Shown here: positions 1 through 64,000 of the stretch, piece by piece
How the letters are laid out: each line of letters opens with the position of its first letter
Numbering within the stretch: the first letter of the stretch is position 1
NCBI RefSeq assembly: GCF_003058365.1
Contig: NZ_CP028858.1
Location: forward strand, 682,001-746,000
Direction of reading: 5' to 3'
Length of the DNA stretch: 64,000 nt
Source of the DNA: Halococcoides cellulosivorans
Lineage (GTDB): Archaea > Halobacteriota > Halobacteria > Halobacteriales > Haloarculaceae
Position numbers and translations under genes: made by a program
Notes under the pieces: generated by a model
Databases searched by the model: none
What the model saw: only the letters and a program-made list of their open reading frames with translations
What the model was told of the DNA's origin: nothing

Positions 1-1
1 C

Positions 2-1501
2 ATCGACTTTGGCGTCGCCAACGAGACGTCCGCCAGCGCCGCGGGCGGGGCCGCCCCCGTCGCCACCGACGCCGCCTTCAACTCCAGTTCCGCCTCGATG
101 GTCACCACCATCCAGCAGATCACCTTCCCCTTCGGCGGGATGCTCGCCATCGCCATGATCGTCACCATGCTCATGCTCGGCGCGCTCTCCACGGCCGGCA
201 TGGGCGCTGCGGCGAATATGGCCGCCGGGCTGGCCAAGAAGGGCGCTCGTGGGGGCAAGCGGGTCGGCTCGAAGGCCACGAATCGCCTCGGTGGCTCCGA
301 TAGCGCGCTCATGGGCACGATGGGCGGGTTCGTCCCCGGCATTGGTGAGGGCGACGACGACAGCCAGTCGTTCTCCAGCAACACCGGCATGGACGACTCC
401 ATCGCAGACGCGCCAGAGCCGGTTGCCGCCGCTGGCGACACCGCCGGCCAGGAGTACGCCGACGTTCCCGACGACGGACAGACTAGCCAGATCGACTCGA
501 CCGGAACGTCCGACTCGACCGGCACGGCCGACGACGCGGCCGTCGTCGCTGGGACTGAGGCGACCCAGACTGGCGACAGCACCGACGAGCGTGCCAGCAC
601 TGGTGGGAGCCCAGGGAGTCCGCCACCTGACGACGGCGAGACTGGCGCGAGTGAGGGCACGAGCGACGACGGGCCTTCGACGCGCGACCTCGAACAGCGC
701 ATCGCAAAACTCGAATCCAAAATCGAGTCGCTGGCCGACGAGAGCACCGCCGCGGCGACCGCACCGGCTGGGCCCGACGAGACGAGCGAGGCCGACGCAG
801 AGAGTGATGACGGTGAGCCCGACCCGCTGGATGTCGATCCCGAAGAGGCCGACGCCGACGGCCTCGTCCAGTCGGACGAGTACTATCTCGATGCCGCCGA
901 TGGCGATCGCAAGAAAGCACGCGATCTGAAACGCAAGGATCTCGTCGTCCAGCGCCTGGCCGACGACGGCGATATTCCGATCTCGAAGGAAGTCGCCGAA
1001 GAGAGCATCAAAGACAAGTTTGGTGACTGGTACAACGACGGCATCGAGAAGATAGAAGACGGGACCGTCGGCGATGCACTCTCCGATTCGCGAGTCCTCT
1101 CGACGCTCAGCGTCCCGGCGAGCGAAGTCGCCGGCCCAGTGGCTCGCGTGGGTGGCGAGGCCGTCGGGCAAGTCCTGGGCATTCCTGGAGTCGGTGATGC
1201 CGCCGAGGCCGCGGGTCGTGTCGCGCCGTTCGGCGCAGCCGCGTTGAAGCAAGGTGGCTGGGGCATGGCGGTAGCGGTCGGGCGACGGGGAGCCGCGAAG
1301 GCCCACGACACCGTCGCGTCCGGGTTCGGGACGGCCGTCGAAGTGGGCGGCAACCGGGTCAGGGGTGTCAAACAGCGCCTCAGTCGCGGTGGGTCCGATC
1401 CCGATGGGTCGGATGGGCCAGATGAGTCTGAGGCCAATACCTCAGAGAATCGATTCGAAGGAACCGAAGATGATGAAGACGACTCAACGGGCAGTGAGTA
1501 A
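2..1501 (+). CDS. 5'-truncated membrane-anchored acidic protein, unknown function
   Basis: I do not recognise this protein. The frame is open from the first bases of the window, so the true start probably lies upstream, although an ATG is available at 98. One strongly hydrophobic segment (about nt 120-205, rich in Met, Leu, Ile and Gly) is followed by a basic patch, then a long Asp/Ser/Thr/Gly-rich low-complexity stretch with a short charged helical region (about nt 670-740). A charged helical section (about nt 880-1070) leads to an Ala/Gly/Val-rich segment (about nt 1110-1330), an Arg-rich stretch and an acidic tail. This suggests a membrane-anchored protein with a large hydrophilic tail. 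The stop lies 12 nt before the next gene, so the two are probably co-transcribed. The shorter gene at 2319 resembles its C-terminal part in layout. Confidence 0.6.
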   Translation: MDFGVANETSASAAGGAAPVATDAAFNSSSASMVTTIQQITFPFGGMLAIAMIVTMLMLGALSTAGMGAAANMAAGLAKKGARGGKRVGSKATNRLGGSDSALMGTMGGFVPGIGEGDDDSQSFSSNTGMDDSIADAPEPVAAAGDTAGQEYADVPDDGQTSQIDSTGTSDSTGTADDAAVVAGTEATQTGDSTDERASTGGSPGSPPPDDGETGASEGTSDDGPSTRDLEQRIAKLESKIESLADESTAAATAPAGPDETSEADAESDDGEPDPLDVDPEEADADGLVQSDEYYLDAADGDRKKARDLKRKDLVVQRLADDGDIPISKEVAEESIKDKFGDWYNDGIEKIEDGTVGDALSDSRVLSTLSVPASEVAGPVARVGGEAVGQVLGIPGVGDAAEAAGRVAPFGAAALKQGGWGMAVAVGRRGAAKAHDTVASGFGTAVEVGGNRVRGVKQRLSRGGSDPDGSDGPDESEANTSENRFEGTEDDEDDSTGSE

Positions 1502-1513
1502 TTAGTGTTAATT

Positions 1514-2290
1514 ATGGATGGCAGTGTAAATCTCAAAATCCTTGGGAAGGACGACAAGGCAATTGGCGTTGAAGTAATAGACGAACATGACATACGACAT
1601 ATTGTCAATGTGGAATGGAGCGGTGACATAGAAAAGCACAACCACGAAGAAGGGAGTTATCCGACAAAGCCCGCAGACCGATCCGAAGAAGAACAAGCCC
1701 TGATGGGGCAAGTTGAGGCGCTCGCGAAATACTACGCCCACCTGGAGTTCCCGGAGGAGGACATCCTCGATCCGATGTGGGACCCCCAGCACGTCGCTCG
1801 TGGCCTCGACGCACTGCTCGACTACCCGCTCGAGACGTTCAACGAGCAGTTCCGCGAGTACTACGAGGCGATTCGGGACCCACTGTCGCGGATCGACGCC
1901 CCTGCTGACGAGATCCTCGTGGATACGATCCGCGTCCGCAAGACGTTCACGCTGACCGAGGACGACCAGATCGGTGAGGTCGAACCGACGACGATCAACT
2001 ACATCCACGACGACCGCGGCGAGATCGCGGAAGGGCCCGGGATTCGCGAGTTCGAGGACCGCATCCTGTTGAGTCTCCCCCAGATGGACTTTGCCGACGA
2101 CTTCGCGTTCGAGTCGGAGTTCAACGAGGTCATCGTCGCGCATCTGATGGCCCAGATCCGGGATATCTACTGGAACATGGGGCTCGAACCACCCGAGGAG
2201 TACATGGTCGAAGGGGTCGGGAAGATGACGATCCACGGCGACGGCATCGACAAATCGCCCAGTGCGAGTGCCGACGAGGTCCTCGAGTAG
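1514..2290 (+). CDS. Unknown 258-aa protein, paralogue of the gene at 2768
   Basis: Soluble acidic protein of unknown family with no signal peptide or membrane segment. From about residue 55 on it aligns clearly with the protein at 2768-3529: shared motifs include ALMGQVEA, MWDP, REYYEA, LMAQIRDIY and KIHGDGID-like endings. The ATG at 1514 is preferred to the GTG at 1505 because it matches the start of the paralogue. The first 45 codons or so are visibly AT-richer than the rest and are the part that differs most between the two copies. It directly follows the membrane-protein gene, which suggests a partner role. Function cannot be assigned from sequence. Confidence 0.75.
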   Translation: MDGSVNLKILGKDDKAIGVEVIDEHDIRHIVNVEWSGDIEKHNHEEGSYPTKPADRSEEEQALMGQVEALAKYYAHLEFPEEDILDPMWDPQHVARGLDALLDYPLETFNEQFREYYEAIRDPLSRIDAPADEILVDTIRVRKTFTLTEDDQIGEVEPTTINYIHDDRGEIAEGPGIREFEDRILLSLPQMDFADDFAFESEFNEVIVAHLMAQIRDIYWNMGLEPPEEYMVEGVGKMTIHGDGIDKSPSASADEVLE

Positions 2291-2318
2291 TCGCGATCGA
2301 CGCGGATTTTCGATTGGC

Positions 2319-2771
2319 GTGAGTCAGGCCATCGGCGGCAGACTCGCCGGAGCATCCGCAGTGTGGTCCGGGCCGAAGATTGGCGAGGCGGTGCTGAACT
2401 CGGAGGTCGCGACCGAAGTCGCCACCTCAGAGGCCGCCCAGACGGCTGTCGAACACGCCCCAGAGGCGATGGATGCGGCGGCGAACGATCCGGTGACAGC
2501 GGTGGCGAGCACGGGGGCCTTGCTGTCGTTCGCGGCAGTCTCGTCGTTCGCGGCCAATCGGACGATCGGTAACGTGCCGAACGCGGCGCGGAACTCCTAC
2601 AACCGAGTGGCCGATATGAAGACGCGGGCGACCGAGACGATCACCGATACGCTCGGCCGCGGGAGTGACGAGAAACAGCGCACGGACGACTCGGATGTGG
2701 CGGATGACTCCGGTGATGGCCTCATCTTCACTGACAACGACGATGATGACGGTGACGATTCCAAACCATGA
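2319..2771 (+). CDS. Short Ala-rich protein resembling the C-terminal part of the 2-1501 product
   Basis: About 150 residues from a GTG at 2319, 28 nt after the previous stop; a GTG at 2262 would overlap that gene. The Ala/Val-rich first two thirds, an Arg/Lys stretch with an NRV-x2-[MV]K-x-R pattern and a very acidic end mirror the C-terminal third of the 2-1501 product. The N-terminal hydrophobic anchor and the long low-complexity body are absent. The stop overlaps the next ATG (ATGA at 2768-2771), so translation is probably coupled. It may be a truncated duplicate or an orphan C-terminal cassette. Confidence 0.55.
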   Translation: MSQAIGGRLAGASAVWSGPKIGEAVLNSEVATEVATSEAAQTAVEHAPEAMDAAANDPVTAVASTGALLSFAAVSSFAANRTIGNVPNAARNSYNRVADMKTRATETITDTLGRGSDEKQRTDDSDVADDSGDGLIFTDNDDDDGDDSKP

Positions 2772-3529
2772 ATGCAGAATTCAAGGGAGAAAAAAAGGGA
2801 CGAATTGGTATTTTAGTAACCGATAAGAAAGGGTACGAGCACCAAATAGAATTGTCAAAGTCAGGGGAAGTAGAGTACCACGGAACCGACGACTATCCCC
2901 ACCACCCCGAAGACCGAACGCAGGAAGAACACGCGCTGATGGGCCAGGTCGAGGCCGTCGCCAAGTTCTACGCCCACAACCAGTTCCCGGAGGCAGACAT
3001 CCTCCATCCGATGTGGGACCCCGACCACGTCGACCGTGGCCTGGACGCCATCCTCAACTACCCGATGGACGAGTTTCTCCCCGCGTTCAGGGAGTATTAC
3101 GAGGCGTTGCGAGAGCCATTCTCGGTGATCGACGTCGACCGCGAGAACATCGACGAGTCGACGATCCTCGTTCACAAGACGTTCACGATCACCGACGACA
3201 ACCGCGTCGACGAGATCGAACCGCTCTGGATCAGCTATCGGGAGCCTGACGGCACCGAGAAGACGATCGGTGACCGGCCGACCGACTTCGAGGATCGCAT
3301 CCACCTGTTCATGCCGCCGCTTGCGTTCGACGAACAATTCGATTACGAGGCCGAGTTTACCGACGTTATCGTCACCAATCTGATGGCCCAGATTCGAGAT
3401 ATCTATCTCAACATGGGGCTGAAACCGCCAGAGGCCTACGACGTTGTGGGGAACGGCAAGCTGAAAATCCATGGTGACGGCATCGACACCCGACCGAGCG
3501 CGAGTGTCGACGACGTTGTCGATCGGTGA
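2768..3529 (+). CDS. Unknown 253-aa protein, paralogue of the gene at 1514
   Basis: Second copy of the family seen at 1514-2290. About 200 C-terminal residues are well conserved between the two (MWDP, REYYEALR, LMAQIRDIYLNMGL, HGDGID), while the first 50 residues are diverged and encoded by noticeably AT-richer DNA with lysine runs. The start codon overlaps the stop of the preceding gene, which implies translational coupling. It is the last gene of the module; the next supported gene starts beyond a 220-nt gap. Soluble, acidic, no recognised domain. Confidence 0.75.
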   Translation: MNAEFKGEKKGRIGILVTDKKGYEHQIELSKSGEVEYHGTDDYPHHPEDRTQEEHALMGQVEAVAKFYAHNQFPEADILHPMWDPDHVDRGLDAILNYPMDEFLPAFREYYEALREPFSVIDVDRENIDESTILVHKTFTITDDNRVDEIEPLWISYREPDGTEKTIGDRPTDFEDRIHLFMPPLAFDEQFDYEAEFTDVIVTNLMAQIRDIYLNMGLKPPEAYDVVGNGKLKIHGDGIDTRPSASVDDVVDR

Positions 3530-3718
3530 GCGGACAATCGGGCAGTCTCCGATGCCGGCCTCGACAGTTCCATGGCCGACGTGTCGGACAATCTTTCATC
3601 GGTGACGACTCTTGTCAGGGGAATTCAGAGGGACAGACCGGCCCGACTGCCGTCGCCGGTGCCGTCTGCATGCGCCCTGGTTATCCCCGGCTGCACGGCC
3701 ATGTGTTATAATTATGAG

Positions 3719-3731
3719 TAATTATATCCCG
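3719..3731 (+). promoter_or_regulatory. TATA-like box before a 36-aa ORF
   Basis: An AT-rich stretch containing TTATA-like sequence sits about 27-30 nt before the ATG at 3754. This is the spacing expected for a haloarchaeal leaderless transcript. Confidence 0.4.
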
Positions 3732-3753
3732 CTCTGGCTCTTATCTGGGGTCG

Positions 3754-3864
3754 ATGACCCCCGACCGCCCGCCGTTCGGCATCGACCACCTCACCGTCGT
3801 CCCCGACAACGCCGACGAGTCCCGGTCCGACCGCCGGGAGCGCGGATCGACTGACGCCGATTAG
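3754..3864 (+). CDS. Possible 36-aa small protein
   Basis: A short frame begins with ATG at 3754 and ends with TAG at 3862-3864, giving a hydrophilic peptide that starts MTPDRPPFGIDHLTVVP and ends in an acidic/arginine-rich tail. The only support is the well-placed AT-rich box upstream and haloarchaeal codon use. It lies alone between the unknown module and the phosphodiesterase-like gene. It could be a genuine small protein, a remnant of a larger gene, or non-coding. Confidence 0.3.
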   Translation: MTPDRPPFGIDHLTVVPDNADESRSDRRERGSTDAD

Positions 3865-3916
3865 TGACTGACGTCACGAAAAGAACTTTGATGTGGGCTT
3901 CTCCGGTAGACCCCGT

Positions 3917-5257
3917 ATGGGACTCATCGATCGGTTGCGGTCGAGCGACGGACCACGGGTCGCCTTCTTCGGCATCGACGGGGTGCCCTACAGTCTGATC
4001 GAGGACAACCCGGACGTCTTCGAGAACCTCACGGCGATCGCAGAGGAGGGATCGGGCGGCGCTATCGACAGCATCGTGCCGCCCGAGTCGAGTGCGTGCT
4101 GGCCGGCCCTCACGACGGGCCTGAACCCCGGCGAGACGGGGGTCTACGGCTTTCAGGACCGCGAAGTCGATTCGTACGACACCTACGTGCCGATGGGGCG
4201 GGACGTCCAGGCCACCCGGCTGTGGGATCGCGTCGAGGACGCTGATCGTTCCGCGACGGTGATGAACGTGCCCGTGACCTTCCCGCCACAGCGTGACGTC
4301 CAGCGGATGGTCTCGGGCTTTCTCTCGCCGGGCATCGAGGAGGCGGCCTATCCGGACGAGTTGCGCGATACCCTCCTGGGGATGGACTACGAGATCGACG
4401 TCAACGCCAAACTCGGTCACCAGGCCGACAAGACCGAGTTCATCAAGGACGCCCACGCGACGCTCGACGGGCGCTACGAGGCCTTCGAACACTACATCGA
4501 GGCCGACGACTGGGATCTGTTCTTCGGCGTGTTCATGACGACCGATCGGGTGAACCACTTCCTGTTCGAGGACTACGAACACGACGGCGAGTACCGCGAG
4601 GAGTTCCTCGACTTCTATCGGCAAGTCGACGAGTACATCGGATCGCTCGTGGATCTCCTGCCCGACGACGTCACGACGGTCGTCGCGAGCGACCACGGGT
4701 TCACCACGCTGCACCACGAAGTGCATCTCAACGAGTGGCTCCGCCGGGAGGGGTGGCTGTCCTATCAGGACGACCACGAGGCACTCACCGACATCGCGGA
4801 CGACACGACGGCGTACTCGCTGATTCCCGGGCGGTTCTATCTCAATCTCGACGGCCGTGAACCGCGTGGGTCCGTTCCCGACGAGGAGTACGACGACGTG
4901 CGAGACGACCTGAAAGACGCCCTCGCTGACCTCGAAGGCCCCGACGGCACACCGGTCGCTGACGAGATCTACACCAAAGAGGAGGTTTACCGCGGCGACC
5001 ACAGCGACATCGCACCGGACCTCGTCGTCGTTCCCAACCACGGGTTCGATCTCAAGGCTGGGTTCAAAGGCGCCGATCAGGTGTTCGATACCGGGCCACG
5101 CAACGGGATGCACAGCTTCGACAACGCGACCCTCGTGACCGATGACCCCGACGCTCGGATCGCTGAGACCGATCTGTACGACATCGCGCCGACGCTGCTC
5201 TCGATGATGGACATCGAGTACGAGCGCGCGTCGATGGACGGATCGAGTCTGGTCTAG
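3917..5257 (+). CDS. Alkaline-phosphatase superfamily phosphodiesterase/nucleotide pyrophosphatase-like protein
   Basis: 446 residues from the ATG at 3917; a GTG at 3893 would add eight unsupported residues. The hallmarks of the alkaline phosphatase/type I phosphodiesterase fold are visible: a metal-site Asp in FFGIDG (D21), the nucleophile region CWPALTTGLNPG near residues 61-72, TTDRVNHF, the second metal pair in ASDHGF, and a C-terminal GMHS histidine. Members hydrolyse phosphoesters or transfer phosphate groups using two metal ions; the substrate cannot be read from sequence. No signal peptide is seen, so it is probably cytoplasmic. It appears monocistronic. Confidence 0.85.
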   Translation: MGLIDRLRSSDGPRVAFFGIDGVPYSLIEDNPDVFENLTAIAEEGSGGAIDSIVPPESSACWPALTTGLNPGETGVYGFQDREVDSYDTYVPMGRDVQATRLWDRVEDADRSATVMNVPVTFPPQRDVQRMVSGFLSPGIEEAAYPDELRDTLLGMDYEIDVNAKLGHQADKTEFIKDAHATLDGRYEAFEHYIEADDWDLFFGVFMTTDRVNHFLFEDYEHDGEYREEFLDFYRQVDEYIGSLVDLLPDDVTTVVASDHGFTTLHHEVHLNEWLRREGWLSYQDDHEALTDIADDTTAYSLIPGRFYLNLDGREPRGSVPDEEYDDVRDDLKDALADLEGPDGTPVADEIYTKEEVYRGDHSDIAPDLVVVPNHGFDLKAGFKGADQVFDTGPRNGMHSFDNATLVTDDPDARIAETDLYDIAPTLLSMMDIEYERASMDGSSLV

Positions 5258-5313
5258 GCTGCCCTGCCAACGAGCCGCAAGGCCGATATGCGATGAGGGC
5301 GTAGCCTCTGGCG

Positions 5314-5619
5314 ATGGCCGAAGTCGTCTTGGAGCTAGAGGCCGATCTTCTCGACGAACTCCAGTCAGCGGCTCTGGATCGAGGGTTCGATGGTCGGGGC
5401 GCGTACATTCGCTGGGTGCTCGAACACCACGCCGCGCTCGACCCGCCCGCTGGCGACCCGGCGGCGGATCTCGGACAGTCCTCGGAGCCGAGTCTCGACC
5501 CCGAGGCCGACGAATCGAACGTCGTGGTTCCCGAGGACACGACCGGTGCGGACGACGACGACGTCGCTCGCGCACTCGAAGAGATCGAAGACGAACTCGA
5601 CGAGGACGACGAGGAGTGA
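5314..5619 (+). CDS. Small ribbon-helix-helix-like protein with acidic tail
   Basis: 101 residues. The first 45 residues (VVLELEADLLDELQ, then GRGAYIRWVLEHH) have the strand-helix-helix pattern of a ribbon-helix-helix DNA-binding fold. The remaining half is an Asp/Glu-rich disordered tail ending in a charged helix. It could be a small transcription regulator or an antitoxin-like protein without a visible toxin partner. Same strand as the following small genes, about 50 nt apart. Confidence 0.6.
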   Translation: MAEVVLELEADLLDELQSAALDRGFDGRGAYIRWVLEHHAALDPPAGDPAADLGQSSEPSLDPEADESNVVVPEDTTGADDDDVARALEEIEDELDEDDEE

Positions 5620-5670
5620 CCGTCGTCGACACGCGCGCGAATTAAGTGCCCATAGTGGCTAGGCTCGCCA

Positions 5671-6342
5671 ATGACCGACGACGATGACTACGAGGACTAC
5701 CGAAATTCGCTCGACGAGATCATCGACGGCGGCGGCTGTATGGAGGCTCTGGAGGCGACCGGCGAGATGCGATCCGAGCCGACTCGCAAGGACCTCCTGG
5801 GTGGGCCGACCGACGGTGTCGCGACCACGGACCCCGCCGACGACGCGCTCGCGGAGGTCGACGCCGACGAGGCGACCCGAACGTTGCGCGCTCGCTATGA
5901 CTCCCTCGACGCGCTCCGCGAGACGCTCCGGGCGACCGTCTCGAACGACGTGCTCGACGCGCTGAAGGTCGGGGGACGGGTCGCTGATCTCGCCCTCGAC
6001 CCGCCGGTCTGCCTGAAGACGTTCAACGCCGAGGCGCCGGTCGGAGCGATGACGCTCGTCCCTCACGTGACCGACGAGGGCGCGATCGATCGGCTGATGA
6101 CGCGCGTCAGCGACGACGTCGTCGTCCACGCGGTGCCCGAGACCGGCTACAGCTACGCGGTCGTCGGTGGGCTCGACGGCCAGGTGATCGACGCCGACGG
6201 CGTCCGAGAGCTGAGCGGCGAGCCCCTCGACGAACGGGTCACCGGCGTCGACTGCGACGAGGAGGTCGCGCTCACCACGCGATACGTCCAGCGCGAGACT
6301 GCCGACGGTGTCGTCGTCGAGACGACCTGCGAAGCTGTCTAG
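5671..6342 (+). CDS. Conserved-looking hypothetical protein, 223 aa
   Basis: Soluble acidic protein; I do not recognise a domain. It contains a possible helical segment (about residues 65-105) and a beta-rich C-terminal half with a cysteine in VDCDEE and one near the end. An AATTAAG box at 5640-5646 sits 25-31 nt before the ATG, supporting this start and a leaderless transcript. It lies in a run of small same-strand genes with separate TATA-like elements, so each may have its own promoter. Confidence 0.6.
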   Translation: MTDDDDYEDYRNSLDEIIDGGGCMEALEATGEMRSEPTRKDLLGGPTDGVATTDPADDALAEVDADEATRTLRARYDSLDALRETLRATVSNDVLDALKVGGRVADLALDPPVCLKTFNAEAPVGAMTLVPHVTDEGAIDRLMTRVSDDVVVHAVPETGYSYAVVGGLDGQVIDADGVRELSGEPLDERVTGVDCDEEVALTTRYVQRETADGVVVETTCEAV

Positions 6343-6381
6343 GTCGGCACGTTTTAGGGCCCGGCCCTGTTCGGCCGAGAC

Positions 6382-6753
6382 ATGGCCGAGGACAACGCAG
6401 ACGACCCCGCAGAGAGCGAAACCGAGACCGACGACGACGAGCAGTCCTTTCGCGAGCGCGTCGAGGAGATTCGCCAGGAGCGCGCCGAAGAGGGCGACGG
6501 CGAGGGCCCGCCCGGCATGGCCGACGCCCCCGGCGGCATGGGCGGTGGGCCCGGCATGGGTGGCGGCGGTGGCAACCCGTTCGCGCAGATGATGAGCGGG
6601 ATGATGGGTGGCGGTCCTGGCGGCCCCGGCGGCCGACCCGGCGAAGAGAACGAGGGCTCCGAGGGCGTCGAACGCGAACTTCGCAAACTCCGTGACGAGG
6701 TCCACGACCTGCGCCGGTCTGTCGACCGGATCGCTGACGCACTCGACGACTGA
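6382..6753 (+). CDS. Gly/Met-rich hypothetical protein with terminal coiled coil
   Basis: 123 residues in three parts: an acidic N-terminal helix (residues 1-40), a Gly/Pro/Met-rich low-complexity centre (about 43-85) and a C-terminal coiled coil (VERELRKLRDEVHDLRRSV, about 93-118). A TTTTAG box at 6351-6356 lies about 27 nt before the ATG. The architecture suggests an oligomerising scaffold or chaperone-like protein, but no family is recognised. Confidence 0.65.
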   Translation: MAEDNADDPAESETETDDDEQSFRERVEEIRQERAEEGDGEGPPGMADAPGGMGGGPGMGGGGGNPFAQMMSGMMGGGPGGPGGRPGEENEGSEGVERELRKLRDEVHDLRRSVDRIADALDD

Positions 6754-6905
6754 CCCGGGTCGCTGGTGGGCCGGTTCCACGAACATTTTTTCGGGGCCGA
6801 CGACGCGGCCAGCGACGCGACTCGTGGTCACTCGACGCACGCGTCACGACGGTCAGTGAGCGTCGTGACTGCTCGCCGGCGGGGGAAGCCGTCGGTCGGG
6901 CCGGG

Positions 6906-7250
6906 CTACTCCTCGTAGGCCAGATTCATCAGCCACTGCGTGAACCGGTCGGTCCGCTCGTCGATGTTCTCCTCACCGACGAACGGCGAGAGCATGTCGC
7001 CGGCCATCAACAGCGAGAAGTCCAGATCGGCGGCCGTCGGCGCCAACAGGTACGTGTTGTGGCCGTCGTACACCGTCTCCTCGCGGTCGATGAGGTCCCG
7101 GTCGACGAGTGTCTGGGCGATCCGACTGCCGGTCCGCGAACTCACGTCCAGTTCCTTCCAGAACTCGCTTTGGTGGATACCGCCGCTCTCGCGGACGAGT
7201 TCGAGCCCACGGCGTTCGTCCTCCGAGAGGTCCTCGGGCGTCGCGCTCAT
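6906..7250 (-). CDS. Winged-helix transcriptional regulator
   Basis: 114 residues. Residues 8-65 have a winged helix-turn-helix pattern (ERRGLELVRESGGIHQSEFW, DVSSRTGSRIAQTLVDRDLI, REETVYDGHNTYLL) of the small haloarchaeal MarR/Lrp-like type. A C-terminal helical segment may mediate dimerisation or sensing. A CTTTAAC box at 7275-7281 lies 25-31 nt upstream on this strand. The NRDE gene follows on the same strand with its own start further right. The regulated target is unknown. Confidence 0.75.
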   Translation of the reverse strand: MSATPEDLSEDERRGLELVRESGGIHQSEFWKELDVSSRTGSRIAQTLVDRDLIDREETVYDGHNTYLLAPTAADLDFSLLMAGDMLSPFVGEENIDERTDRFTQWLMNLAYEE

Positions 7251-7274
7251 GGCTGGCGGTGGGACACCGGCGCG

Positions 7275-7281
7275 GTTAAAG
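7275..7281 (-). promoter_or_regulatory. TATA-like box for the winged-helix regulator
   Basis: CTTTAAC read on the minus strand, centred about 28 nt before the ATG at 7250. This fits a leaderless haloarchaeal promoter. Confidence 0.45.
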
Positions 7282-8019
7282 GTGACCCTCGGGCGCCGCG
7301 ATGTCGCGAAATTGCGTCCGGCAGGGTGGGCCGTCGGCGTACCGAAACGTGGCGTCGGACCCCAGTGCGATCAGCGACGAGGACCGCGTTCCGAACCCGT
7401 CGCCGTGGACACACGCCCCGACGTGGTGGTCTGCGAGCCACTCGCTCGCCCGATCCAGCCACTCGCTGGCGCGCTCGGTGGGCCGGGCGGTCAACGCGTC
7501 CCGAAGCGTCTCTGCGACGCGCATCTGTCGTCGACTCGCCGCCGGCCGATCTCGTGAGGCGGCATAGGTGCCGTCCGCGCCGACGTTGACGACGACGTGG
7601 ACGCCGCGCGCGAGCGACCGGACCCGGAGACGGCCGGTCCACTCGATCAGGACGGCTCGCTGCCGGTCGGCCATCAGCATGCTGAACGGGGCGAACGCGC
7701 GGCGATCGAGGTCGCGCTCGACGGTCCGCAGCGCCGCGGCGAGCGTCGGTTGGGCGAGGGCATCCGCGACGAGGCGGCCACGCGAGCGGTCGCCCGCAGG
7801 CCCATCGGTCCACCGGTTCGCGAGAGCGACGACCAGCCCCGCCGCGGAGGACCCGATCCAGGTGCCGCCCGCCTCGCGGTCGCGCGGGGCCACGACGACG
7901 GGATCGGACCCGCGCGCTCGCGGCGGCTCTGCGGGGCGGTCGAGCGCCTCGTCGCGGTTCGCGGCGACCGCGACCGCCGCGTCCGCCAGCACCCGGTGGG
8001 CGCAGACGATCGTACACAC
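7276..8019 (-). CDS. NRDE (TANGO2-like) family protein
   Basis: 247 residues beginning MCTI, with the family signature NRDE at residues 21-24 and a GGTW motif near residue 51. The Cys at position 2 fits the Ntn-hydrolase-like character proposed for this family. Human TANGO2 and bacterial relatives have been linked to heme or lipid handling, but the reaction is not firmly established. The protein is soluble and Arg-rich. It is divergent from the histidine kinase gene at 8125 with about 100 nt between them. Confidence 0.85.
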   Translation of the reverse strand: MCTIVCAHRVLADAAVAVAANRDEALDRPAEPPRARGSDPVVVAPRDREAGGTWIGSSAAGLVVALANRWTDGPAGDRSRGRLVADALAQPTLAAALRTVERDLDRRAFAPFSMLMADRQRAVLIEWTGRLRVRSLARGVHVVVNVGADGTYAASRDRPAASRRQMRVAETLRDALTARPTERASEWLDRASEWLADHHVGACVHGDGFGTRSSSLIALGSDATFRYADGPPCRTQFRDIAAPEGHL

Positions 8020-8095
8020 GTCCGGACGTGCGCGCGCCGGTGAGAAAAAACTCGCCCCGGTGATCGATCCCGCCGAGGATTCGTTGTCCCCAACG

Positions 8096-8106
8096 AATAT
8101 TTTACT
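8096..8106 (+). promoter_or_regulatory. TATA-like box for the histidine kinase gene
   Basis: An AT-rich AATATTTTACT element ends about 20 nt before the GTG start at 8125 and is centred near -25. This supports both the GTG start and a leaderless mRNA. Confidence 0.45.
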
Positions 8107-8124
8107 GCGTCTCCTGGTGGAACT

Positions 8125-9519
8125 GTGTCACGTGGTCGACGCCGGGCCGAACGGGTCCTCGAACACTCGCCAACGGCTCAGATCCGTCTGAACGACGGAC
8201 AGATCGAGTACGCCAACCGGGCCGCTCGTGAGTTGTTCGAGCGGTCGGATCTGGTCGGTGAGCCACTGGGTGTCGCCGTCGACCCGCCCGACCGCGAACG
8301 CGTCCGGACCGCGCTCGACGACTGTGTCGATCGGGCGTCACTCTCTTTTCGAACGCCCGACGGCCGTCGGATCGACAGCGAATGGCGACGCACCGACAGG
8401 GGCGCACTCGTCGGGAGTCTCCGCGACGTGACCGACCGACACGAGCGACGGGCGGACCTGGAACGGGACAGTGCGATCCTCGATAGCCTGTTGGCGGGCC
8501 TGCCGATGTCGATCTACGTCAAAGATCGCCGGAGCCGACACGTCCGCGTCAGCGACGACATGCTCTGTACGAACCCCGAGTCGACGATCACCGGCCCGGC
8601 GGGCAAGGCCCACCACCACACTGCCGACATCGTCGGGAAGTCCGATTTCGATCTGTACGACCCCGCGTTCGCTGCCGCGGCGGTCGCTGAAGACCGCGTG
8701 GTGATGGCGACCGAGGAGTCGATGATCGACGAACTCGCGGAGTCGACGACGAACCTCGGTGAGACCATCATCACGCGCACGAGCAAGGTCCCCCGATACG
8801 ACGCCGAGGGCAACGTCGTCGGCATCGTCGGCGTCACCCGGGACGTCACCGAGCGCGAACAGACCCGGCGTGACCTCGAACGGCAGAACGACCGCCTCGA
8901 AGCGTTCACCGAGGTGCTCGCTCACGACCTTCGGAACCCCCTCGAAGTCGCCCGGGGGAACGTCGATTTACTCGCTGAGTCGGTCGATCACGCTGCCGTC
9001 GGGGCCATCGGCCGGTCGCTCGACCGGATGTCCGAATTGATCGGTGAGATCCACTCGTTCGTCCTGGAGGGCCGGACCGTCGACGACCCCAACGCGGTGG
9101 CTCTCGCATCCGTCGCACACCGGGCCTGGGACTCCGTCGCGACCGACGGCGCGACACTCGACGTGCGGACGACCCGAACGATTCGGGCCGACCCCGACCG
9201 TCTCGTTCGACTGCTGGAGAACCTCTACCGGAACGCGATCGAACACGGGACGACCGACGGGTCGGTCACCGTCGCCGTCGCGGACCTGCCCGACGGGTTC
9301 GTGGTCGTCGACGACGGTCCGGGCATTCCGGCCGGCGAGCGCGACCGGGTGTTCGAGCGTGGCGTGAGTACCCGATCCGGGAACACCGGGTTCGGACTCG
9401 CCATCGTCGAGACCATCGCGTCCGCTCACGGCTGGTCGGTCGGTCTCACGGCCGATCCGCCGGTCGAACTCGGGGGTGCGGCGGTCACGATCACCGGCGT
9501 CGTCCGCGTGGAAGACTAG
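8125..9519 (+). CDS. Two-PAS-domain sensor histidine kinase
   Basis: 464 residues from a GTG start. A first PAS-like domain (about 8-108) and a second PAS domain (about 115-250, with IYVKDRRSRH and VVGIVGVTRDVTERE) precede a HisKA dimerisation domain, with the phospho-acceptor His267 in VLAHDLRNPLEVARGN. A HATPase domain follows, with an N box (NLYRNAIEHG), G1 (VDDGPGIP) and G2 (GFGLAIVE). No membrane segment is present, so it is a cytoplasmic sensor of an unknown signal. No response regulator is adjacent, as is common in haloarchaea. Its 3' end overlaps the convergent gene at 9516 by 4 nt. Confidence 0.92.
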   Translation: MSRGRRRAERVLEHSPTAQIRLNDGQIEYANRAARELFERSDLVGEPLGVAVDPPDRERVRTALDDCVDRASLSFRTPDGRRIDSEWRRTDRGALVGSLRDVTDRHERRADLERDSAILDSLLAGLPMSIYVKDRRSRHVRVSDDMLCTNPESTITGPAGKAHHHTADIVGKSDFDLYDPAFAAAAVAEDRVVMATEESMIDELAESTTNLGETIITRTSKVPRYDAEGNVVGIVGVTRDVTEREQTRRDLERQNDRLEAFTEVLAHDLRNPLEVARGNVDLLAESVDHAAVGAIGRSLDRMSELIGEIHSFVLEGRTVDDPNAVALASVAHRAWDSVATDGATLDVRTTRTIRADPDRLVRLLENLYRNAIEHGTTDGSVTVAVADLPDGFVVVDDGPGIPAGERDRVFERGVSTRSGNTGFGLAIVETIASAHGWSVGLTADPPVELGGAAVTITGVVRVED

Positions 9520-9878
9520 AACAGATGGACCATCGCGACGGCGACGTTGCTCAGGACGATCACGCCACCGAAGGCGTTGATGCCCAGAAACCACCCGCGC
9601 CAGGCCGGGACCGTCTCGACGACCGGACGCATCGCGAGCAAGACGAGGCCGACGATCAGGACGACGGCCGCTTTCGTCGCGATCATCAACATCGGGTCGT
9701 GGATCAACAGCGCCCGGATGAGCGGGTTCGCTTCGAGTGCGAAGGTGCCCGACGCCGCCGACGCGACGAGTGTCGAGACGACGTCACCGAAGCCCCAGAT
9801 TATCACTATCGATACGACGAGTTCGCCGTAGTCGGGCCACTTCCACTCGATCGGGACTCGGTTGTTTGTTAAGCTCAT
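9516..9878 (-). CDS. Small membrane protein, DUF5658-like
   Basis: 120 residues with three to four predicted membrane helices (about 20-42, 60-82 and 98-118). The pattern FGDVVSTLV, EANPLIRALL and KAAVVLIVG resembles the DUF5658 family of small archaeal/bacterial membrane proteins, function unknown. A purine-rich GGTAGGAAGG lies immediately before the ATG and could act as a ribosome-binding site, unusual among the leaderless starts nearby. Converges with, and overlaps by 4 nt, the kinase gene. Confidence 0.65.
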   Translation of the reverse strand: MSLTNNRVPIEWKWPDYGELVVSIVIIWGFGDVVSTLVASAASGTFALEANPLIRALLIHDPMLMIATKAAVVLIVGLVLLAMRPVVETVPAWRGWFLGINAFGGVIVLSNVAVAMVHLF

Positions 9879-10027
9879 CCTTCCTACCCTCTCTGTTCTC
9901 TCGCATCCCTCATTAAGTCGCTGTTCCTGTTATTGATACTAATTTTCCACGGTGGGGGGCCTGAATCCTCCGAGCGGATCGGTGGCGAACCGCGGCGTTT
10001 TTGACACCGACCGACCTACGTGACCAC

Positions 10028-10216
10028 ATGACATGTGCTCGGTGCGGGGGCCCACTGGAGACGTTCGAACTCGGGGGACGACGGGCGGTCGTCTGTGCGG
10101 ACTGTGGGTACGTGGACACGGCCGTCGGGCACGAACCGGCGCGCAACGGCGACGAGGAGTCCTGGGATCGGGCCATCGAACGGTTCATCGAGAAGTTCGG
10201 AGACACTGTCGAGTGA
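10028..10216 (+). CDS. Small zinc-ribbon protein
   Basis: 62 residues. Two CxxC pairs (CARCGG and CADCGY), 21 residues apart, form a single zinc ribbon; the remainder is a charged helix. The ATG at 10028 is chosen because an in-frame TTG at 10001 lies well outside the zinc finger. It resembles the many small haloarchaeal zinc-finger proteins, most of unknown role. It precedes proC by 47 nt on the same strand. Confidence 0.7.
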   Translation: MTCARCGGPLETFELGGRRAVVCADCGYVDTAVGHEPARNGDEESWDRAIERFIEKFGDTVE

Positions 10217-10263
10217 CGAATCGAAACCACAGTCGGTAAACCGAACTGACGCGTACGACCGCT

Positions 10264-11034
10264 ATGAATTCGGTCAGTGTCATCGGCTGTGGAAACATGG
10301 GGAGTGCCCTGATCCGCGGCCTCGCGGACACCGAGTACACAGTGACGGCGTGTGACGTCGACGAGGCAGCACTGGAGGCCGTCGCCGGAGCTGCCGATCG
10401 AACGACCGCGGACATCGACGAGGCGGCGGCAGCCCCGCTGGTCGTGCTCGCGGTCAAACCCGACGTGATCACGACCGTCCTCGACGCGCTCGACCTCTCG
10501 GCCGACCAGACGCTGTGTTCGGTCGCCGCCGGCGTCGAGACCGACGTGCTCGCCGCGCGGACCGATGCGACGGTCTGTCGGTTGATGCCGAACCTCGCGG
10601 CGGAGTACGGTGAGATGGCCGCCGCGATGACGCCGCCGGGCGTCGACGACGCGCGCGCGGTGTTCGCGTCACTCGGCACGGTCGTCGAACTCGACGAGGA
10701 GTTGATGCATCTCGCGACGGCGATCAACGGCAGCGGGCCCGCGTTCGTCTTCTATCTCATCGACGCGATGCAGACGGCGGGCGTCGAGGGCGGGATGGAC
10801 CCCGACGACGCGCGGGCGCTGGCCACCCAGACGTTCCGTGGCGCGGCCGAGACGATCCAGCGGTCCGATCGCCGCATCGAGGCGTCGATCGACGCGGTCT
10901 GCTCGCCCAACGGCACGACCATCGAGGGAATGCACGTGCTCTGGGACGGGGACTGTGCCGACCAACTCCAGTCCGCGATCACCGCCGCCGAGCACCGCTC
11001 GAAAGAACTCGCCGCGGAGGTCGACCATGAGTGA
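10264..11034 (+). CDS. proC: Pyrroline-5-carboxylate reductase
   Basis: 256 residues, the normal length. The Rossmann NAD(P)H-binding motif [11 protein letters not shown] opens the protein, and the C-terminal P5CR dimerisation domain carries the conserved [15 protein letters not shown] and [12 protein letters not shown] motifs. It catalyses the last step of proline synthesis, reduction of 1-pyrroline-5-carboxylate, in the cytoplasm. Its last 8 nt overlap the start of proB, so the two are co-translated. Confidence 0.95.
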
Positions 11035-11860
11035 GTTCGACGCGAGCGTCGACCCCGAGGTCGTCGAACGGACACGCGAGCGGGCGGCGAGCGCCGATCG
11101 CGTCGTCGTCAAGGCGGGCACCAACTCCCTGACCGACGCCGATTCGAATCTCGACGACGACAAACTCGACAAACTGGTCGACGACATCGCGGACCTTCGA
11201 AATCGCGGCCGCGAGGTCCTGTTGGTCTCCTCGGGTGCGATCGGCGCAGGCCACGGGCGCGTCGAGGCCCCGACCGACACCGTCGAGGCCGCCCAGGCGC
11301 TGTCGACGGTCGGCCAGAGCCACCTGATGCGCCGCTACACCGAGAGTTTCGAGCGGTACGATATGACCGTCGCGCAGGTGTTGGTCACGCAGGCGGACAT
11401 CGACGATCCAGAGCGGTTCACGAACTTCCGGAACACGATCGAGACGCTGTTCGAGTGGGGTGTCGTCCCGATCGTCAACGAGAACGACGCGATCGCGATC
11501 GAAGAGATTCAGATCGGTGACAACGACATGCTCTCGTCGGCGGTCGCGATGGGTGTCGACGCGGATCTGCTGGTGACGCTCACCGACGTCGACGGCGTCT
11601 ATACGGGCCATCCCGATCGCGATCCCACCGCCCGGAAAATCGCAGCGGTCGGTGAAAATTACGCCGAGGTCCAGGATCTCGTCCAGGACAGCGCGACCGA
11701 CGGGTTCGGGGGGATCATCACCAAAGTCGAGGGCGCGCGTCGCGTGAACGAACACGGGATCCCCGCGGTCGTCGCTGGCTCTGCGGAGCCCGACGTGCTG
11801 GATCGGATCGCCGACGGGGAGTCGGTCGGGACGATCTTCGTGCCCGTGAACGGGGAGTAG
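11027..11860 (+). CDS. proB: Glutamate 5-kinase
   Basis: 277 residues from the ATG at 11027, which overlaps the end of proC. The amino-acid-kinase fold is evident: [45 protein letters not shown] and [12 protein letters not shown]. It phosphorylates glutamate, the first committed step of proline synthesis. The PUA domain found in many bacterial ProB proteins is absent, as usual in archaea. The expected next gene, proA (gamma-glutamyl phosphate reductase), is not adjacent and I do not see it elsewhere in the window. Confidence 0.95.
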
Positions 11861-12156
11861 GTCTCGTTCTCGGGGGTTCGGTTTGAACAATGTTTCCCGT
11901 CCATTTGCCAGTGTACAGATAAACATGAGAGTAATATTTCGGTATAGACCATCTGTAGAGGTCATTTGAAGCCAATAGATCCGTTTTGGGAATCTCACGA
12001 GAATTGTGTAGCTGGGTCTGGATAGATCTATAGTTTCGGACGATCACAGAACTGAACGCGACGATTATGCGCCATCCGCCACTCTCAATACTCTCATCGA
12101 GTCTTACACTTGTCGGCATATTATCAAAATATTTAGGTTGTTGACAACATCTGTTG
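11861..12156 (+). other. AT-rich intergenic stretch after proB
   Basis: About 300 nt whose composition is clearly lower in G+C than the flanks. No convincing gene is visible: the minus-strand frame across it runs on into proB antisense. It may be a decayed insertion or a regulatory region. An AATATTTAGG element near its right end (about 12128-12137) can serve as a TATA box for the small gene at 12157. Confidence 0.5.
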
Positions 12157-12378
12157 ATGAGTATGTCCGGAACTACTGAATCTCGTGGTGAACGATGGTC
12201 GCTACGGATAGGGGCATTAGCTTTAATTATACAGTTGATGTTTTTTCAGAATAGTTTTGGCTTGATCCCCGAATTTGGACTCCCGAGTCCTCTCGCTGAT
12301 TTCCTCGCAATCGGGCTATTGTCAATTGCAGTCGTTTGCTGCAGTTATTGGTTGTATCGACGCCTTCGGCGGATTTGA
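12157..12378 (+). CDS. Small two-helix membrane protein
   Basis: 73 residues from the ATG at 12157; alternatives are a TTG at 12154 and an ATG at 12163. Two hydrophobic segments (about residues 18-38 and 46-65) with a short polar loop and an Arg-rich C-terminus suggest a small integral membrane protein. The codon usage is AT-rich compared with neighbours, consistent with recent acquisition. The AT-rich box about 25 nt upstream fits a leaderless start. Family not recognised. Confidence 0.5.
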   Translation: MSMSGTTESRGERWSLRIGALALIIQLMFFQNSFGLIPEFGLPSPLADFLAIGLLSIAVVCCSYWLYRRLRRI

Positions 12379-12440
12379 GCTTTTTCGAAAGGCATTCTGG
12401 GAGGCGTATATTGCATTAAAGTAATATATTTTTGAATATA

Positions 12441-12668
12441 ATGGCTGATTGGGTGACCAAATACGGTCCGTCGACTGAAACTCGGACGGACGTGCAGGAA
12501 GTTCGCTTGATCGAGGTGGGGGCGCTGCTAGAGTTGCTCGAAACTCGCCTCAGAGAGCCAGCGTTCACGCTCGGACCGAGTGGGGCCGAGGAACCTGGTG
12601 TCCAGGACTTCTTCGCGGAAAGTGGAACCCTTTCGACGGCGGATGTTCAGGAACGACTTAGCCGATAA
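12441..12668 (+). CDS. Hypothetical protein, 75 aa
   Basis: Begins with ATG at 12441; a TTG at 12432 would add three residues. Soluble, mildly acidic, with a central helix (VRLIEVGALLELLETRL) and no recognised domain. The upstream DNA is AT-rich (AATATATTTTTG about 12 nt before the start). It may form a pair with the membrane protein 62 nt upstream. It ends about 50 nt before the duplicated drg fragment. Confidence 0.4.
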   Translation: MADWVTKYGPSTETRTDVQEVRLIEVGALLELLETRLREPAFTLGPSGAEEPGVQDFFAESGTLSTADVQERLSR

Positions 12669-12715
12669 GCGCCCGCATCGGCTGCTGACTGAGTGATTGC
12701 ACTGAGTCGGTTCCC

Positions 12716-12866
12716 TCACCGATCGGTGACGATTCGAAGCACGTCCTCGTCGCGGAGTTCGTGGTCGGGGCCGACCTGCTGGTCCTCGTGCTGGGCGCTC
12801 TCGCCCCGGACGCGGCCGAACTGGAACCCGTCCTCGAAGCGGCCGCTGAGTTTCGCACACGCGTCG
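12716..12866 (-). pseudogene. Duplicated 3' fragment of the drg GTPase gene (TGS-domain end)
   Basis: The last 49 codons plus stop of drg (13674-14786) occur a second time here on the same strand. The encoded residues from DAC to the terminal IVTDR are identical to drg except for two substitutions, while the DNA differs at many third positions. The fragment has no start or GTPase domain and abuts the stop codon of the GIDE-like gene. It therefore looks like the 3' end of a once-complete homologue rather than a drifting copy. Confidence 0.85.
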
Positions 12867-12875
12867 CTCGTGCGG

Positions 12876-13637
12876 TCACAACGCCGCGAACACGATGCCG
12901 ACGACGATCGACCCGAGTGCGAGGCCGAGATAGATTCCGGCTCGCGCGATTGGGCCACGGAGGAGCGACGGTCGACGGTCGAGAAACGTTTCCGGGGTCG
13001 CGTCGACGACGAACGCGTCCGGGCCGCCGACGACGAGGTCTCCGTCTCGCCGTTCGACGGTCCCGTGGACACAGCCGGTCGTGCCTGCCGGCACGTACCG
13101 CTGTTCGTATCTGACGACGCCTGAGCCCTCCGGTTCCGGGAGCCACTCCTCGGCCACGAACGCGCGTACGTCTGCCGGGAGGTCCTCGGGGGTGTCGTCG
13201 AACAGCAGGGAACTCCGATACCGGTCGGTGTGATCGCTCGTCGTGAGGACGTCGATCGCCTCCGGATCGACCGCGACCGACGTCGATTCGCCCTCGACGG
13301 TAAAGGGGGTCACGAGGGTCTCGTTCGAGTACGGGACCGCGTTGTCGCTCGGGCCGAGATAGACGTCCAGGAAGACGGCGACGCAGTCGCCGATCCCGAT
13401 CGGGATGTCCAGCGGGTCTGGGGCGTCGAGCGTCCCGACGACGGTCGCTTCCTCGCCGGGCGAGACCGCCGACGGCGGCACCGGGGTCGTTGCCTCGATC
13501 CGGCGGCGGCGCCGATACTCGCGGTGCCCACGGCGCAGCTCTCGCCCTGCGAGATAGACCGCGGCGAGGCCGGTGGCGACGGCCACGATTCCGAGATACA
13601 GAAACATCTCACCACGTATTGTTCTGAGCGCCGACAT
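12876..13637 (-). CDS. Membrane protein with GIDE-like domain
   Basis: 253 residues with an N-terminal membrane helix (about 11-30), a basic cytoplasmic stretch, a large beta-rich middle and a C-terminal helix (about 228-252). This helix-domain-helix topology, with a VVGTLDAP segment and a cysteine-containing strand, resembles the GIDE domain of MUL1-type E3 ligases. Archaeal members lack the RING finger and their role is unknown. It sits between the two copies of the drg 3' end, so it may be cargo of an insertion. A later start at ATG 13607 is possible. Confidence 0.6.
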   Translation of the reverse strand: MSALRTIRGEMFLYLGIVAVATGLAAVYLAGRELRRGHREYRRRRRIEATTPVPPSAVSPGEEATVVGTLDAPDPLDIPIGIGDCVAVFLDVYLGPSDNAVPYSNETLVTPFTVEGESTSVAVDPEAIDVLTTSDHTDRYRSSLLFDDTPEDLPADVRAFVAEEWLPEPEGSGVVRYEQRYVPAGTTGCVHGTVERRDGDLVVGGPDAFVVDATPETFLDRRPSLLRGPIARAGIYLGLALGSIVVGIVFAAL

Positions 13638-13640
13638 AAT

Positions 13641-13660
13641 GCTGACGGTTGCTCGTCAGC
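13641..13660 (-). promoter_or_regulatory. Inverted repeat before the GIDE-like gene
   Basis: Perfect 7-bp arms (GCTGACG/CGTCAGC) around a 6-nt loop lie 3 nt before the ATG at 13637 and 13 nt after the drg stop. It could be an operator or a hairpin that separates drg transcription from the next gene. Confidence 0.4.
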
Positions 13661-13673
13661 CTGACGCCCGGGC

Positions 13674-14786
13674 TCACCGATCGGTGACGATCCGGAGGAC
13701 GTCTTCGTCGCGGAGTTCGTGGTCGGGCCCGACCTGCTGGTCCTCATGCTGGGCGCTCTCGCCGCGGACGCGCCCGAACTGGAACCCGTCTTCGAACCGC
13801 CCGCCGAGTTTCTCGCAGGCGTCTTCGACGGTGTCGCCCGCGCGGAGAATCAGCGGTTCGTCGTAGTCGACCCCGCGACCGGGCTTGTCCATGTAGATCC
13901 GGATCAGGCCGAGTTCCTCCCAGATCCGATCGGTCAGCCCGTCGAGACCGCGTTCGTCGGTCGCCGAGATGAAAATCGCCTCCTCGGGATCGACACCCAC
14001 CTCGCGCAGATCCGCCTCGACGCCTTCGATCAGCCCCGGTTCGAGGAGGTCGGCTTTGTTGACCGAGACCAGCGAGGGGAGGTACTCACGGTTGTCCATC
14101 AGGCCGTCGATGAGTTCGTCGACGGTAATCTGCTCACCGATCGTGAGGACCGCGTTGACGTAGCCGTGCTCGCGGACGACGCTCTTGATCGTCTCCTCGT
14201 CGAGCTCCAGATCGACGGTCGCGTTCACCTCGATGCCGCCCTGCTGTTTGACTCGAATCGACACCCGCGGGGGCTCGGTGTCCAGCCGAACCTTGTTCGC
14301 ATACAGTTCGTCGCGCAGGCGCTCGTACTGTTCGATCTCGAACGCCGAGAGCACGAACAAGACGAGATCCGCGGTCCGGACGACCGAGAGCACCTGGGTC
14401 CCGCCGCCGCGGCCGTCGGCCGCGCCCTCGATCAGGCCCGGCACGTCGAGCAACTGGATGTTCGCGCCGCGATACTGGAGCATGCCGGGGTTGACCGACA
14501 GCGTCGTGAACTCATACGAGCCGACCTCGCTGTCGGCGTTCGTGAGGGCGTTGATCAGCGTGGACTTCCCGACGCTGGGAAAGCCCACGAGCGCGACCGT
14601 CGCGTCGCCGGTCTTCTCGACGGCGTATCCGGGACCGCCGCCGGACCCCGACTGCTGGACTTCGAGCTTCTCTTTCTTTTCCGCGAGTTTGGCCTTGAGC
14701 CGGCCGATGTGCGCCTCGGTGGACTTGTTGTAGGGCGTGCTGGCGATCTCCTCTTCGAGTTCCCGGATCTCCTCCTCGAGCCCCAT
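13674..14786 (-). CDS. drg: DRG-family (developmentally regulated GTP-binding) GTPase
   Basis: 370 residues, the usual length for archaeal DRG proteins. An N-terminal helical region (1-45) precedes the OBG-type G domain: P-loop GFPSVGKST at 68-76, G3 LDVPGLIEGAADG, G4 NKAD. A C-terminal TGS domain follows. DRG proteins bind ribosome-related partners and are linked to translation or stalled ribosomes; the archaeal role is inferred from that. The ATG start precedes the conserved LEEEIRELEEEI helix. Its 3' end is duplicated at 12716-12866. Confidence 0.95.
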   Translation of the reverse strand: MGLEEEIRELEEEIASTPYNKSTEAHIGRLKAKLAEKKEKLEVQQSGSGGGPGYAVEKTGDATVALVGFPSVGKSTLINALTNADSEVGSYEFTTLSVNPGMLQYRGANIQLLDVPGLIEGAADGRGGGTQVLSVVRTADLVLFVLSAFEIEQYERLRDELYANKVRLDTEPPRVSIRVKQQGGIEVNATVDLELDEETIKSVVREHGYVNAVLTIGEQITVDELIDGLMDNREYLPSLVSVNKADLLEPGLIEGVEADLREVGVDPEEAIFISATDERGLDGLTDRIWEELGLIRIYMDKPGRGVDYDEPLILRAGDTVEDACEKLGGRFEDGFQFGRVRGESAQHEDQQVGPDHELRDEDVLRIVTDR

Positions 14787-15208
14787 CGTCAGGCTCTCCG
14801 TCGGTCCCGATCAAAAACGTGTTCTTCGGGGCCGGTCCGGGTGTGGGCTCACGTGGACTCCCGAAATACCGATCGGACACGAAAAGAGGCGGCTCTACTC
14901 GTCGAGTTCGTCGAACAGCTCACGATCCTCTTCGATAATCCGACGAACTCGGGCTCGGAGGTCTCGTGAATCGTCGTCCGGCGATTCTTTCAACGTCGTA
15001 AATATCCCTATGCGGGCTGGGATAGAAAACGTTTGAACATCGAGCTACCGAGCCATCGGAGGTCTGCCCCTTTTCAGGACCCCGTCAGCCCGTGACGCCG
15101 TGCCCGTCGTTCGGTGGCCTTAAGTGAGGGGACGCGAACAGACAGTCACGCATCGTGCAGGGAGACCGGCTCCCGAGTCCCACAGCGGGCGTCAGTACCA
15201 GACAGCGC
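14787..15208. other. Intergenic region between drg and tRNA-Ser
   Basis: About 420 nt with no firm gene. A minus-strand frame of 32 codons (14895-14993, TTG start) encodes a charged helical peptide ending FDELDE with good haloarchaeal codon use; it may be a real small protein or the end of a decayed one. On the plus strand a CCTTAAG element near 15117-15123 may be the TATA box of the tRNA-Ser/ribosomal operon, which would imply a leader of roughly 60-90 nt. Confidence 0.4.
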
Positions 15209-15291
15209 GTCGTGGTAGCCAAGCGGCCCAAGGCGCATGGTTGCTAACCATGTGGCGTGAAGCCTCCGGGGTTCGAATCCCCGCCACGACG
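15209..15291 (+). tRNA. tRNA-Ser (GCU anticodon)
   Basis: A class II tRNA of 83 nt. The acceptor stem GTCGTGG pairs with CCACGAC followed by discriminator G. The anticodon loop TTGCTAA gives anticodon GCT, a long variable arm is present, and the T-loop is GGTTCGAATCC. It reads AGC/AGU serine codons. It lies 17 nt before rps13, which suggests co-transcription with the ribosomal operon. Confidence 0.95.
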
Positions 15292-15308
15292 GTTCACCAC
15301 ACCCACAC

Positions 15309-15833
15309 ATGAGTGCAGACAACCCAGACGCGGACGAGAGCGAGGACGAGGATCTTCGCTACTTCGTCCGGATCGAACAGACAGACCTCGACGGGACGAA
15401 ATCCGTCGAGCGTGCCCTTTCGGACATGGACGGCATCGGCCGTCGGGCCGCTCGACTCATCGCCGACGAGGTCGGCATCGACCGACGCGAGACGCTCGGC
15501 CGGCTCGAAGACGACACGATCGAGTCGATCGTCGATCACGTCGAGAACTTCGCTGACCACGTCCCCGAGTGGATGGCCAACCACCAGAACGACTTCTTCT
15601 CCGGTGAGACGACTCACGAGATCGGCAACGACCTCGAACTCACCCGACGACAGGACGTCAACCGGATGAAGATGATCGACTCCTACAAGGGCGTTCGCCA
15701 CAAGCGCGGCCAGAAGGTTCGTGGCCAGCGCACCAAATCGACGGGCCGGTCCGAAGGGACGATCGGCGTCAACGTCGAGGCCATCAAGGAAGAACAGGCC
15801 GAGATGGAAGCCGCAGAGGAGGATGACGAATGA
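15309..15833 (+). CDS. rps13: Ribosomal protein uS13
   Basis: 174 residues, typical of archaeal uS13 with its acidic haloarchaeal N-terminal extension. The helix-two-turn-helix region (DMDGIGRRAARLIADEVG) and the basic tail (YKGVRHKRGQKVRGQRTKS) that contacts the head of the 30S subunit are clear. It opens the conserved uS13-uS4-uS11-Rpo3 cluster and its stop overlaps the rps4 start by 4 nt. Confidence 0.97.
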   Translation: MSADNPDADESEDEDLRYFVRIEQTDLDGTKSVERALSDMDGIGRRAARLIADEVGIDRRETLGRLEDDTIESIVDHVENFADHVPEWMANHQNDFFSGETTHEIGNDLELTRRQDVNRMKMIDSYKGVRHKRGQKVRGQRTKSTGRSEGTIGVNVEAIKEEQAEMEAAEEDDE

Positions 15834-16339
15834 GCCTCGGATCCAACACCGCCTTCTACGAGACGCCGAACCACCCGTTCCAGGGTGAACGCATCGCAGA
15901 CGAGAGCCGTCTCGTCGGTGAGTACGGGCTGAAGAACAAACAGGAGCTCTGGCGCGCCCAGTCCGAACTGCGTGGCTACCGCCGCGAGGCCCGAAAGCTT
16001 CTCGGCCGGTCGGCCGACGAACGCGAGGCCGAGGAGTTCCTCAGCCGGTTGAAGCGGCTGGGCATCCTCGACGAGCAGGACAGTCTCGACGACGTCCTCT
16101 CGCTCGAAGTGACGGACGTGCTCGAACGCCGCCTCCAGACGGTCGCCTACCGGAAGGGCCTGGCGAACACGATCGATCAGGCCCGACAGTTCGTCACCCA
16201 CGGTCACGTGACGATCGAGGGCCAACGCCAGACGCGTCCCTCCCGGAAGGTCGCCGTCGCGGAGCAGACTCTCGTTTCGTTCGACGAGCACAGTCCGCTC
16301 GCGGACGAACTCCACCCCGAACGTGCGGAGGAAGCCTGA
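15830..16339 (+). CDS. rps4: Ribosomal protein uS4
   Basis: 169 residues, archaeal size. The N-terminal helical part is followed by the S4 RNA-binding domain ([32 protein letters not shown]). It is a primary 16S rRNA-binding protein of the 30S body. The ATGA overlap with rps13 and 2-nt spacing to rps11 indicate a single translation-coupled operon. Confidence 0.97.
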
Positions 16340-16341
16340 TC

Positions 16342-16722
16342 ATGTCCGACTCACGATGGGCGGTCGCTCACGTACACGCATCGTTCAACAACACCATCAT
16401 GACTGTGACTGACCTCACGGGCTCGGAGACGCTGGCGAAGTCCTCCGGTGGGACCGTCGTCAAGCAGAACCGCGACGAGGCCTCGCCGTATGCCGCGATG
16501 CAGATGGCCGAGGAAGTCGCCGAGAACGTCCTCGCGCAGGGCATCGACGGCGTCCACGTCCGTGTCCGCGGCCCCGGTGGGAACGAGCAGACGAACCCGG
16601 GTCCGGGCGCGCAGGCCACGATCCGGGCACTCGCCCGTGCGGGCCTGGAGATCGGTCGAATCGAAGACGTGACCCCGATCCCGCACGACGGGACGCGCAG
16701 TCCGAAATCGAGCGGGTTCTAG
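16342..16722 (+). CDS. rps11: Ribosomal protein uS11
   Basis: 126 residues, normal for archaea. Conserved segments include [30 protein letters not shown] and [17 protein letters not shown]. It forms part of the 30S platform near the mRNA exit. It lies within the ribosomal/RNA-polymerase operon, 1 nt before rpoD. Confidence 0.97.
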
Positions 16723-16723
16723 C

Positions 16724-17467
16724 ATGGCCGAGTACGACGTCACGTTCATCGAGCACGACCACGATCGCGCCCGGTTTCTCGTCCGGGGCATCACGCCCGC
16801 GTTCGCGAACGGCATCCGCCGCGCGATGGTCGCGGACGTGCCCACGTTCAGCGTGGACACGATCCGCGTCATCGAGAACACCAGCGTGATGTTCGACGAG
16901 CAGATCGGCCTCCGTCTGGGGCTGGTCCCGCTGACGACCCCCGAGTCGGGCTACGTCGAGGGTGACACCGTCACGCTCTCTCTGGACGTCTCCGGGCCGG
17001 CGACGGCCTACTCGGGCGATCTGGTCTCGACGGACGAGGCGATCGTGCCGGCCAACGACGAGATTCCGGTCATCGACCTCAAAGAAGACCAGCGGATCGA
17101 ACTCGAAGCCGAGGCGGTGCTCGACTCCGGGCGGACCCACGCCAAACACCAGGGTGGCGTCGCGGTCGGCTATCGACACCTCCAGCGTGTCGTCGTCGAG
17201 GGCGACCGGGAGGCCTACGCCGACGACGAACGCCAGATCGTGCGCGGCGTCGTCGAGGACGACGGCGAGTTGATCCCGACCGAGGAGTTCGATCACGACC
17301 TGACCGAACTGTACCCGGACAAAGCAGTCCACGTCGAGGACATCGAGAACGCGTTCGTGTTCCACGTCGAGACCGACGAGTCGTTCTCGGCGGAACGCCT
17401 GGTGCTCGACGCCGTCGAATCTCTGGGGAATCGCGCGGACCAATTGAACGACGCAGTCCAACTGTAA
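16724..17467 (+). CDS. rpoD: DNA-directed RNA polymerase subunit Rpo3 (D)
   Basis: 247 residues. The N-terminal alpha-like dimerisation motif ([19 protein letters not shown]) and the insert domain match archaeal Rpo3, counterpart of bacterial alpha and eukaryotic Rpb3. Haloarchaeal Rpo3 proteins usually lack a complete 4Fe-4S cysteine set, and no cysteines are seen here. With subunit L it nucleates polymerase assembly. It is the last gene before tRNA-Leu. Confidence 0.96.
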
Positions 17468-17577
17468 GATGACTCACCACACCCCCGAGACGACCGGCGC
17501 TGCCCGAGACGGTGCGAGCGTCGCGTCCGTCCCGACCGAAAGGGGTATGTGGGTCGATCGGAAACCAATCGATGCGC

Positions 17578-17662
17578 GCAGGGATAGCCAAGTCAGGCCA
17601 ACGGCGCAGCGTTCAGGGCGCTGTCCCGTAGGGGTCCGCAGGTTCAAATCCTGCTCCCTGCA
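17578..17662 (+). tRNA. tRNA-Leu (CAG anticodon)
   Basis: A class II tRNA of 85 nt. The acceptor GCAGGGA pairs with TCCCTGC followed by discriminator A, the anticodon loop TTCAGGG gives CAG, and a long variable arm is present. It reads CUG, a heavily used leucine codon here. It lies 110 nt after rpoD and 18 nt before rpl18e, so it is probably processed from the operon transcript. Confidence 0.95.
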
Positions 17663-17668
17663 CTTTTC

Positions 17669-17674
17669 AGGAGG
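17669..17674 (+). promoter_or_regulatory. Shine-Dalgarno sequence before rpl18e
   Basis: AGGAGG lies 6 nt before the ATG at 17681, in the short tRNA-Leu to rpl18e spacer. It stands out because most starts in the window lack such a site, and it makes sense if tRNA processing leaves rpl18e with a short leader. Confidence 0.7.
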
Positions 17675-17680
17675 GACGTT

Positions 17681-18031
17681 ATGAGTAATACTAATTCGAG
17701 ACTCCACAGTCTCATCGCCGACCTGAAGGCGGCCGCCCGGCGGTCCGGCGGGGACGTCTGGGGCACGGTCGCAGACCGACTCGAGAAACCCCGGCGCACA
17801 CACGCCGAAGTCAACCTGGGGCGGATCGACCGCTACGCCCAGGACGACGAGACCGTCGTGGTGCCGGGCAAGGTCCTCGGGGCTGGCGCACTCCAGACGG
17901 AGGTTCGCGTCGCCGCAGTGGACTTCTCCGGGACGGCTGAGACGAAGATCGAACAGTCCGGCGAGACGCTCTCGCTCGAAGAAGCCCTCATCCGCAACCC
18001 CGAGGGCTCGAACGTCCGGGTGATCCGATGA
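17681..18031 (+). CDS. rpl18e: Ribosomal protein eL18
   Basis: 116 residues, the standard archaeal length. Conserved eL18/uL15-like features include [24 protein letters not shown] and the GSNVRVIR end. It is a 50S component and opens the eL18-uL13-uS9-Rpo10-Rpo6 segment. The stop overlaps the rpl13 start by 4 nt. Confidence 0.96.
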
Positions 18032-18465
18032 ACGCCAACACCTTCGAGGCCGACGCGGTGATCGACGCCAAGGACTGCATCCTCGGGCGGGTCGCCAGCA
18101 CGGTCGCCGAACGCGCGCTCGACGGCGAACGGATCGCCGTCGTCAACGCCGAAGACGCCGTCATCACGGGTGACGACGAGGACATCGTCGAGACCTTCCG
18201 GACCCGTGTCGAGATCGGCTCCGATCGGGGGCCGCGCTCGGTCAAGCGACCGGACGCGCTGTTCAAGCGATCGATCCGGGGAATGTTGCCCCACAAGAAG
18301 CCTCGCGGTCGGACCGCTCTGGAGAACGTCCGGGTGTACGTGGGCAACCCCTACGACGACTCCGGGACGGTTCTGGAGGACACCTCGCTGGATCGGCTCT
18401 CGAACATCCGGTTCGTCCAGCTGGGCGAGGTCAGCGAACGCATTGGAGGCTCCGTGACATGGTAA
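18028..18465 (+). CDS. rpl13: Ribosomal protein uL13
   Basis: 145 residues. The motifs [19 protein letters not shown] and [13 protein letters not shown] match archaeal uL13, a 50S assembly protein. It overlaps rpl18e at the start (ATGA) and rps9 at the end by 7 nt, indicating tight translational coupling. Confidence 0.96.
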
Positions 18466-18857
18466 CGAACACCTCAGGCAAGAAGAAGACCGCCGTCGCC
18501 CGCGCGACCGTCTCCGAGGGTGACGGCCGCGTCCGTATCGGTTCCCGCCCGGTCGAACTGGTCGACCCGGAGCTGGCGAAACTCAAGATGCTCGAGCCGT
18601 TCCGCATCGCCGCCGACGACCTGCGCGAAGCCGTCGACGTCGAGGTGACCGTCGAGGGCGGTGGCGTGATGGGCCAGGCCGACGCGGCCCGGACCGCCAT
18701 CGCGCGCGGCCTCGTCGAACACACCAACGACGCGGAACTCCGGGACGCCTTCATGTCGTTCGACCGCACCCTGCTGGTCAACGACGTGCGCCAGCCCGAG
18801 GCCAAGAAGTGGGGCGGTCCCGGCGCCCGCGCTCGATACCAAAAATCTTACCGCTAA
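18459..18857 (+). CDS. rps9: Ribosomal protein uS9
   Basis: 132 residues. The N-terminal [13 protein letters not shown] motif and the C-terminal RARYQKSYR tail that reaches the decoding centre are diagnostic. It is a 30S head protein, co-transcribed with uL13 and followed within 12 nt by rpoN. Confidence 0.97.
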
Positions 18858-18869
18858 GGTGATCGGAAC

Positions 18870-19064
18870 ATGATGGTACCGGTCCGATGTTTCACCTGTG
18901 GCACCGTCGTCGCCGACGAGTGGGAGGAGTTCAAAGACCGCGCCCGCGAGGGCGACGAGGATCCCGAAGCCGTCCTGGACGAGCTCGGGGTGGACCGACA
19001 CTGCTGTCGGCGCATGCTCGTCTCGCATAAGGACCTCGTCGATATCGTGGCCCCCTACCAATAA
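18870..19064 (+). CDS. rpoN: DNA-directed RNA polymerase subunit Rpo10 (N)
   Basis: 64 residues. The zinc-binding CFTCGTV motif near the N-terminus and the HCCRRML motif are the hallmarks of RpoN/Rpb10. It binds the Rpo3-Rpo11 platform of RNA polymerase. Two consecutive ATGs are present and the first gives the usual MMVPVRCF start. The TAA stop overlaps the rpoK ATG. Confidence 0.96.
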
Positions 19065-19240
19065 TGCCCCCCCAAACGACCAGCAGATACGAGAAAGCCC
19101 GTATGCTCGGCGCGCGGGCGCTGCAGGTGGCATACGGGGCACCGGTACTGATCGACACCGACCAGACCCAGCCGATCCTCATCGCCGCCGAGGAGTACGA
19201 CGCTGGCGTCCTCCCGTTTACGATCAACAGAGAGCAATAG
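19064..19240 (+). CDS. rpoK: DNA-directed RNA polymerase subunit Rpo6 (K)
   Basis: 58 residues, the normal size, and easily missed because it is short. The [20 protein letters not shown] motif followed by the acidic and terminal beta segment is characteristic of RpoK/Rpb6, which stabilises the clamp and largest subunit. The start overlaps the rpoN stop (TAATG); enolase follows after 16 nt. Confidence 0.95.
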
Positions 19241-19256
19241 CGAATACACTCAATCC

Positions 19257-20462
19257 ATGACACTTATCACCGACGTACGACTGCGACGCATCCTCGACTC
19301 GCGCGGAAACCCGACCGTCGAAGCGGAAGTCACCACCGAGAACGGTGGCTTCGGCCGCGGTGCGGCCCCGAGCGGTGCCTCCACGGGCGAGCACGAAGCG
19401 ATCGAACTGCCGGCGAGCGAGGCCATCGCGACGGCCCGCGACCACGTCGTCCCCCGCCTGGAGGGCGAGGTGTACGCCGCCGACCAGCGCGCGGTCGACG
19501 GTGTGCTCCACGCCGCCGACGGCACGGAGAACTTCTCGGAGATCGGTGCGAACTCCGCGGTCGCGATCAGCATGGCCGCCGCGAAGGCCGCGGCCGACGA
19601 ACTCGGCCTCCCGCTGTACCAGCACCTCGGTGGCGCGTTCCGTGGTGACCAGTTCCCCACGCCGCTGGGCAACGTGGTCGGCGGTGGCGAACACGCCGAG
19701 GAAGCGACCAACATCCAGGAGTTCCTCTCGGCTCCGGTCGGCGCACCGAGCGTCACGGACGCGATCTTCGCGAACGCGGAGGTTCACGACCGGATCAGTT
19801 CGATCCTCGAAGAGCGAGGCATTCCCTGTAACAAAGGCGACGAGGGCGCGTGGGCCCCGCCGATCGGCGACGACGAGGCCTTCGAGGTCCTCGAAGAGGC
19901 CACCAACGAGGTCGGCGAGGAGTTCGGCTTCGAAATTTCGTTCGGCCTCGACATGGCCGCCGCGGAGATGTACGACGCCGACGCCGACGAGTACGTCTAC
20001 GAGGGCGAGTCGAATCGATCGACCGACGAGCAGATCGACTACGTCGTCGAGATGGTCGAGGAGTACGACCTCGCCTACGTCGAGGACCCCCTCGACGAGA
20101 ACGACTTCGAGGCGTTCGCGGAACTGACCGACCGGGTCGGCGACCAGACGCTGATCTGTGGCGACGATCTCTACGTGACGAACGTCGAGCGCCTGCAGGA
20201 GGGCATCGACCTGGGGTCGTCGAACTCGATTCTGATCAAGCCCAACCAGATCGGCACGCTCTCGGACGCGGTCGACGCGATCGAACTCGGTGCCGAGAAC
20301 GGCATCGAGTCGGTCGTCTCGCACCGCTCCGGTGAGACCGAAGACACGACGATCGCACACCTGGCCGTCGGCGCCGCCGCGCCGTACATCAAGACCGGAA
20401 CGGTCGCCGGCGAGCGCACGGCCAAGCTGAACGAACTCATCCGCATCGAGGAGTCCGCCTGA
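19257..20462 (+). CDS. eno: Enolase (phosphopyruvate hydratase)
   Basis: 401 residues, archaeal size. The N-terminal [15 protein letters not shown], the metal-binding acidic residues (including [14 protein letters not shown] and [10 protein letters not shown]), the catalytic Lys in [10 protein letters not shown] and the SHRSGETED signature are all present. It interconverts 2-phosphoglycerate and phosphoenolpyruvate in glycolysis/gluconeogenesis. Its position between rpoK and rps2 is the conserved archaeal arrangement. Confidence 0.97.
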
Positions 20463-20463
20463 T

Positions 20464-21288
20464 ATGAGCGACGACGAGGAGCAAGCCCAGACCGAGGAAT
20501 CGTCCGACGACGCGCCAGTCGTCGAAGAATCGCCCGACGAGACCGTCGGGGACGAAATCGTCGAGGAGGCCGCCGAGGCCCAGGCCGCCGCCGAAGCGGC
20601 CGACGAGGATGACGTCGAGCCTGCGGGAGACGAGACCGAGGGCGCCGATACGGCGCCTTCGGACGCCCCCGCGCAGCCCGCCGAGGACGTCATGCCCGAG
20701 GGCGAGGCTGCGGACCTGCTGATCCCCGTCGAGGACTACCTCGGCGCGGGGGTCCACATCGGGACCCAGCAGAAAACCGACGACATGGAGCGGTTCATCC
20801 ACCGCGTCCGGACCGACGGCCTCTACGTCCTCGACGTCAGCCGCACGGACGAGCGCATCCGCACGGCCGCGAGTTTTCTCGCGAACTACGACCCCGAGCA
20901 GATCCTCGTGGCCTCCTCGCGGCAGTACGGCCGCTACCCGGCCGAGAAGTTCGCGGACGCCGTCGGGGCCCGCGCCCGGACCGGCCGATTCATCCCGGGG
21001 ACGCTGACCAACCCCGACTACGAGGGCTACATCGAGCCGGACGTCGTGGTCGTCACCGACCCGATCGGTGACGCTCAGGCCGTCAAGGAAGCCATCACGG
21101 TCGGCATCCCGGTCATCGCGATGTGTGACTCCAACAACACCATCGGGAACGTCGATCTCGTGGTGCCGACGAACAACAAGGGCCGCAAGGCGCTGTCGGT
21201 CGTCTACTGGCTGCTCGCCAACGAGACGCTCGACCGCCGCGGCGCCGAACCGGCGTACGCGCTGGCCGACTTCGAGAGCGACCTGTAG
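20464..21288 (+). CDS. rps2: Ribosomal protein uS2
   Basis: 274 residues. The uS2 domain starts near residue 85 ([20 protein letters not shown]) and includes [16 protein letters not shown] and [20 protein letters not shown] long Asp/Glu/Ala-rich N-terminal extension (1-80) is a known feature of haloarchaeal uS2 and is probably disordered. It is a 30S protein near the anti-Shine-Dalgarno region, starting 1 nt after eno. Confidence 0.95.
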
Positions 21289-21356
21289 ACTTCGGGCGGC
21301 TTGCTTCTCGTCGCTCGGTTCGTGAGTCTGAAACGCCTGTCTCTCCTGGCGGTACT

Positions 21357-21983
21357 GTGACCGACATCGAGCCAATAGCGTGGACAGAGGGTGGCTACGC
21401 CGACCCGGAACGTGACCTCGACGCCGCGAGCGTCGCTGAGATGGCCCATCAGAGTGCCCACCTCCTCCATCAGCACGGCCTCCGCGCGGGCGGGCGCCTC
21501 GCCGTGGTCGACGGTGTGGGCCCGTCGCTGCCTGCCGTGCTCGGGACGCTCGCGGCCTGGAGCCTGGGCGCACGCGTGTGCGTCGAGCCTGGCGACGCCG
21601 ACGTCGCCTTCGCGCCGACCGGCCACGCCCTCGACGCCGACCCGGCCCGTCGGGTCGTCCGGTACGGCGGTGATCCGCCACCCGACGCGATCGGCTTCGA
21701 GCGCCACCTCTGGGGGGAGAACACCGTTCCGCCACCGGAATCTGTCGGCCCGGAGACGCCGGCGGTCGACGGGGTCGATCACGCGACGGTCGCCGCGGCG
21801 GCCCGCGCGGTCGCCGCGGAGTCCGACGCCGAGCACGTGACGATCGAGGGATCGATCGACGGGCCCGCCGCGCTCGTCGCCGCGTGCGCGGTGCCGGTCG
21901 TCGCGGGCCGCTGGGTGGGGCCAGAGGGGACTCCGATCGACCGCGAGCGCGTGGAGCGCGCGCTCGACGAGGCGTCGGGGTGA
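21357..21983 (+). CDS. Truncated acyl-CoA synthetase-like (AMP-binding N-lobe) protein
   Basis: 208 residues from a GTG start. The segment HQHGLRAGGRLAVVDGVGPSLPAVLGTLAAWSLGARV resembles the first subdomain of ANL-family adenylating enzymes. The phosphate-binding loop, the adenylation-site motifs and the C-terminal lobe are missing, so it is unlikely to activate an acid alone. It occupies the place after rps2 where mevalonate kinase lies in some other haloarchaea. It is either a specialised short family or a decayed synthetase; the family link is moderate. Confidence 0.5.
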   Translation: MTDIEPIAWTEGGYADPERDLDAASVAEMAHQSAHLLHQHGLRAGGRLAVVDGVGPSLPAVLGTLAAWSLGARVCVEPGDADVAFAPTGHALDADPARRVVRYGGDPPPDAIGFERHLWGENTVPPPESVGPETPAVDGVDHATVAAAARAVAAESDAEHVTIEGSIDGPAALVAACAVPVVAGRWVGPEGTPIDRERVERALDEASG

Positions 21984-22067
21984 ACTGACCCCGGGTTCGA
22001 TCGGTCGTCTCGACGCACCGTTCCGCCCGCCGCCAGCTTCAGGGCCGCTCGGGTCTGTCACTCGGAT

Positions 22068-22448
22068 ATGCAGCCACGAACGTTCCTTCGTCTCGACGGG
22101 GCCGCCGTCTTCGCGCTGGCGGTCGGCGGGTACCTCTGGCTCGACGGCCCGATCTGGATGCTCCTCGTCCTGGCGCTGGCGCCCGATCTGTCGATGGTCG
22201 TCTACCTCGCGGGCCCGCGGGTCGGGAGTCTGGGCTACAACGTCGTCCACAGCTATACGGTCCCGCTCGCGATCGGCGCGGCGGGCGTCTGGCTGGACGC
22301 GCGACTCGCCCTCTTGATCGCGCTGATCTGGATCGGGCATATCGGCGCGGATCGGCTGGTCGGCTACGGCCTGAAATACGAGTCTGGATTCACAGAGACG
22401 CATCTCTCGACGCAGCCGGTTCCGACCGAGGTACTCGACGAGACGTAG
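22068..22448 (+). CDS. DUF4260 family membrane protein
   Basis: 126 residues with about four membrane helices. The motifs WMLLVLALAPDLSMVVYLAGPRVG, YNVVHSY and WIGHIGADRLVGYGLKY match the DUF4260 family, small integral membrane proteins of unknown function found in bacteria and haloarchaea. The frame closes just before the HicBA promoter. Confidence 0.85.
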   Translation: MQPRTFLRLDGAAVFALAVGGYLWLDGPIWMLLVLALAPDLSMVVYLAGPRVGSLGYNVVHSYTVPLAIGAAGVWLDARLALLIALIWIGHIGADRLVGYGLKYESGFTETHLSTQPVPTEVLDET

Positions 22449-22530
22449 TGCTCTCCCGACCGTGGTTCACTCCGGACGGACGCCACGAGCGTCGCGGCCA
22501 GACCGACCGATCGGTCGTTGCTCACCGCAC

Positions 22531-22537
22531 GTTTAAC
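22531..22537 (+). promoter_or_regulatory. TATA-like box for the hicBA pair
   Basis: GTTTAAC lies 25-31 nt before the hicB ATG at 22562, a leaderless-type spacing. Confidence 0.45.
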
Positions 22538-22561
22538 TGGCCGCCGTGCCTTTCTGGAATC

Positions 22562-22846
22562 ATGAGCATCGACGCGGACGATTCCCGGGAGGAAACCGGT
22601 GTCCTCCCCGTCGACATTTCGCTCACCCTCGGTGAGGGTGGTGAGTTGTGGGTCGCACGCGACGAGGACACGGGTGTCACCTCCCAGGGCCCGACCCGCG
22701 AGGCCGCCCTCGACAACCTCGACGAGGCGGTGGCTGGCTATCGTGGGGCTGGTGAACCGCCGAGCGATGCGGACCTCCGCGAGGCGGGCATCGATCCGGA
22801 GCGCAACGAGTCCGGGTCGATCGACGAGTCGGATATCTTCGAGTGA
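22562..22846 (+). CDS. hicB: HicB-family antitoxin
   Basis: 94 residues from the ATG at 22562. The partial RNase-H-like HicB fold is visible: DISLTLGEGGELWVARDEDTGVTSQGPTREAALDNLDEAV. An acidic C-terminal tail follows. HicB proteins bind and block the HicA ribonuclease and often repress their own promoter. The next gene, 3 nt downstream, encodes the matching HicA-like toxin. Confidence 0.85.
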   Translation: MSIDADDSREETGVLPVDISLTLGEGGELWVARDEDTGVTSQGPTREAALDNLDEAVAGYRGAGEPPSDADLREAGIDPERNESGSIDESDIFE

Positions 22847-22849
22847 GCG

Positions 22850-23104
22850 ATGACTCGCGGACCGTTTTCCGGGGTCGAGGTCGTCACTGAGATGGTGAAC
22901 AGCGGGATTTTCGAGTGGGATCGGACGACCGGTGATCACGCGATCCTTCGATGGGAACCACCCGCAGATCACGACAGTGACGCTCGAACCGTTCCCGTCC
23001 CACTGCACGACGAACTCGATCGCGGCACGCTCAGGAGCATTGCCGATCAGGCGGGGGCGCGGGAGTTCGATGCGTTCTGTGAGTGGATCGACCGAAATCG
23101 CTGA
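22850..23104 (+). CDS. hicA: HicA-family mRNA interferase toxin
   Basis: 84 residues with the double-stranded-RNA-binding-like HicA pattern: SGVEVVTEMVNSGIFEWDRTTGDHAIL with the catalytic-type His30, then RTVPVPLHDELDRGTLRSIADQAGA. HicA cleaves mRNA when not bound by HicB. The gene order (antitoxin first) is reversed compared with many bacterial hicAB loci but common in haloarchaea. Converges on the membrane-protein gene at 23126. Confidence 0.85.
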   Translation: MTRGPFSGVEVVTEMVNSGIFEWDRTTGDHAILRWEPPADHDSDARTVPVPLHDELDRGTLRSIADQAGAREFDAFCEWIDRNR

Positions 23105-23125
23105 GAACTGTCCCGCTCGCCCGTC

Positions 23126-23866
23126 TCACTCCGGCCGAACGTACGCCGCGAGCGTCGCGACGATGCCGAGCAGCCAGCCGACCGGGACCGACAGCATGAC
23201 CCAGAGCGCGACGATGGTCGCGCCCTCCAGGTCGAACGTTCGGACGAACCAGTCTCTGACGCCCAGCGGCGCGAGAACGTGCGCTCGTCCCCACGCGGCG
23301 ATCGAGGAACTCAGTGGCTCGATCACCTCGTAGACGGGCGCGTAGAAGAGTGCGGCGACGACCGGCGGGAGGACGAATGCGGTCACCGCCAGCGGGTACG
23401 CGATCACGACCGTCGAGACCCGGCCCCCGTAGGTGCCCGTGAGGTAGGCTCCGCCCGCGGCGACGACGGCGACGACGCTCGCCACCGCGACCGCGAGGAA
23501 TCCGCCCGCGACGACGCCGAGTTCGTATCTGACGAGCAGGCTCAACCCGCCCCAGGCGATCGCCGCCAGCACGAGTACGCCGACCAATCCGATCCGGGTG
23601 GCCAGCGAGTCGAGTTTGACCGCCTGAAACCGGATCACGTAGCCCGCGAGGACGAACGGATAGAGCACGGCGATGACGACGGCCCCGATCGCCGCCCAGA
23701 GCCGATAGGTGGCCATGCCGGCGGTCGTCGAGGGCTTCCACTTGCCGAGCACCGACTGACTGGCGTTCAACTGTCTGGGATAGCGGATCTCCATCCAGGT
23801 CTCGTGCAGCCGCTTGAGATCGACCACCAGCCCGCCGACGAGGCCTGTCCCGCTCCCGTTGCTCAT
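23126..23866 (-). CDS. Polytopic membrane protein, unknown function
   Basis: 246 residues. A short soluble N-terminus (LVVDLKRLHETWMEIRYPRQ, about 12-45) is followed by roughly six hydrophobic helices. No transporter signature is evident. It is divergent from the Cas4-like gene with about 85 nt between them. The ATG at 23866 gives a plausible cytosolic N-terminal tail. Probably a haloarchaea-specific conserved membrane protein. Confidence 0.65.
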   Translation of the reverse strand: MSNGSGTGLVGGLVVDLKRLHETWMEIRYPRQLNASQSVLGKWKPSTTAGMATYRLWAAIGAVVIAVLYPFVLAGYVIRFQAVKLDSLATRIGLVGVLVLAAIAWGGLSLLVRYELGVVAGGFLAVAVASVVAVVAAGGAYLTGTYGGRVSTVVIAYPLAVTAFVLPPVVAALFYAPVYEVIEPLSSSIAAWGRAHVLAPLGVRDWFVRTFDLEGATIVALWVMLSVPVGWLLGIVATLAAYVRPE

Positions 23867-23951
23867 AGCTACAGTTCGGGCGCCCCCCGCTTATCGTTCA
23901 CGACTCTCCACGATCGGAAGGATTTCTGGCTCTCGGCGTGTCGATCCCGGT

Positions 23952-24605
23952 GTGCCATCGTTTCGGGACCTCGAACGGGCCGCGTACTGTCCGCGCCAGC
24001 AGTACTACCACGAGCGTCGCGACGCCGAGCCGACGGTGCCAGAGCGCGTCACGGCCCGCCGCGCGATCGCCTTCGAGTACGAGCGCCTCCTTGCCGACCG
24101 GGTGGCCCGCCGCGAGGCTCCGCTCGCGGTCGACCCCGCGGTCTGGCGCGAGCGCATGGACCGCGCTCGCGAGCGATGCGATCGCTTTGCCGACCTGGTC
24201 GATCCCCCGGCGACGGAGGTGTACATCGAGGGCAGCGATGCCGGCGGCATCGTCCACAAACTCCTCACCGACCCGCCCGAACCGGTGCTCGTCAGCGCGG
24301 GCACCCCACCGGAGACCGGGGTGTACGACCCGCAATCCGTCCGGGCGACCGCCGCCGCACAGGCGCTGGCCGACCGTGAGGGACCCGTCGAGCACGCGAC
24401 CGTCGAGTATCCCGCCGTCGGGCGGATCCGCCGGATCGCGATCGGAGCGCGACGACGCGGGCGGTATCGCGAGGTCTGCCGGACGGTCGCCGCGATGGAG
24501 GATCCGCCCCCACGGATCGACAGTACGTCGAAATGCGAGGCCTGTGAGTTCCAGGAGACGTGCGGGACGCCGACGCGGTCGGTCCGGTCACTCCTCGGCC
24601 TGTAG
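23952..24605 (+). CDS. Cas4-like PD-(D/E)XK nuclease family protein (stand-alone)
   Basis: 217 residues from a GTG at 23952. An N-terminal cysteine in FRDLERAAYCPRQQYY and a C-terminal cluster CEACEFQETC match the four-cysteine iron-sulfur layout of Cas4/AddB-like nucleases. The PD-(D/E)XK core is weak: I see EHATVEYPAVGR but no clear ExK, so activity is uncertain. No CRISPR array or other cas gene is in the window, so it is probably a stand-alone DNA-processing protein. Its last 18 nt overlap the convergent Sua5 gene. Confidence 0.65.
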   Translation: MPSFRDLERAAYCPRQQYYHERRDAEPTVPERVTARRAIAFEYERLLADRVARREAPLAVDPAVWRERMDRARERCDRFADLVDPPATEVYIEGSDAGGIVHKLLTDPPEPVLVSAGTPPETGVYDPQSVRATAAAQALADREGPVEHATVEYPAVGRIRRIAIGARRRGRYREVCRTVAAMEDPPPRIDSTSKCEACEFQETCGTPTRSVRSLLGL

Positions 24606-25169
24606 CCACTCCCGAACCGCGTCGGCAGCGGCCCCCGGGCGGTGGATTTCCCGCTGTTCGACGTCGACGACCGTCGAGGGCGCGCCCGATCCCCGCCCGC
24701 CGTCGAGGACGACCGCCGCGTCCTCGATGTCGGGGTCGATCTCGGCGGCCGTCGTCGGCGCGCGGTCGCCACTGGGGTTCGCACTCGTCGCCGTGAGCGG
24801 GCCCGTCTGGGCGAGCAGGTCCCGAGCGATCGGGTGATCGGGAATCCGGACCCCGACCCGATCGCGGCCACCGGTCAACGCGTCCGGGACGACCGATCGC
24901 TTCTGGACGACGAGTGTCACCGGGCCGGGCAGGAACGCCGTTGCGAACGCCGTCTCGCGTCCTCCGAGGTGGACGTACTCCGCCGCACTATCGAGGTCCG
25001 GCACGGCCATCGAGATCGGTCGATCCCGATCGCGCCCCTTCGCCTCGAAGACGCTGCTCACGGCCCGTTCGTCGAGGGCGTCGGCGCCGAGGCCGTAGAC
25101 GGTCTCGGTGGGGTAGACGACCAACTCGCCGCGTTCGATCGCGGAGACGGCGGCGTCGAGACTGGGCAT
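24588..25169 (-). CDS. L-threonylcarbamoyladenylate synthase (Sua5/YrdC family)
   Basis: 193 residues from the ATG at 25169. YrdC-domain motifs are clear: VVYPTETVYGLGADAL, KGRDRDRPISM, FLPGPVTLVV and TSANPSG. The enzyme makes threonylcarbamoyl-AMP from threonine, bicarbonate and ATP for the t6A37 modification of ANN-decoding tRNAs. The extra C-terminal Sua5 domain is absent. It is divergent from the CNNM-like gene at 25287 and overlaps the Cas4-like gene tail-to-tail by 18 nt. Confidence 0.92.
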   Translation of the reverse strand: MPSLDAAVSAIERGELVVYPTETVYGLGADALDERAVSSVFEAKGRDRDRPISMAVPDLDSAAEYVHLGGRETAFATAFLPGPVTLVVQKRSVVPDALTGGRDRVGVRIPDHPIARDLLAQTGPLTATSANPSGDRAPTTAAEIDPDIEDAAVVLDGGRGSGAPSTVVDVEQREIHRPGAAADAVREWLQAEE

Positions 25170-25252
25170 ACGCGTTCGGAGGACTGGCGCTCCAAAATGG
25201 CTCCCGGATTCGTCTGGGGCCGCTGGACGGCAGCGAACGACGCGAGGGCAAC

Positions 25253-25262
25253 CCTTAATTTT
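25253..25262 (+). promoter_or_regulatory. TATA-like box for the CNNM/CorC-like gene
   Basis: CCTTAATTTT is centred about 29 nt before the ATG at 25287, in the spacer shared with the divergent Sua5 gene. Confidence 0.45.
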
Positions 25263-25286
25263 GGGGCGCGGAAACGTTTTCGTCCG

Positions 25287-26591
25287 ATGCATGCGCTGGT
25301 CGTTTTACAGACTGGGCTCGAAACGTTCGTCCCCGAATGGGTGATCTTCGGCGGCGGCGTCACCGTGATCGGCGTTTTGCTCGTCCTCTCGGCGTTTTTC
25401 TCCTCCTCGGAGATCGCGATGTTTTCGATCCCGTCTCACCGCGTGAACGGCCTGATCGAGGAGGGTATTCCCGGCGCGAAACGCCTCTCGAAACTCAAAG
25501 AGGACCCCCACAAACTGCTCGTGACGATCCTCGTGGGCAACAACGTCGTCAACATCGCGATGTCGTCGATCGCGACGGGCCTGCTCGCCCGGTATCTGGG
25601 CAGCGGCATCGGCGTCGCGGCCGCGACGGCGTCGATCACGACGCTCGTCTTGATCTTCGGGGAGATCGCTCCCAAGTCGTACGCGGTCGAGAACACCGAG
25701 TCCTGGGCGGTCACGATCTCGCGCCCGCTCCAGGTCTCCGAACTCGTGCTCAAACCCGCGGTGATCTTCTTCGATCGGATCACGACCGTCATCTCATGGC
25801 TCACCGGCTCGGAGACGGCGATCGAGACCTCCTACGTCACGCGCGAGGAGATTCAGAGTCTGATCGAGACCGGCGAGCGCGAGGGTGTCTTCGACGAGGA
25901 CGAACGCCAGATGCTCCAGCGTACTCTCAGGTTCAACGACACGATCGCGAAGGAGGTCATGACGCCACGCCTGGACGTGACGGCGATCTCCGCGGACGAT
26001 TCGGTCGAAGAGGCGATCGAGACCTGCGTCCAGTCGAGTCACACGCGCTTGCCCGTCTTCGAGGGCAGTCTCGACAACGTCATCGGCGTCGTCAGCATCC
26101 GTGATCTCGTCCGTGATCGCGATTACGGCGAACACGACGCGGCGCTGTCGGACATCATCGAACCGACGCTGCACGTCCCCGAATCGAAAAACGTCGACGA
26201 ACTCCTCACCGAGATGCGCGACCAGCGGGTGCACATGGTCGTCGTCATCGACGAGTTCGGCACGACCGAGGGCATCGTCACGATCGAGGACCTCACCGAA
26301 GAGATCGTGGGGGAGATCCTCGAAGGGGAAGAAGAAGAGCCGATCGACGTGATCGACGACGACACCGTCGTCGTCAAAGGCGAGGTCAACATCGAGGAGG
26401 TCAACGAGGCCCTGGGCGTCGAGATTCCCGAGGGCGAGGAGTTCGAGACCATCGCCGGGTTCGTGTTCAACCGGGCGGGCCGTCTCGTCGAAGAGGGCGA
26501 GGTCATCACCTTCGGTGATCTCGAAATCCACATCGACGAAGTCGAGAACACTCGCATCATGAAAGCTCGTCTGTCACGACGAGAGACGTAA
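25287..26591 (+). CDS. CNNM/CorC (HlyC) family membrane protein with CBS domains
   Basis: 434 residues from the ATG at 25287. The N-terminal DUF21 membrane domain (about 15-190, with FFSSSEIAMFSI and LVGNNVVNIAMSS) is followed by a CBS pair (EVMTPRLDVTAI, THTRLPVFEGS-like, VIGVVSIRDLV, MVVVIDEFGTTEGIVTIEDLTEEIVG) and a C-terminal CorC_HlyC domain. Relatives transport or sense Mg2+/Co2+ in the membrane; 'hemolysin' is a historical label. Own promoter; nothing coupled downstream. Confidence 0.92.
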   Translation: MHALVVLQTGLETFVPEWVIFGGGVTVIGVLLVLSAFFSSSEIAMFSIPSHRVNGLIEEGIPGAKRLSKLKEDPHKLLVTILVGNNVVNIAMSSIATGLLARYLGSGIGVAAATASITTLVLIFGEIAPKSYAVENTESWAVTISRPLQVSELVLKPAVIFFDRITTVISWLTGSETAIETSYVTREEIQSLIETGEREGVFDEDERQMLQRTLRFNDTIAKEVMTPRLDVTAISADDSVEEAIETCVQSSHTRLPVFEGSLDNVIGVVSIRDLVRDRDYGEHDAALSDIIEPTLHVPESKNVDELLTEMRDQRVHMVVVIDEFGTTEGIVTIEDLTEEIVGEILEGEEEEPIDVIDDDTVVVKGEVNIEEVNEALGVEIPEGEEFETIAGFVFNRAGRLVEEGEVITFGDLEIHIDEVENTRIMKARLSRRET

Positions 26592-26632
26592 GATCGACAC
26601 GCCCATACGCGTCGGGCCGCTTGGTTCTGATA

Positions 26633-27088
26633 ATGTCGTGCCGGTGGCCGGAGGATCTGGATTCTTGGGTGGGAACGTTCCGTGATCGTCTCGACGACAA
26701 CGCGACGTTCAGCGAGCATTCGGCAGGATGGGGCGTCTCGTTCGACGGCGACATCCTCCTGACGATCGAGTCCGACGAGCACCTCCCGGAGGGTCCGATG
26801 CACCTCGTGCTCGAACTCGAAGACGGCGACTGTCTGGGCGCGCGTCGCGTCGAGGACCCCGACAGCGTGGCCTTTGGCGTCTCGATCGCCGGGACCTACG
26901 CCGACTGGGAGCGCCTCTTGACCGGCGAGGAAGACGTCGCTCGCATCATGACCCAGGGCCCGTTCGACGTCGACGGACCGAAGCTGAAACTGCTCTCCTA
27001 TCGGTCGGCACTCGCAGAACTCGTCGAGACGGCCCGCCGGACCGACGTCACGTTCACCCGTCTGAACCGGACGCCCGGTGCTCGCTGA
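26633..27088 (+). CDS. SCP-2 sterol-transfer-like protein
   Basis: 151 residues from the ATG at 26633. The pattern SFDGDILLTIESDEHLPEGPMHLVLELEDGDC, then SIAGTYADWERLLTGEEDVARIMTQGPFDVDGPKLKLL, matches the SCP-2 lipid-binding fold, including the 'G.lk..Gd' strand-helix end. The ligand is unknown and may be an isoprenoid lipid. Its 3' end overlaps the DUF460 gene on the other strand by 35 nt. Confidence 0.75.
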   Translation: MSCRWPEDLDSWVGTFRDRLDDNATFSEHSAGWGVSFDGDILLTIESDEHLPEGPMHLVLELEDGDCLGARRVEDPDSVAFGVSIAGTYADWERLLTGEEDVARIMTQGPFDVDGPKLKLLSYRSALAELVETARRTDVTFTRLNRTPGAR

Positions 27089-29084
27089 TCAATCGCTCGA
27101 CCATCGCTGCGTTCTGTTCGCGCCGCCGCTCGTCGGCGTACGATTCCCACTCGTCGATCGCCGCCTCGACGTCGGATTCGCGTGCGACGGCGAGTTCGTC
27201 GACCTCCTGGACGGTCACCGCCTCGGCGGGTGCGACCGGCACTCCCTCTTCGAACAGCACCCGATCGGACTGATCGGAGAGCCCACCGGTCCGGAGCACG
27301 AGTCGCGGCCCGATGTCCGCGAGCAATCGGGCCGTCGAGGTCCCCGCCCCGGTGGCGTCACGAAAGAGGACGACGTCGCCTTCGACGACGCCGAATCGCT
27401 CGTCGGCGTCGCGGATCGCCGCCTCGGTGAACTTCTCGACGACCTTGACGGGCGTCAACTCCGCGCTCGCCTTGCGGTCGACGTCGGCGAAGTCGTCGTG
27501 ATCGAGTTTCCAGAGCGCCTTGAGCCGTTCGAGTTTGCCCTCCAGGGATTCGACGCGCTCGCGTTCGTCGTCGAGTTCGCGCTCCAGGCGGTCGATCTCG
27601 CGTTCGAGGCGACTCACTTCGCGGCGCTCGCGCAGGTCCGACCGCTCTGCGGAGCGCGCGTCGCGCAGTTTCTGCTCGTACTCCTCGATCGTCGCGTCAC
27701 GGTCCGCCAGTTCGCGTTCCAGGTCCGCGACGTACGCTTCGAGTTCTGCGACGCGCTCTGCGAGTTCGTCGGCCCGACGGCGAGTCTCGTACTCGGCGCC
27801 CCTCGTGCCCGTTTCCCCGTCGTTCGGATCGCTGTCGAGGTCCGCGAGGACGACCTCGACGCTGGTCTCCTCGGTCAGGACGCGCCGAATGACCGTCCCG
27901 CGATCGACGTCGGCGGGCACTTTCGCGGCGATCCGGTCGAACTGGTCGCGGTGGTCGTCGATCGCAAACAGCGCCGCGGCGAGCGCGTCGCGTTCGTGGT
28001 CGTTCTCGACGGGGTGCTCGCGGGTCCGGTGGGCTTTCTCATCGACGGGCAGATCACTCGTCGGCGTCCAGCCCGCGGCCTCGACGCTCCGGCGGATCTT
28101 CTCGACGGTCTCGGGCATCGGCGTCACGTCCGCGGCGACGAGCACCGGCCGCCCGCGCTCGACGATCCACTCGACGACGCCACCGCGATCGATCGACCGC
28201 GTCGAGGTGACCTCCAGGAGGTGCCCGTCCAGATCGACGAGTGCGATCGCGGTCGTCGTCCCGGGGTCGATCCCGACGACGACGTGATCGCGGCGCTGGG
28301 TGAGTGGCTCGAAACTGATGCCGTCGCCGCGCTCGCGCTCGATCGTGACCCGGACGTCGCCCGATCGCCCGGTCGTCACGGGGATCTCGGCGGGCGTCGC
28401 CGCGACGGTGAAGACGGCGTTCGCGAACCCGCCGTACTTCTCGGTCACCTCGCGGTCGTATTCGAGGCCGGCCTCGTCGAGTGTCTCACCGACCTCGCGG
28501 GCGCGGCGCTTGACCGAGCCGTGGATTCGACGGGTGTAGCGATCCTCGCTCGACCCGCCCTTGCCGGGCGAGCGGCCTCGCGAGACCTTGACGCGCGTGC
28601 GATCGGTGAACGCGGAGACGACAGTGCCGACCCCCGCCGCGGCGAGGTGTGCGCTCGCGGTCGCCTCGGCCATGGGATCCCGGTCGTAGGGGACGTCGTG
28701 GCGATTCGCGACGCGCGAGAGCGGTTCGGGGTCGGGCCCGCCGGTCACCTGGACCAGCCGGGTCCCGGCAGGCAGCCCTCTCAAGAGGTCGATCAAGGCG
28801 TCGCGATCTTCGGCGAGTTCGTAGACGTTGTCCGTCGCGACGATCGCCGGTTCGGCCGCCTCGATCCGCCCGAACAGCTGTCGACGGCTGACCGTCGCGC
28901 GCACGAGGTCGTCGTCGAGTTCGGCCAGGGCGTACTGGGGGGCGTCCCCGCGGACGTCACCCGACTGGACGTCCACGCCGAAGACCGTCTCGTCGAGTGC
29001 GCGGGTCCGGTCGCTCACTGGGTCGACCAACGCGATGCGCGTGATTGAACCCCACGATCGACGAGGCCTGGACCGCGACCCCAC
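27054..29084 (-). CDS. DUF460 protein (archaeal, RuvC-like nuclease fold with coiled coil)
   Basis: 676 residues as drawn; the true start may be a few codons later, because the family usually begins near RTRALDETVFGVDVQSGDVRGD. The centre contains an RNase-H/RuvC-like start, HVVVGIDPGTTTAIALVDLDG. A long coiled coil (about residues 440-545) and a compact C-terminal domain follow. The family is widespread in archaea and of unknown function, though the fold suggests a nucleic-acid role. It overlaps the SCP-2-like gene tail-to-tail. Confidence 0.85.
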   Translation of the reverse strand: MGSRSRPRRSWGSITRIALVDPVSDRTRALDETVFGVDVQSGDVRGDAPQYALAELDDDLVRATVSRRQLFGRIEAAEPAIVATDNVYELAEDRDALIDLLRGLPAGTRLVQVTGGPDPEPLSRVANRHDVPYDRDPMAEATASAHLAAAGVGTVVSAFTDRTRVKVSRGRSPGKGGSSEDRYTRRIHGSVKRRAREVGETLDEAGLEYDREVTEKYGGFANAVFTVAATPAEIPVTTGRSGDVRVTIERERGDGISFEPLTQRRDHVVVGIDPGTTTAIALVDLDGHLLEVTSTRSIDRGGVVEWIVERGRPVLVAADVTPMPETVEKIRRSVEAAGWTPTSDLPVDEKAHRTREHPVENDHERDALAAALFAIDDHRDQFDRIAAKVPADVDRGTVIRRVLTEETSVEVVLADLDSDPNDGETGTRGAEYETRRRADELAERVAELEAYVADLERELADRDATIEEYEQKLRDARSAERSDLRERREVSRLEREIDRLERELDDERERVESLEGKLERLKALWKLDHDDFADVDRKASAELTPVKVVEKFTEAAIRDADERFGVVEGDVVLFRDATGAGTSTARLLADIGPRLVLRTGGLSDQSDRVLFEEGVPVAPAEAVTVQEVDELAVARESDVEAAIDEWESYADERRREQNAAMVERLISEHRASGSDG

Positions 29085-29089
29085 GTAGA

Positions 29090-30262
29090 CTACGTCCCGT
29101 TCGTGGGCGACCGCTCCGCGACGGATGCTTCGTCGCCACGGTTGATCGCATCGGCCACCGGGAGTTCGACGACGAAGACGCTCCCGCGGGGGTCGTTGCG
29201 CTCGACCCAGACGTCGCCGTCGTAGTGGGCGACCAGCGTCGCGACCAGATACAGCCCGACGCCCTCCCCACTCTCTTCCGGGGCGAACTCGCGGTCGAGC
29301 AGGCCCTCCATCCGGCCCGGTTCGACACCGGGGCCGTCGTCGGCAATCCGGACGCGAACCCGATCGTCCGTGACCGATCCGCTGATCTCGACGGTCGGGT
29401 CGCCGTCGTTGTGTTTGATCGCGTTCGTGATGAGGTTGTGATATATCGTCGAGAGTAACTCGTCGGCCCAGACGTCGACGTCCGGGTACGGCCCCAGTCG
29501 AATCTCGGCGTGGGGGAAGACGTCGCGCGAATTCTCGACCTGGGTCGAGAGGACGCGCCCCAGATCGATCGCCCGTCGGTCGCGGTCGGCGTCGCCGGCG
29601 AACACGTCGACGAACTTCCGCATGCGATCGGTCAACTCGATGGCGTCGTCGGTCGTCCGCTGGAGGCGTGCGACCGCGCTCTCGGCCTCGGGGTCGACCC
29701 GCCCGTCGAGGTGGTCGGCCACGCCAGCGATCACCTGGAGGTGGTTCGCGACGTCGTGACGGACGATCCGGTTGAGCAAGACCAGTTGTTCGTGTTCGGA
29801 CGCCAGTCGCGCCCGCTCGGTCGCCAGATCGGCGGCCCGACGCTGGCTCCGGACGGCGTACAGCCCGACGAACAGGCCGCCGAGGGCGCCGCCGGTCATG
29901 TTGCCGAGGACGATCGGGTGACCCAGTCCCGCGACGGGGCCGACACCCAGGCGCACGACCGCCGCGAGCGCGACGGCGAGCGCGACCACCAGTCCGCCGA
30001 GATACCAGGCCCCGAGCGTGACCGTCTCGCGCGCGTCGAACGCGCCGGTGACGACGGTGATCGCGCCGACGACCTGGAGGGCGGCCAGTGCGAGTGGGAC
30101 GAGCCCACCGAGGACGAGTGCGAGCGCCCCGTCGAGCGCGCCCAGACGGATCGCGATCGCGAGGCCGAGTTCGAGGGCGACGAGCGCGATGACCGCGCCG
30201 AACGCTCCCCGGACCGCGATCGGGGGGACCGCGCGGACCCGTTCGCTCACGCCCTCAAGCAT
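29090..30262 (-). CDS. Membrane-bound sensor histidine kinase
   Basis: 390 residues from the ATG at 30262; an upstream GTG at 30277 is less likely. The first 150 residues hold about five membrane helices. A HisKA-like domain contains LLNRIVRHDVANHLQVIAGV with the phospho-acceptor histidine, and the HATPase domain has LITNAIKHNDG, IADDGPGV and GEGVGLYLVATLV. It may sense a membrane or intracellular signal; no response regulator is adjacent. An AT-rich element at about 30286-30297 lies 25-35 nt upstream. Confidence 0.9.
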   Translation of the reverse strand: MLEGVSERVRAVPPIAVRGAFGAVIALVALELGLAIAIRLGALDGALALVLGGLVPLALAALQVVGAITVVTGAFDARETVTLGAWYLGGLVVALAVALAAVVRLGVGPVAGLGHPIVLGNMTGGALGGLFVGLYAVRSQRRAADLATERARLASEHEQLVLLNRIVRHDVANHLQVIAGVADHLDGRVDPEAESAVARLQRTTDDAIELTDRMRKFVDVFAGDADRDRRAIDLGRVLSTQVENSRDVFPHAEIRLGPYPDVDVWADELLSTIYHNLITNAIKHNDGDPTVEISGSVTDDRVRVRIADDGPGVEPGRMEGLLDREFAPEESGEGVGLYLVATLVAHYDGDVWVERNDPRGSVFVVELPVADAINRGDEASVAERSPTNGT

Positions 30263-30310
30263 CGTAAAATAAAACACGTTCCACTCGTGAAAATTTTTCG
30301 ATTCGTCGCG

Positions 30311-31231
30311 TCAGCCCGATTCCGGGAACGGGACGTCGATCTGGAGGCCGTCGCGAGCGAGGACGACCTCGCCGTCGAACACCGCGGCGGCCTCCTCGCG
30401 GAGGCGGTCGGCGTTGCCGGCGTACCGGGCGGAGACGTGGGTCAGCGCCAGTCGGGTCGCGCCGGCGCGCTGGGCGAGTTCGCCCGCGTCCCGCGCGGTC
30501 GCGTGCCCGGTCGCGCGGGCGCGCTCGCGGCGGTCCTCCGCGAACGTCGCGTCGTGAACGAGGAGGTCGGCCTCGGTGGCGGCCTCACGCACGGCCGTCG
30601 TCGCCATCGTGTCGCCGGTGTAGACCACCCGTCGACCCGGGCGAGGTGGACCGACGACCTCCTCGGGCTGGATCGTCCGTCCGTCGTGCTCGATCGGTTC
30701 GCCCCGGTGCAGGCGGCCGTACTTCGGCCCGGGTGGAATCCCCAGTTCGTCTTCGGCCTTCTCGCGGTCGAATCGACCTTTCCGATCCGCCTCGATCAGG
30801 ACGTACCCCACGGAGGTCGTCCGGTGGGTGGTCTCGACGGCCGTGATGCGGTACTCCTCGGCGTCGAGGGCGACATCGCCGCCGCCGACCTCGTGAATCC
30901 GCACCGAAAGCGAGGGCTCACCGACCGCGTCGATCAACCGCCGGATGCGCCCGCGCGTGCCACGCGGGACGTGGATCGCGACGGGATCGGAGCGATCGTT
31001 GAAATCCCAGGTCTGGAGCAAGCCGGGCAATCCGAGGACGTGATCGCCGTGGAGGTGGGTGATGAAGACGTGATCGACGTCGAAGCCCGTCCCGTAGCGC
31101 ATCATCTGGCGTTGGGTGCCTTCCCCGGCGTCAAAGAGGAGCCGGTCACCCTCGCGTTCGAGCATGACGGCGGAGGGGTTGCGCTCGGTGGTCGGGACGG
31201 CCCCGCTGGTGCCGAGGAAGGTCACGTGCAT
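30311..31231 (-). CDS. rnz: Ribonuclease Z (tRNase Z)
   Basis: 306 residues, the usual tRNase Z(S) length. The metallo-beta-lactamase motif THLHGDH places H59, H61, D63 and H64 at the di-zinc site; FDAGEGTQRQMMRYG, YTGDT and HDATFAED are also conserved. It removes 3' trailers from tRNA precursors, relevant to the three tRNA genes here. It is divergent from the phosphohexomutase gene with about 115 nt between them. Confidence 0.95.
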   Translation of the reverse strand: MHVTFLGTSGAVPTTERNPSAVMLEREGDRLLFDAGEGTQRQMMRYGTGFDVDHVFITHLHGDHVLGLPGLLQTWDFNDRSDPVAIHVPRGTRGRIRRLIDAVGEPSLSVRIHEVGGGDVALDAEEYRITAVETTHRTTSVGYVLIEADRKGRFDREKAEDELGIPPGPKYGRLHRGEPIEHDGRTIQPEEVVGPPRPGRRVVYTGDTMATTAVREAATEADLLVHDATFAEDRRERARATGHATARDAGELAQRAGATRLALTHVSARYAGNADRLREEAAAVFDGEVVLARDGLQIDVPFPESG

Positions 31232-31318
31232 AGGCGGGGGTCACCCGGCCAGCGCCAAACCCCCATCGATCGACGGTCGGGCGACGCGACCGTCCCAGCG
31301 CAGTCCGGAAAGCGGGGG

Positions 31319-31324
31319 TTTATG
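31319..31324 (+). promoter_or_regulatory. TATA-like box for the phosphohexomutase gene
   Basis: TTTATG is centred about 27 nt before the ATG at 31349, consistent with a leaderless transcript. Confidence 0.45.
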
Positions 31325-31348
31325 CCGCCGACCTGGCTGAATTCGGAT

Positions 31349-32722
31349 ATGGAGACCCCGATCTCGTTCGGTACCGACGGCTGGCGGGACACACTCGATA
31401 CGTTCACCGAAGACCGCGTGCGAATGGTCGGTCAGGCCGTGGCGGACTACCTCTCGGACGCCGGTCTGGCGGGCCGGCCCGTCGCGGTCGGCTACGACGC
31501 CCGGCCGTCCTCGCCGGAGTTCGCGGACGCGCTCGCGGAGGTCCTCGCGGGCAACGCTCACGACGTCTACGTCCCCGAGCGGGACCTCCCGACGCCGCTG
31601 GTCGCGTATGCGATCGTCGAGAAGCACCTCGCGGGCGCGCTCATGCTCACCGCCTCGCACAACCCCCCGGAGTACAACGGCGTGAAGTTCATCCCCCAGA
31701 GCGGGGCGCCCGCGCTCCCCGAGGTGACCGATCAGATCGAGGCGAATTTGCGGGAGCCAGACCTGCTTCCGCGACCGCATCGCGGGACGATCCGGACGCT
31801 CGATCCCTTCGAGAGCTACGCCAGCCACGCCCGTGAGTTGGTGGGTGATACCGACGTCACCGTCGTCTACGACGCGATGCACGGCAGCGGCCGCGGCTAC
31901 ACCGATCGCCTGCTCGAACGCGCGGGCGCGACCGTCCACCGCTTGCGGTGTGAACAGGACGACGAGTTCGGTGGGACCCACCCCGAGCCCTCGCCGGACC
32001 GCCTGGAGGGCCTGGTTGAGGCCGTCGCGGCCCACGACGCTGATCTGGGGGTCGCCAACGACGGCGACGCCGACCGCGTTGCGGTCGTCACGCCCGAGCG
32101 CGGCGTCCTTGACGAGAACCTCCTCTTTGCGGCGCTGTACGACTACCTGCTCGAAACCGATACGGGGCCGGCGATCCGGTCGGTCTCGACGACCTCACTG
32201 ATCGATCGGATCGCGGAGGCCCACGACACCGAGGTGATCGAGACGCCGGTCGGGTTCAAGTGGATCGCGCAGGCGATGGCCGACGAGGACGCGCTGATGG
32301 GCGGCGAGGAGAGCGGCGGGTTCTCGATCCGCGGGCACGTCCGTGAGAAAGACGGCGTGCTCATGGGCCTGCTCGCCGCCGTCGCGACCGACGCGCGCCC
32401 GCTGGACGACCGCGTCGACGAGTTGCTCGCGACGCACGGCGACATCGTCCAGGACAAGGTCAGTCTGGACTGTCCGGACGATCGGAAGGCCGCCGTCCTC
32501 GACCAACTTGCCGAGGCACTGCCCGACGCGGTCGCCGGTGCGGCGGTCGAACGGGTCAACGACGTCGACGGGTTCAAGATCGTGCTCGCGGACGGTGGGT
32601 GGCTCCTCGTCCGGCCCAGCGGGACCGAACCCAAACTGCGGATCTACGCCGAGGCCGACAGCGAGTCGCGGGTCGCGGACCTGCTCGACGCCGGGACCGA
32701 TCTGGTCGAACCCCTGCTGTAG
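31349..32722 (+). CDS. Phosphoglucomutase/phosphomannomutase family phosphohexomutase
   Basis: 457 residues from the ATG at 31349. All four loops of the alpha-D-phosphohexomutase family are present: catalytic serine S103 in TASHNPPEYNG, the Mg2+ loop NDGDADR, the sugar-binding GGEESGGFS and the phosphate-binding RPSGTEPKLRIYAE. It interconverts hexose 1- and 6-phosphates. Whether the substrate is glucose, mannose or glucosamine phosphate cannot be decided from sequence alone. Likely cytoplasmic and monocistronic. Confidence 0.95.
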   Translation: METPISFGTDGWRDTLDTFTEDRVRMVGQAVADYLSDAGLAGRPVAVGYDARPSSPEFADALAEVLAGNAHDVYVPERDLPTPLVAYAIVEKHLAGALMLTASHNPPEYNGVKFIPQSGAPALPEVTDQIEANLREPDLLPRPHRGTIRTLDPFESYASHARELVGDTDVTVVYDAMHGSGRGYTDRLLERAGATVHRLRCEQDDEFGGTHPEPSPDRLEGLVEAVAAHDADLGVANDGDADRVAVVTPERGVLDENLLFAALYDYLLETDTGPAIRSVSTTSLIDRIAEAHDTEVIETPVGFKWIAQAMADEDALMGGEESGGFSIRGHVREKDGVLMGLLAAVATDARPLDDRVDELLATHGDIVQDKVSLDCPDDRKAAVLDQLAEALPDAVAGAAVERVNDVDGFKIVLADGGWLLVRPSGTEPKLRIYAEADSESRVADLLDAGTDLVEPLL

Positions 32723-32730
32723 GTCTCGAC

Positions 32731-32817
32731 TCAGACGAGAACGAGCGCCGCGACGATCAGGACGCCGCCGATCGATCCACCCAGTGTCGCGAGGACGATT
32801 TTCGTGGCCGTGCTCAT
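32731..32817 (-). CDS. 28-aa single-helix membrane microprotein
   Basis: A short frame from ATG (32815-32817) to TGA (32731-32733) encodes MSTATKIVLATLGG followed by a Gly/Ile/Val/Leu/Ala-rich end: almost one transmembrane helix with a positive N-terminus. It lies 8 nt from the convergent phosphohexomutase stop. Haloarchaeal genomes contain many such tiny membrane proteins, but support here is limited to the clean start/stop and hydrophobic pattern. Confidence 0.45.
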   Translation of the reverse strand: MSTATKIVLATLGGSIGGVLIVAALVLV

Positions 32818-32895
32818 AGAGGGCGTTGGCGGGGGGCCGTCTTGAATGTGGGCAACACCGCAACCATAGGGTGGGGCCCGATCGAACGACTGCTC

Positions 32896-33699
32896 ATGCA
32901 CGCAGTGCCCGATCTCCCCGCGCCGCACGACGCACCCGCACTGTTCGAGTCGGGGCACCTCTGGCTCTCGGAATGGCTGCCCGGACCACTGCTCCGCGCG
33001 CGCCTCGACGCGTCGGGACAGATCCGCGTCGACGGCGCACGCGGACGGATCGACGACCGCGACCCGCCGGTCGACCTGCGCTGGCCGATTCGCGCGCTCC
33101 GGACCGACCTCGATCGTGCGGCGCTGCGCGAAGCGACCGCGGATCCGTCGGCCGTGACGCTCGTGCTCGTCGCGCCACGCAACGAGGGACTGGACTACGA
33201 TTGGACCGCACTGCCTCCGATCGTCGGCGTCGCGATCCACGACGCCGCGCGCGACCGGTGGCTCGCGCCCGACGCGGCGGAACGGGCCTTCGAGGGCATC
33301 GGCCTGGCGACGCTCCCGACCATTGCCCGCGAGCGTCGCGCCCGCGACTTCGACCCGGAATCGATCGCCATCCCCGACTCGTCGGTTCGGGACGGGCCCG
33401 CCGCGGGCGTGTTGATCCGGAACAAACGCGGCGATCACGCGCTCGTGACTGACGTGGGCTCTGGGGAGTCAGACCCGCTGCCCGACGACCCCGACGTTGC
33501 GGCCGAACACCTGGTCACCGACGCGCGCCTCGATCGTGCGATCGAACTGGCCTCGGACCGGTCGGCCGTCGCGGATCGCCTGTTCGAACTGCTCGTTCGC
33601 GAGGAGTGGGCGGCGATCGACGCGGTGGTCGACCCGTCCGACCTGCGGGGGGCGCTCGGAGGGCGGGTCGCGACGGCGCTCGCCGACCGGGGCGAATGA
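32896..33699 (+). CDS. RNA-ligase-like (nucleotidyltransferase fold) hypothetical protein
   Basis: 267 residues from the ATG at 32896. The middle (GLDYDWTALPPIVGVAIHDA, WLAPDAAERAFEGIGLATLPTI) has the cadence of RNA ligases of the DRB0094/Rnl type, where the nucleotide-binding pocket lies next to a 'ylvvFDI' strand. The segment VLIRNKRG may be motif V. A convincing KxxG catalytic lysine is not visible near the N-terminus, so it may be catalytically inactive or another family. Soluble; no coupling to neighbours. Confidence 0.45.
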   Translation: MHAVPDLPAPHDAPALFESGHLWLSEWLPGPLLRARLDASGQIRVDGARGRIDDRDPPVDLRWPIRALRTDLDRAALREATADPSAVTLVLVAPRNEGLDYDWTALPPIVGVAIHDAARDRWLAPDAAERAFEGIGLATLPTIARERRARDFDPESIAIPDSSVRDGPAAGVLIRNKRGDHALVTDVGSGESDPLPDDPDVAAEHLVTDARLDRAIELASDRSAVADRLFELLVREEWAAIDAVVDPSDLRGALGGRVATALADRGE

Positions 33700-33702
33700 C
33701 GA

Positions 33703-34257
33703 TCAATAGAAGGGCATGTTCGCGGGATCGGTCGGCTTCGCGACGACCTCCCGGACCCGGGCCTCGAAGAGGTCGGCGCTCGTCGCGGCCTCGACGACGA
33801 GCACGGTGTCGCATCCCTCGCCGGTCCCACCGACGCCGACGACTGGCTGGCCCACGCCGATCGCCCCGGCGTCGGCGGCGATCGTGACGACCTCCAGGGC
33901 GACTTTCGTGCCCTGGCCGAACAGTCGGAGCGTGTCGGCGGCGACCGTCGACGGACTCGCCCCGCCCCGGCCGTCGATCGCACGATTTACGGTGTGAAAC
34001 GGCATCGTGCCCGTGAGGACCGTTCCGCCCGCCGCTTCGATCGCGGCGCGCGCGTCGGCGTCGAACTCCTGGGTGTTCGGGTCGTCGAACCCAGCGGCGT
34101 GGCCGACGACCGTCACCTGGCGGTCGATCTGCTCGGCGGCGGCTTCTCCGGTCGCGCCGGTCGTCGAGGCGACGACCACCGGGTAGTCGTCCTCGGCGGC
34201 ACGGTCGGCGGCGATTGCCAGGACTTCGTCGGTCGATCGATCGTCGGTCGCGTGCAT
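33703..34257 (-). CDS. Pyruvate-kinase alpha/beta-domain-like protein
   Basis: 184 residues from the ATG at 34257. The pattern VVVASTTGATGEAAAEQI, VVGHAAGF and PVVGVGGTGEGCDTVLVVEAA resembles the C-terminal alpha/beta domain of pyruvate kinase found as a stand-alone archaeal protein. No barrel or catalytic domain is present, so enzymatic activity cannot be assumed; it may bind a small effector. It is divergent from pth2 with about 140 nt between them. Confidence 0.75.
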   Translation of the reverse strand: MHATDDRSTDEVLAIAADRAAEDDYPVVVASTTGATGEAAAEQIDRQVTVVGHAAGFDDPNTQEFDADARAAIEAAGGTVLTGTMPFHTVNRAIDGRGGASPSTVAADTLRLFGQGTKVALEVVTIAADAGAIGVGQPVVGVGGTGEGCDTVLVVEAATSADLFEARVREVVAKPTDPANMPFY

Positions 34258-34396
34258 GTCTGACGCTTCGACGCGGGATCCGAAGGCGTGACGATCCGTG
34301 CCGTCGATCGATGGGGCGAGCGGTCCCGCGAGACGGTGTGCCAACCACGTGGACCGGGATGGTCACGCTCAAGGCCGGGCCCGGCCTTGCGTGGAC

Positions 34397-34735
34397 ATGA
34401 AACAGGCGATCGTCGCCCGGACGGATCTCGGAATGGGCGAGGGGAAACTCGCCGCGCAGGTCGCCCACGCGTCGCTGATGGCCTACGAAGACGCCAGCGA
34501 CGATGCGATCGACGCGTGGAAACGCGGCGGCCAGACCAAAGTCGTCCTCGGCGTCGCCGGCGCGGACGCACTCTCCGATCTGGCCGATCAGGCGCGTCGC
34601 GCCCGTCTGCCCCACGGGTTGGTGACCGACGCCGGGCGGACGCAACTCGATCCCGGGACCCAGTCCGCGGTCGCGATCGGGCCCGCGCCCGTGGCGGACG
34701 TCGACGCGATCACCGGCGATCTCTCGCTTTATTGA
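34397..34735 (+). CDS. pth2: Peptidyl-tRNA hydrolase, Pth2 type
   Basis: 112 residues from the ATG at 34397. The archaeal/eukaryotic Pth2 fold is clear: [55 protein letters not shown]. It releases peptides from prematurely dissociated peptidyl-tRNA. Its 3' end overlaps the DUF2270 gene on the other strand by 7 nt. Confidence 0.95.
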
Positions 34736-35412
34736 TCGGGCTCGCGGAGGTCTTCGTGGAGGAGTTCGCCCCCGACTCGCCAGTCGCGTGGGCGAAAGGC
34801 GACGGCGAGGGTGCCGAGCCCCACCGCGACGACGCCACCGACCACGAGCCACCCGGGCAGTCGACCGATCGCCGCCGCCTCCATCGTCCCGAGGTCGCTG
34901 AACGCGGTGATCCGGGCGACCCACGCCGCCGCGAGCAGGCCGAGCAGGGGGAGATAGATCCGCCGGAGGCGGTGGGCGATGGCCTCCTCCATGGAGATAC
35001 AGATCGCGGGATCGCTGTAGTCCGCCGCGAGTCGCTCTCGCCACGACGCTTCGGGGACCTCTCGGTCGGGATCGAGGCCGAGCGTCCAGAGGTTGCGCTG
35101 GAGGCGTCGCACACGCGAGCGCCAGATCTCGTAGCCCCGATACCGCCGTGCCTCGATCCCCAGGAAGACTCCGACCGCCGCCATTCCGATGAGGATGATG
35201 TAGTGGGGGTGGTCCGGACTCGAAAACGCCCACGTGAGCACCGCCGCGACGACGATGACCGCCCAGTTCGTCGTCCGATCGAGTCGCTCGCGCCAGACCG
35301 TCATCCGGTGGATCTCGCCACGATAGAGGTGGGCCATCGCTGATCCGGGGCCCATCCCCTCTTCGAGCAGGTCCGTCCCCGTCGCCGCCTTCTCGGACCG
35401 ATCGTCGCTCAT
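34729..35412 (-). CDS. DUF2270 family membrane protein
   Basis: 227 residues from the ATG at 35412. A soluble N-terminus with [27 protein letters not shown] leads into four membrane helices separated by a basic loop ([21 protein letters not shown]); this matches DUF2270, an archaeal/bacterial membrane family of unknown function. It overlaps pth2 tail-to-tail. Confidence 0.85.
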
Positions 35413-35705
35413 CGTCGCCCGTCGCCGTGGATCGCCGTCCAGCGCGCGCGGTGCTCGGCGTCGGCAGTCGTGTTCATACTGTACTATTCCATCTGGTTTC
35501 TTCATACACCTTTGGGTCGCGGGTGATCCCACCCGACCGACAGAAATCGATTGGAGCCACTGATACGTTCCTTTCCACCCAGTATACTCCCCATCACCGA
35601 TTCGTATGGCCGGGACCGGTGTGTGGGGACGCTCCTGTCTTGTGTGGTTGTGTCTCCATTGTGGGTTTCAGAACGCCTATCCGGAGGGGCGGCCAACGGC
35701 CGACC
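35413..35705. other. Intergenic spacer between divergent DUF2270 and rhodanese/MBL genes
   Basis: About 290 nt. It contains two AT-richer patches (about 35476-35515 and 35575-35605) that probably hold promoters for the flanking divergent genes. No hairpin or supported gene is seen. A frame from ATG 35606 with a CxxC-like CLHCGF runs into the next gene in another frame and is not convincing. Confidence 0.4.
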
Positions 35706-36803
35706 ATGACCGATTCCACACCGAGATCGGCCGCGACGATGGACGCCGCGACGCTGTACGACCGTGCCGTCGCTCGCGACCCCGTGACGCTGCTCGACGT
35801 GCGGGCCGACGCCGACCCCGAGCAGTGGAACCTTCCGGAGTGGGTCGACGTGCGCGCCACACCTGCCGACGAACTCCCGGGAGACGGGTCGATTCCGGGT
35901 GGGCCGCCGTCTGGCCCGCTGGTCGTCGCGTGCGCACTCGGGAAGACCAGCCAGTCGATCGCCGCCAGACTGGACGCGCTCTCGCTCGACGGTGGCTATC
36001 AGGGGTGGGCCGAGTATGTCGACGTCGCACGCGTCGAGACCGACGCCGCGACGATCCGCCAGTTCCGCCGGCCGGCGACGGGGTGTCTCTCCTATGCGGT
36101 CGAATCAGAAGGCGAGACCGTCCTCGTCGATCCGCTCGACAGTCTCGTCGACTCGTATCTCGACACCACCTCTCGGATCGTCGCCGCCGTCGACACGCAC
36201 GTCCACGCCGATCACGTCTCGGGCGTCCGGTCGATTGCCGACGCGACCGGCGCGACCGCGATGGTCCCCGAGCGCGCGCTCGACCGTGGGATCGAAGACC
36301 GCGAACGATTCACCCCGGTCGCAGACGGCGACCGCATTCCGGTCGGGGCGACCGCGATCGAGGCGATCCACGTCCCCGGCCACACCACGGGCACGACGGC
36401 GTTCCGGGTCGGTGACGTGATCCTCACCGGCGATAGCCTGTTTCTGGACGGTGTCGCACGCCCGGACCTCGAATCGCCCGACGACGCCGAGCGAGCGGCC
36501 CAGGACCTCGTCGACAGTCTCACCGAGCGACTGTTCGCCCTCGACGACGTCCGGATCGCACCGGGCCACGCCGTCCCCGCGACGCTGTATCGCGAGGGCC
36601 CGGCCGTCGATGGGATCGACGCGGTGCGCGACCGACTCGGATCGTTTTCCGATCGTGACGCCGCAGTCGAGCGGATCGTCGGATCGACGCCGCCGACGCC
36701 CGCGAACCACGAGTCGATCGTCGCGATCAATCTCGGCGTGTCTGTCGACGCGGACCACGCCACGATCGAACTCGGGCCGAACAACTGCGCGTCGGGGTTC
36801 TAG
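35706..36803 (+). CDS. Rhodanese-metallo-beta-lactamase fusion, persulfide-dioxygenase/sulfurtransferase-like
   Basis: 365 residues from the ATG at 35706. An N-terminal rhodanese domain (about 10-105) has a cysteine in VVACALGKTSQS at the active-site position. An MBL domain follows with HVHADHVSG (HxHxDH), HVPGHTTGTTAF, LTGDSLFLDGVARPDL and a final APGH. The pairing is typical of sulfur-transfer and persulfide-oxidising enzymes (ETHE1-like). Glutathione is absent in haloarchaea, so the thiol substrate is unknown. It overlaps rio2 tail-to-tail by 4 nt. Confidence 0.88.
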   Translation: MTDSTPRSAATMDAATLYDRAVARDPVTLLDVRADADPEQWNLPEWVDVRATPADELPGDGSIPGGPPSGPLVVACALGKTSQSIAARLDALSLDGGYQGWAEYVDVARVETDAATIRQFRRPATGCLSYAVESEGETVLVDPLDSLVDSYLDTTSRIVAAVDTHVHADHVSGVRSIADATGATAMVPERALDRGIEDRERFTPVADGDRIPVGATAIEAIHVPGHTTGTTAFRVGDVILTGDSLFLDGVARPDLESPDDAERAAQDLVDSLTERLFALDDVRIAPGHAVPATLYREGPAVDGIDAVRDRLGSFSDRDAAVERIVGSTPPTPANHESIVAINLGVSVDADHATIELGPNNCASGF

Positions 36804-37720
36804 TCGCGTGCGTTCGTGAGCGCGTCCGCGACTGCGGTGCGGCCCTCGCGCACGGCGTCGGCAATTCGCGCGGGATCGTCGGTCGCGACCGCCGCGTTCG
36901 GATACTTCCGGGCGACGTAGCTCAGGAGATTCTCGACGTCGCGTTCGAGCAGTTCCGCGCTGTTGTCGTGATCGGTCGCGACGGCCTGTGGCCAGTCGAA
37001 GATCACGACGCCCGATTCGGTGACGAACACGTTGTACTCGCTCAGATCGGCGTGGATGAATCCGTCTGCGACGGCGTCGGCGTACACTTCGAACACCGCG
37101 CGGACGACCGCGGGCACGTCCGAGGGATCGAGTGCGGCCTGGCGGAGTTCCACACCGTCGATCCGCTCCATCACGATCGCGTGACGATTCTGATCGATCG
37201 GGCGTGGCACCGCGACGTCGGGGTACAACGCTTCGAGCGTCTCGAACTCGCGCTCGGCGGCCTGCCGGGCGGTGTACAGCCAGGAGACGTGATCGCGATC
37301 GGCGGTGTACTCGCGCTCGCGATCGACCGCGCGGAACTCGGTGTAGCCCTCGCGGTGGTACTTGAGTGCCATCGGGCGGTACGACTGGACTTCGTAGACG
37401 TCGCTTTCCTTACCGACGCCCAGCGGTGCGCCGACGCCGTCGATCGTCCCGCGCTCGGCAAAGGTGTGCAAGGCGAGTGCGTCGTACCCCTCGAAGGTCA
37501 GCGTGTACCCCTCGTACTGGATCGTCTTCCGTTCGATCAACTCCCGGTCGGCACATCGATCGATACGATACTGCAGATCGTCGTGGTTCAGCCCCGAGTA
37601 CTTCGGGAGGTCGCTCCGCTGGACCCACTCCGAGAAGCGCATCCCCTGCTCGACCCCCGAGAGGAGGTGGATGTCTTCGGGTTCGAGGTCGGCGATGACC
37701 CCGGCGACGTTCTCGACCAT
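36800..37720 (-). CDS. rio2: Rio2-family serine/threonine protein kinase
   Basis: 306 residues from the ATG at 37720. The N-terminal winged helix (about 1-90) and the RIO kinase domain with its ATP loop GVGKESDVYEV, catalytic FIHADLSEYNVFV and metal-binding IFDWPQAV identify Rio2. It acts in late 30S (40S-like) ribosomal subunit maturation as an ATPase/kinase. The frame is open further upstream through the tRNA gene on the opposite strand, but the ATG at 37720 gives the family N-terminus. Confidence 0.95.
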   Translation of the reverse strand: MVENVAGVIADLEPEDIHLLSGVEQGMRFSEWVQRSDLPKYSGLNHDDLQYRIDRCADRELIERKTIQYEGYTLTFEGYDALALHTFAERGTIDGVGAPLGVGKESDVYEVQSYRPMALKYHREGYTEFRAVDREREYTADRDHVSWLYTARQAAEREFETLEALYPDVAVPRPIDQNRHAIVMERIDGVELRQAALDPSDVPAVVRAVFEVYADAVADGFIHADLSEYNVFVTESGVVIFDWPQAVATDHDNSAELLERDVENLLSYVARKYPNAAVATDDPARIADAVREGRTAVADALTNARD

Positions 37721-37774
37721 ACGAGCGGTTCGCCACCGCGAGGAAAAACGCCGTCGGTGGGCCACCCGAAAGCG

Positions 37775-37785
37775 AAATCTTAAGG
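37775..37785 (+). promoter_or_regulatory. TATA-like box for tRNA-Val
   Basis: AAATCTTAAGG lies 26-36 nt before the first base of tRNA-Val, a standard archaeal promoter position for a tRNA. Confidence 0.55.
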
Positions 37786-37810
37786 TCGGCGCTCGGAAAC
37801 CATCGCATGC

Positions 37811-37885
37811 GGGTTGGTGGTCTAGTCCGGTTATGACGGCTCCTTCACACGGAGCAGGCCCCAGGTTCAACTCCTGGCCAACCCA
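37811..37885 (+). tRNA. tRNA-Val (CAC anticodon)
   Basis: 75 nt. The acceptor GGGTTGG pairs with CCAACCC followed by discriminator A, the anticodon stem-loop CTCCTTCACACGGAG gives CAC, and the T arm is CCAGGTTCAACTCCTGG. It reads GUG valine codons. It is followed after about 20 nt by a T-tract and the hairpin cassette. Confidence 0.96.
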
Positions 37886-37903
37886 ATACGACCTTTCTCT
37901 ACC

Positions 37904-37914
37904 ACCTTTTTCTG
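37904..37914 (+). terminator. T-tract after tRNA-Val
   Basis: ACCTTTTTCTG begins about 19 nt after the tRNA 3' end. Archaeal intrinsic termination needs only a T-rich tract, and the same sequence follows EF-2 in the second hairpin cassette. Confidence 0.55.
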
Positions 37915-38135
37915 TCGTTCGAGAGAGCTCCGCTCTCTCGTGATGACGAAAGAGCGCTCTGCGCTCTTTCGAACCACGTCGGGTCGCCTTCGGCGACCGC
38001 GTGGCGGCGGAAGCCGCCACGTCATTCGGTTGCGGGCCATATGGCCCGCAACCTGCTCCTTGAAAAATCTGGACCAAAAAGACCTCGACCTCGCTCCGCT
38101 CGGTCGAGTGATACGGCGGCCGGAGGCCGCCGTAT
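37904..38135 (+). repeat. Seven-hairpin cassette, copy 1
   Basis: Seven inverted repeats stand in a row between tRNA-Val and the serine-hydrolase gene: 37920-37940, 37947-37971, 37982-37998, 38001-38020, 38028-38053 (26-nt perfect palindrome), 38084-38108 and 38111-38135. Most have 7-11 bp arms and 3-4 nt loops (TCC, TCT, TTC, GGAA, GGA); the sixth is imperfect. The first 97 nt (37904-38000) recur in inverted orientation at 59451-59547 with one mismatch. An A-rich motif, GAAAAATCTGGACCAAAAAG, at 38062-38081 recurs in variant form in copy 2. Not a known IS or CRISPR structure. Confidence 0.85.
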
Positions 38136-38297
38136 GCGTGTTGGGCCCACAGCGTTCCCGGCGCGATTTCGAGACGGCGGAACCACCTCACCACCGCCGC
38201 CTGTGATCGTCAGCAGCGACTGCCGATCGGGCGGTATTACGAATCCAGAATGCTGCATTTATCATGTCGCGTGGGCCGCGCCCTGATGGTTAAATAC
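38136..38297. other. Spacer between hairpin cassette 1 and the serine-hydrolase gene
   Basis: No gene is seen. The right half is AT-richer, with a TTAAATA element near 38290. The serine-hydrolase gene converges from the right. Confidence 0.4.
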
Positions 38298-40265
38298 CTA
38301 CAACGGTATTATTCCGAGCACGGACAGTGGCCAGACGAACAGCACCGCGAATGCCGTCGCCAGCGTGTAGTGAACCCGGGCCAGACGGCCCCAGTACTCC
38401 TCACGCCAGGCGATGAGCGTCGCGGCGACGGCCCCGATCGTTCCGGCGAGCGCAATCCACCGGAGGATGAGTCCAGCCCGAAGCGCCAGCGACGGCGAGG
38501 CGGCCTCGGCGTTGAAGTTGATCCAGGCGAGCACGAAGATGGCCAGGACGACCAGCCAGAGCAGACTGACACCGCCGAGCAGCCACCGGGCTGCGCGCTC
38601 GCTGTCGGTCGGCGTGTCGTGGCCACCGCGTCGGCGTCGGATGGCCCCGCCGATCCCGGCCGCGACCACCGAGAGGAAGGCCATCACGCTCGCGGCGAGC
38701 AGCGCCTGGATCACTGTCAGCGACTCTGCGGCGGGGACGCGTTCGTAGGTCGCCGGCCCGAACGCGTGCCGGTACATGTGAGTCGCCCGTCCGTCCTCGT
38801 CGAACTCGAAGACGAGCATGTCGTTCCCGTCGGGGGCCAGGTAGACGCCTGGCTCGCGCTCGACCCACGTGCGCGTCCCCTCGCCCATCCGGGTCGTCGT
38901 GAGCTCACCCGCATCAGTCGCGCCGACAGTATACGTCCGGGTCGTCACGCCGAGGATCCGCTCCCAGGAGGACCCGGCGATCGTCAGGGATCGGTAGTCG
39001 CCGGCGAGTGCCTGGGCGCGTTCGGCCGCGCCGGCGGGTGCGGTCGGGGCCGATCCCGGCGCGTCAGCTCGTGGGTAGTACCGCTCTGCGAACGCATCGA
39101 GGAGGGCAGTCCGGGCCTGGTTCCCACCGGGGCTGTTGTAGACGACGAACAGCCCCGTGTCGTGGGCGGGAACGAGCGCGAGCAGGCTACTAAATCGGGG
39201 GGTCGTCCCCCAGTGGCCGACGGTGCGCTCGTCGGTGCGATCCATCTCGATGAATCCGTAGCCCATTCCGTTGAGGTTCGGGACGGCTGCGGATTTCGTC
39301 ACGTGCCGGCGCTGCATATCTCGGATGCTTTCGGCGGTGAGGAGTGCCGACTCGTCCTCGTCGAGGTGTGCGAGCATGAACTGACCCATGTCGGTCGCGG
39401 TCGTCCGCATCGACCCGCCCTCCGGCGGAAGCGTCCAGACGGGTGGCTCGTGGGCCTGGAACGAGCCGTCCCGAGCAGTGTACCCGATCGCCCGACGCTG
39501 TTCGAGGTCGGTCGGCAGCGGCTGGGCGTAGGTGGTGTCGTCCATGCCGAGCGGGCCGAAGATTCGCTCGTCAGCGTAGTCGGTGAATGCCATCCCGGAC
39601 TGCTCGGCGACGACGTGGCCCGCCAGGGCGGTCCCGTAGTTGGAGTATGCGACGTACTGGCCCGGGGGCCTGACGCGTGCGGGCTGGTGATCGGTGAGGA
39701 TCGCTTCCACCGATCGAATCTCACCCGGATCGTCGGTGACCATTCCCGCGACGCTGTCCTCGAAGCCCGCCGTGTGTGTTCCGAGGTGTTGGAGTGTGAC
39801 GGGCTCGGAGAACGTGTCTGGGACCGAAACGGTGGATTCGGTCAGGTACGCGTTGACGTCACGATCGAGGTCGAGGTGGCCGTCCTCGACGCCCTGCATT
39901 ACGGCCGTCCAGGTCACCAGTTTTCCCGTCGACCCGACACTGAAGACGGTCTCGTCGGCAACGACCGACCGCCCGGTGTCGAGATCGGCCATGCCGTACC
40001 CCCGTGCCAGCACGATCTCGCCGTCGGCCACGACGACGACGGCAGCGCCGGGGATCTGATACTCGTCGAGCTGGTCGGGCATCGTCTCGTCGAGCCAGGC
40101 CGTGAGCTCAGCTGACTCGATCTGATCGACTGTCGTGACGCGATCATTGTCAGAGACGACGCGATCCGGTGGTCCGGTGGATGGCGCTGCCATCACGATC
40201 GGGGCGGACAGCACGGCGGTGACGAGAACGAGCACGGCGGCGGTGTGAATGACGTGAAACTGCAT
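38298..40265 (-). CDS. Exported/membrane serine hydrolase, class C beta-lactamase-like
   Basis: 655 residues from the ATG at 40265, which places a hydrophobic signal segment (residues 6-28) at the N-terminus. The serine-hydrolase motifs are SVGSTGK (SxxK), YSNYG (YxN) and HWGTT (HxG). The C-terminal 170 residues contain four to five membrane helices. The catalytic domain would therefore be outside the cell, anchored by the C-terminal helices. Relatives include D-aminopeptidases, esterases and penicillin-binding-like proteins; the substrate is unknown and archaea lack murein. Confidence 0.85.
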   Translation of the reverse strand: MQFHVIHTAAVLVLVTAVLSAPIVMAAPSTGPPDRVVSDNDRVTTVDQIESAELTAWLDETMPDQLDEYQIPGAAVVVVADGEIVLARGYGMADLDTGRSVVADETVFSVGSTGKLVTWTAVMQGVEDGHLDLDRDVNAYLTESTVSVPDTFSEPVTLQHLGTHTAGFEDSVAGMVTDDPGEIRSVEAILTDHQPARVRPPGQYVAYSNYGTALAGHVVAEQSGMAFTDYADERIFGPLGMDDTTYAQPLPTDLEQRRAIGYTARDGSFQAHEPPVWTLPPEGGSMRTTATDMGQFMLAHLDEDESALLTAESIRDMQRRHVTKSAAVPNLNGMGYGFIEMDRTDERTVGHWGTTPRFSSLLALVPAHDTGLFVVYNSPGGNQARTALLDAFAERYYPRADAPGSAPTAPAGAAERAQALAGDYRSLTIAGSSWERILGVTTRTYTVGATDAGELTTTRMGEGTRTWVEREPGVYLAPDGNDMLVFEFDEDGRATHMYRHAFGPATYERVPAAESLTVIQALLAASVMAFLSVVAAGIGGAIRRRRGGHDTPTDSERAARWLLGGVSLLWLVVLAIFVLAWINFNAEAASPSLALRAGLILRWIALAGTIGAVAATLIAWREEYWGRLARVHYTLATAFAVLFVWPLSVLGIIPL

Positions 40266-40362
40266 GTGGGCTGGGGTCGGTCTGTGGGTGATCGAGCAGG
40301 CGATCGATATCGATGCGAGGCGTGCAGGGTGAACGGGGGCCGTCCGGCGATCGCTCGTCGGG

Positions 40363-41013
40363 TCAGGCGGGGCGACGGTCGTCAACGTGGTTGGCACCGA
40401 CGAGTGCGCCGCCGACGGCGATCAACCAGATCATCACGGGATAGATAATCATCCGCTCGGTCCCGCCGTGGCCGATCGGCCCGAACGCGGCGGTGGTTCC
40501 GGCGTCACCGACGACCATCAGGCCGATGAAGACGAGGCCGACCACGCCGGCGACCACCGAGAGCGCACGCATCGCGCCCCCCAGTACGGACGCGCTGCCG
40601 ATCGCTTCCACGTTGAAAAACACGAACGCGAGCACTGCGGCGAGGCTGTGGAGGCCGCCGGTGTCGAGGGGGAACAGGCCGGCGCCGATGGCACCGACAC
40701 TCGCGATGGCGAAGATGGCGAGTAGCCATCCCCTCCCGTGGAGACGGTAGAAGGCGTATCCGCCGAGCAGGTTGATGACACCGGCGACGATCAGCGAGAG
40801 GTTGAACAGGAGCGCAGTCTCCGGGAACACGCCGAGGTCGCTGATGGCCCCGCCCTGAAAGTCGTAGCCGGAGACCATCGCCGCCGCGAGCATGATCGCA
40901 GTCATGAACTGGGCCGCGAGCGCGATGAATGCGATACCGGCCAGTGTCCGGGGATCGACGGCGATGCCGCGAATGTTGAAAACCGAGGTCGCAGATCGTT
41001 GGGTGTGTGCCAT
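40363..41013 (-). CDS. DUF998 family membrane protein
   Basis: 216 residues with about six membrane helices. The family signature GGAISDLGVFPE follows the first helix, and HSLAAVLAFVFFN lies in the centre. DUF998 proteins are distantly related to Frag1/cytochrome b561-like membrane proteins and have no firm role. Same strand as the serine hydrolase, about 100 nt apart. A strong AT-rich box lies just upstream. Confidence 0.85.
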   Translation of the reverse strand: MAHTQRSATSVFNIRGIAVDPRTLAGIAFIALAAQFMTAIMLAAAMVSGYDFQGGAISDLGVFPETALLFNLSLIVAGVINLLGGYAFYRLHGRGWLLAIFAIASVGAIGAGLFPLDTGGLHSLAAVLAFVFFNVEAIGSASVLGGAMRALSVVAGVVGLVFIGLMVVGDAGTTAAFGPIGHGGTERMIIYPVMIWLIAVGGALVGANHVDDRRPA

Positions 41014-41036
41014 GTGAAATCCTCAAAATTATTACG

Positions 41037-41060
41037 GATGTAAACTATATAAATATATAC
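41037..41060 (-). promoter_or_regulatory. AT-rich promoter of the DUF998 gene
   Basis: A 24-nt almost pure A/T stretch (TATATTTATATAG on the minus strand) begins about 24 nt before the ATG at 41013. It is one of the clearest TATA regions in the window. Confidence 0.55.
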
Positions 41061-41212
41061 GACGCGTATCGTCCGCTGAGACACGAGGTCCTGGTGGTTC
41101 TATAGTGTGGTGTATTCTCATGCCTTCCCGATCAGGTCATCGGCCGTCGGTGTGGTTCCGACCGGATCGACCCCACCGCCGCCTTCAGGACCCTCCCCGT
41201 CGAAGCGCCGGT

Positions 41213-42001
41213 ATGTCCACGCTCCGGGCCATCTATACCCTCGCTCTCGACCGGGATCTGGGCTTCGTCGCGGCGGCGATCGCCTACTATGCGTTCGTCT
41301 CGACGCTCCCGCTCGCGCTGTTGGCCATCGCTATTGGTTCGGTCGTCGGCGGCCCGGCGCTGGCCGACCGCGTCACCGGTGTGCTGGCGACACAGCTTTC
41401 GGCGTCCGGCCAGGACTTCGTCACGCGGACGCTGACGGACGCGAGCGGGCGCGGGGCGGCCTCGCTGGTCGGTCTCGCGGTGTTGGCCTGGAGTGGCTCG
41501 AAACTGTTTCGCGCGCTCGACCGGGCGTTCGATCAGATCGACAGCGTCGAAACGACGCCCTCCTTTATCGGACAACTGACCGATGCCGTCGTCGCCAGCC
41601 TGGCCGTCTCCCTCGCGGCCGTCCTCGTCGTCGCCAGCGGCGTCGCGCTCTCGATCGTGCCGCCGGGCGGGCCGCTTCTCGACCTCCTCGCGACGATCGC
41701 ACTCGTCGCACTGCTGACGATCGCCTTTCTCCCGCTGTACTACCTGCTTCCGCCGGTGGACGTCACGGTCGGTGAGGCCCTCCCGGGTGCGGGCGTCGCC
41801 GCGATCGGGTGGGTCGCCCTCCAGATCGGATTTCGGATCTACGCGGCGTCTGCGACCCGATTTGCGGCGTACGGCCTGCTCGGGTCGGTGTTGCTCTTCG
41901 TGACCTGGCTGTACGTCGCGAGCGAGATCGTCCTGCTCGGCGGGGTGGTCAACGTCGTCGTCCGGACCGAACGCCCGGGCTGGTGGCCGTTCGTGTCCTG
42001 A
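41213..42001 (+). CDS. YihY/BrkB-family membrane protein
   Basis: 262 residues from the ATG at 41213. The characteristic opening FVAAAIAYYAFVSTLPLALLAIAIGS and FRALDRAFDQID, followed by about six helices with LYYLLPPVDV and GSVLLFVTWLYVASEIVLLGGVVN, identify the YihY (formerly 'RNase BN') family. Despite old labels it is an inner-membrane protein of unknown transport function. Confidence 0.9.
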   Translation: MSTLRAIYTLALDRDLGFVAAAIAYYAFVSTLPLALLAIAIGSVVGGPALADRVTGVLATQLSASGQDFVTRTLTDASGRGAASLVGLAVLAWSGSKLFRALDRAFDQIDSVETTPSFIGQLTDAVVASLAVSLAAVLVVASGVALSIVPPGGPLLDLLATIALVALLTIAFLPLYYLLPPVDVTVGEALPGAGVAAIGWVALQIGFRIYAASATRFAAYGLLGSVLLFVTWLYVASEIVLLGGVVNVVVRTERPGWWPFVS

Positions 42002-42091
42002 CCGGCCGCCCACGGAGGCGGTCGCACTCGATCACGTCTCGGTCGAACACCTGGCCCTGGCAGTTATGCGGACGGCACCAGTACGGTCGGT

Positions 42092-43351
42092 ATGCACGTC
42101 GCAGTCGTCGGCGGGGGCCTGGCCGGACTCGTGGCCGCTCGCCATCTGGCGGAGGACGGCCACTCGGTGACCGTCTACGAGGATCGCGATTCGGTGGGCG
42201 GGCGCGTTCGCTCGCGAACGGTCGACGGGTACACACTCGATCGGGGGTTTCAGGTCTGTTTTCCGGGCTATCCGGCGATCGAGCGCGAACTCGACGCCGG
42301 CGCGATCGACTGGCGCGCATTCCCCGCCGGCGCGACGCTCGCTCGACCGGGTCACCGATCGGTGCTGGCCGACCCGCTGAGCGACCCTGGCGCGGCGATC
42401 CCGACGCTCGTGAATCGCGACGTCACGATCGGCGACAAACTCCGCCTGCTCAAACTCCGTCTCGCCTGTCGCGGTCTCGGCCCCGAGGAGTGGTTCGTGG
42501 GCCCGGACCGGTCGATCGACGCGATCCTCCGGAATCGCGGGTTCTCCGCGTCGTTTCGCGATCAGTTCGCCCGGCCCTTCTTCGGTGGGATCACGCTGGA
42601 TCGGTCGCTGTCGACCGACGCGGGCGTGCTCCGGGCGGTCATGGCGACACTCGGTGGGTCCCGCGCGGCGGTGCCCGCCGACGGCATGGGCGCGATTGCC
42701 GATCACCTCGCCGCGCGGGTGCGCCGCACCGGCGGGTCGATCGCGACGGGTCGGACCGTCGATTCCTACGATATCGACGACGGCGTTCGACTGTCGGTCG
42801 GCGGCGAGACGGTGTACGCCGATGCGGCGGTGATCGCGACCGATCCGCCGACCGCCCGCGCGTTGACCGGCGTCGAGGCCATCCCGACCGCGGGACGGGG
42901 CTGTCGCACCCACTACTTCGCCGCCGATCGCGACGTCGATATCGGTCAGCGACTCGTCTGTAACGCCGCCGGTGGGATGCCGAACACGGTCGCCCCGCTC
43001 TCGGCGGTCGCCCCAGAGTACGCCCCCGAGGGGTCGACGCTGGTGAGTGCGACCGTCGTGGGTGACGATGTCAATGGGTCCGCACAGACGGAGGCCCTGG
43101 CGATCGAAGAAACGCTCGCGGACTGGTTTCCCGAGGAACCGATCGATGCCTTCGACCACCTCGCGACCGACGACATTCCGTTCGCCCAGTTCGCCCAGCC
43201 CCCGGGCTTTCGAGCCGACCTTCCGGCCGTCGACGCGCCCGAGGGCCCGGTCGTCCTCGCGGGCGAGGCGACGCGGTGGTCGTCGATCCAGGGAGCCCTG
43301 GAGAGCGGTCGGGTCGCCGCACGGGCGATCGCGGACGTGGCCGAGGACTGA
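42092..43351 (+). CDS. FAD-dependent amine-oxidase/desaturase-like oxidoreductase
   Basis: 419 residues. The dinucleotide-binding motif VAVVGGGLAGLVAARHLAEDGHSVTVYE is followed by GGRVRSRTVDGYTLDRGFQV and a C-terminal FAD motif (GPVVLAGEATRWSSIQGALESG). This is the amine-oxidase/protoporphyrinogen-oxidase/phytoene-desaturase superfamily. The substrate is not clear; a carotenoid or other isoprenoid is possible in a haloarchaeon. A possible TATA element, AGTTATGC, lies at 42061-42068. Confidence 0.85.
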   Translation: MHVAVVGGGLAGLVAARHLAEDGHSVTVYEDRDSVGGRVRSRTVDGYTLDRGFQVCFPGYPAIERELDAGAIDWRAFPAGATLARPGHRSVLADPLSDPGAAIPTLVNRDVTIGDKLRLLKLRLACRGLGPEEWFVGPDRSIDAILRNRGFSASFRDQFARPFFGGITLDRSLSTDAGVLRAVMATLGGSRAAVPADGMGAIADHLAARVRRTGGSIATGRTVDSYDIDDGVRLSVGGETVYADAAVIATDPPTARALTGVEAIPTAGRGCRTHYFAADRDVDIGQRLVCNAAGGMPNTVAPLSAVAPEYAPEGSTLVSATVVGDDVNGSAQTEALAIEETLADWFPEEPIDAFDHLATDDIPFAQFAQPPGFRADLPAVDAPEGPVVLAGEATRWSSIQGALESGRVAARAIADVAED

Positions 43352-43370
43352 TGCACTGCCGCGGCCGCGA

Positions 43371-45200
43371 TCAAAAGCCCCACCCGATCGCGATGCCGAC
43401 GGTCGTCACGACCGCGAGGAGGACCTGGAGGGGGGCACCGACCCGGAGGAAATCAGTGAACCGATAGCCCCCGGGCCCGTAGACCATCAGATTCGTCTGA
43501 TACCCCACGGGTGTCATAAACGAGGTCGCCGAGGCGAACATCACGACCAACAGGAGTGCGAAGGGGTCCGCGCCCAGCGGGCCCGCGGCCTCGACGGCGA
43601 CGGGGATCATCAACACGACCGTCGCGACCGGCGTGATGACGTTCGCGAACAGGCCCGTCACCACCGAGAGGAGCAGTGCCACGGCGAGCAGCGGGAGGAC
43701 GGACCCGGCGGCGTCGAGGCCGGCCGCGAGCACCGCCGCACCACCGGTGGTCTCCATGGCGAGTCCGAGCGGGATCACGCCCGCGAGCAAGAAGACGATG
43801 TTCCAGGAGACCGCGTCGTAGGCGTCCGACGGCGAGAGACACCCGGTGACGATCATCGCGAACACCCCGCCGAGCGCCGCGATCACGATCGGCAACAGAT
43901 CCAGGGCCGCCGCACCGATCACGCCGGCCATGATCGCGACCGCGATCGGCGTCGTGGGCGACAGAGCGGTCGTCTCGGGCGTGGCCTCGAATACGCCGTC
44001 GGTCTCACCGGCGTCGGTCACGATCAGATCGCCCGACTCGGAGAAGTACTCGATCGCCGATTCGGGCAGTCGGACCAGGAGGAGATCACCCGGTTCGAGC
44101 GTCTCCTCGTCGAGGTCCTCCCGAAGGAGGGTTCCGCCGCGGCGCACCGCGAGCACCGTCGTCCGGTGGAACGCTTCGAGACGCGCGTCAGCCAGTCGTT
44201 CACCGACGAACGCCGAATCCTCGGGGACGACGGCGGTCCCGAGGACGTTCTCGGTCGCACTCGCGTCGAAGGTGTCGTCGGTGACGGCCGTCCGGTCGAA
44301 CACACGGAGGCCATGGGTGTCTCGAAAGCTGGCGACGTCGGACCGGGGGCCGTTCACGACGAGCAGGTCACCGACCTCGATCCGTCGATCGGTCTCCGGG
44401 ACCGCGAACGCCTCACCGTTCCGTCGCAACTGCAACACGTCGACCACACCATCGATCGCAGACACTCGCTCACCGACGGCCGGCGAGTCCGGCGGGACGC
44501 GCACCTGTGCGAGGTGGTCGTCGAGGGCGAACGTTTCGAGGAGGTCCACGTCCACGGGAATGCGTGCGGGCGTGAGTCGTCGTCCGATCGTGAGCAGATA
44601 GCCCACTCCGACGACGAGGACGACGACGCCGAGCGCACTGAACTCGAACATCGCGATGCCGTCCCGACCGGGGATCAACTGCCGGGCGAAGTCGCTGGCG
44701 AGGATGTTCGTCGACGTGCCGACGAGCGTGAGCGTCCCGCCAAGGATCGCGGCATAGGAGAGTGGCATGAGCAGTTTCGACGGCGAGACGTCGCTCTGTT
44801 CGGCCAGATCGGTGATCATCGGGATGAACACCGCGACGACGGGCGTGTTGTTGACGACGCCCGCGATCGGACCTGTCGATCCGACCGTCGCGAGCAGGGC
44901 CCGCCCTTCGTCACCGTCGGCAAAGCGTGCGAGCGCGACGCCCAATCGCTGGACCAGCCCCGTCCGTTGAATCCCCGCGCTGAGCATGTACATCGCGACG
45001 ATGGTGATCGTCGCCGGACTCGAAAACCCCGAGATGGCGTCACGCGCCGAGAGCCCCAGCGTGGGCCCGAGCGCCGCGAGCGCGACGATGACACCGATCG
45101 CGGTCACGTCGTTGGGGATCACTTCCGTGACGAACAAGACGAGTGCGACGCCGATGAGCGCGAACACGACGGCGGCTTCGAACGGAACGCCGGCGATCAT
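43371..45200 (-). CDS. SLC13-family permease with two TrkA-C (RCK_C) domains
   Basis: 609 residues from the ATG at 45200. Two blocks of membrane helices (about 1-200 and 400-609) flank a soluble region (about 215-385) containing two RCK_C/TrkA_C-like domains. Conserved anion-transporter helices include GTSTNILASDF and SFMTPVGYQTNLMVYGPGGY. It belongs to the SLC13/ArsB superfamily that moves sulfate, dicarboxylates or arsenite; the ion is not identified. An ArsR regulator is divergently transcribed 133 nt away. Confidence 0.9.
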   Translation of the reverse strand: MIAGVPFEAAVVFALIGVALVLFVTEVIPNDVTAIGVIVALAALGPTLGLSARDAISGFSSPATITIVAMYMLSAGIQRTGLVQRLGVALARFADGDEGRALLATVGSTGPIAGVVNNTPVVAVFIPMITDLAEQSDVSPSKLLMPLSYAAILGGTLTLVGTSTNILASDFARQLIPGRDGIAMFEFSALGVVVLVVGVGYLLTIGRRLTPARIPVDVDLLETFALDDHLAQVRVPPDSPAVGERVSAIDGVVDVLQLRRNGEAFAVPETDRRIEVGDLLVVNGPRSDVASFRDTHGLRVFDRTAVTDDTFDASATENVLGTAVVPEDSAFVGERLADARLEAFHRTTVLAVRRGGTLLREDLDEETLEPGDLLLVRLPESAIEYFSESGDLIVTDAGETDGVFEATPETTALSPTTPIAVAIMAGVIGAAALDLLPIVIAALGGVFAMIVTGCLSPSDAYDAVSWNIVFLLAGVIPLGLAMETTGGAAVLAAGLDAAGSVLPLLAVALLLSVVTGLFANVITPVATVVLMIPVAVEAAGPLGADPFALLLVVMFASATSFMTPVGYQTNLMVYGPGGYRFTDFLRVGAPLQVLLAVVTTVGIAIGWGF

Positions 45201-45333
45201 TCGATTCGCCCAACGGGAGTGGCGGTGAAGTGGGTGGCGATACCGTCCGATGTGGTGGCCCCGCGACGACGCTCTGCCCGATCCGCCGTTCTGCGAGCGA
45301 CAGGTTTGAGTCTGGGCCAGCGTTGTATACTTC

Positions 45334-45666
45334 ATGCCCGATGCGAGTGCGTGCCGGATCGATGCGGAGACACTGGCTGATCTCCGGGCGATCGTCGAGA
45401 CGGGCGATCACACGACCGCGCTCGATATTTTCGAGGCGCTGGCCGACGAGCGCCGTGTGCTCGTCATGCGCCTGCTGGCCGAATCCGAACTGTGTGTCTG
45501 TGATCTCGTCGCCGTCTTCGACATCGAGTACTCGAAGCTCTCCTATCATCTGAAGGTGCTCAAGGAGGCCGGCCTGGTGACGGCCGATCGCGACGGCAAT
45601 TTCGTGACCTACAGTCCGACGCCGTGTGGCGAGGACGTCATCGCGGTCATCGACTCGTTCGTCTGA
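45334..45666 (+). CDS. ArsR-family metalloregulator
   Basis: 110 residues. The winged helix (FEALADERRVLVMRLLAESELCVCDLVAVFDIEYSKLSYHLKVLKEAGLVTADRDGNFVTYS) carries ELCVCDL, the Cys-x-Cys site that senses As(III) or soft metals in ArsR/SmtB proteins. It normally represses a linked operon until metal binds. The divergent SLC13/ArsB-superfamily gene is the natural candidate target (inference). Confidence 0.93.
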   Translation: MPDASACRIDAETLADLRAIVETGDHTTALDIFEALADERRVLVMRLLAESELCVCDLVAVFDIEYSKLSYHLKVLKEAGLVTADRDGNFVTYSPTPCGEDVIAVIDSFV

Positions 45667-45693
45667 GTCGTCTACTGGGGCCCAGTCGCGCGA

Positions 45694-45900
45694 TCAGCGC
45701 TCGCGCAGGCCCTCGACAAAGAGCAGCGCGATCCACACGGCGGGGAGCGCGAACACGATCAGCCCACCCGTGGCGACGATCGGCCGGGCTGATCCAAGCC
45801 CGCCCAGCAGCACCCCGAATCCCAGGAACGCGAACACACTCAGCCCGACGCCGAGGGTCGACCGCTGGATGGCCGCCGCGAGGGTGTCAGTCTCCGACAT
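45694..45900 (-). CDS. Small two-helix membrane protein
   Basis: 68 residues from the ATG at 45900; a GTG lies one codon upstream. Two hydrophobic helices (about residues 14-35 and 42-62) with short polar ends. It converges on the arsR-like gene, stopping 27 nt from its stop codon. No recognised family. Confidence 0.6.
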   Translation of the reverse strand: MSETDTLAAAIQRSTLGVGLSVFAFLGFGVLLGGLGSARPIVATGGLIVFALPAVWIALLFVEGLRER

Positions 45901-45975
45901 CACTCGGACGCACTGGCGCGACCGATAAAATCGTTGTCTAAGGGCAGCCCTATCGAACGGTATCGCGTTCGGGAG

Positions 45976-46479
45976 TCACTCGGGCGGGTCGATCGACGCG
46001 TCGAGAATCTCGTCGAGACACGCGGCGGCCGCACGGAGCGGCGCTCCGTCCGTTGGGGCGAGTGGATCGTCGGTCGTCCACCCGAAGCGGATCGTCCAGT
46101 CGGGGGCGATCACGAGCACCGCTCGGGCCGGGACCTGGTGGTGGCCTCGAACCTCCTCGGCGACCAGATCGTACGCGTCGGCGATCGTCGCGTGGGTATC
46201 GGTGAGCAACGTGATCGTGATCCCCTCGCGGTCGGCGTACGCTTCGTGGGCGAACAGGCTGTCGGCGGAGATGCCGTACACGACGAGGTCGTCGCGGTCG
46301 GCCCACGCGCTCGCGGCGCGGAGTTCGGGGGTGATCGTCGGGACGAAATCACACGGGTAGAACAGCACCAGTGCCGCACGACCCTGATCGAGTGGCTGGA
46401 CGAGATCGTAATAGGCTGGCTCGCCGTCGACGATGCCGGGCAGCGAGAAGTCGGGGGCGACCGCACCCTCGGAAAGCAT
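45976..46479 (-). CDS. Peroxiredoxin-like (AhpC/TSA fold) protein lacking the usual peroxidatic Cys
   Basis: 167 residues. The thioredoxin-fold pattern GAVAPDFSLPGIVDG, AALVLFYPCDFVPTITPELRA and SADSLFAHEAYADREGITITLLTD fits AhpC/TSA peroxiredoxins. In the active-site loop the usual Cys (DFTxxC) is replaced by PTIT. The only nearby cysteine is in FYPCDF, several residues earlier, so classic peroxidase activity is doubtful. It may be a redox-sensing or degenerate relative. Confidence 0.75.
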   Translation of the reverse strand: MLSEGAVAPDFSLPGIVDGEPAYYDLVQPLDQGRAALVLFYPCDFVPTITPELRAASAWADRDDLVVYGISADSLFAHEAYADREGITITLLTDTHATIADAYDLVAEEVRGHHQVPARAVLVIAPDWTIRFGWTTDDPLAPTDGAPLRAAAACLDEILDASIDPPE

Positions 46480-46638
46480 GGTCCATCTCGGTGCCCCGAT
46501 CGGAAGGCCCTGCTGCTCTCGGCCCCGGTCGCGGTCGTCTGGTCGTGGCTCGGCAGTGCCGACGACCGGGGGCCGACCCGATCAAACGCGCGTCTGACTC
46601 TCCCGTAGGGTGATGGTCCACGCCGTCGAACGGTGGGT

Positions 46639-47175
46639 ATGGACCGCCGAACACTGCTCGCGACGGGCGTCGCCGGAGCGATCGCGCTGGCTGGCTGTTC
46701 GACTGGATCGCCCGACGAACCGACCGACGGTCGAGATTCGAATCCGACACTGGCCGAGCACGTCGTCAGCGACGCACCCCCGACCCCCGACGTCGAGTGG
46801 TCTGGGCTGGACACCCAGGGCCTCTATTTGGCGAGTGCGGACGCCGCAGCCCGGTATTTCCACGTTTCGAACACGCCGTTGGTCGCCGCGACGGAGTTCG
46901 AGGCTGGCGAACGGCTCTGTTACGTCCGGGTGTTCGCATCCCAGACCTGCTATCGACTCGTCCTCGACGGCCCGCCAGCAATCGACGACGAGGGCCGCGC
47001 AGTCGTGTCGGTGCGAACGGAGCGGACCGCCCCCGAGAGTCAGGCCTGTGGCGAGGCGATGACGCCGGTCGGGATGCTCGTCCGTCTCGTCTTCGACCCT
47101 GACGGACCGGCGGCCGAGCGCGTCGAGGTGGTCGTCGACGGCGAAGAGACGGTCACACTCGACGCGATGGCCTGA
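46639..47175 (+). CDS. Tat-exported lipoprotein of unknown function
   Basis: 178 residues from the ATG at 46639. MDRRTLLATGVAGAIALAGCST combines a twin-arginine motif and a lipobox (LAGC), so it is probably folded in the cytoplasm, exported by Tat and lipid-anchored at Cys20, as is common in haloarchaea. The mature part is acidic and beta-rich with three further cysteines (RLCYVRV, SQTCYRL, SQACGEA). No known domain. Confidence 0.8.
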   Translation: MDRRTLLATGVAGAIALAGCSTGSPDEPTDGRDSNPTLAEHVVSDAPPTPDVEWSGLDTQGLYLASADAAARYFHVSNTPLVAATEFEAGERLCYVRVFASQTCYRLVLDGPPAIDDEGRAVVSVRTERTAPESQACGEAMTPVGMLVRLVFDPDGPAAERVEVVVDGEETVTLDAMA

Positions 47176-47185
47176 ACCGAACGCG

Positions 47186-48790
47186 TCACTCCACGCCCGT
47201 GACCTCGGTGATCGTCCCGACGCCTTTGGACTCGCCCTCCCGGAAGATGAAGCGCTGTCCAGGCTCGACACAGTAGGGTCGGAACTTGAACCGGACACGC
47301 GCCCGCCCGGTGTCGCCGGGCAGGAGGTGCCCGTCCTCGGGGTAGATCGCTGCCGCCTCGCTGATCGTCTCGCAGTGGACGACGGGTTCGTACCCCTTGG
47401 CGATGCTCGTGGGGTGGTTCAACACCATGATTTCGGCCTCGAACTCCCGGACGGGCGTCGGGTCGCTCTCGCGCTCGACGACGACCATCCCGCGCTCGAT
47501 CGCGGACTCGTCGATCCCCGAGAGCGCGATACCGACGATTCGCCCCGAGGTGGCCTCCTCGACGCGGTGGTAGTGCATCTCGATCGAGCGCGCCTCGACC
47601 TCGCGAAAGCGCCCGTCTGCGGTCGGCCCGACCAGGAGTTCGTCGCCAGTCTGGACCGCGCCCGAGGCGACCGTCCCCGAGACGACCGGGCCGACGCCGG
47701 TGACGCTGTACGTTCGATCGACGTAGAGGCGGAACGCCTCGCGGTCGGCCTCGCTGGTCGTCGGCAACCGCTCGAACAGCGCGTCGAGGGTGTCCATCCC
47801 GGTCCCCGAGACCGCACTCGTGCGCACGATCGGCAGCACCGACGGCGAAATCTCCTCGATGGCGCTCTCGACGCCGTGGCGGGCGACGACGAGCGGGGTC
47901 GTCTCGACCTCCCGGAGGAGGCGCTCGACCTCGCGTTCGACGGCGTCGAGACGCTCCTCGCTCACGAGATCGGCCTTCGTGATCGCGACGATCGTCGGCA
48001 GGTCGGTCGCGAGCAAGATGCCCAGATGCTCGCGTGTCGTCGCGGTCGGGCCGTCGTCGGCGGCGACCGCGAGCAGGCCGTAATCGATCTTTTGCCCGAC
48101 CAGCCCCCGGATCGTCGTCCGGAGCCAGGGCTCGTGGCCGACGGTGTCGACGAAACTGACGAGTCGATCGGCGGTCTCGACGACGCGTGCGCGGTCGGTC
48201 TTGCGGTCGGGGTCGTCCATCCGGACCGGCCCGTCGGGGCCAAAGCCGTAGACGCCGTAGGACAGATCCGCCGAGAGGCCGCGTTCGACCTCGTGGGGCC
48301 GGACGTCGAAATACGACCGGTTCGCGCCGTCGCCGTCGTCGGACTCGCCCGTGACGAGCGTGCCGACGAGCGTCGATTTGCCGTGGTCGACGTGGCCGGC
48401 CGTCCCGACGACGATGTGGTCGTCGTCTTCGAGCATCGGGCCTTCCGTGATCGTCGCCAGCCCCACGATGGTCTCCGGGCCGGCACTGTAGGTCTGGACC
48501 GACTCGATGTGCGCGTCGGCCTCGCCCGCGAGCAGGCTCAGCACGTCCATCGACTCCGAGAACGCGGCGGGCTCGATGCCCGCCATGTCGCCGTCGTCGC
48601 TGACGCCGATGACGTACGTCGCCTCGCCGTCACCCGAGAGCACGCGATGGCGCAACTGGGCCACCAGACTCTCCCGGCGACCGTCGGCGAGGTGGGTCGC
48701 CTCGGTGAGCCGCGTCTTGAACTCGACCGACCCACCCTCGCGCTCGCCGCGATCGATGGCCTGCTCCAGTGCGGCCCGATCAGGGCTCAT
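47186..48790 (-). CDS. GTPBP1-family translational GTPase
   Basis: 534 residues from the ATG at 48790. An N-terminal region of about 110 residues precedes the EF-Tu-like G domain: GTAGHVDHGKSTLVGTL, DTVGHEPW and TKAD. Beta-barrel domains II and III follow (GVGPVVSGTVASG, GDTGRARVRFKF). GTPBP1/2-type GTPases are related to EF-1alpha and act in mRNA surveillance or ribosome rescue in eukaryotes; the archaeal role is inferred. It converges on the lipoprotein gene with 10 nt between stops. Confidence 0.92.
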   Translation of the reverse strand: MSPDRAALEQAIDRGEREGGSVEFKTRLTEATHLADGRRESLVAQLRHRVLSGDGEATYVIGVSDDGDMAGIEPAAFSESMDVLSLLAGEADAHIESVQTYSAGPETIVGLATITEGPMLEDDDHIVVGTAGHVDHGKSTLVGTLVTGESDDGDGANRSYFDVRPHEVERGLSADLSYGVYGFGPDGPVRMDDPDRKTDRARVVETADRLVSFVDTVGHEPWLRTTIRGLVGQKIDYGLLAVAADDGPTATTREHLGILLATDLPTIVAITKADLVSEERLDAVEREVERLLREVETTPLVVARHGVESAIEEISPSVLPIVRTSAVSGTGMDTLDALFERLPTTSEADREAFRLYVDRTYSVTGVGPVVSGTVASGAVQTGDELLVGPTADGRFREVEARSIEMHYHRVEEATSGRIVGIALSGIDESAIERGMVVVERESDPTPVREFEAEIMVLNHPTSIAKGYEPVVHCETISEAAAIYPEDGHLLPGDTGRARVRFKFRPYCVEPGQRFIFREGESKGVGTITEVTGVE

Positions 48791-48934
48791 ACCGGGGGTT
48801 GCGCGGCATTCGATATGAAACGTTCGGCGGAGTGTGGGGCGTGGTGTCGTCATGCACGGTGGACTCCGCCGTCTTTGATCGGCCCCCACATCGAATCGGT
48901 GTCCAGACCCACCCGAGTCAGGTCGCCACTGCGT

Positions 48935-49537
48935 TCAGGGCAGCACGTCGTCATCGAGATAGTTCGAACAGTCGATCGGGATCGCGTCCCAGGCTGCCTG
49001 AATCGCTTGATATCCCGTCCATCCTTCTCCACGAAGCATTTCGGCGCAGGCCTGACAGAACGCTTCGTCCGAACAGGCGCCCTCGTCGAGCACGAGATAC
49101 AGCAAGAACGTCGGTGCGACGGCCTGTCCGGTCGTCTCCGTCGCGTCGAACAGCCGGTTGATCGACCGACGGCCGTGGGCGTCCATCAGGATCGCAAATC
49201 GATACTGGTCGGGGTGCTGTGCGATCTCTGTCTCGATCGATGTCTCGCCAGCGTCTGGCCCGTGTGGCCGGGGAACACACGTCACCGTCGAGAACGCCTC
49301 GGAGTCGGCTGCGAACGGTTCGAGTGCAGCACTGCTGCCGTGATGAAGCCACTGTTCTCTGCTGCCGTCGGGCGCGTATTCGGACGTCTCCCGGACGTGA
49401 CGTTCGAGTTCCTGAATACAGACGTTCGTCGTGGTGAGCCGAAGGCGATCGACGACCGTCGACCAGAGGTGCGTGTTGGCGACGGCGATCAACGCGTCGG
49501 TGTCGACGATGATCGGATGACGGACCGCGTTCGCCAT
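48935..49537 (-). CDS. PIN-domain-like toxin (VapC-type) candidate
   Basis: 200 residues. The start IIVDTDALIAVAN carries the first acidic residue of PIN nucleases, ELERHV could supply the second, and FAILMDAHGR a later one. Usual VapC toxins are about 130 residues, so the extra C-terminal part is unusual. It starts 2 nt after a small helical protein that looks like its antitoxin. PIN toxins cleave RNA, often tRNA. Confidence 0.65.
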   Translation of the reverse strand: MANAVRHPIIVDTDALIAVANTHLWSTVVDRLRLTTTNVCIQELERHVRETSEYAPDGSREQWLHHGSSAALEPFAADSEAFSTVTCVPRPHGPDAGETSIETEIAQHPDQYRFAILMDAHGRRSINRLFDATETTGQAVAPTFLLYLVLDEGACSDEAFCQACAEMLRGEGWTGYQAIQAAWDAIPIDCSNYLDDDVLP

Positions 49538-49539
49538 CG

Positions 49540-49848
49540 CTACTCTCGATACACGCCCGTCCGATCGATGTCGGTCGCCGCCTCGAAGGCTTCCCGTTCG
49601 CGTTCGATCTCGTCGAGCCCGTCCCCGAGCAGAATCTCGGCGACCTCCTCGGAGAGGTCACCGCGCTCGTATCGCTGGTGGAGGGTGATCTTCTCTTCCT
49701 CGGACAACGTTTCCCGGAGCTTCTCCGTGAGTCCCTGCCGCGCGAGTTCACTGACGTTGATCCCCCCGAGTCGCAACTCGTCGACGACTTGACTCGCTGC
49801 CTTCTCGGCGTGCCCCCTGAACTGAATTTTGTCGTCGTTGGTCGCCAT
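49540..49848 (-). CDS. Antitoxin-like partner of the PIN protein
   Basis: 102 residues, strongly helical and acidic. The N-terminal half (IQFRGHAEKAASQVVDELRLGG, VSELARQGLTEKL) may form a DNA-binding fold, and the C-terminal half (residues 50-100) a flexible helix that could wrap the toxin. Order (antitoxin first), 2-nt spacing and duplicated operator-like repeats upstream all fit a type II toxin-antitoxin operon. Confidence 0.65.
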   Translation of the reverse strand: MATNDDKIQFRGHAEKAASQVVDELRLGGINVSELARQGLTEKLRETLSEEEKITLHQRYERGDLSEEVAEILLGDGLDEIEREREAFEAATDIDRTGVYRE

Positions 49849-49887
49849 CGTCCGCTTTCTTCGTCACGGACGGCAAAAACTGTTGTG

Positions 49888-49959
49888 ACGTGCCATCCAT
49901 GCCATTCACGTCAGTACCTCAGGACGTGCCAACTATGCCATTCACGTCAGTACATCAGA
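49888..49959 (-). promoter_or_regulatory. Two 36-bp tandem repeats, operator-like
   Basis: Two near-identical 36-bp units (49888-49923 and 49924-49959) each contain opposed GACGTG and CACGTC half-sites about 14 nt apart. They lie 40-110 nt before the antitoxin start, suggesting an autoregulatory operator. The second unit overlaps the end of the alcohol dehydrogenase gene (stop at 49955-49957). Confidence 0.6.
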
Positions 49960-50992
49960 CCCGCACGAGTACCTTGATCGCCTCGCGCTCGTCCATCGCG
50001 CGATACCCCTCTGCGATGTCGTCCAGCGGGACGGTCTTCGTGAAGATCGGCGACGGGTCGAGCGTCCCGCCGAGCACGTCGGCCATCAGATCGTCGGCGT
50101 ACTCCCGGACGGGCGCGACCCCGCCCTGGAGCGTCACGTTGTCGGTGAAAAACTCGAAGATCGGAAACCCGCCGTCCATCCCGTGGGGCACGCCGACGTA
50201 GCCGACGGTCCCGCCGGGCCGGCAGACGCCGACGGCAGTCTCCATCGCACTCGCCGCGCCGACACACTCGACGGCGTGATCGACGCCGCCGTGGGTCAAT
50301 TCCTTTACGCGCTCGATCGGGTCCTCGCGAGTACTCCCGTCGACCGTCGCGTCGGCCCCGAACGCCTCGGCGAGTGCGAGGCGGTCCTCGTGGTGGCCGA
50401 CCGCGACGATGCGTTTCGCGCCCAGGCGTCGGGCCGCGAGCACACCACACAGTCCGACCGCGCCGTCACCGATGACGACACACTCCGATCCGACGTCGAC
50501 GCCCGCGCTCCGTGCGGCGTGGTGGCCAGTGCCCATCACGTCCGTCAACGGAAGGAGCGCTTCGAGGGCTCGTTCGTCGTCGGCGTACCGATCGGGCACG
50601 CGCACGAGCGTGCCGTCGGCGTGGGGCACGCGGACGTATTCGCTTTGAGCGCCGCCGTGGTCACTCCAGGATTCGCCGTGCTCGCAGGAGGTCGGCAGGC
50701 CCGCTCGGCAGTACTGACACTCCCCACACCCGATCGCGAAGGGCGCGAACACCCGGTCGCCCTCGCGGACCCGCCGGACGTCCTCGCCGGTTGCCTCGAC
50801 GATCCCCATCGGTTCGTGACCCACCCGACTTGGCGTCTCGCGATCGGAGTCGCCGCGATAGAACCACAGGTCCGACCCACAGATCGCGGTGTGGGTGATT
50901 CGGACGATGGCGTCGTCGGGACCGGTCAGTTCCGGGCGATCGACCTCCTCGACGCGAACGTCGCCGGGGCCGTGAAACACTGTCGCGCGCAT
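49955..50992 (-). CDS. Zinc-dependent alcohol dehydrogenase (MDR family)
   Basis: 345 residues from the ATG at 50992. The catalytic-zinc motifs (HTAICGSDLWFYRG, GHEPMGIVEATGEDV) and a structural-zinc cluster (CGECQYCRAGLPTSCEHG) are present, followed by the NAD(P)-binding segment VIGDGAVGLCGVLAARRLGA. It oxidises an alcohol or aldehyde adduct; the substrate is unknown. Its 3' end carries part of the tandem repeat that precedes the toxin-antitoxin pair. Confidence 0.92.
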   Translation of the reverse strand: MRATVFHGPGDVRVEEVDRPELTGPDDAIVRITHTAICGSDLWFYRGDSDRETPSRVGHEPMGIVEATGEDVRRVREGDRVFAPFAIGCGECQYCRAGLPTSCEHGESWSDHGGAQSEYVRVPHADGTLVRVPDRYADDERALEALLPLTDVMGTGHHAARSAGVDVGSECVVIGDGAVGLCGVLAARRLGAKRIVAVGHHEDRLALAEAFGADATVDGSTREDPIERVKELTHGGVDHAVECVGAASAMETAVGVCRPGGTVGYVGVPHGMDGGFPIFEFFTDNVTLQGGVAPVREYADDLMADVLGGTLDPSPIFTKTVPLDDIAEGYRAMDEREAIKVLVRV

Positions 50993-51061
50993 GGGTCCGC
51001 CTCGAACGGGAGCCACAAAACTCTCCCGTCGGTGCCCTTTGGCCCGAACCCACTGGCCGAT

Positions 51062-51751
51062 TCAGCCCCACGCCCCCGACTGCACGCGATCGAGCGCGTC
51101 GAGAAACCCGTCGGCGAAGCCGTCACTGGTCACGTGATCGGCCGCCGCCTGGACTTCCGCGGGTGCGTTCGCGACGGCGATGGCGGTGCCCGCCCGCTCG
51201 AACGTCGAGACGTCGTTCGCGGAGTCACCGATCGCGACCGCGCGATCCAGATCGAAGCCCACGTCGGTGGCGATCCGTTCGACGGCCCGGCCCTTGCTCA
51301 CGTCGGGCGATTTGACGTGGTAGGCGTACTGGGTGTCGACGACTTCGAGGCCGTGCTCGGCGGCGATCTCACGGAGTGGTTCGACGGCGATCGAGTGCTC
51401 GAAGACGAGTTCGGTCTCGCGCCATCGATTCGCGAGATCGAGCGTGCCCCAGCCGTCCGAATAGCCCGCCGCTTCGTACTCTGCGAGGACGGCCTCGGCG
51501 GCGGCCCGGTCGCCGACGAATTCGAGTGTCTCGGTCGGCTCGCTGATCGCGACGCCGCCGTTCTCGGCGACGACGAGTCGATCGAGACCGAGGTAGTTAC
51601 ACAGCGCGATCGGATAGGGCAGGCTCTTGCCGGTCGCGATCACGACCGGGCCGGGCCAGGCGCGCAGCGCCGGGCCGATCCGGTCGTCCAGCACCATGGC
51701 GTCGTCGGTGAGCGTGCCGTCGACGTCGGTGATGAGGGGACGGGGGACCAT
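51062..51751 (-). CDS. pgp: Phosphoglycolate phosphatase, archaeal HAD type
   Basis: 229 residues from the ATG at 51751. HAD motifs are LITDVDGTLTDD, VIATGKS, SKGRAVERI with the conserved Lys, and GDSANDVSTFERAG. The size and cap type match the archaeal phosphoglycolate phosphatase/SPP-like family, which dephosphorylates 2-phosphoglycolate or sugar phosphates. Same strand as the alcohol dehydrogenase gene, 69 nt apart. Confidence 0.88.
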   Translation of the reverse strand: MVPRPLITDVDGTLTDDAMVLDDRIGPALRAWPGPVVIATGKSLPYPIALCNYLGLDRLVVAENGGVAISEPTETLEFVGDRAAAEAVLAEYEAAGYSDGWGTLDLANRWRETELVFEHSIAVEPLREIAAEHGLEVVDTQYAYHVKSPDVSKGRAVERIATDVGFDLDRAVAIGDSANDVSTFERAGTAIAVANAPAEVQAAADHVTSDGFADGFLDALDRVQSGAWG

Positions 51752-51805
51752 ACCGGCGCTCACCGGGCGAGGGGCATCCGTGTTGCGGTCGTTCTCATCG
51801 ACCGA

Positions 51806-53140
51806 TCACTCCAGCGCGCTCGCGAGCACTTTCCCCGCGGTCAGGACCGGGTCCCAGGTCGGGCCAAAGGGGGGCGCATAGGAGAGATCGAGTCGCGAGA
51901 GTTCGGTCGCGGTCAGGTCGGTGTGGAGTGCGGTCGCGACCGGGTCGATTCGCTTAGCGACGCCCTCCCGGCCGACCATGCTCGCCCCCAGCACGCGCCC
52001 GCTCGCCCGATCGCCCCAGAGTTCGATCGTCACCTTCGACCCTCCGGGGTAGTAGCCCGCCCGCGAGGCGCCGTCGATCGTGATCGATGCGGGGTCGAAC
52101 CCCGCGGCCCGCGCGCGCTCGGGAACAGTGACGCCCGTCCGGGCGACCTCCAGGTCGAACGCCTTCAGGACGGCCGTCCCGGCGGTCGGCCCGACGGGCG
52201 TCGGATCGCCCGCGACGGTCGTCCCGATCGCTCGGCCCGCACGATTGGCCGTCAGCGCGAGGGGGACGTACGTGGGGTTGCCCGTGACGGTGTGGTCCGC
52301 TTCCGCACAGTCGCCGGCGGCGTAGACCCGATCGGTATCGGTCCGCCCGAGGCGATCGGTCGCGATCGCGCCGGTCTCCCCGATCGCGATCCCGGCGTCG
52401 GCCGCGAGCGCGGCGTTCGGCGTGACCCCCGCGGCGACGAGCACGAGATCGACGGCCCGGCGCTCGTCGGCCACGACGCTCGGCCCAGCGTCGATCGCCT
52501 CGACGGTCGTCCCCAGATGGAGACCGATCCCCTGCTCGCGGAGGTGCTTCTCGACCTGCGTTGCGATCGTCGGCCCGAACGGTTCGAGGACGTGCTCGCG
52601 CATCTCGTACAGGTCGACCGTACAGTCCTGCCCGTCGAACGCCTCGGCCATCTCGACGCCGACGTAGCCGCCGCCGACGACCGCGACCCGCTCGACGGCG
52701 CCCGATTCGAGGCGCTCGCGGATCGCGCGCCCGTCGGGCAGGTCGTGCAGACTCAGCACGTCGTCGCGGTCGATCCCGTCGATCGGTGGCTCGATCGCGC
52801 TCGCGCCCGTCGCGATCAAGAGATCGCCATACGACTGGTCGTACCGATCGCCCTCGCTCTCGACGGTGACGGTCTGGGCCGCCGTGTCGATCGCGACGAC
52901 CTCGCTCTCGGTCCGTAGGTCGATGTCCCGCTCGTCTCGGAATCGGTCCGCCGAGACGGCGACCAGATCGTCGAGGCTCGCGATCTCGCCTTTGACGTAG
53001 TAGGGCAGGCCACACGCACCGTAGGAGACCCACTCGCCACGCTCGAAGACGACGATCTCTCGGTCGGGGGCCTCGCGGCGGGCCTTGCTCGCGGCACTCA
53101 TCCCTGCGGCGTCGCCGCCGATCACGACGAACGGATCCAT
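51806..53140 (-). CDS. CoA-disulfide-reductase/NADH-oxidase-like flavoprotein
   Basis: 444 residues from the ATG at 53140. The FAD motif VVIGGDAAGMSAASKARR, the single redox cysteine Cys43 in SYGACGLPYY, a second dinucleotide site VAVVGGGYVGVEMAEAF and the C-terminal dimerisation domain place it with the CoA-disulfide reductase/NADH oxidase/persulfide reductase group. It probably reduces a thiol disulfide or polysulfide in the cytoplasm. A CTTTAG box lies at 53164-53169. Confidence 0.9.
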   Translation of the reverse strand: MDPFVVIGGDAAGMSAASKARREAPDREIVVFERGEWVSYGACGLPYYVKGEIASLDDLVAVSADRFRDERDIDLRTESEVVAIDTAAQTVTVESEGDRYDQSYGDLLIATGASAIEPPIDGIDRDDVLSLHDLPDGRAIRERLESGAVERVAVVGGGYVGVEMAEAFDGQDCTVDLYEMREHVLEPFGPTIATQVEKHLREQGIGLHLGTTVEAIDAGPSVVADERRAVDLVLVAAGVTPNAALAADAGIAIGETGAIATDRLGRTDTDRVYAAGDCAEADHTVTGNPTYVPLALTANRAGRAIGTTVAGDPTPVGPTAGTAVLKAFDLEVARTGVTVPERARAAGFDPASITIDGASRAGYYPGGSKVTIELWGDRASGRVLGASMVGREGVAKRIDPVATALHTDLTATELSRLDLSYAPPFGPTWDPVLTAGKVLASALE

Positions 53141-53163
53141 ACGCGGCGATCGACCGCCGCCGG

Positions 53164-53169
53164 CTAAAG
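53164..53169 (-). promoter_or_regulatory. TATA-like box for the CoA-disulfide-reductase-like gene
   Basis: CTTTAG on the minus strand, centred about 27 nt before the ATG at 53140. Confidence 0.4.
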
Positions 53170-53234
53170 TATTGTGCCGATCGGACACAGACGGCCGACG
53201 CCAGCTTGAATGGGCTGGCAGCCCCATCGCGACC

Positions 53235-53447
53235 ATGAGTGTCGCCAGCACGTGTGAGATTTGCGACCGGGCGGTCGAACACACCTGCACGCGGTGTGGT
53301 GATCTGGTCTGTGATCGCCACTACGACGATCGGAGCGGCTTTTGCACCCGGTGTGCCGGCGAGACTCGGCCCAGTGGCACGACCGACGAGTCCGGACCGA
53401 GCGGTGATTCAGGGTGGTCCGACGGCGTCGATACGTATCGGAGTTGA
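53235..53447 (+). CDS. Small zinc-finger protein
   Basis: 70 residues from the ATG at 53235. Eight metal ligands lie in the first 41 residues: CEICDRAVEHTCTRCGDLVCDRHY and GFCTRCAG. The spacing resembles a B-box/AN1-like cross-brace that could bind two zinc ions. A Ser/Gly/Asp-rich tail follows. Function unknown; such small zinc-finger proteins are frequent in haloarchaea. Confidence 0.75.
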   Translation: MSVASTCEICDRAVEHTCTRCGDLVCDRHYDDRSGFCTRCAGETRPSGTTDESGPSGDSGWSDGVDTYRS

Positions 53448-53589
53448 ACGAGGGATGGATCTGGGAGTGGCCCCCCGAGTCCCGTCCGATCGTGTTGATT
53501 GTAATTTATACACAGACGGTGCTCGTGATATCAAACGAAATTATTAACGAAAATTTGATGAGTATCGGGCGGAAAATACACACGGACTC
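53448..53589 (+). promoter_or_regulatory. AT-rich leader/promoter region of the rhamnogalacturonan lyase gene
   Basis: Most of this 140-nt spacer, from about 53490 on, is AT-rich, with possible TATA elements AATTTATACA (about 53502-53511) and ATTATTAACG (about 53541-53550). The composition differs from other starts here and fits a regulated or acquired gene with its own promoter. Confidence 0.45.
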
Positions 53590-56500
53590 ATGCGAGAGGG
53601 GAACTCCAGTCCAGACGTCGACGTTTCGAGGCGTACAGTCCTCAAAGGTCTCGCGGCCACCGGTGCCGCGGGGATCGTCCCGGCGACGGCGAGCGCGCAG
53701 TCGTCTGCCCCCAGACAGGTCGAGAACCTGGACCGAGGCGTGGTCGCGGTCCCGTCGGGGGACGGCATCCTCGTCCGCTGGCGACTGTTCGGGACCGACC
53801 CCGACGACCTGGGATTTCACGTGTATCGCAACGGCGAGCAGGTCAACGACTCGCCGATTACGGGCAGTACGAACTTCCACGATGCGGGCGGTTCACCAGG
53901 CGATGCGTACATGATCGAGACGGAAGACGGCGAGCAGTCGAAGTCGGTCGAGGCCTGGGAAAACGACTATATCGACATTCCGCTGCACGAGCGGCCCGGG
54001 AGCCAGTACCACCCGAACGACGCCAGCGTCGGCGACCTGACGGGGAACGGCCGGTACGACATCGTCGTCCAGTGGTATCCCGACAACGCCCAGGACAACG
54101 CCTTCGAGGGCCACACCGATCCGACCGTCTTCGAGGCGGTCACGCTGGAAGGCGAGACGCTCTGGCAGATCGACCTGGGCCCCAACATCCGGTCGGGGGC
54201 CCACTACGCGCAGTGGCTCGTCTACGACTTCGACGGCGACGGCATCTCGGAGTTCGTCGTCCGAACCGCCGACGGGACGGTCGACGGCGAAGGGTCGGTT
54301 ATCGGTGATCCGAACGCCGACTGGATGAACGGCGAGGGCCGGAGCCTCGAAGGGCCCGAGTACCTGACCGTCTTCGACGGGACGACGGGCGCGGAGATCA
54401 CGACCACGGACTTCGAGCCAGCCAGAGGCGACATTTGCTCGTGGGGTGACTGCTACGGCAACCGCGGCGAGCGGTTCCTCGCGGGCGTCGCCTACCTCGA
54501 CGGCGAACACCCGAGCATCGTCGAGGCCCGCGGGTATTACGAACGGAGCGCGCTCGCGGCCTTCGACTTCGACGGCGAGAACCTGACCCAGCGCTGGCAC
54601 TTCGACAGCGCCGACGGGTGGGGGGATTACGCCAGTCAGGGCAATCACCAGTTGAGCGTCGCCGACTGCGACGGCGACGGCTACGACGAAATCGTCTACG
54701 GGCAGTGTGTGATCGACCACGACGGGACCGGCCTGCACACGACTGGCTGGGGCCACGGCGACGCATTGCACGTGGGCGACTTCGCTCCCGATCGTGAGGG
54801 TCTGGAGATCTTCGGGCCCGGCGAAACCGGGAACATGGGCGAGGCGATGCGCGACGCAGAGACCGGCGAGCCACTCTGGTTCAGCGGCGAGAGCGGCGAC
54901 GTCGGGCGAGGCGTCGCCGGCAACATCGATCCCTCGAACTACGGCGCCGAGGCCTGGTCCTCGGCCGACAACGGCCTTCGCGACGCCGAAACGGGCGATC
55001 CCGTCGGCAGTACACCCGGCCCGAAAAACCACCTCGTGTGGTGGAAAGGCGACCTGAAGCGGGAACTGCTCGACGGGACCTGGATCGGCGAGTGGGATCC
55101 GAACGACGACACGACACATACGGTCGAAGACTTCGGCGGCGTCGGTTCGAACAACGGGTCGAAGGCGAACCCGAGCCTCACTGCCGACATCCTCGGTGAC
55201 TGGCGCGAGGAGGTGCTGCTCCGCCGCGACGACAACGAGGCACTGCGCCTGTTCGCGACGCCGTACGAGACCGACCACCGGATCTACACGCTGATGCACG
55301 ACCCGATGTACCGATGTGCGATCGCCTGGCAGAACGTCGCGTACAACCAGCCGCCACATCCGAGCTTCTACATCGGCAACGGCATGGACGAACCGCCGGC
55401 GCAGAACATCCAGCCGATCGGTAGTGACCCCACGGATCGCATCTTCGGCCTGCCCAGTGTGCCGAACGTCCCCGACGACACGTATCAGCTGGTCAATGTC
55501 AACTCGGGACACGTCCTCTCGGTCGCCAGTGGGAGTGAATCCGACGGCGCGGACGTGGTCCAGGCGAGCGATTCGGACGCGTCGGCTCAGCAGTGGGACC
55601 TGGCCTACGCCGGCAACGGCCAGTACGACCTCCTCGCAGCCCACTCTGGGAAGGCACTGGACGTCTCCGGGTCGTCGGAAGAGGACGGCGCAAACGTCCA
55701 GCAGTATGCGCCCAGCGCCAACGCGAACCAGCGGTGGTATCTCGACCCACGAGGCGACGGCACCTACCGGATCGTCGCTGCCCACTCCGAGAAGGTTCTC
55801 GAAATCAGCGAGCAGTCGACGGCCGACGGCGCGACCGCCCAGCAGTGGACGTGGAACGGGGGCGACCACCAGCGCTGGGAACTCGTGCCCACCCAATCGT
55901 GGGCTGGCGCGGGCCCGATCACCATCGACGGCGGGGGCGCGGACATTTGGGGCACTGCAGACGCCGGCCACATGTACGCGGGCCAGGTGACTGGCGACTT
56001 CGACGTGGTAGTGCGGGTCGCGAACGTCGAGGACACCGACGCGTTCGCCAAGGCTGGCCTCATGGTTCGCGCCGGGATGGACGCCGGGGCGGCGAACGCG
56101 ATGATCCGGCGGACACCGTCACAGACGTCCTTGCAGTGGCGGCCCGAAGCGGGCGCGGAGTCGGTCAGTCTCACCTCGGGGGCGACCGCCGAGAGCGAGG
56201 TCACCGGTGGGACGACCGATCATACCGTCCAACGCCTGATGCGCTCGGGCGACGAACTGCGAGCGTACACCTCGGCCGACGGCGAGGAGTGGACACTCCT
56301 GGCGACGGTGTCGATGTCGCTACCGGAGGAGGTGATGGTCGGACTGGCGGTGACGAGTCACTCCGCCGGGACGCTCGCCACGGCCGAATTCGAGAAATTC
56401 GCTGGCGTCGATCCGACCCTCAACCAAGACATCGGGACGGTCGAGGCCGCCGGGAGTGTGACCGACGACAGCACCGATCTCGACCCGGTCGACGGTCGCG

Positions 56501-56694
56501 TCCCTCGTGATCTCGACGGCGACGGGATTCACGAGGACATCAACGGGAACGGAAAACTGGACTTCCCGGACGTGAACGCGTTCTTCCAGCACTCCGATCG
56601 GCCAGTCCTCGACGATCACACTGCAGCCTACGACGTCACTGGGGACGGCGTTGTCGACATGCAGGACGTGCTCGCGCTGTTCGAACTGATCTGA
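53590..56694 (+). CDS. Secreted multidomain rhamnogalacturonan lyase (PL11) with lectin-like and dockerin-like modules
   Basis: 1034 residues. A twin-arginine signal (SRRTVLKGLAATGAAG, residues 13-28) targets it for Tat export. Residues about 42-625 match polysaccharide lyase family 11, including SVGDLTGNGRYDIVVQWYP, YDFDGDGISEFVVRTADGT and ADILGDWREEVLLRRDD. A ricin-type beta-trefoil domain with QxW repeats spans about 632-770, a DUF1349/LamG-like domain about 772-940, and the end (about 975-1034) holds two calcium-binding dockerin-like repeats (DLDGDGIHEDINGNGKLD, YDVTGDGVVDMQDVLALF). It would cleave the rhamnose-galacturonate backbone of pectin outside the cell. No cohesin gene is in the window. 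Confidence 0.92.
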   Translation: MREGNSSPDVDVSRRTVLKGLAATGAAGIVPATASAQSSAPRQVENLDRGVVAVPSGDGILVRWRLFGTDPDDLGFHVYRNGEQVNDSPITGSTNFHDAGGSPGDAYMIETEDGEQSKSVEAWENDYIDIPLHERPGSQYHPNDASVGDLTGNGRYDIVVQWYPDNAQDNAFEGHTDPTVFEAVTLEGETLWQIDLGPNIRSGAHYAQWLVYDFDGDGISEFVVRTADGTVDGEGSVIGDPNADWMNGEGRSLEGPEYLTVFDGTTGAEITTTDFEPARGDICSWGDCYGNRGERFLAGVAYLDGEHPSIVEARGYYERSALAAFDFDGENLTQRWHFDSADGWGDYASQGNHQLSVADCDGDGYDEIVYGQCVIDHDGTGLHTTGWGHGDALHVGDFAPDREGLEIFGPGETGNMGEAMRDAETGEPLWFSGESGDVGRGVAGNIDPSNYGAEAWSSADNGLRDAETGDPVGSTPGPKNHLVWWKGDLKRELLDGTWIGEWDPNDDTTHTVEDFGGVGSNNGSKANPSLTADILGDWREEVLLRRDDNEALRLFATPYETDHRIYTLMHDPMYRCAIAWQNVAYNQPPHPSFYIGNGMDEPPAQNIQPIGSDPTDRIFGLPSVPNVPDDTYQLVNVNSGHVLSVASGSESDGADVVQASDSDASAQQWDLAYAGNGQYDLLAAHSGKALDVSGSSEEDGANVQQYAPSANANQRWYLDPRGDGTYRIVAAHSEKVLEISEQSTADGATAQQWTWNGGDHQRWELVPTQSWAGAGPITIDGGGADIWGTADAGHMYAGQVTGDFDVVVRVANVEDTDAFAKAGLMVRAGMDAGAANAMIRRTPSQTSLQWRPEAGAESVSLTSGATAESEVTGGTTDHTVQRLMRSGDELRAYTSADGEEWTLLATVSMSLPEEVMVGLAVTSHSAGTLATAEFEKFAGVDPTLNQDIGTVEAAGSVTDDSTDLDPVDGRVPRDLDGDGIHEDINGNGKLDFPDVNAFFQHSDRPVLDDHTAAYDVTGDGVVDMQDVLALFELI

Positions 56695-56718
56695 TCCGTC
56701 GACAGCGGCGATCTCACC

Positions 56719-57675
56719 TCAGTTCGGCAGGCGCTCGACGTCTGCGAGGATCGCACTCGCGGTCTCGGGCCCGCCCGCGCCACGGCCCGAGAGGTTGAGT
56801 CGACCGGCGTTGTCGGTGTCGAGTTGGACGATGTTGGTCGTCCCCGTCACGGCGAGTTCGCTGTGTTCGGGGACCAGACGGGGCCCGACCCGGACCTCGC
56901 CGTCGACGACCTCTCCGATCAGGCGGATCGTCCGGCCGTCCTCGCTGGCCAAATCGAGTGCACTACCGGGAACGGATTTGATGCCTTCGACGGTCGCATC
57001 GTCGAGCGTGTAGGTTCGCTCGCACTCTGCGAGCACGTTCGCGAGGATGACACACTTCAGCGCGGCGTCGGTGCCCTCGACGTCGAACGCGGGATCGGTC
57101 TCTGCGACGCCGAGGTCCTGGGCCTCGGCAAGCACGTGATCGTACCCCAGGCCTTCGGCGGCCATCCGCGAGAGGATGAAGTTCGCCGTGCCGTTGAGGA
57201 CGCCACGGGCGGCCTGGATCGTCGCGGGACTGTAGTCTTCGATCGTCGAGAGCACCGGGATCGCCCCGGCGACGGTCGCCTCGAATCGGACCTCGCCCTC
57301 GCTCGCGCGTTCCAGGTCGCGCACGTCGGCAAACCGCTCGGCCATCGGGCCTTTGTTCGCGAGCACGACGTGGCGGTCGCGTTCGAGGGCCGCCCGGACG
57401 TGGCCGAAGCCCGGTTGGGCGTCACCCAGCGTGACGGGCGTGACCTCGACGAGCGCGTCGTAGTCGGCGTCGAGGACGGCGTCCGGGTCGGCGTCGCCCA
57501 GCGCGGCCTCGCCCTCGATGTTCTGACGATCGAGTGCGGCCTTGACGTCGATCCCCGTGGGGTCGATCGCCGCCGACGCGACGTTGGCCATGCCCGTGAC
57601 GCGATGACCGTAGTCGGCAGCGAGTTCGGCAACCGAACTCCCGACCGTACCGGTCCCCATGATCGCGAGGTCCAT
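56719..57675 (-). CDS. hom: Homoserine dehydrogenase
   Basis: 318 residues. The Rossmann motif LAIMGTGTVGSSVAELA and the catalytic region (ANKGPMAERFADV, ATVAGAIPVLSTI, GVLNGTANFILSRM, DVEGTDAALKCVILAN) identify the enzyme, which makes homoserine for threonine and methionine synthesis. The C-terminal ACT domain of bacterial enzymes is absent. The ATG overlaps by 1 nt the stop of an ACT-domain protein just upstream, which may supply regulation in trans. Confidence 0.95.
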   Translation of the reverse strand: MDLAIMGTGTVGSSVAELAADYGHRVTGMANVASAAIDPTGIDVKAALDRQNIEGEAALGDADPDAVLDADYDALVEVTPVTLGDAQPGFGHVRAALERDRHVVLANKGPMAERFADVRDLERASEGEVRFEATVAGAIPVLSTIEDYSPATIQAARGVLNGTANFILSRMAAEGLGYDHVLAEAQDLGVAETDPAFDVEGTDAALKCVILANVLAECERTYTLDDATVEGIKSVPGSALDLASEDGRTIRLIGEVVDGEVRVGPRLVPEHSELAVTGTTNIVQLDTDNAGRLNLSGRGAGGPETASAILADVERLPN

Positions 57676-58205
57676 CAGGCCTCACCTCCCGGCGCGAGCG
57701 GTTCGACGACGTGGAGGTCTTTCTCGGCGGCGACCGATCGGACGGCGTCCAGCGTGGAACTGACGGCCCCCGATTCGGTCTTCAGGCGAAGGCGTGCACT
57801 CGACACGTCCTCCGATCCCTCGGGCGCCGTCAGCGCCAGGTCGACGACGGCGCCGTTGCGCTCCTGGAGTTGCGAGAGCGTATCTGAGAGGTCGGTCTCG
57901 ACGAGGTGGCCGACCAGCAGGACCGTCACTTCCTCGGAGTATCGCTCCTGGCCGGCCTGGATGACGTTCACGCCAGCCTCGCGCAGCGCGTCGACGATCT
58001 CCTCGAAGCGGCTGGGGGCGGCCTCAAGATCCACCTCGACGGGGATGCGCCCCCGGGGTGTGAGGTTCCCACGCTCGTGGAAGATACTCAGGAGATTGCC
58101 GCCGTTGTTGGCGATCGGTTCGAGTGTCCGCAACAGCTCTCCCGGTTCGTCGCTGAGTTCGAGCCGGACTGTGTACGACCGCAGTCCGTCGGGCGCGTCA
58201 CTCAT
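57675..58205 (-). CDS. ACT-domain amino-acid-binding protein
   Basis: 176 residues from the ATG at 58205. Residues about 10-85 form an ACT domain (YTVRLELSDEPGELLRTLEPIANNGGNLLSIFHERGN) and a second ACT-like half follows. It is immediately upstream of hom with a 1-nt ATGA overlap. Expected role: sensing an amino acid such as threonine to regulate homoserine dehydrogenase (inference from context). Confidence 0.88.
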   Translation of the reverse strand: MSDAPDGLRSYTVRLELSDEPGELLRTLEPIANNGGNLLSIFHERGNLTPRGRIPVEVDLEAAPSRFEEIVDALREAGVNVIQAGQERYSEEVTVLLVGHLVETDLSDTLSQLQERNGAVVDLALTAPEGSEDVSSARLRLKTESGAVSSTLDAVRSVAAEKDLHVVEPLAPGGEA

Positions 58206-58485
58206 CGTCCGATCACCTCCCGAGCGTGGGTGGGTCCGCTCATCGTCGGGTGATAGGCCCTCACCGTTAAGAAGGCGTCCATTGCGGTCGATCGTTATAC
58301 TTTCACGTGGGCACTGGTAACGGTACACAACACCATCCCCTCGGTGGACCGACCGTGGTCGTCGCGTCGTTCTCACGACGGTCACAATCGGTCGCCGTCA
58401 GGTGTCACGGCCCGACGCGGCGCTCGCTCGATGGCCCCGATCGCGGCCCGCACTCTCGTCCCGCTCGCTGGCGGCGAGCAGGGAG
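58206..58485. other. Intergenic region between the ACT protein gene and the coupled membrane-protein genes
   Basis: About 280 nt. On the minus strand a TTAACG element (about 58265-58271) and a GTATAACG element (about 58293-58300) may be promoters for the ACT-hom operon, implying a leader of 30-60 nt. No gene or riboswitch-like fold could be supported by eye. Confidence 0.4.
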
Positions 58486-58728
58486 TCAACGATCAGGCTC
58501 CGTCCGTCGGAGTAGGGCCGCCAGCGCGAAGCCCACGAGCCAGGCAACGGCTGTGAGCGCACGAACCACGTCGACGGAGTTCGCGAATCCCAGAACGCCG
58601 AGGAGGGTGTGGGCGGGGCGAACGTGGACGGTCGGGAGCAACAGGAGTCCGAGGAGGCCGAGACAAAAGCACCCGACGGCGACGTTCCCGAGGACCCGAC
58701 GCAGGGTTGGCGGGCCGCGGCCAGTCAC
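58486..58728 (-). CDS. Small two-helix membrane protein, translationally coupled
   Basis: 80 residues from a GTG at 58728 whose bases overlap the upstream stop codon (GTGA at 58725-58728). Two membrane helices (about 14-33 and 54-73) flank a loop with VRPAHTLLGVLGFANS. The overlap indicates termination-reinitiation coupling with the 120-aa membrane protein upstream. Easily missed because of the GTG start. Function unknown; the pair may form a complex. Confidence 0.65.
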   Translation of the reverse strand: MTGRGPPTLRRVLGNVAVGCFCLGLLGLLLLPTVHVRPAHTLLGVLGFANSVDVVRALTAVAWLVGFALAALLRRTEPDR

Positions 58729-59087
58729 GACGAGTCGGCCCTCTCGCTGTCGAGATCCTGCGACGAGGCGACGGCGAGCCAGAGCAAGAGTCCGACTGCG
58801 ATCAAGAGCCCCAGCACCGTCCCGCCGAGCCCGAAGTCGTGCAAGATGCCGATATCGATCGGAGCGCTCCCACTCGACGCGGGCCGGACGAGGTTGCCCG
58901 CATCGTAGACGACGGCCGCCAGTCCCCCGATCAGGAGGCTGCCCGCGAGCGGATAACCGAACCGAAACGCCCGGGCAGCTCGCGACGACGGCGGCACGTC
59001 CGCCACCCAGAGCCCCAGCAGGTACACACCGACGATTACGATTGCGGCAACGCCGAGGCCGGCGAGCGTAGCGGTTGCCACGGCCAT
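58725..59087 (-). CDS. Three-helix membrane protein, unknown function
   Basis: 120 residues with three hydrophobic helices (about 5-28, 45-62 and 85-107) separated by polar loops. It is followed in coupled fashion by the small membrane protein at 58486. It sits next to the second hairpin cassette, whose far end lies near its promoter side. No recognised family. Confidence 0.65.
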   Translation of the reverse strand: MAVATATLAGLGVAAIVIVGVYLLGLWVADVPPSSRAARAFRFGYPLAGSLLIGGLAAVVYDAGNLVRPASSGSAPIDIGILHDFGLGGTVLGLLIAVGLLLWLAVASSQDLDSERADSS

Positions 59088-59311
59088 GCGGTCCCATGGC
59101 CGCAGATCCTCATTAAGATGGGGTCACAGACTCGCGGAGCGGTCGGTCGAGAGCAGGTCGATCGCTTCGGTCTTGACCGCATCCGCGCTCGCTCGCCGTC
59201 GTCTCGAATATACCTACGACGGATCGAAAACGGCCCGGTCGATCGTCACCGACTGGTTGTCACTCGTACCGGCTACGGTGGCAGTAGCGGCCGCGGTCGC
59301 GGCCCGCGCAT
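59088..59311. other. Spacer between the membrane-protein gene and hairpin cassette 2
   Basis: No gene is seen; an open plus-strand frame runs through here and the hairpins but has no support. A further GC-rich inverted repeat (GGCCGCGGTCGCGGCC, 59289-59304) adjoins the cassette. The promoter for the 120-aa membrane protein should lie just right of 59087. Confidence 0.45.
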
Positions 59312-59547
59312 CCCGCTCGCCGTGGCGAGCGGGTTCACCGGAATCGCCGGACGGCGATTCCGGGTCTTTTTGGTCGAGCTTTTTCGAGTCGAGCGGAACC
59401 GAAGGTTCCGCTGACCATGCGAACGGACGCTTCGCGTCCGTGAGCAGAGAGCGGTCGCCGCAGGCGACCCGACGTGGTTCGAAAGAGCGCAGAGCGCTCT
59501 TTCGTCATCACGAGAGAGCGGAGCTCTCTCGAACGACAGAAAAAGGT
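59312..59547 (-). repeat. Seven-hairpin cassette, copy 2
   Basis: Read on the minus strand from EF-2, it has the T-tract, then hairpins at 59511-59531, 59480-59504 and 59453-59469 (near-identical to copy 1). Two locus-specific hairpins follow (59423-59441, 59392-59412), then an A-rich motif (59360-59385, resembling 38062-38087), then two more locus-specific hairpins (59338-59363, 59312-59333). Stems are 7-11 bp with mostly 3-nt loops. The A-rich motif lies at nearly the same distance from the T-tract as in copy 1 (about 160 nt). Confidence 0.85.
59537..59547 (-). terminator. T-tract after EF-2
   Basis: ACCTTTTTCTG on the minus strand lies about 20 nt after the EF-2 stop codon and is identical to the T-tract after tRNA-Val. 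It fits an archaeal intrinsic terminator. Confidence 0.55.
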
Positions 59548-59567
59548 CGTCTGGAAAAGGTCGTCGT

Positions 59568-61748
59568 TTAGAAGTAATCGATGCCGGCGGGCAGTTCGAG
59601 CTTCATGCCTTTGCGCTCGCGGATCTGTGTGATGATGTCGGGCTGGAGGTTGTCGGCCAGCACGCGGAAGCCCGCGTTCTCGGTGTTCCAGGAGGCGCGG
59701 CCTTCGGTCGCCGACCGAATGTCGCTCGAAAATCCGATCATCTCCTCGACGGGCGCGATGCCCTCGATCACCATGACGTCGCCTTCCTGGTACATGTCGT
59801 CGACCCGGCCACGTCGGCCCTGAATCTCGCCCGATGCCGCGCCCATGTGTTCGCTGGGCACGTCGATCCGGACGTCCTGAATCGGCTCCAGGAGGCGGAT
59901 CTCGGCGTCGATCAGCGCGTTGTGGACGGCCTGGCGGACGGCGGGGACGACCTGGGCGGGACCGCGGTGGATGGCGTCCTCGTGCAGGCGAGCGTCGTGC
60001 AATCGGAGCAGCGACCCCTGGACCGGTTCGGCGGCCAGCGGCCCGTCGTCGAGGGCCTCTTCGAGCCCCTCGATGACGAGTTCCATCGTCTCGTTGAGGT
60101 GCTGAATCCCCTTCGTGTCGTCGATCAGGATGTTCGTCCGGTGGATCGTCTCGACCTCCTGGGAGGCCTCCTTCTCGAGGCCGGCGTCCTGGAGGGCTTC
60201 ACGCCGTTCGAGTTCGGGCATGTCCATCGACGCCTCGCCCATCTTGATCGTCTCGACGACGTCCTCGGGCAGCGGCTCGACGGTGATGTAAAACCGGTTG
60301 TGTCGGTTCGGAGAGATGCCCTCGACCTCTCGCGAGGCGGTCTGGGGGGCCTCGCGGAAGACGACGATCGGTTCACCGGTCGTGATCGGAATGCCCTGGT
60401 TGCGCTCGATGCGCTGGCCGATCACCTCGAGGTGGAGTTCGCCCTGTCCGGAGATGAGGTGCTCGCCGGTGTCCTCGTTGATCTCCACGTGGATCGTCGG
60501 GTCTTCTTTCGAGACCTGCTGGAGCGTCTCGATCAGCTTCGGCAGGTCGTCCATGCGCTGGGCTTCGACACTTTTCGTGATGACGGGCTCCGAGAGGTGC
60601 TCGATCGACTCGAAGGGCGTCATCTCGACGCTACTGACCGTCGAGCCCGCGATGGCGTCTTTCAGCCCCGTGACGGCGGCGATGTTCCCCGCGGGCACGC
60701 GACTCACTTCCTCGCGTTCACCACCCATGAACAGCCCGACCGACTGGAGGCGGTTCGTCCCGGCCGTCCCCGAGACGTAGAGGTCCTGGCCCTCTTCGAG
60801 CGTGCCAGAGAAGACACGACCCGTCGCAATCTCGCCGGCGTGGGGGTCCATCGAGATGTCCGTCACCATGAAGACGACCTCGCCGTCCTCGTCGACGAAG
60901 CGCATGCTCTCCGCGAGTTCCGAGTCCGCGTCGCCACGCCAGACCGTCGGAATCCGACGGGGCTGGGCGTCGACGGGGTTCGGGAAGTGCTCACAGACCA
61001 TGTCGAGGACGACGTCCGAGAGTGGCGTCTGCTCGTGGAGTTCCTGGCGCTTGTCCGCCCGCTCCAGATCGATGATGTCACCGAAGTCCATCCCCGTGGC
61101 GACCATCGACGGCTTCGAGACGCCCCACTTGTAGAGTGCGGAGCCAAAAGCGACCGTCCCCTCGTCGACCGAGACCGTCCAGTCGCGATCCCAGTCCTCG
61201 GTCATCCCGCGGATGAGTTCGTTCACGTCGTGGATGACTGCGAGCAGGCGTTCCTGCATCTCCTCGGGGCCCTCCTGCAGTTCCGAGATCAGCCGGTCGA
61301 CCTTGTTGATAAAGAGGGTGGGCTTGACGCCTTCTCGCAGCGCCTGCCGAAGCACGGTCTCGGTCTGGGGCATCGCGCCCTCGACGGCGTCGACGACCAC
61401 CATCGCGCCGTCGACCGCGCGCATCGCGCGTGTCACGTCGCCACCGAAGTCGACGTGGCCCGGCGTGTCGATCAGGTTGATGAGGTGGTTTTTCTCATCG
61501 TACTCGTGGGTCATCGAGACGTTTGCCGCGTCGATGGTGATCCCACGCTCCTGTTCGTCCTCTTCGGTGTCCATCGCGAGCTGTTCGCCCGCGGTGTCCT
61601 CGGAGATCATCCCTGCCCCCGCGAGCAGGTTGTCCGTCAGCGTCGTCTTCCCGTGGTCGACGTGGGCGGCGATCGCGATGTTGCGAATCTGTTCGGGCTG
61701 GTCCATCAGCCCCTCACATTCCTCGACGATCTGCGAGCGTCGGCTCAT
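59568..61748 (-). CDS. fusA: Translation elongation factor 2 (aEF-2)
   Basis: 726 residues, the archaeal EF-2 length. G-domain motifs [28 protein letters not shown] and NKVDRL are present, and domain IV carries the diphthamide loop ([16 protein letters not shown]). It drives GTP-dependent translocation on the ribosome. Upstream on this strand lies a 57-bp repeat array. Downstream is a T-tract and a hairpin cassette, the same 3' context as tRNA-Val. Confidence 0.98.
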
Positions 61749-61787
61749 TATGGGCCATCCTATCCGCAGGGCAATGAAAAGGGTAGT

Positions 61788-61829
61788 GTTTCCGTGTGAA
61801 GCGTGTCAAAGACACGCGAACACGGAAAC
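61788..61829. promoter_or_regulatory. Long hairpin at the EF-2 edge of the array
   Basis: Outer 10-bp arms (GTTTCCGTGT / ACACGGAAAC) and inner 7-bp arms (GCGTGTC / GACACGC) surround an AAA loop, with a 3/2-nt internal bulge. The outer left arm is an inverted partial copy of the repeat unit. It lies 40-80 nt before the EF-2 start. Confidence 0.6.
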
Positions 61830-62185
61830 GAGCGGTGGGGTGGTGGATGCGTTGGAAGCGTGTCAAAGACACGCGAACACGGAAACGAGCGGTGGGGTGG
61901 TGGATGCGTTGGAAGCGTGTCAAAGACACGCGAACACGGAAACGAGCGGTGGGGTGGTGGATGCGTTGGAAGCGTGTCAAAGACACGCGAACACGGAAAC
62001 GAGCGGTGGGGTGGTCGATTCGTTGGAAGCGTGTCAAAGACATGCGAACACGGAAACGAGCGGTGGGGTGGTGGATGCGTTGGATGCGTGTCAAAGACAC
62101 GCGAACACGGAACCGAGCGGTGGGGTGGTGGATGCGTTGGATGCGTGTCAAAGACACGCGAACACGGAACCGAGCGGTGGGGTGG
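61799..62185. repeat. 57-bp tandem repeat array (six full units plus one partial)
   Basis: Units start at 61799, 61856, 61913, 61970, 62027, 62084 and 62141 (last about 45 bp). Each contains GCGTGTC-AAA-GACACGC, a 7-bp hairpin, and a G/T-rich second half. Units differ by only a few bases: unit 5 has GACATGC, which keeps a G-U pair in RNA. Because 57 is a multiple of 3, long frames run through it on both strands, but none has a supported start. There are no unique spacers, so it is not CRISPR. Confidence 0.93.
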
Positions 62186-62201
62186 CGGTTCCCCACACTG
62201 G

Positions 62202-62208
62202 AATTAAG
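62202..62208 (+). promoter_or_regulatory. TATA-like box for the membrane protein at 62232
   Basis: AATTAAG lies 24-30 nt before the ATG at 62232, directly after the repeat array. Confidence 0.5.
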
Positions 62209-62231
62209 GGTACTCCCGCCGTCGGCCCGGT

Positions 62232-62861
62232 ATGGCCATCGACTGGATCGCCCGCCGACTGCTGGACTGGATCGATATGGACGACGAGGAGGCCGCGGAG
62301 GTTCTCCCGGGATCGCTCGCGGAGGGCCTCCCCGAGCGCTCGATTGCGGACCCGACCGGATCCCGGCCGTCGGAAACGGCCGAGGCCGATGTCTCGACCG
62401 AGGCTTTGGCGTCGGGAGACACCGACGCGGAACCCGCCGTATCGACACTGGCGGCCGAGACCGACGACGGGCCGTCGCGACTCCGTCGGTTCGGCCCGTA
62501 TCTGCTGGGCCTGGGCGCGGCGCTGGCGGCGTTCGTCGGCGTGCTGGGCGTCGTCCACGTCGTGCGCGGCTGGATCGAGGAACTTCGTGTCGGCCACACG
62601 CCGATGGACGGGGCGGTCGACGACGAGTCGGGGCCCGCGCCGGTGTCCGGTTCGGACGGCCCCGACGCCGGTCGCGTCCCCGCCGCCGAGCGGTCTATGG
62701 GTGACGATGCGGTCCCGTCCGTGGCGGACGAGGAGAGCGACGGCGACGTTCTCGCGGCGCTGGTTGGACTCGGCTTTCACAAACTCGTCGACGGCGTCGT
62801 CTCGCGGCCGCCGGTGGCCGACGAAGGGACGACGATCCCGGTCGAACGGCCGGAGGACTAA
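62232..62861 (+). CDS. Single-helix membrane protein with acidic tails
   Basis: 209 residues. An N-terminal amphipathic helix ([20 protein letters not shown]) is followed by acidic disordered sequence, one membrane helix (about 88-110, [22 protein letters not shown]), another acidic stretch and a C-terminal helix ([19 protein letters not shown]). No known domain. It converges on the transducer gene, overlapping its stop by 4 nt. Confidence 0.65.
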
Positions 62862-64000
62862 TCCTCGGTCTCGTAGCGATCGAACAGGGTCGCGAGTTGG
62901 GTCGCGCGCATGGTCAGCATCTTCGCATTGACGCTCATCTCTCCGAGCGCGAGGGTCTGCTCTTCTGCGATCGCGGCGATGTGTTCGGCCTCGTCGACGT
63001 TCTGGCGGCTGACCTCCGCGAGTTCGTCTGCCGTCGAGGCGACCTCTTCGGTCGTCGCGGCCTGATCGTCGGTCGCTGAGGAGATCTCTTTGATGCCACT
63101 GGAGGTGTCTTGAACGTGATCGAGAATCGATTCGAGTGCGTCGAGACTCTCCTCGATCGTCCCGCGGGAACGCTCGACGGACTCGCTCATCGTGTGGATC
63201 TCCCCGACGGTATGTCCGGTCTGCTCCTGGGCGTCCTCGATGAGGTCTTCGATCTGCCCGGTCGCAGATTTGGTCTCCTCAGCGAGTTGTTTGACCTCGT
63301 CCGCGACGACGCCGAAGCCGGTCTGCTCGCCCGAGGAGGCGTGCGCTGCTTCGATCGAGGCGTTGAGCGCGAGGATGTTGGTCTGCTCGGCAATGTCGTC
63401 GATCATATCGACGATCGTCCCGATCTCGTTCATCTGATCGTCGAGTTCTTCGACGGCCCCGACGACCTGGTCGGTCTGTTCGTCGGCCTCGACCATCGCG
63501 TCTCGGGCCTCGCGGGCGGATTCGATGCCGTCGACGGTGTGCCGTTCGGTCTGATCGGCCCGCTCGGAGACCTGGTCCGAGGAGGCGGCGATCTCTTCGA
63601 TCGTCGCGGACATGTCACTCATCTCCTCGGAGATCTCGGAGATCTGGTGGTGTTGATCGAGAAAGACGTCACCGATCTCCTGGATCGACGCGGAGACGTT
63701 CTCGCTGGCCTCGCGGACGGCGTCGGTCGCGGCGGCGACCTGTTCGCTGTTGCCCACGAGGTCGTCGCTGAACTCCGCCGCGGTCGTGATCGTCTGCTGG
63801 AACTCCGTGACGGCGGCGTTGAACTCGCTGGCGAGCGTCGCCATCTCGGGATCGTCGACGGACTCGTCCAGCCGCGCCGTGAGATCTCCATCACCGACGG
63901 TTCCGACCCCCTGAGCGTACGTTCGTGCGGTCTCGTGGATCGTCGCGGCGTCGACACCGCCGTCGGCAACCGTCGGGCGATGGAAATCGGTGACGACGGT
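62858..64000 (-). CDS. Methyl-accepting chemotaxis (halobacterial transducer) protein, 5'-truncated by the window
   Basis: The frame is open to the window edge, so the N-terminal sensor is missing. The visible 380 residues begin with a HAMP-like segment ([30 protein letters not shown]). The long coiled-coil signalling domain follows, with the conserved hairpin tip [46 protein letters not shown] that contacts CheA/CheW. Glu/Gln-rich flanks are likely methylation sites. It controls the archaellum motor. Whether the sensor is membrane-bound or cytoplasmic cannot be seen. Confidence 0.93.

What the first reader, a model, noticed from the sequence alone, without database searches (positions are those of the whole stretch)
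37904..38135. Seven-hairpin intergenic cassette downstream of tRNA-Val
Seven closely spaced inverted repeats follow a T-tract 19 nt after the tRNA. Arms are mostly 7-11 bp with 3-4 nt loops, one is a 26-nt perfect palindrome, and the sixth is imperfect. Stem sequences differ between hairpins but the format is constant. No transposase, terminal repeats or spacer structure is present. The order is three hairpins, two hairpins, an A-rich motif (38062-38087), then two hairpins. It looks like a structured RNA or DNA element rather than a terminator, which needs one T-tract at most.
Basis: seen in the sequence. Interest (0 to 1): 0.85.

Follow-up and report, generated by a model that had tools for sequence, protein, structure and literature searches.

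The report
Mobile hairpins nested in archaeal terminator
The seven hairpins are a short two-way transcription stop signal of salt-loving archaea into which two small, apparently mobile double-hairpin DNA pieces have jumped; related pieces occur in most haloarchaeal genomes examined, so this opens a little-described kind of mobile DNA at gene ends to direct testing.

Summary
The hairpins are real: six perfect ones and one imperfect, against 0.06 expected. The cassette is not unique. It is a composite. The base is a terminator-like element that follows gene and tRNA 3' ends across Halobacteria: CCACCTTTTTC, one hairpin, AAAAA-N8-AAAAA, two hairpins, ATGC. The pattern T5...A5-N7-11-A5 occurs in 122 of 145 genomes. 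Its T tracts face both ways. Into the interval between them two double-hairpin modules were inserted: M1 (37915-37976) and M2 (38001-38056). Cutting both out leaves 59 of 62 bases identical to module-less copies in the same genome. M1 occurs in 87 of 145 haloarchaeal genomes and, by exact match, in 0 of 241 genomes of other classes. M1 stems turn over but stay Watson-Crick: 1399 pairs against 15 others, one of them G.T. That points to DNA, not RNA. Two genomes 98.8% identical at one locus differ by a 55-nt double-hairpin insertion between two T tracts, and a locus with and without the whole element was found within one genus. The mobilising enzyme, and any benefit to the host, are unknown. Closest known: SMR-A repeats of Haloquadratum and REP/BIME elements.

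The parts
37811..37885 (+). tRNA-Val (CAC), the gene upstream of the element
   Evidence: ARAGORN and Rfam RF00005, 62.1 bits
37890..37912 (+). Two T-rich tracts, GACCTTTCTC and ACCACCTTTTTC; T5C at 37907-37912, the left end of the base element
   Evidence: Sequence; T5C gave 95% termination in a Haloferax volcanii reporter (PMC7237163, passages)
37915..37976 (+). Module M1, 62 nt: foot, hairpin 37920-37940, linker TGATGA, hairpin 37947-37971, foot AACCA(C)
   Evidence: Absent from sister copies at exactly this point; 87 of 145 genomes hold the M1 linker
37982..37998 (+). The base element's own hairpin GGTCGCC-TTC-GGCGACC
   Evidence: Shared with short sister copies L004, L005, L007, L009
38001..38056 (+). 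Module M2, 56 nt: hairpin 38000-38021, linker TCATTC, hairpin 38028-38053 (the 26-nt palindrome)
   Evidence: Absent from sister copies at this point; linker pattern in 7 of 145 genomes
38062..38084 (-). GAAAAATCTGGACCAAAAAGACC; on the minus strand a double T5 tract facing the convergent gene
   Evidence: 12 places in own genome at <=3 mismatches, 0 for the reversed pattern
38085..38107 (.). Imperfect hairpin TCGACCTCGCTCCGCTCGGTCGA, upstream of the double T5 on the minus strand
   Evidence: Fold
38111..38137 (.). Last perfect hairpin and right end ATGC of the base element
   Evidence: Same right end after the last hairpin in L002-L008, unrelated sequence beyond
38298..40397 (-). Convergent protein gene, 699-aa ORF, beta-lactamase/serine-hydrolase-like by eye
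   Evidence: ORF list; name not tested
59308..59568 (-). Second copy of the composite element in this window, directly after the aEF-2 stop codon, with M1 and other hairpins
   Evidence: 95% identity over 113 nt; sequence

Best explanation
The cassette is a composite of two layers. Layer 1 is a bidirectional terminator-like element: T5C right after the tRNA stops rightward transcription, and a double T5 on the other strand, preceded by hairpins, stops leftward transcription from the convergent gene. Between them lies a short interval outside the mature transcripts of either side. Layer 2 is two small non-autonomous palindromic modules (M1 and M2, each two hairpins around a short linker) that inserted into this interval, as related modules insert into other palindromes, IS605-type ends included. 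Stems stay perfect because they are used, copied or repaired as folded DNA, not because of RNA function. Shown: the composite build, the wide distribution, the near absence of G.T pairs, insertion polymorphism of a module and of the whole element at other loci. Inferred: termination (motif and position only), mobilisation as single-stranded DNA by a transposase in trans, lack of a host function.
For: Removing M1 and M2 leaves 59 of 62 identities, no gaps, to L004 and to L005, and 58 identities with 3 mismatches to L009. M1 linker: 87 of 145 class genomes, 0 reversed-control hits; all 80 listed of 115 stretches found among 84,980 species are haloarchaeal. M1: linker base 5 and right-foot base 4 covary perfectly, TGATGA with C in 61 of 61 rows, TGATCA with G in 16 of 16 (8 palindromic loci counted on both strands). 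G085 and G137, 3454 identities and 41 mismatches, differ by one 55-nt double-hairpin insertion between two T5 tracts, with ACGT on both sides. The whole element with a copied gene end is in 3 of 8 genomes of one genus at one locus and absent from 5, as is the copy. aEF-2 3' ends: 11 of 30 loci carry an element, with different stems. M1 lies next to TnpB-type genes in L147 and L165.
Against: No transcript data were available. No enzyme was tied to the modules: the two TnpA genes of this genome are not flanked by a canonical M1, though L294 has a degenerate M1-like double hairpin near its end. M1 has the same place relative to T5 in several genera (L001, L022, L023, L151), which recombination between elements could also explain. 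Perfect linker-foot covariation and conserved stem bases show constraint that a purely decaying repeat would not keep. M2 rests on few copies (7 of 145 genomes). The base element's duplication of gene ends, 22-227 nt, fits no transposase known to me.
Confidence: 0.7

Rival explanations
1. Host-serving DNA structure: the palindromes between convergent terminators are kept because they form cruciforms or protein sites that block read-through, relieve supercoiling or mark gene ends, as proposed for REP/BIME.
For: The base format is class-wide and sits at gene ends; inner hairpins are Watson-Crick, 395 pairs against 6 others; M1 feet and linker are constrained.
Against: Elements are absent at most orthologous sites (19 of 30 aEF-2 loci; 29 of 30 tRNA-Val loci) and hairpin number varies from one to seven or more. 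The multi-hairpin state looks derived from the one-hairpin state.
Confidence: 0.15
2. A structured non-coding RNA or a 3' UTR RNA structure.
For: Strong fold; M1 has conserved single-stranded linkers and feet and variable tips, as many structured RNAs do.
Against: One G.T among 1414 M1 stem positions and one among 401 in base hairpins; the hairpins follow T5C; no Rfam family over its cut-off; M1 also occurs in the reverse orientation beside the element's A tracts (L030).
Confidence: 0.07
3. Remnant or attachment region of an integrative element that targets tRNA and gene 3' ends.
For: 8 of 12 own-genome core copies follow an intact tRNA within 44-303 nt; copies of tRNA or gene 3' ends flank elements; a restriction-modification gene lies between two tRNA-Leu-plus-element copies.
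Against: Copied ends come from many unrelated genes and vary from 22 to 227 nt, unlike one att core. I examined one interval between element copies, and by Pfam only its largest ORF, which has no integrase domain. The tRNA-Val copy in question shows no such duplication.
Confidence: 0.07

Closest known systems
SMR-A small mobile repeats of Haloquadratum walsbyi (HqIRS42, HqIRS43, HqIRS55; PMC3119063, section 25 and passages read)
   Same: Short, transposase-free, inverted ends, no clear target duplication for M1, found inside palindromes at ends of IS605-type elements
   Different: SMR-A are about 110 bp; M1 is 56-68 nt with feet, has a co-varying linker and foot, is spread over Halobacteria, and here lies inside a terminator element. 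Sequence similarity to the HqIRS families was not tested
REP/BIME and GTAG- or CGTC-tagged palindromes of bacteria (PMC3733652, passages read)
   Same: Extragenic palindromes in head-to-head pairs with a conserved unpaired foot
   Different: M1 foot is GTCGTT/AACSAC, not GTAG or CGTC; archaeal; stem sequence turns over while linker and feet stay; no RAYT partner found
Haloarchaeal T-stretch terminators (PMC7237163, passages read)
   Same: T5C motif at the gene end
   Different: Here T tracts on both strands bound a palindromic interval of conserved layout, with hairpins after the T tract on one strand
PATEs (palindrome-associated elements related to IS605 ends; PMC3119063, passages read)
   Same: Short elements built around palindromes
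   Different: PATEs derive from IS605 ends and cause no target duplication; the base element here carries T tracts and in 32 of 86 cases is flanked by a direct repeat, mostly a copied gene end

Membership tests
SMR-A small mobile repeats | About 110 bp long | tested here: not met
   M1 is 62 nt between its insertion points here, 56-68 nt with feet in the rows
SMR-A small mobile repeats | Inverted terminal repeats | tested here: met
   GTCGTT/AACSAC feet: left foot GTCGTT or GTCGTC in 70 of 77 rows
SMR-A small mobile repeats | No target duplication | tested here: inconclusive
   None needed for M1 here; at most GC for M2; another module shows ACGT on both sides
SMR-A small mobile repeats | Inserts into near-terminal palindromes of IS605-type elements and PATEs | tested here: inconclusive
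   L147 and L165 lie 60 and 174 nt from TnpB-type ORFs; L148 and L154 share flanks with the TnpA end in L293; most M1 contexts were not classified
SMR-A small mobile repeats | Sequence similarity to HqIRS42, HqIRS43 or HqIRS55 | not tested
   Their sequences were not read
REP/BIME with RAYT | GTAG or CGTC foot | tested here: not met
   Feet GTCGTT/AACSAC
REP/BIME with RAYT | Partner TnpA flanked by the same palindromes | tested here: not met
   Two Y1_Tnp genes in own genome, no canonical M1 or CCACCTTTTT end in their loci; a degenerate M1-like pair near L294
Haloarchaeal transcription terminator | T5C motif just after the gene | tested here: met
   T5C at 37907-37912; left T5 followed by C in 49 of 86 elements, but also after 13 of 20 exact T5 runs in the window
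Haloarchaeal transcription terminator | Transcripts end there | not testable with these tools
   No RNA data
Known RNA family (Rfam) | Match above the curated score over the cassette | tested here: not met
   Only tRNA passes; best other 21.9 bits against a cut-off of 229

The most novel reading that the evidence does not exclude
Gene 3' ends of Halobacteria are colonised by a class-wide, mobile two-way terminator that copies the 3' end of the convergent gene when it arrives (22-227 nt) and then serves as landing pad for nested double-hairpin modules moving as folded single-stranded DNA. The copied end, antisense to the convergent gene and followed 3-15 nt later by CTTTTT, would give the opposite transcript a 3' tail complementary to its neighbour's mRNA. 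In each of five homologous locus pairs, four of them across genera, it matches its own neighbour better than the neighbours match each other, as an antisense role, or gene conversion, would predict.
Probability: 0.25. Interest if true: 0.85.

Novelty: new variant of a known kind. Interest (0 to 1): 0.62.

Why it matters
If right, many haloarchaeal intergenic hairpins are not RNAs but small mobile DNA that shelters between convergent terminators. Occupied and empty sites within one genus, and one fresh insertion between near-identical loci, make the mechanism testable in laboratory haloarchaea. It also warns against reading perfect, compensated stems as proof of functional RNA: absence of G.U pairs and swapping of whole hairpins point the other way.

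Tried and rejected
Exact core motif in 84,980 species: 0 stretches; the exact motif is local, the format is not. Viral collections: 17 stretches with the exact M1 linker in IMG/VR; those printed had no hairpin pair and look like chance. One M2-linker hit in IMG/VR was not followed. GenBank phages: no match. Plasmids: 10 records, all haloarchaeal. Rfam at permissive threshold: nothing near a cut-off. Perfect-stem counts inside base elements understate the hairpins: 41 of 86 have a stem >=6 against 5.8% in shuffles, so folding energy was used too: median z -2.05, 46 of 86 at or below -2. Casposons also target tRNA and aEF-2 3' ends (recalled, not tested); the variable copy length argues against a fixed target duplication. 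Tandem duplication of gene end plus element instead of insertion: possible for L139 and some others, but at the L240 locus the genomes without the element hold a single gene end. G070 at the L229 locus is not a clean empty site: it keeps one element hairpin and may be a deletion. No structure prediction or covariance model was made.

Full report
WHAT IS THERE. Between tRNA-Val (37811-37885) and a convergent ORF (38298-40397, minus strand) there are six perfect hairpins and one imperfect one. Five hundred dinucleotide shuffles give 0.062 such hairpins on average, at most 1. Folding z is -10.4 (RNA) and -11.2 (DNA). In the 64-kb window only two other 232-nt stretches hold four or more such hairpins: 59335 (six; the second copy of the element) and 61771 (four; overlapping a 57-nt tandem repeat).

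A FAMILY IN ITS OWN GENOME. A search of the window's genome gives 18 matches to the 355-nt query, some of them parts of one copy. The core motif has 12 places at up to 3 mismatches, 0 for the reversed pattern. Eight of the 12 lie 44-303 nt downstream of an intact tRNA gene. A ninth (L017) is 406 nt from the nearest tRNA that ARAGORN found. L015 follows a tRNA-Leu 3' fragment by eye. L011 follows aEF-2, and L009 has no tRNA. The copies share a layout but not all hairpins: ACCACCTTTTTC, hairpin(s), two A5 tracts 8 nt apart, hairpin, GTGAA, hairpin, ATGC. Beyond ATGC the sequences differ.

THE BASE ELEMENT IS CLASS-WIDE AND LOOKS LIKE A TWO-WAY TERMINATOR. The first query matches 32 of 39 genomes, own included. 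The pattern CTTTTT-N20-50-AAAAA-N7-11-AAAAA matches in 122 of 145 Halobacteria genomes; the reversed control has 12 hits in all, by my count of the table. From the loci taken I extracted 86 such elements from 82 loci, not a random sample. An acid-rich ORF ends within 250 nt on the left in 47, and in 26 of those only 2-8 nt before CTTTTT. A convergent ORF ends within 450 nt on the right in 62. The left T5 is followed by C in 49 of 86, and the minus-strand T5 nearest the convergent gene in 53 of 86; in the window itself exact T5 runs are followed by C in 13 of 20 cases, so C after T5 is not special. T5C gave 95% termination in a Haloferax volcanii reporter (PMC7237163, passages). That these tracts terminate here is inference.

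ORTHOLOGOUS SITES. Downstream of aEF-2, 11 of 30 loci shown carry an element by eye (two with T4 instead of T5), with different stems; 19 do not. Thirty loci were fetched of 39 genomes with the gene. Two genomes of one genus (L052, L054) share the last hairpin but not the others, and L052 has a palindrome with perfect 29-bp arms that include its T tract. Downstream of tRNA-Val only the own genome, 1 of 30 loci, has the element by eye; two loci are cut short by contig ends.

THE SEVEN-HAIRPIN STATE IS A COMPOSITE. Cutting 37915-37976 (M1) and 38001-38056 (M2) from the cassette leaves a one-hairpin element identical at 59 of 62 positions, no gaps, to L004 and to L005, with 57 identities to L007 and 58 to L009; four more distant copies give 36-50. 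So hairpins 1+2 and 4+5 are two inserted double hairpins, and hairpin 3 is the original one.

M1. The linker TCTCGTGATGACGAAA (<=1 mismatch) occurs in 87 of 145 genomes, reversed control 0 in all. The exact linker is in 14 of 53 own, family and order genomes and in 0 of 241 other genomes of the phylum. A pattern with 28 fixed bases finds 115 stretches among 84,980 species; all 80 listed are haloarchaea. I collected 77 M1 rows, 69 distinct loci because eight palindromic ones count on both strands. Feet, linker and stem bases are nearly constant, stem tips vary, loops are mostly 3 nt with 40 different sequences. Linker base 5 and right-foot base 4 always complement each other: G with C in 61 of 61 rows, C with G in 16 of 16. 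Stems hold 1399 Watson-Crick pairs and 15 others, one of them G.T. The finder allowed at most one non-pair per hairpin, so hairpins with more wobbles were missed; but if RNA pairing were selected, most of the 15 should be G.T. In base-element hairpins (55 of 86 usable) there are 395 Watson-Crick pairs, 1 G.T, 3 A.C and 2 C.C.

MODULES MOVE. G137 and G085 share a locus (L411, L412) at 3454 identities and 41 mismatches. In G085 a 55-nt stretch with two hairpins, the second imperfect, is added between two T5 tracts, with ACGT on both sides. M1 also sits beside TnpB-type genes (L147, L165; Pfam PF07282), and in L148 and L154 it interrupts a sequence that the TnpA locus L293 has without it (by eye). 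SMR-A repeats of Haloquadratum are described as inserting within near-terminal palindromes of IS605-type elements (PMC3119063, section 25).

THE BASE ELEMENT CAN ARRIVE WITH A COPIED GENE END. In 32 of 86 elements a long direct repeat flanks the T5-A5 core (score >=16), against 0.8% of 258 mispaired controls. By ORF score the repeat is the 3' end of the right-hand, convergent gene in about 29; L135 and L136 are tRNA 3' ends and L139 is a tandem copy of the element itself. The copy ends 3-15 nt before CTTTTT and is 22-227 nt long. At the L240 locus, of eight genomes of one genus three have element plus copied end at the same point and five have neither. Five homologous pairs of such loci exist; in each pair the two copies within a genome (84-100% identical) are closer than the functional ends between genomes (73-89%). 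That fits renewal by gene conversion or repeated insertion, or selection on the copy. The cassette in question shows no such copy.

HOW IT PROBABLY WORKS. T5C ends the tRNA transcript; the minus-strand T5 pair, preceded by hairpins, ends the transcript of the convergent gene. The interval between is outside both transcripts and is a safe place for insertions. Double-hairpin modules entered it. Movement as folded single-stranded DNA with a Y1 transposase in trans is the mechanism I think most likely, by analogy with IS200/IS605 and REP elements; no enzyme was shown. Perfect stems without G.T could be kept by the transposase's need, by template switching, or by both.

NOVELTY. Small palindromic mobile repeats are a known kind. 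I found no description of this terminator-anchored, nested, class-wide form in searches, which cover open-access papers only and were mostly seen as listings. Hence: new variant of a known kind.

Noticed in passing
window 61798-62185: 6.8 copies of a 57-nt tandem repeat (97% matches) just upstream of the aEF-2 gene.
   Followed up: no
L295 (G000:C1:1678900-1685600): A 1381-aa Eco57I/MmeI-type restriction-modification protein gene lies between a tRNA-Leu with its element and a tRNA-Leu 3' fragment with another element copy. In L111 the gene end copied beside the element has a similar C-terminus by eye.
   Followed up: partly
L003-L007 and L086, L090, L092, L094, L097, L098, L100, L102: Between a tRNA gene and what follows there is an inverted copy and then a direct copy of that tRNA's own 3' end, often round a GGGAACG...GTGAC-type loop; seen in many haloarchaea by eye. 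Origin unexplained.
   Followed up: no
L052 (downstream of aEF-2): A palindrome with perfect 29-bp arms takes in the T tract and the gene-end flank, as if the left end had been copied back on itself.
   Followed up: no
L003, L006, L019: The last hairpin of the element has further hairpins nested in its loop.
   Followed up: no
L139; G078:C21:14583-14788; G107:C3:827686-827899; G129:C1:2115259-2115472: Tandem copies of the base element, about 150-190 bp apart.
   Followed up: no

Follow-up and report, generated by a model that had tools for sequence, protein, structure and literature searches.

Cellulosomes are a textbook bacterial machine. In those of the Clostridium thermocellum type, many secreted hydrolases each carry one C-terminal dockerin, the scaffoldin combines several copies of the cohesin with a dockerin that diverges from those of the enzymes, and a cohesin protein serves as surface anchor; the predicted haloarchaeal system described here resembles them in these features, its surface anchors being putative. 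Archaeoglobus fulgidus has a non-cellulosomal cohesin/dockerin system and, to our knowledge, neither a polysaccharide-degrading enzyme set nor a multi-cohesin scaffoldin. A 2010 genome survey detected cellulosome components in none of the archaeal genomes (PMC2838879). A 2022 article states that archaea with cohesin/dockerin modules lacked large scaffoldins, and describes ANME proteins in which a single dockerin is combined with as many as 5 cohesins; unlike here, the dockerins of ANME belong to proteins with transporter-binding and S-layer domains and not to a cellulase/hemicellulase set (PMC9012536). Cellulose-digesting isolates of extreme halophiles are reported in a further paper to attach firmly to solid cellulose (PMC4569967), and no description of a haloarchaeal scaffold was found in the literature searched.

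The window, a 64,000-nucleotide stretch of the 2.72 Mb genome of Halococcoides cellulosivorans, contains a gene that the first-pass annotation had read as a pectin lyase with lectin and dockerin-like modules (Table 1). Pfam and sequence inspection recovered all of the parts that it had listed, namely the Tat signal, PL11, beta-trefoil, DUF1349 and a two-loop C-terminal dockerin. Given that the solved structures closest to the enzyme are PL11 enzymes (4cag, E 1.2e-200; YesX; YesW), the family assignment holds (RGL11_C, 4cag), and the more exact name is rhamnogalacturonan lyase. The trefoil was matched by RicinB_lectin_2 in two stretches and by Ricin_B_lectin over residues 631-763. The Pfam Dockerin_1 match (residues 982-1030) scored 21.3 bits in the whole-protein scan and 27.7 bits in the genome scan, on either side of the cut-off of 22.9; two matches of that genome scan (140261, 2345127) were discarded as fragments. 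In the DxDxDG motif that precedes the first calcium loop, Asp 1 and Asp 3 are conserved in the DocH alignment (A1).

Table 1. Features of the window enzyme (first ten rows, positions in the window) and of scaffoldin and anchor candidates elsewhere in the genome
Feature	Position	Strand	Basis or description
Tat-exported PL11 rhamnogalacturonan lyase with C-terminal dockerin	53590..56694	+	1034 aa ORF
Tat signal, residues 11-29	53620..53676	+	Pfam TAT_signal, 23.2 bits
RGI_lyase beta-sheet domain, residues 42-119	53713..53946	+	Pfam, E 5.5e-26
PL11 catalytic domain RGL11_C, residues 139-604	54004..55401	+	Pfam, E 1.2e-206; structures 4cag, YesX, YesW
Ricin-type beta-trefoil lectin, residues 627-763	55468..55878	+	Pfam PF14200 and PF00652
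DUF1349, residues 784-937	55939..56400	+	Pfam, E 1e-8
DocH, haloarchaeal C-terminal dockerin, 1 of 70 in genome	56497..56691	+	111.6 bits, DocH profile; fold model
Extra DxDxDG motif before loop 1, D974-G979	56509..56526	+	Sequence
Calcium loop 1, DINGNGKLDFPD, D983-D994	56536..56571	+	Sequence (predicted)
Calcium loop 2, DVTGDGVVDMQD, D1015-D1026	56632..56667	+	Sequence (predicted)
ScaA scaffoldin, 732 aa	G000 381689-383884; L045:1190-3385		Tat signal, putative CBM-like domain, three CohL, own DocH
Second 3-CohL protein	L039		719-codon frame with Tat signal
CohL proteins ending in membrane helix (n=3)	L039:5184-7922, L147:2663-7678, L148:2741-3736		Sequence (predicted anchors)

A profile search of the genome showed 70 modules of this kind (DocH) at 83-119 bits each; the genome's single classical dockerin reached 28 bits with the same profile. 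By sequence score the window module's match to its genome-mates lies far beyond chance (111.6 bits, the module itself being one of the profile's 36 rows), and its mean identity to 66 other modules is 58%. DocH stands at the very C-terminus in 67 of the 70 proteins. An export-like N-terminus was recognised by a crude pattern in 64; the remaining 6 lack a recognised signal, probably because of wrong starts. A carbohydrate-active catalytic domain was found by Pfam in 43 of the 70 (one, GH39, under its cut-off), so that the search for other dockerin-bearing hydrolases proposed at first pass was answered. The catalytic types were GH5 (22), GH10 (5), GH9 (3), GH43 (2) and SASA esterase (2), with one each of GH3, GH11, GH16, GH18, GH26, GH39-like, Glyco_hydro_cc, PL11 and PL14. 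Matched by position, DocH occurs on 20 of the 22 GH5 frames listed for the genome and is missing from two, in a list that omits two GH5-DocH frames detected by hmmscan.

The same annotation had noted that no cohesin is present. This is true of the window, but the genome holds two Pfam cohesins (PF00963) and, at E<=1.7e-10 in a profile search, 15 divergent cohesin-fold domains, here called CohL, in nine proteins; weaker CohL-like domains were seen in L057 (second copy, E 0.04) and L058 (E 0.25). An AlphaFold2 model of CohL was obtained from a CohL-DocH tandem of Haloarcula sebkhae (CohL pLDDT 92.8; tandem pTM 0.73). All 50 rows listed by Foldseek were cohesins, the best being 2xdh of Archaeoglobus fulgidus, likewise an archaeon (E 4.9e-11), and cohesins made up 49 of the best 50 rows of VIA-align, with Z up to 16.6. 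On these models CohL is a cohesin-fold beta-sandwich. Comparison of CohL with PDB sequences matched no cohesin (best, a beta-clamp at E 0.45); it was structure prediction alone that revealed the fold. The CohL of L038:6724-8370 scored 14.2 bits with PF00963, under the cut-off of 24.1, and a Pfam scan of the 8-CohL, 5-CohL and 3-CohL proteins gave no Cohesin match; thus, CohL is predicted to have the cohesin fold yet falls outside that Pfam model, which is probably why the system has been overlooked.

Several of the CohL proteins carry repeated domains or a predicted membrane anchor, which supports the archaeal scaffold that the first-pass annotation had raised as a possibility. Its opposite case, no cohesin anywhere and the repeats being generic calcium-binding linkers, does not fit the data, since cohesins exist and non-ligand residues of DocH are conserved. 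Scaffoldins of this genome have just 3 CohL each, and the DocH of ScaA is the most divergent in the genome. Beside the 719-codon frame, and on the same strand, lie a CohL gene whose product ends in a membrane helix and GH3-DocH and GH9-DocH genes; most DocH genes of the genome do not cluster with scaffoldins. In other haloarchaeal genera, scaffoldins with 5-8 CohL lie in DocH gene clusters. G344 has, within a DocH gene cluster, a protein with GH5 and 8 CohL, and after it a CohL protein whose C-terminus is hydrophobic; G103 has GH5 and at least 5 CohL on one protein beside DocH genes; G264 has 5 CohL and DocH on one protein followed by a CohL protein with a membrane helix; and multi-CohL proteins adjoin DocH genes in G321, G061 and G208. 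A domain common to the scaffoldins ScaA and those of G264 and G344 (38-45% identity) had no sequence relative in the PDB, and Pfam gave no CBM match for the three proteins. The two module families given here, with their repeats and folds, the signals for export, the membrane anchors and the surrounding genes, were read from sequence or predicted.

Together, the roughly 70 secreted DocH proteins, most of them enzymes that cut plant fibre, and the scaffold and anchor proteins suggest that a counterpart of the bacterial cellulosome exists in archaea. We propose, with a probability of about 80%, that the PL11 enzyme uses its DocH as a plug for calcium-dependent docking onto CohL within a cell-bound cellulosome-like complex. 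The enzymes would fold and then be exported by Tat, and the exported DocH enzymes would plug into CohL scaffoldins; membrane-anchored CohL proteins would hold the scaffoldins, or enzymes directly, on the cell surface, giving the cell-bound complex. The binding of CohL to DocH, its calcium need, the cohesin-dockerin pairing and complex formation are the parts that we infer, and the predicted folds of both modules match those of the bacterial cellulosome. In contrast to the latter, the haloarchaeal system is archaeal, extremely halophilic and mostly Tat-exported, its cohesins are too divergent for the Pfam model, its predicted anchoring is by a C-terminal membrane helix and not by SLH modules or sortase, and its scaffoldins bear 3 CohL in this genome and their own GH5 in G103 and G344. 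An alternative that we regard as unlikely is that DocH enzymes are tethered singly to membrane-anchored CohL proteins, with no multi-enzyme scaffold. It would agree with the three predicted anchors of this genome and with a widespread cassette in which PhoX-CohL-DocH has as its neighbour a protein made up of signal peptide, CohL and membrane helix, and of 49 named CohL-DocH loci 29 include a separate CohL frame that ends in such a helix; the multi-CohL proteins here (3 in ScaA, 3 in the 719-codon protein) and elsewhere (5, 8), with Tat signals and beside DocH genes, argue for the scaffolded complex instead. A broader proposal, for which we see the chances as evenly balanced, is that haloarchaea evolved their own two-tier membrane-anchored cellulosome: in cellulose users, an old surface-docking cassette of PhoX-CohL-DocH and CohL membrane anchor would have expanded to dozens of plugged enzymes, to scaffoldins with several CohL and to a divergent dockerin of second specificity, through which the scaffoldin would be linked to the membrane anchors. 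As predicted from sequence, plugs and sockets occur in whole haloarchaeal genomes side by side with scaffoldins and anchors. If the docking reading is true, it would explain solid-cellulose digestion by extreme halophiles and offer salt-proof cohesin-dockerin pairs for enzyme assembly, and the 'substrate-binding' reading of DocH would need correcting.

That reading, in which DocH is a substrate- or surface-binding module or a generic calcium-stabilised C-terminal tag without protein docking, seems decidedly improbable to us. A substrate-binding role was read for the domain of haloarchaeal GH26 and GAG lyases (PMC10963439, PMC13260240) in two papers whose accessible parts do not mention cohesins, and DocH profile A1 matched calcium-binding EF-hand proteins among PDB sequences. 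The AlphaFold2 model of the window DocH (pLDDT 87.9), on the other hand, has two calcium-loop-helix repeats in dockerin arrangement. Its ten best Foldseek rows were dockerins, at poor E-values for 69 residues (best 0.24), and VIA gave dockerins in 24 of 24 rows (best Z 6.7, below 8, over 52 residues at rmsd 1.9), EF-hands being far lower. The fold comparison outweighs the EF-hand sequence matches, and the modelled fold is that of a dockerin rather than an EF-hand. Also against a generic tag, conservation extends beyond the calcium ligands (FPDVN, LFQ, QDVLALFE) across unrelated enzymes, and DocH presence follows CohL.

The latter point was assessed in 391 genomes, related genomes not being independent and the class lists being an even sample of a larger set: both modules were found in 142, DocH only in 36, CohL only in 4 and neither in 209 (by genus 46/7/0/33), a co-occurrence that is partly built in because the CohL profile came from domains adjoining DocH. 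CohL was present in 12 of 12 genomes with at least 8 DocH; besides this genome, 16 have at least 7 DocH, and the recount of DocH-rich genomes covered 12 of these, plus G298; the four left out include G078 and G261, both without a CohL match. At E<=1e-3 no CohL was found in 36 of 178 DocH genomes, such as G078 (7 DocH), G261 (7) and G339 (6). DocH presence tracks CohL, not classical Pfam cohesins. Docking of DocH onto the two strong PF00963 cohesins encoded by adjacent genes (L037:8220-9728 and 9737-10363), one with a C-terminal membrane helix, is very improbable and was rejected by the profile test over the 391 genomes after CohL had been found: the weak association with PF00963 (odds ratio 2.0; by genus 39/14/9/24, p 4e-5) is gone once CohL is counted (0.95 without CohL; 3.4, p 0.35, with CohL), one of the two genes bears its own classical dockerin, the one scoring 28 bits, and G208 (8 DocH) and G354 (13 DocH) have CohL and no PF00963 match. 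DocH and CohL stand together on one PhoX protein in many genomes, and CohL-DocH tandems were also found in ANME-2 and Methanophagales loci, a likeness to the ANME modules described before.

In the 1034-aa protein Pfam recognised a Tat signal, then RGI_lyase, PL11 (E 1.2e-206), beta-trefoil and DUF1349 domains, and a dockerin-like end; its closest solved structures are the PL11 enzymes 4cag, YesX and YesW. These results confirmed the domain description of the first-pass annotation, whose label "pectin lyase" was right as to a PL11 lyase, but is more exactly rhamnogalacturonan lyase, not general pectin lyase. Elsewhere in the window, a tandem repeat at 61798-62185 (57-bp unit, 6.8 copies, 97% matches) adjoins a minus-strand ORF (59568-61748), which we take to resemble elongation factor 2.

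A Pfam dockerin scan of the host genome (one contig, 2,723,120 bases) gave 70 matches. A profile (A1) generated from 36 of the genome's modules gave 71, i.e., 70 at 83-119 bits and one at 28 bits, the latter a classical dockerin that was set apart from the 70 haloarchaeal modules, termed DocH. The module forms the protein end in 67 of the 70 and lies near the start, following the N-terminus, in three. The possibility that the repeats are generic calcium-binding linkers is made less likely by the consensus of the C-terminal modules (P.D.DGDGLYED..G.G...FPDVN.LFQ.TD...VQ.....YDF.GDG.VD.QDVLALFE.V), in which conservation reaches well beyond the calcium ligands. The DocH of the window protein was modelled by AlphaFold2 using an alignment (A6) of 48 rows from named archaeal loci (pLDDT 87.9, pTM 0.75). 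The best ten Foldseek matches of this model were dockerins (TMq 0.49-0.59, versus about 0.21-0.28 for EF-hand proteins), although the small size of the model kept the E-values poor (best 0.24), and in a VIA comparison dockerins accounted for 24 of the 24 matches listed (best Z 6.7).

Pfam scans of all 70 DocH proteins, including that of the window, showed a catalytic carbohydrate-active domain in 43, so that a search for other dockerin-bearing hydrolases, as proposed in the first-pass annotation, was successful. The catalytic domains were GH5 (22), GH10 (5), GH9 (3), GH43 (2) and SASA esterase (2), with one protein each for GH3, GH11, GH16, GH18, GH26, Glyco_hydro_cc, PL11, PL14 and GH39, the last of these scoring under its threshold; the remaining proteins carry beta-helix, PQQ propeller, fn3 or CBM domains or are unrecognised. 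When matched by position, 20 of the 22 GH5 frames across the genome bear DocH. By a crude pattern, 53 of the 70 N-termini are Tat-like and 11 Sec-like.

The genome also answered the proposed search for cohesins, with two strong Pfam cohesins in neighbouring genes and, by profile search, 15 copies of a divergent domain, CohL (E<=1.7e-10), in nine proteins. In the classical pair, one protein combines a beta-helix, a cohesin and a classical dockerin, and the other has a cohesin and a membrane helix at its C-terminus; the dockerin of the pair is unlike the 70 DocH. Among 391 Halobacteria genomes, Pfam Cohesin (PF00963) occurs in 153 and DocH in 178, with both in 86 and DocH only in 92 (odds ratio 2.0); this predictive value was lost given CohL status (odds ratios 0.95 and 3.4, neither significant). 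The Pfam cohesins of this genome are probably not the best DocH partner. Separately, one haloarchaeal genus, g36, has 11-12 Pfam cohesins within one stretch (G042:C1:469000-488900, L183; G207:C1:81770-110285), together with dockerin ends of the classical type and a multi-cohesin frame of 1260 codons whose C-terminus is membrane-anchor-like, possibly a second, classical scaffold system.

CohL (profile A2), a cohesin family by predicted fold, is a domain of about 135 aa that precedes DocH in many haloarchaeal proteins. Pfam Cohesin had no match in the scanned 8-, 5- and 3-CohL proteins, and the CohL of L038:6724-8370 reached 14.2 bits where the cut-off is 24.1. A CohL-DocH tandem of Haloarcula sebkhae was modelled by AlphaFold2 using a 50-row alignment (A5; pLDDT 92.8, pTM 0.73); cohesins made up all 50 Foldseek matches listed, the best being Archaeoglobus fulgidus 2xdh (E 4.9e-11), and 49 of the 50 VIA matches listed (Z up to 16.6).

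The layout of ScaA, a three-CohL protein of this genome, would fit a scaffoldin with separate docking specificity; its DocH is the most divergent of the 67 C-terminal modules (mean identity 0.43 versus 0.62 overall). The L039 genes lie on a single strand with short gaps and probably form an operon, in which the one-CohL frame ends in a membrane helix. CohL and DocH share a single chain in L038:6724-8370, in L057 and in two large GLUG-repeat proteins, where both domains stand at the end (L073:920-4924 and L076:1800-5579).

Features of the predicted dockerin-cohesin system and of the classical cohesin pair
Feature	Position	Content or basis
PL11 lyase protein, 1034 aa	window 53590-56694	ORF, Pfam scan
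ScaA, 732 aa	L045:1190-3385	Tat, 133-aa CBM-like domain, three CohL, DocH
L039 gene order		719-codon Tat + three-CohL frame, 913-codon CohL frame, GH3-DocH, GH9-DocH
Two-CohL protein	L147:2663-7678	repeats, C-terminal membrane helix
CohL protein	L148:2741-3736	signal peptide, threonine-rich linker, C-terminal membrane helix
Classical cohesin pair	L037:8220-9728 and 9737-10363 (genome about 2196219-2198362)	Pfam

CohL is present in 146 of the 391 genomes, with both modules in 142, DocH only in 36, CohL only in 4 and neither in 209 (odds ratio 206; by genus 46, 7, 0 and 33), a co-occurrence that is partly built in because A2 was derived from domains adjoining DocH. A recount covered G298 and 12 of the 16 further genomes that have at least 7 DocH, and CohL was found in all 13; among the four omitted, G078 and G261 are without it. 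Multi-CohL proteins are evidence less dependent on how A2 was built. G344 (29 DocH) has GH5, 8 CohL and a terminal ScaA-type domain on one protein; a CohL frame of 278 codons with a hydrophobic C-terminus comes next, and both lie amid a series of DocH genes. In G103 (47 DocH), a protein with GH5 and at least five CohL is truncated at the contig edge, accompanied by a 211-codon CohL frame with a membrane helix and a dense DocH cluster. In G264 (17 DocH), a protein with a ScaA-type domain, five CohL and DocH precedes a 241-codon CohL frame with a membrane helix. Three-CohL proteins adjoin DocH genes in G321, G061 and G208. A domain of 133-144 aa common to the scaffoldins of three genomes (L045:1349-1747, L180:12613-13044, L267:8962-9378) had no relatives among PDB sequences, and is a candidate new carbohydrate-binding module.

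Together, these data indicated a real and widespread predicted dockerin-cohesin system of haloarchaea with scaffoldins and membrane anchors, which in this genome is of cellulosome scale. Enzymes exported largely by Tat bear DocH, the several CohL of a scaffoldin would serve as its docking sites, and membrane-anchored CohL proteins would keep enzymes or scaffoldins on the cell; folds, architecture and gene neighbourhoods suggest binding, calcium dependence and complex formation. In the PubMed Central open literature searched, no description of a haloarchaeal scaffold was found. Published work reports no cellulosome component found in archaea (PMC2838879), dockerin read as substrate-binding (PMC10963439, PMC13260240), as many as five cohesins in proteins of ANME (PMC9012536) and haloarchaeal isolates attached to cellulose (PMC4569967); the words "dockerin" and "cohesin" are absent from a paper on haloarchaeal cellulose use (PMC10267330).

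CohL and DocH lie on one frame in 49 of 80 named loci, and a separate CohL frame with a terminal membrane helix was present in 29 of these 49. The named loci extend to ANME-2, Methanophagales, Methanomicrobiales and Thermoproteaceae, with CohL-DocH tandems from ANME-2, Methanophagales, Methanoregulaceae, Methanogenium and Thermoproteaceae at L220-L227 and L231. In genomes with few DocH, CohL is often on a PhoX-type protein (PF05787; scanned in H. sebkhae). In many haloarchaea (L185-L239, e.g., L187:1934-4618), a PhoX alkaline phosphatase-CohL-DocH gene stands beside a gene for a signal peptide, CohL and a membrane helix, a pair that is possibly an ancestral surface-docking cassette.

Follow-up and report, generated by a model that had tools for sequence, protein, structure and literature searches.

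The window analysed here is a stretch of 64,000 nucleotides from Halococcoides cellulosivorans. It carries on its minus strand the EF-2 gene (59568..61748; Pfam GTP_EFTU, EFG_III, EFG_IV and EFG_C), whose 3' end precedes a hairpin-rich cassette read on the same strand. The cassette opens with the terminator-type T5C tract ACCTTTTTC (59539..59547), and a second tract, T4, lies near its start at 59555-59558. It is followed by a 62-nt insert that we call module A (59475..59536; pattern match at G000:C1:741475-741536, boundaries set by empty sites), made up of TCGTTCG, hairpin 1 (59511-59531), TGATGA, hairpin 2 (59480-59504) and AACCA. Hairpin 3, GGTCGCC TGC GGCGACC (59453..59469), is native to the base cassette and is present in the insert-free loci L348-L351. 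A second insert of 60 nt (59389..59448), absent from the base cassettes of the same genome, contains two hairpins of the module B type, TCTGCTCACGG..CCGTTCGCATGGTCA.., as also found in L056 and L102. The A-rich motif CTCGAAAAAGCTCGACCAAAAAGACC (59363..59388), conserved in all base cassettes, is a putative T-tract terminator for the opposite strand, and the cassette closes with two further base-cassette hairpins, hairpin 6 (59338..59363), whose stem is variable, and hairpin 7 (59312..59333), with the hinge GTGAA..ATGC.

A twin of this cassette lies on the plus strand behind a tRNA-Val gene (37811..37885). It consists of a T5C tract (37904..37912), a module A insert with the identical 62 nt (37915..37976; G000:C1:719915-719976), hairpin 3 of the base cassette with the loop TTC (37982..37998), a second two-hairpin insert of 56 nt whose sequence is unrelated to the 60-nt insert (38001..38056), the A-rich motif TTGAAAAATCTGGACCAAAAAGACC (38060..38084) and hairpins 6 and 7 of the base cassette (38084..38135). 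A convergent gene of the beta-lactamase family (38298-40397, minus strand) lies downstream. When the minus strand from 59547 to 59451, read from EF-2, was aligned with 37904-38000, 96 of the 97 nt matched; the single mismatch falls within the loop of hairpin 3, a trinucleotide that reads TGC at the EF-2 locus and TTC at the twin. The initial annotation of this DNA had claimed exactly this identity, and it was also right that the layout is repeated, with three hairpins, two more of unrelated sequence, the A-rich stretch and two last hairpins at both loci, and that the EF-2-side locus is non-coding. Perfect hairpins (stem of at least 8, loop of at most 4) numbered 6 and 5 per 250 nt at the two loci; elsewhere in the window, and in 20 first-order Markov simulations, there were at most 2, so that chance is excluded. 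The folding z-scores of the two loci were -7.9 and -10.7. A third copy, 92% identical, is located some 59 kb outside the window (L003, G000:C1:805321-805417). The copies at 37904-38000 and 59451-59547 form an inverted repeat with a spacing of 21.5 kb, through which the stretch from tRNA-Val to EF-2 could become inverted.

We searched 20 genomes with a 68-nt cassette query from which the first insert had been left out. It detected many more cassettes in the same genome and matched 15 of the 20 genomes; of the eleven loci that we fetched, ten were cassettes free of inserts and one was the third copy. The insert-free cassettes immediately follow tRNA genes (Arg, Gln, Pro), copies of tRNA 3' ends or a stop codon, and present in order ACCACCTTTTTC, one hairpin, AAAAA..AAAAA and two hairpins. 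Once their inserts are removed, the cassettes of the window align through the junction with these same-genome paralogues (L348-L357). The distances add up exactly, as 50+62+56=168 and 50+62+60=172, indicating that the near-constant spacing of the A-rich motif, to which the initial annotation had attached a meaning, is simple arithmetic, namely the insert lengths added to 50 nt of base cassette. Equal spacing is not a general feature either: measured from where the cassette begins, the A5 tracts of uninterrupted copies in the same genome come at roughly 44 and 57 nt, or at 52 and 65 nt for two of these copies, and not at about 160. The different stems at the two loci are accounted for by the second double-hairpin insert, which is unrelated between them (56 versus 60 nt).

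In several cassettes the T5C tract directly follows the tRNA or the stop codon, a position just downstream of the gene as expected for a terminator, and on the opposite strand the A5 tracts read as T-tracts. From both features we infer that the base cassette would be a bidirectional terminator, placed 3' of tRNA and coding genes and dispersed in haloarchaea. The passages of PMC7237163 on terminators of Haloferax volcanii report that a T5C tract terminated 95% of transcripts in a reporter. The cassette resembles these terminators in opening with T5C after the gene and in its opposite-strand T-tracts, whereas the arrangement T5C-hairpin-A5 is absent from the passages describing them. We also observed a palindrome ahead of four cassettes (L003, L005, L006 and L010, at about 805k, 1739k, 1660k and 851k of G000), formed by an inverted and a direct copy of the tRNA 3' end around AGGGAACG..GTGACCG; its appearance would fit a duplication of the tRNA end by another element.

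Module A reads TCGTTCG-hairpin-CGTGATGACG-hairpin-CGAACCA in both loci. Across haloarchaea its length ranges from 54 to 66 nt, and the only constant parts of these first two hairpins are GTTCG, CGTGATGACG and CGAAC, while the stems differ. Its flanks, when joined, match uninterrupted sequence elsewhere, both within this genome and among other haloarchaea. We scanned all candidate ends at 129 loci, seeking the exact 9+9-nt junction elsewhere. The boundary TC-GTTCG..CGAAC-CA (i=2, j=2) gave an exact junction for 23 of the 129 loci, against 0-5 for other boundaries, so that the inserted unit is TC..CA, with its ends set to the base. Junctions in the empty sites are clean G|C, without target duplication. 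The base to the left was G in all copies, including a set found without requiring G, the base to the right was almost always C, and CG often occupied positions -7/-6, which describes a linear preference ..CGNNG|CG... Such a preference fits better than insertion into hairpin loops, which we rejected as an obligatory rule because a flank stem of at least 7 bp occurred in only 24 of 128 cases (shuffled mean 8.7) and no fixed-loop rule emerged.

When the phylum was sampled evenly, module A turned up in 21 of 28 haloarchaeal genomes, at 1-17 copies per genome, against none of 119 other genomes, and a reversed-pattern control gave no match. Among the matches listed by a scan of the contig collection, all were haloarchaeal; short-pattern matches on viral contigs were without paired stems and were dismissed as chance. 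Ends of draft contigs often break inside or beside module A (L033, L040; G028:C3, G028:C15, G032:C36), so that its copy numbers in draft assemblies are probably underestimated. About 20 of 149 copies (~13%) lay inside IS200/IS605 genes (tnpA/tnpB matches) or no more than 250 bp away from one, and many others in multi-hairpin intergenic arrays. Three copies lie inside tnpB or tnpA coding sequence: in L171 module A is in frame and the reading frame is open, in L111 it is antisense and the tnpA frame stays open, and in L103 it brings two in-frame stops. Selection for in-frame insertion was considered and rejected, as the length is a multiple of 3 in all three genic copies but also in 38% of all copies, and one of the three carries in-frame stops. 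In L327 the TG|CA of a double hairpin belonging to an IS200 left end likewise hosts module A, Russian-doll fashion; this site is empty in L320 and L321. Half-modules of mixed left/right type were found in L041 and L171.

Although the genome scan demanded no pairing of the stems, 134 of the 154 non-viral matches had paired stems, and these 134 copies displayed 123 distinct stem pairs. For hairpin 2, represented by 53 distinct 17-nt stems, the three most variable pairs were Watson-Crick in 48-53 of 53 cases, versus 21-26 expected if the two stem sides are taken as independent; the stems of hairpin 1 covary in a similar way. This excess means that pairing is kept, which could fit selection or palindrome correction alike: replication could turn imperfect palindromes into perfect ones and so preserve stem pairing, without any recognition by an enzyme. 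The replacement of stems under a conserved layout, noticed by the initial annotation at two loci, holds across the order, the hinges being fixed and the stems covarying. As for its proposal of modular exchange with selection on structure, the exact empty sites bear out the exchange, and selection on structure is plausible, with palindrome conversion as the alternative. The first stem pairs are R-Y, R-Y and A-T and the loop-closing pair is C-G; the loops are mostly trinucleotides, often mutual reverse complements (TTC/GAA, TCC/GGA), and 131 of about 150 left-type hairpins precede a TGATGA.

The genomes compared here present an exact unit, with empty sites, nesting, spread over the whole order, invariant hinges and covarying stems, and we infer that module A has moved as DNA. 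We consider it likely, judging from sequence comparison, that the locus is a terminator cassette invaded by non-autonomous double-hairpin mobile repeats whose folded shape would be read by an enzyme acting in trans. The chassis would be a terminator cassette placed 3' of tRNA and coding genes. Module A, i.e. hairpins 1 and 2, would insert into it between G and C without target duplication, and each locus would have received a second, distinct insert, hairpins 4 and 5. The enzyme supplied in trans would recognise the two-hairpin fold and the short hinges, and the stems may vary while remaining paired. The sites behind EF-2 and tRNAs would be tolerated harbours, where the hairpins may have no local job, and the three module A cassettes of this genome probably go back to a single insertion, after which the cassette was copied as a whole. 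A broader view, which we put forward tentatively and hold to be rather doubtful, is that modules A, B and D belong to a class of haloarchaeal mobile DNA copied by shape, nesting in each other and in terminators and forming many of the hairpin arrays. Just as tentative is the part of this view in which a host or trans-acting enzyme would read the hinge bases while the stems drift as long as they pair.

The identity of the enzyme may be contested without contesting mobility. Module A would then be an archaeal REP/REPIN doublet moved via single-stranded hairpins by IS200/IS605-type Y1 (HUH) transposases, a reading that overlaps with the mobile-repeat explanation and that we judge possible but improbable. 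Its hairpins are indeed paired head-to-head, with a 3' tail CCA as in CGTC-REPs (PMC3733652) and without target duplication, and the location of ~13% of copies inside or close to IS200/IS605 genes points the same way. Among 39 relatives, Y1 presence was associated with module A (15/5/6/13, Fisher p=0.01), but this association was gone in the wider sample of the order (6/7/4/2, p=0.63). Moreover, genomes with 17, 10, 8, 5 and 5 copies lack a Y1 gene, G109, G114, G133 and G138 have a Y1 gene without module A, and module A ends flank none of the 11 Y1 loci examined. Copy number follows neither Y1 nor TnpB genes and lends neither of them support as its driver. No autonomous element with module A ends, and no half-element flanking a gene, was found in 1.3 Mb of haloarchaeal loci, a weak test as this collection is enriched for module A. 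It is unlikely that transposition played no part and that the hairpins arose by template switching during replication together with gene conversion between terminator arrays. Perfect stems, mutually reverse complementary loops, mixed half-modules and identical copies within one genome would suit such a process; the hinges TCGTTCG, CGTGATGACG and CGAACCA are nonetheless alike across families with unrelated flanks, and module A enters coding genes at junctions exact to the single base.

Fixed junctions with covarying stems are also typical of functional RNAs, and module A can be drawn as a three-way junction with the fixed joining strands GTCGTT, TGATGA and AACCAC and free stems. It could accordingly be read as a structured RNA, e.g. 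a protein-binding or cleaving element in transcript 3' ends, in keeping with the folding z-scores and with its frequent position after genes. We hold this to be very unlikely, since no Rfam covariance model matched at gathering or relaxed thresholds, the empty sites are exact, copies are inserted in tnpB and antisense in tnpA (L111), and both orientations occur with no constant host gene. Two specific RNAs were considered and rejected: a hammerhead ribozyme has a similar TGATGA core and three-way layout, but C3, GAAA and NUH are lacking and there is no Rfam match; for a box C/D RNA, TGATGA is like a C box but no D box was found by eye. Finally, the whole seven-hairpin layout might be one selected unit, such as an insulator or an mRNA-stabilising array, as the first part of the 3+2+A-rich+2 order is common to the two loci and the third copy. 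Hairpins 1, 2, 4 and 5 are missing from eight or more same-genome cassettes that likewise stand behind tRNA or coding genes, which contradicts such a unit as a general rule, and we hold it to be extremely improbable.

Taken as a mobile repeat, module A most resembles, among published kinds, the small mobile repeats (SMRs) of Haloquadratum walsbyi (PMC3119063), a likeness drawn from the published description of their features. SMR-A and SMR-B are about 80-110 bp long, identity among copies of a given type commonly exceeds 95%, and their mobilisation was called "enigmatic" in that 2011 description, which covered one species. Like SMRs, module A has terminal inverted repeats (TCGTTCG versus TGGTTCG, 6/7 nt), causes no target duplication and is, at 54-66 nt, too short for a transposase. 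SMRs often lie inside IS605-type palindromes or other mobile DNA, and SMR-A prefers near-terminal palindromes of IS605/PATE (PMC3119063). In contrast to SMRs, module A is shorter, has invariant hinges, is spread over the order and lacks high copy identity, with its 123 stem pairs in 134 copies. CGTC-tagged REPs and REP dimers (PMC3733652) share with it small palindromes, head-to-head dimers, the CCA tail and the lack of a known transposase; they are bacterial, with stems of 8-9 bp and loops of 4-5 nt, whereas module A has mostly 3-nt loops and the central hinge TGATGA, and the text of that paper mentions no haloarchaeal family. REP/REPINs further carry a GTAG/CGTC head and flank a RAYT gene, while module A has no such head before the stem and flanks none of the Y1 loci examined. 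PATEs and IS200/IS605 ends (PMC3119063) also have near-terminal hairpins and no target duplication, but PATEs are without terminal inverted repeats, and module A inserts into such ends and is not itself one. Rickettsia palindromic elements, in the passages of PMC10969869 that cite Ogata 2000, are likewise palindromic repeats within reading frames; these passages give them ~150 bp and a conserved peptide, whereas module A is genic in only three cases, one with in-frame stops. Compared with MITEs, module A lacks the usual target site duplication, and terminal inverted repeats shared with an autonomous transposon were not found, by the weak test mentioned above.

We found no description of module A in the literature searched, an open-access subset, and it is an order-wide variant of an already described, unexplained kind of repeat. 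One such unit is here recognisable throughout an order by its hinges, with nearly no stem shared and with base-exact empty sites, which offers a defined substrate for an enzyme search. Such inserts account for the structured look of hairpin-rich 3' regions of haloarchaeal genes, and they caution that covarying stems alone are not proof of a functional RNA.

Other double-hairpin families were seen beside module A. Module B, a recurrent hairpin type with the hinges ATGCGAACGG..CCGTGAGCAGA, is nested in several arrays (L041, L044, L056, L102, L168, and 59389-59448 of the window). Haloarchaeal Y1 transposase genes (L318, L320-L325 and L327) carry at VPK|YRR a double-hairpin insert, TC-[GCGGAATC..]-TGACCTC-[GCGGAAC..]-TCAG, which is in frame in most of them, adds ~16 residues and represents a second family of such modules. 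In L324 and L325 the right ends of the IS, situated downstream of the Y1 gene, contain a CCTCGGGG..CCCCGAGG hairpin with a further double-hairpin insert whose linker is GTATCC.
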